Assembly: GCA_025774865.1 (NCBI GenBank)
Contig: JALGZO010000530.1
Location: 1 to 6,416, forward strand
Reading direction: 5' to 3'
Source of the DNA: a bacterium
Lineage (GTDB): Bacteria > ARS69
DNA length: 6,416 bases
The notes beneath the pieces are model-generated. The model was given only the letters and a program-made list of their open reading frames with translations, was not told where the DNA came from and made no database searches. The translations under genes and the position numbers were made by a program. Of the stretch, positions 1 through 6,416 are shown piece by piece; within the stretch, counting starts at the first letter, position 1, and each line of letters begins with the position of its first letter.

Positions 1-1910
1 TTCTTAACGGGCGCCCCGACGCGCCGAAACCGCCATCGGACCCCGCCATTCTCGGTCCGGCGCGATCCTTCGTCCGGGTCTCCGGCGACCTGTCGCCCGT
101 TCTCGACGAGCTTCTCTCGCGGTCGGTGATCGTGGAAACGCTCGACGATGCACTGCGTCTCGCGAGGCGCGACGGCGCGCGAAGCTTCCGATTCGTGGCG
201 AAGGACGGCGACTGGGCGGAGGCTCCGGGTATCGTGCACGGTGGTGCGCCCGCCTCCGGCGACTCGCGGATCCTCGGTCGGGCGGATCGCATCGCGGAGA
301 TCGAGCGCCGGGTCGCCGTCGCGCAGGAACGACGGGCGAAAGTCGAAGAGCGAGCCACGTCGCTCGTGACAGAGCGAGATCGTCTCGCCGTTCTTCTCCA
401 AGAGCTCGAGACTCGGCGCGGCGAACAGAGAGAGAAGCTGGCCGGGGAGGAGCGTCAGGCCGAGCGAATCCGGGCGGAGACCACCGGGGCCGAAGAGCGG
501 CGCCGGACGGTACAGGCGGAGCGCGAGAGCCTCGACGGCCGCCGCGGGGAGCTCGTCCGTGAGCGAGAGACCCGCCTCGCCGCGGTCGCGGAGGCCGAGG
601 AGCGGCGGACCCAGCTCGAGGAGGACTGGCGCGAGCGGGAGAGCGAGCTCACCGAGTCGTCCGAGGATCGCGAGCGGGCTCGCGCCGAGAGCCACGAGCT
701 GCTCCTCGAGAAGCAGCGGATCGTCAGCGAAACGGAGAAGGTCGCGGTCGAGATCGAGCGAATCGCCGAAGCCCGGCAGGCCGACGAGAAGGGTATCGCC
801 CAGCGGACGGAGCAGATCCAGGATACCGAGAGCACGGTGGAACAGCTTGACCGGGAGCACACCGCCGGGCTGTCGGAATTCGCCGAGAGAGCGGCTGAGC
901 TAGACCAGCGACGGCGCGTACGCGATCGCGTCGCCCAGGACCGAGCGGAGGTCATCGAGAAGCTCCGCGAGATCGAAAGCGAGCGCGACCGGTGGGCACG
1001 TCTCCGCGATCAATCGTCGGAGCTCGCTCACGAGAACGAGATGGGCCTCGCGAAGCTGGAAGCAGCGCGAGAAGAGCTCGTCGCCCGGATGGAGCGCGAG
1101 TTCGAGGTGAACCTCGCCCTCCCCGGTTCCACGGAGGCCCACGGCGCTTTCATCGACGCGCCCGCGGAGCCGGTCGAGGCGGCCCGTCGCGAGCGCGACG
1201 ATCTGCGGCGCCAGGTGGATCGGTTGGGGGCGGTCAATCTGGTGGCGCTGGACCAGTATGAACGCGAGGCCAAGCGCTACGAGTTCCTGAAGATCCAGCG
1301 GGACGACCTGGAGGAGGCGCGAGAGAGGCTTCGGCGCACGATCCGAAAGATCAATCGCACCGCACGAACGCAGTTCATGGAGACGCTCGAAAACGTGCGG
1401 GAGAACTTCCAGAAGACGTTCGGGACGCTCTTCGACGGAGGCGTGGCCGACATCCGACTCGCGGGCGACGAGGATCCGCTCCACGCCCCGATCGAGATCA
1501 TGGCGCGCCCGCGTGGAAAGCGGCTGAACAACATCCATCTGCTTTCGAGCGGAGAGAGGGCTCTCACCGCCGTGGCGTTCCTCTTCGCCATCTATCTCGT
1601 CAAGCCGAGTCCGTTCTGCATCCTCGACGAGGTCGACGCCCCTCTCGACGATGCCAACATCGGACGATTCCTCGACATGCTCAAGAAGGTGGCGGAGAAG
1701 ACCCAGTTCGTCATGATCACGCACAACAAGAAGACCATGGAGGTCGCCGACTACCTGTACGGCGTCACCATGGAAGAGGCCGGCATCTCGAAGCTCGTCT
1801 CGGTGCACCTGGGGAAAGGTGGCTTGCCCGCGCTGACACCGCCGCCGCAAGCGGAAGGGGCGGGTGAGGTCGAGCTGGGAGGTGAAGTGGTCATGGAGGG
1901 CTCCGCTTGA
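1..1910 (+). CDS. smc: Chromosome partition protein SMC, C-terminal half (5' truncated)
   Basis: SMC is the ATPase subunit of the SMC-ScpAB (condensin-like) complex, which organises and helps segregate the chromosome on the nucleoid. The frame is open from base 3 without a start, so only about 635 C-terminal codons are visible. In order: the end of the hinge domain (about 3-245), closing with the conserved GxxxGG motif (GIVHGG, 228-245); a long Arg/Glu-rich coiled-coil return arm (about 275-1330); the conserved RLGAVNLVAL segment before the head (1227-1256); the ABC signature LSSGE (1542-1556); Walker B with catalytic glutamate (FCILDEVDAPLD, Glu at 1629-1631); and the H-loop (ITHN, His at 1722-1724). 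The normal family end (KLVSVHL) is followed by about 32 low-complexity residues. The signature reads LSSGE rather than the usual LSGGE. Walker A and the N-terminal arm lie outside the window. The GTG at 126 falls inside the hinge and is not a start. The stop codon overlaps the ftsY start. Family identity is certain. Confidence 0.97.
   Translation, partial: LNGRPDAPKPPSDPAILGPARSFVRVSGDLSPVLDELLSRSVIVETLDDALRLARRDGARSFRFVAKDGDWAEAPGIVHGGAPASGDSRILGRADRIAEIERRVAVAQERRAKVEERATSLVTERDRLAVLLQELETRRGEQREKLAGEERQAERIRAETTGAEERRRTVQAERESLDGRRGELVRERETRLAAVAEAEERRTQLEEDWRERESELTESSEDRERARAESHELLLEKQRIVSETEKVAVEIERIAEARQADEKGIAQRTEQIQDTESTVEQLDREHTAGLSEFAERAAELDQRRRVRDRVAQDRAEVIEKLREIESERDRWARLRDQSSELAHENEMGLAKLEAAREELVARMEREFEVNLALPGSTEAHGAFIDAPAEPVEAARRERDDLRRQVDRLGAVNLVALDQYEREAKRYEFLKIQRDDLEEARERLRRTIRKINRTARTQFMETLENVRENFQKTFGTLFDGGVADIRLAGDEDPLHAPIEIMARPRGKRLNNIHLLSSGERALTAVAFLFAIYLVKPSPFCILDEVDAPLDDANIGRFLDMLKKVAEKTQFVMITHNKKTMEVADYLYGVTMEEAGISKLVSVHLGKGGLPALTPPPQAEGAGEVELGGEVVMEGSA
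1895..1900 (+). promoter_or_regulatory. Ribosome binding site for ftsY, inside smc
   Basis: GGAGGG lies six bases before the TTG at 1907, within the last codons of smc. This strong Shine-Dalgarno sequence at ideal spacing supports the TTG start and suggests that ftsY is translated by ribosomes finishing or re-initiating at the smc stop. Confidence 0.75.
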
Positions 1911-2857
1911 TCGGAAAGATCGGGCGCGGATTCACCAAGCTCAGAGACGGCCTTCGGAAGAGCAGAGACCACCTCGGAGACGGCATCCGTTCGATCGTGA
2001 GCGGGCGCTCCGCCGTCGACGAATCGATGTGGGAAGAGATCGAGGAGCTCCTGCTCCGAGCCGACGTCGGGGCGGGGACCGCCGAGGCGATCGTGGCGGA
2101 CCTGCGTCGCTCGGCCACGGGGTGGTCCCGTCCCGAACCTGCGGAAGTGATGGAGGGGCTTCGCTCCGCCATCGCGGACCTCATGGGCACGGATGACCGC
2201 GCGGCCCTGAACCTCGACCCGGAGGATCGTCCCGCGGTCGTTCTCGTGATCGGGGTGAACGGGGCGGGCAAGACCACGACGATCGCGAAGCTGGCCGCTC
2301 GTCTCTCCGGCGAGGGCAAGAGGGTGGTCCTCGCGGCGGGAGACACCTACCGTATGGCGGCGACGGAGCAGCTTGGCGAGTGGGCCGATCGGGTCGGCGT
2401 GCCGGTCGTCAAGGGGAAGGAAGGCGCCGACGCCGCCGCCGTCGTCTTCGACGCGCTCGAGTCCGCCATTGCTCGCGAAGCCGACGTCCTGATCGTGGAT
2501 ACGGCCGGTCGCCTTCATACGAAGACGGAGCTCATGGAGGAGCTCCAGAAGATCCGTCGCGTTCTGGAGCGCCGGTCGCCCAAGGCGCCGCACGAGACAC
2601 TGCTCGTTCTCGATGCCACCACGGGTCAGAATGCGCTGACTCAGGCCCGGGTCTTCGGCGAAACTCTCGGAGTGACGGGCCTCGTGCTCGCGAAGCTGGA
2701 TGGAACCGCCAAGGGAGGCGTCGTCCTCGCCATTCGGCGGGAGCTCGCGGTGCCCGTCAAGCTCGTCGGGGTGGGAGAGGGAATCGAAGATCTCGAGGAC
2801 TTTGATCCGGCCGCGTTTGCCCGCGCGCTGGTGCCGTCCGAAGAGTCGGCAGACTAG
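1907..2857 (+). CDS. ftsY: Signal recognition particle receptor FtsY
   Basis: FtsY is the membrane-associated GTPase that receives Ffh/4.5S RNA-bound ribosomes and delivers nascent membrane proteins to the Sec translocon. The 316-residue protein is a minimal FtsY: a basic amphipathic N-terminal helix (about 1-30), the N-domain helical bundle (about 35-95) and the G domain. GTPase motifs: G1 [10 protein letters not shown] (116-125), G2 DTYRMAA (146-152, usually DTFRAAA), G3 DTAGR (198-202), G4 AKLD followed by GTAKGG (262-271, usually TKLD), and the closing GVGEGIEDL (288-296). The acidic A domain of E. coli FtsY is absent, as in many short FtsY proteins, so the N-terminal helix is the likely membrane-targeting element. 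The TTG at 1907 is chosen because it has an excellent RBS and retains this helix; the first in-frame ATG (2027) would remove it. The gene overlaps smc by four bases (TTGA), and 11 bases separate it from the next gene. All core residues look functional. Confidence 0.97.
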
Positions 2858-2860
2858 GAG
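2856..2860 (+). promoter_or_regulatory. Ribosome binding site for the GAF-PAS-receiver gene
   Basis: AGGAG, continuing as a GA-rich run to 2865, overlaps the ftsY stop codon and sits eight bases before the TTG at 2869. It supports this TTG as the start and fills most of the short gap. No room remains for a terminator or separate promoter between ftsY and this gene. Confidence 0.7.
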
Positions 2861-2868
2861 AGAGATCG

Positions 2869-4716
2869 TTGGACGGTGAGCCGCGCTCCGACTCCAACCC
2901 TGGCTCGTTCGAAGAGGCTCAGGCGCGAGTCCGTGAGCTGGAGGGGAAGATCGAGACTCTCCTCGCCGTGATTGATCGCGACGCGTACGGCCGGCAGCAG
3001 AGCCACGATCAGGTCGCCCACCTCTTCCGGATCAGCGCGTCGGTGCTCGTCGCGTCCGAGCTCGACGAGCAACTCGGGCTCGTGGCGGAGGGTATCGTCA
3101 CCGCGTGCAATTTCCGGCGGTGCGTGATCACCCTCCTCGACGAGGACTGGACGGTGTGGAAGCGGCAACACGCCGGCCTGTCCGCCGATGAGGCGAAGGC
3201 TCTCGATGAAGGGCCGGGCGTCAGCCCCGCCCAGCGGCGGAGCTTCCTAGACGAGAAGTATCGCGTCGGCAACTCCTACTTCATCCCCCACGACTCCCGG
3301 CTCGCGACGCAGCTCTTCGGCGTCGGCGTGTCTTCGAGTCGTTCGCAGGAGGAATTCGTCGACTGGCACCCGGAGGACCTCCTCTTCGTACCGCTCATGG
3401 GCAAAGACGAGAAGCTGCTCGGGACGATCTCCGTGGACGACCCGCTCGACGGACGTCGCCCCACCCCCGTGAGCCTTCGCATTCTCGAGCTGTTCGCGCG
3501 GGAAGCGGCGTTCGCCATCGAGCAGAACTTGCTGATGCGGGAGCTGAGTCGGACGGAGGGCTATCTGGAGAGCCTCATCCGGAACTCGACCGACGCGATC
3601 GTGACGACGGATCCGGAAGGCAAGATCGTCATCTGGAACGAAGGGGCGGTCCGCATGCTCGGCTGGGAGATGGAGGAGATCGTGGGCCACACCGTGGTCC
3701 GCGTCTACGCCAACGAGGAAGAGGCGCGTTCGATCATGCGCCGGCTGATGAGCGGGGACGAAGGAGATCCCGGCCGGCTGTCGAGCTTCGAGACGGTACT
3801 GGTGTCCAAGGTGGGCGAGAGAATCCCCGTGGCCCTCTCGGTGTCCGCCCTCTACGGGGCGGACGGCGAGTTCCTCGGCACCGCCGGTATCTCTCGAGAC
3901 CTTCGGCCGTGGAAGCGGCTCGAGCAGGAGCTCGTGGCCGCGGAGAAAGCGGCGACGCTCGGAGAAGTCGCTGCCACGCTCTGTCACGAGATCAACAATT
4001 TCCTGGAGGAGATCCTGTCGGCCGGGCAGGTGTCGCTTCTCACGCTCGACCTCGATGAGGTCCGCAAGATGTACGGCGACGCCGGCAAGGGGACGGAGCT
4101 CGACAGCGAGGTACAGCGTCTCACCGTCATTTCGCGCGAAGCGTTGAAGATCGCGTCCCTGACGAATCGGCTGCAGGCGATGGCCCGCGGCGGCGCATAC
4201 GACACGACCGAGTACGTCGGCGACATTCGAATGGCGTCCGTGCCAGAACTCGGGGAACGCGTCGGTGCGCGTATCCTGGTCGCCGACGACCGTCAGTTCA
4301 TCCGCGAGTTCCTGCGAGACTTCCTCGTTCTCGAGGGTTTCCAGGTGGACGTCGCTTGCGACGGTGAAGAAGCTCTCCAGAAGGCGAAGGCGGCGCACTA
4401 CGATCTTGTGCTCTCGGACATCAAGATGCCTCACCGGAACGGCTACGAAGTCTTCGCGGGCGTGCGCGAGACGGACCCCGGCACGAAAGTCATCCTCATG
4501 ACGGCCTACGGCTACGACCCGTCGCACTCCATCGTGAAGGCGTCGGACGAAGGACTCTCGGACGTCCTCTACAAGCCGTTTCAGATGGCTCGCGTGCGAG
4601 ATGCCATCGTCAAGGCGCTGAGCGAGAACGGAGTCGCGGGCGACGAATCGACGGCGAGGGCCAAGAAGAAGGCGAAGGCCAAGGCGGGGGCCCGCGCCAA
4701 GGGCAGGAAGCGGTGA
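2869..4716 (+). CDS. GAF-PAS-DHp-receiver signalling protein lacking a kinase ATPase domain
   Basis: This is a soluble two-component signalling protein of 615 residues with no signal peptide or membrane segment. Domains in order: a short coiled coil (about 13-38); a GAF domain (about 47-220, with the subtype signature SYFIPHD, then LFVPL, then ISVDDPLDGRRPT); a PAS domain (about 232-346); a HisKA-like DHp pair, with helix 1 carrying the H-box CHEINN (His373, Glu374, Asn377) and helix 2 at about 414-440 (REALKIASLTNRLQAMAR); a short linker (441-467); a receiver domain (468-585) with acidic pocket Asp473/Asp474, phospho-acceptor Asp517, Thr545 and Lys569; and a Lys/Arg/Ala tail (596-615). The HATPase_c domain expected after helix 2 is missing: there is no N-box or G-box and no room for one. 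The protein therefore should not phosphorylate itself. It may accept phosphate from another kinase, act as a phosphatase, or dimerise as a regulator. The ligand and output are unknown. The TTG start has a good RBS, and the gene overlaps the next one by four bases. Domain calls are firm; the role is inferred. Confidence 0.9.
   Translation: MDGEPRSDSNPGSFEEAQARVRELEGKIETLLAVIDRDAYGRQQSHDQVAHLFRISASVLVASELDEQLGLVAEGIVTACNFRRCVITLLDEDWTVWKRQHAGLSADEAKALDEGPGVSPAQRRSFLDEKYRVGNSYFIPHDSRLATQLFGVGVSSSRSQEEFVDWHPEDLLFVPLMGKDEKLLGTISVDDPLDGRRPTPVSLRILELFAREAAFAIEQNLLMRELSRTEGYLESLIRNSTDAIVTTDPEGKIVIWNEGAVRMLGWEMEEIVGHTVVRVYANEEEARSIMRRLMSGDEGDPGRLSSFETVLVSKVGERIPVALSVSALYGADGEFLGTAGISRDLRPWKRLEQELVAAEKAATLGEVAATLCHEINNFLEEILSAGQVSLLTLDLDEVRKMYGDAGKGTELDSEVQRLTVISREALKIASLTNRLQAMARGGAYDTTEYVGDIRMASVPELGERVGARILVADDRQFIREFLRDFLVLEGFQVDVACDGEEALQKAKAAHYDLVLSDIKMPHRNGYEVFAGVRETDPGTKVILMTAYGYDPSHSIVKASDEGLSDVLYKPFQMARVRDAIVKALSENGVAGDESTARAKKKAKAKAGARAKGRKR
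4705..4710 (+). promoter_or_regulatory. Probable ribosome binding site for the YfhO-type gene
   Basis: AGGAAG lies within the last codons of the signalling gene, just before the GTG at 4713. Spacing from the AGGA core to the start is only about four bases, which is tight, so initiation may rely on coupling through the GTGA overlap. A stronger GGAGGAG (4721-4727) lies after the start codon and has no usable in-frame start at proper spacing. Confidence 0.5.
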
Positions 4717-6416
4717 GCGAGGAGGAGAGGCCGCTTCTCCTGCGATTCGCGATCGGTCATCGACTGGAGCTCGGCCTCTTCCTACTCGTCGTCCTGCTGT
4801 TCTCCGATTATCTCTTTTCGGATCAGCTCCTCTACGGCAGCGACTCGATTCCGGCCGGGCTGTTCTTCCGCGGGTTGCTCGTCGATTTCGTGATGGAGTT
4901 CGGTGAGCTTCCGCGGTGGAATCCGTACATCCTCGGCGGCCTCCCGTTCCTCGACGCGACGCACGGAGACACCTTCTTTCCGTCTTCGCTTCTGCAGTTC
5001 GTCATGCCCGTGTACCGCGCGCTGGGTCACAAGCTTTTGCTGCACATCTTCCTCGCCGGCGCGTTCATGGCCTTCTACTTGCGCACCCTCACGCTTCGCC
5101 CGACGGCGGTGGCCATCGGATCTCTCACTTACATGCTCTCGCCGATCCTCGTGAGCTACTTGTTCGCCGGCCAGGACGGAAAGATGTACGTCACGAGCCT
5201 CGCGCCGCTCGTCCTGGGCACCCTGGAGCGGGCGATGCGCACCGGCGAGGCGCGCACGTTCCTCGGCCTCGGGGTCACCATCGGGGTGACGATTCTCTCC
5301 GCGCAAATCCAGATGGCGTATCACCTGATGTGGTTCGTCGGCGCGCTCTGGCTCCTGCGCGTCTTCCGCGGGCCGGCGGGCGGAGGGGAGCCTCCGCCAC
5401 GGGCGAAGACGATCGCGTTGTTCGTGACCGCGGTCGGGCTGGGCGTCCTCATCGCCGCGATCCAGCTCGTTCCGGCCGTCGCGTACGTGAAACACCCCGC
5501 CGAGTTCTCCGTGCGCTCCACGAGGACGGAATACGAGCATGCCACGTCGTGGTGCCTGCACCCGGAGGAGCTGGCGTCGATGATCGTTCCGGACTTCTGC
5601 GACGCTCCTCGCGGCTACTGGGGTCGCAACCCGTTCAAGTACAACTCCGACTACGCGGGCGTCCTGACGCTTCTGCTCGCGGTCCTCGCTCTCATCCGGC
5701 GCCGCGACTCGACGCGCCTCTTCCTCGCTGGACTAGCGATCTTCGCGATCCTGTATTCGCTCGGCCAGTACACGCCGGTGCACCGACTGTTCTACGCCGT
5801 GGTGCCTCAGGTGAAGCTGTTCCGGGCCCCGCCGCTCGTCATGTTCGCGGCGGCCTTCGGTCTGTCGGCGCTCGCTGCGCTCGCGGTGGACGACCTGGTC
5901 GGCGCGGCGGAGACGAGGCGCGCGAAACCGGAGCTGGGGGGTGCCGGCCGGATCCTCCCGTGGGGACTCGGGGTCGCGGGTGCGATCGCGGTCGCGGGAT
6001 TGGCCGGCGGCGGGGTGGCGTCGTTCTGGAACGATCTCGTCTACCCGGACATCGCGGACGGGCAGCGCCGGATGCAGTTGGCGAGCCTCCCGGCATTCCG
6101 AGACGGCGCGCTCGTGATCGCCGGAATCCTCGCGGCCGGAACCGTGGTCGTCCACGCGCGGGCCCGCGGATCGCTGCCGACGAACGTCTTCACCTGGGCG
6201 CTCGCGGTCCTGATCGTGGTCGACCTCTGGCGGGTCGACAAGGACTTCAAGGTCGTGATGGAGCCGGATCGGTTCATACAGCCGGACGCCGTGATCGCGC
6301 CGATCGCGGCGGAAGCACGTCGCGAGAAGTTCCGCGTGATGCCGATCGTCCGGCAATACCAGTTCAATGAGCTCGGATACCACGGCATCGAGTCGGTCAT
6401 GGGGTTTCACGACAAC
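4713..6416 (+). CDS. YfhO-family polytopic membrane protein (3' truncated)
   Basis: The frame from the GTG at 4713 stays open to the last base, giving 568 codons with no stop, so the C-terminus is missing. About 11-12 hydrophobic membrane segments are visible (roughly 18-36, 108-123, 131-150, 184-200, 203-222, 235-255, 315-331, 336-351, 375-392, 416-436, 466-482, 490-508). Recognisable motifs include WNPYILGGLPF (69-79) with HGD (84-86) in the first large loop, GQDGKMY (153-159), YWGRNPFKYNSDYAG (302-316), FRAPP (370-374), DRFIQPD (519-525) and a closing YHGIESVMGFHDN. This pattern matches bacterial YfhO-like proteins, which resemble GT-C lipid-linked-sugar glycosyltransferases; B. subtilis YfhO is linked to lipoteichoic acid glycosylation. 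Asp44 in the first loop and Asp86 are candidate catalytic acids by analogy only. The GTG is chosen because later starts would lose the first membrane segment. It overlaps the signalling gene's stop (GTGA). The substrate is unknown. The family call is from remembered motifs. Confidence 0.8.
   Translation, partial: MSEEERPLLLRFAIGHRLELGLFLLVVLLFSDYLFSDQLLYGSDSIPAGLFFRGLLVDFVMEFGELPRWNPYILGGLPFLDATHGDTFFPSSLLQFVMPVYRALGHKLLLHIFLAGAFMAFYLRTLTLRPTAVAIGSLTYMLSPILVSYLFAGQDGKMYVTSLAPLVLGTLERAMRTGEARTFLGLGVTIGVTILSAQIQMAYHLMWFVGALWLLRVFRGPAGGGEPPPRAKTIALFVTAVGLGVLIAAIQLVPAVAYVKHPAEFSVRSTRTEYEHATSWCLHPEELASMIVPDFCDAPRGYWGRNPFKYNSDYAGVLTLLLAVLALIRRRDSTRLFLAGLAIFAILYSLGQYTPVHRLFYAVVPQVKLFRAPPLVMFAAAFGLSALAALAVDDLVGAAETRRAKPELGGAGRILPWGLGVAGAIAVAGLAGGGVASFWNDLVYPDIADGQRRMQLASLPAFRDGALVIAGILAAGTVVVHARARGSLPTNVFTWALAVLIVVDLWRVDKDFKVVMEPDRFIQPDAVIAPIAAEARREKFRVMPIVRQYQFNELGYHGIESVMGFHDN

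Follow-up and report, generated by a model that had tools for sequence, protein, structure and literature searches.

What does the DHp domain of a histidine kinase do in a protein that lacks the catalytic ATPase domain? This question is raised by the window, the whole 6,416-nucleotide stretch of bacterial DNA analyzed here, in which a 615-residue protein combines GAF, PAS, DHp and receiver segments in a single chain (Table 1). A sequence-only reading of the window had noticed that about 27 residues separate an apparently well-preserved DHp from a complete receiver at the place where HATPase_c would normally sit. It left three mechanisms unranked: a phosphorelay node, a phosphatase acting on its own receiver and a dimerizing response regulator.

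Table 1. Features of the window, with residue numbers of the 615-residue protein
Feature	Position	Strand	Basis or remark
ftsY, upstream neighbor in all five genera	1907–2857	+	SRP54 E 3.3e-75; synteny
CDS, GAF-PAS-DHp-receiver protein without ATPase domain, 615 aa	2869–4716	+	TTG start likely
GAF domain, residues 65–217	3061–3519	+	Pfam PF01590, E 3.1e-9
PAS domain, residues 233–345	3565–3903	+	Pfam PF13426, E 2.4e-12; PF00989, E 4.8e-12
DHp helix 1, residues 346–393, HisKA-like	3904–4047	+	hhalign against own-genome HisKA; AF2 model
H-box H373-E374-I375-N376-N377, putative phosphoacceptor His and H+4 Asn	3985–3999	+	conservation
DHp helix 2, residues 408–439	4090–4185	+	AF2 model; alignment
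28-residue linker, residues 440–467, at the HATPase_c place	4186–4269	+	alignment; AF2 model
Receiver domain, residues 469–580	4273–4608	+	Pfam PF00072 (Response_reg)
Conserved receiver segment, β4-α4 region	4507–4560
C-terminal tail, about 27 residues	4633–4713
YfhO-like multi-pass membrane protein, downstream	4713–6416, runs off window	+	PF09586 sub-threshold, E 1.2e-4; synteny

Domain layout and the place of the ATPase domain

The reading frame is intact throughout, and homology with orthologues starts near residue 42. Pfam HMM searches matched GAF, PAS and Response_reg, the last with 89.3 bits. All receiver catalytic residues that it had listed are present: the acidic pair D473/D474, the phosphoacceptor D517, T545 and K569. 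These are invariant columns in a six-sequence alignment (A1) and are kept in all five members from the window's family. Pfam recognized no output domain in the protein; GAF and PAS are N-terminal, and the receiver is followed by a tail only. Single-domain response regulators lack an output domain as well. The tail ends in a Lys/Ala/Arg-rich run, ARAKKKAKAKAGARAKGRKR, which is absent from the other four genera of the window's family and possibly binds nucleic acid or membrane.

For residues 346–468 Pfam reported nothing. HisKA stayed below the cut-off: the window fragment scored E 0.22, and the best E-value in 18 members of the protein family was 0.12. The DHp assignment therefore needed a separate test. 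Using hhalign, we set a profile of the 18 members (residues 342–466) against an alignment of 20 kinases of HisKA-HATPase type encoded in the same genome. The match had a probability of 96.2%, an E-value of 2.4e-9 and a score of 61.2, and it aligned H373 with the phosphoacceptor His of the kinases. The top score among 100 column-shuffled controls of the family profile was 18.0. An earlier run against one kinase alone had been weak (probability 15) and is superseded by the 20-kinase run. As a prediction from profiles, the DHp assignment is solid.

An AlphaFold2 model of residues 340–588, based on a 43-row alignment (mean pLDDT 87.5, pTM 0.78), consists of helices 346–393, 396–404 and 408–439 and a β-hairpin at 445–457, followed by the receiver. 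A full-length model from six sequences was too poor for use (pLDDT 58). Searches for similar folds in PDB used a DHp-receiver query, and their rows were filled by receiver domains. The residues H373, E374 and N377, which lie in the segment LCHEINNFLEEI, and the coordinates are as the sequence-only reading had them.

No HATPase_c match was detected by Pfam at E<=1 in the window protein, nor was there one in the 18 family members. From the end of helix 2 to the receiver there are 28 residues, close to the number first estimated. Elsewhere in the genome, HATPase_c lies 37–53 residues after HisKA in all 31 complete HisKA matches, the 32nd being cut by a contig end. A hidden or divergent HATPase within residues 380–467 was considered and is ruled out by Pfam, the profile comparison and the confident AlphaFold2 model. 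An Hpt domain (PF01627) was also sought; none matched at the locus at E<=0.001, and two are present elsewhere in the same genome. A DHp protein without an ATPase domain cannot autophosphorylate. Since the ATPase is missing family-wide, the window protein would be unable to do so.

The linker has features of its own. It carries the motif Y-x-x-(G/D)-x-I-x-M-x-x-(L/I)-P together with the predicted β-hairpin, and Y449 and M455 do not vary among 18 sequences drawn from two phyla.

Relatives, gene order and origin

The genome, a fragmented bin, has an estimated contamination of 8.3%. Orthologues in the other four genera of the window's family (sampled as five genera) are 64–70% identical to the window protein and have no ATPase domain, and all of them read LCHE(I/T)NNFLE(E/T)I in the H-box region. 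The gene order smc–ftsY–this gene–yfhO is common to all five genera. Orthologues downstream of ftsY, a comparison suggested by the sequence-only reading, lack HATPase and keep His 373 in 5/5 genera. Because the layout is the same in the orthologues, it is not an accident of one genome. Syntenic orthologues in four genera together with relatives in two further phyla rule out a recent deletion or assembly error, whose probability we regard as negligible. Neither a concealed ATPase domain nor an orthologue containing one turned up when looked for.

The YfhO-like gene shares nucleotides with the stop of the regulator gene, and the two are neighbors in five genera. Family members in Planctomycetota have as neighbors a polyprenyl synthetase, a Ser/Thr kinase gene and an RsmB-like gene, and neighbor genes are varied in a second phylum, that of genome G007. 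In the lineages examined, with ten neighbors scanned with Pfam, no adjacent kinase, effector or two-component gene was recognized. A neighboring kinase or effector was accordingly rejected as the partner, none being found among the genes beside family members in these lineages.

In total, we collected 52 family members from at least three phyla, none of which has an ATPase insert. The gene is present once per genome: in 5/5 genomes of the window's phylum and in 13/17 of the second phylum, including 9/9 near-complete ones. Among 294 sampled genomes of Planctomycetota, the DHp-receiver profile found matches in 37 at E<=1e-40. The distance between the His and the receiver Asp is 99–101 residues in the window's family, 98–107 in the second phylum and 75–81 in Planctomycetota with an alignable DHp. 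When 87 receiver domains were placed in a tree, those of the 52 family members fell on one side of a branch with support 97/91, and this split recurs in 98% of bootstrap trees when one change is allowed. The tree rests on 120 columns, and many of its inner forks are weak; this includes the fork joining the window's family to Planctomycetota (84/74), with the second phylum outside. Given this branching order, the simplest reading would be a His-bearing ancestor and one loss of the His in Planctomycetota.

Related GAF-PAS-HisKA front ends occur in complete kinases of other genomes, so that the family, as judged from sequence, probably arose from a hybrid kinase that lost its ATPase. One of these complete kinases, on contig 23 of G007 (L138:1439–3103), is a GAF-PAS-HisKA-HATPase kinase of 555 residues in which GIAHEINNPL occurs and the GTGLGL box is intact. 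Its GAF-PAS part is 34% identical to that of the window protein, and its gene adjoins a receiver-HD domain gene. It is possible that this kinase represents a partner or an ancestor type. Further complete kinases of this kind are L027 and L028.

H-box, receiver and the role of the DHp

The H-box differs between lineages in a stepwise manner. In the window's family the His, the acidic residue at H+1 and the Asn at H+4 are each kept in 5/5 members. In the second phylum the His and an Asn or Thr at H+4 are retained in 13/13 members and the acidic H+1 in 0/13, its place being taken by His (8), Arg (2), Tyr (2) or Asn (1). None of the 34 Planctomycetota members has the His (31 substitutions, 3 gaps); Asn is found at H+4 in one of them and Thr in none, and the two shortest lack an alignable DHp. 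Across the His-bearing clade of two phyla, H373 and an Asn or Thr at 377 are thus invariant (18/18 each), while E374 is confined to the window's family and most other positions of helix 1 vary widely. The retention of HExxN emphasized in the sequence-only reading therefore holds in full for the window's family, but in the wider family the Glu is not kept.

The receiver, by comparison, is the constant part of the family. D517 is as invariant as H373 in the 18 His-bearing sequences, and D517, T545 and K569 are kept in 34/34 Planctomycetota members. As Planctomycetota keep these residues after the loss of the His, the function of the receiver is independent of the DHp His, and any phosphate on the receiver would come from another source. 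Overall, the comparative data support the earlier view of a protein with no autokinase domain in which both DHp and receiver are under selection.

Two further observations concern the receiver. The equivalent of D474 is replaced in 12/34 Planctomycetota members, as in VADSD and VVDSD (among L103–L116). The segment GYDPxHSIVKASxEGL in the β4-α4 region is unusually conserved across phyla, with Y549 and H553 (window numbering) invariant in 43 sequences. Such conservation suggests that the receiver probably has a conserved partner.

We tentatively propose that what was once a HisKA kinase has become a dimeric response regulator, with the DHp acting as a sensor-gated phosphatase, and give this proposal somewhat less than an even chance. 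Input from the GAF and PAS sensors would feed the DHp hairpin and the receiver, and the DHp would join two copies of the protein. Another kinase or a small phosphodonor would phosphorylate the receiver in trans. In the window's family, H373 and N377 might then dephosphorylate a receiver (their own, that of the dimer partner or that of another regulator) under GAF-PAS control, and the receiver itself would be the output, through protein contacts.

In characterized HisKA kinases (CrdS, HK853 and others), the acidic H+1 is required by the kinase activity alone, and Thr or Asn at H+4 by the phosphatase activity alone (PMC3510030). The DHp domain of HK853 by itself shows phosphatase activity on its regulator, and this is lower in the H260A mutant (PMC5727384). 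All 18 proteins of the His-bearing clade have this HisKA-type phosphatase motif, the His with Asn or Thr at H+4. We rank the phosphatase reading first because the second phylum has lost the kinase-only residue and kept both the phosphatase residue and the His. In addition, the loss of the DHp His with retention of the receiver Asp in Planctomycetota makes DHp chemistry a dispensable accessory, as expected of a phosphatase or of a tuning function more than of a step on which a relay depends. The H+1/H+4 pattern as a sign of phosphatase activity is nevertheless suggestive rather than decisive, and the Asn or Thr at H+4 could be structural. The acidic H+1 is absent from HisKA_2 kinases too, so that its loss is no proof of a phosphatase. 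Likewise, Spo0B has an H-D-x-x-N motif and yet is a phosphotransferase; since a phosphotransfer DHp may carry Asn or Thr at H+4, that position does not decide the matter either. Counting against the phosphatase reading, a laboratory-evolved ChrS without a working CA domain owing to a frameshift was phosphatase-dead and acted through the partner kinase HrrS (PMC9491836).

The same residues bear on the alternatives. In a phosphorelay, phosphate would pass from a kinase to D517, then to H373 and on to another response regulator, or in reverse, much as in a fused Spo0F-Spo0B or PhyT. The joint invariance of H373 and D517 in the 18 His-bearing sequences agrees with this, as do the dozens of receivers and kinases in the same genome that might be connected, and DHp phosphotransfer without HATPase is known for PhyT (PMC5898713) and ChpT (PMC3433190). 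However, a relay requires the His alone, yet the Asn or Thr at H+4 is equally invariant in kind; Planctomycetota retain the receiver chemistry without the His, as if the receiver were not merely a relay step; and no partner regulator was recognized next to the gene in the lineages examined. We consider a relay fairly unlikely and place it second.

A dimerizing response regulator and nothing more, in which the DHp scaffold couples GAF-PAS sensing to receiver pairing and the H-box is a leftover of the four-helix-bundle core, would fit the Planctomycetota proteins, which have dispensed with the His and the H+4 Asn or Thr and kept hairpin and receiver. These proteins show that a dimerizing receiver alone is viable, and dimerization has been proposed for archaeal REC-PAS/GAF-HisKA proteins without HATPase (Galperin et al., PMC5847659). 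It leaves unexplained why the His is invariant in 18/18 sequences from two phyla when most positions of helix 1 vary, and we regard it as distinctly unlikely, third in order. Least probable, and in our estimate very unlikely, is a split kinase, either a heterodimer with a complete kinase or a protein whose H373 is phosphorylated by the ATPase domain of a separate kinase. Split kinases have been described (PMC3591291), the ChrS variant just mentioned worked through HrrS (PMC9491836), and complete kinases with a related GAF-PAS-HisKA front occur in G007, G005 and G038. On the other hand, no complete kinase that would match it came to light in the genome from which the window was taken, and the sister phylum has no acidic H+1, which is needed for HisKA phosphorylation. 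The three mechanisms of the sequence-only reading are thereby narrowed, the H-box comparison favoring a phosphatase over an obligatory relay and leaving a dimerizing receiver alone as viable.

More broadly, the phosphatase reading would describe an ancient module contained in a single protein, whose DHp came from a kinase and is now a dedicated sensor-gated phosphatase (or relay) for a fused receiver. The module would be vertically kept, near-universal in some phyla and seen in stages of decay from HExxN through HxxxN/T to no His; we advance this as a possibility rated a little lower than evenly balanced. If true, it would be a natural dissection of the kinase, phosphatase and dimerization roles of the DHp. 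The natural experiment lies in the way the family separates three DHp jobs (autokinase substrate, phosphatase and dimerizer) across phyla.

Comparison with known systems

Annotation is apt to list proteins of this kind under histidine kinases or plain PAS proteins, and pathway maps drawn from HisKA and HATPase counts consequently mis-assign them. The family points to a conserved orphan receiver in poorly studied phyla. In the open-access papers searched, we did not find a description of a bacterial HATPase-less family with a C-terminal receiver, and the family seems to be undescribed.

In domain order the family resembles hybrid histidine kinases (HisKA-HATPase-REC), the probable ancestor, save for the HATPase; unlike in these, the catalytic ATPase is absent from every member. 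With PhyT of Sphingomonas, ChpT of Caulobacter and Spo0B the family would share DHp-type His chemistry without kinase activity, but none of these three unites GAF, PAS, DHp and receiver in one chain. ChpT and Spo0B retain a degenerate CA-like domain, and DivL retains its CA domain. Together with the frameshifted ChrS (PMC9491836), the pseudokinase DivL is a further example of a DHp protein that signals without catalysis. Neither has a fused receiver, and the ChrS variant is a laboratory-evolved frameshift.

The closest parallels come mainly from archaea, in which "HisKA, no HATPase" proteins and REC-PAS/GAF-HisKA regulators such as AF_1472 have been described (PMC5847659). The roles proposed for these proteins are dimerization, phosphotransfer or phosphatase activity (PMC5847659). 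A family of truncated histidine kinases is known in Archaeoglobus (PMC1183210), and in P2CS proteins with HisKA alone are classed either as incomplete kinases or as phosphotransfer proteins (PMC2716373). The window protein falls under the "HisKA, no HATPase" definition (PMC5847659), having sensors and a DHp whose His is conserved but lacking HATPase, and it shares a receiver with the AF_1472 type. The receiver comes first in the archaeal regulators, REC-(PAS)n-HisKA, whereas it is C-terminal here. Moreover, unlike the archaeal proteins, the present family is bacterial, monophyletic over at least three phyla, two of which carry it almost universally, and marked by a graded loss of the H-box.
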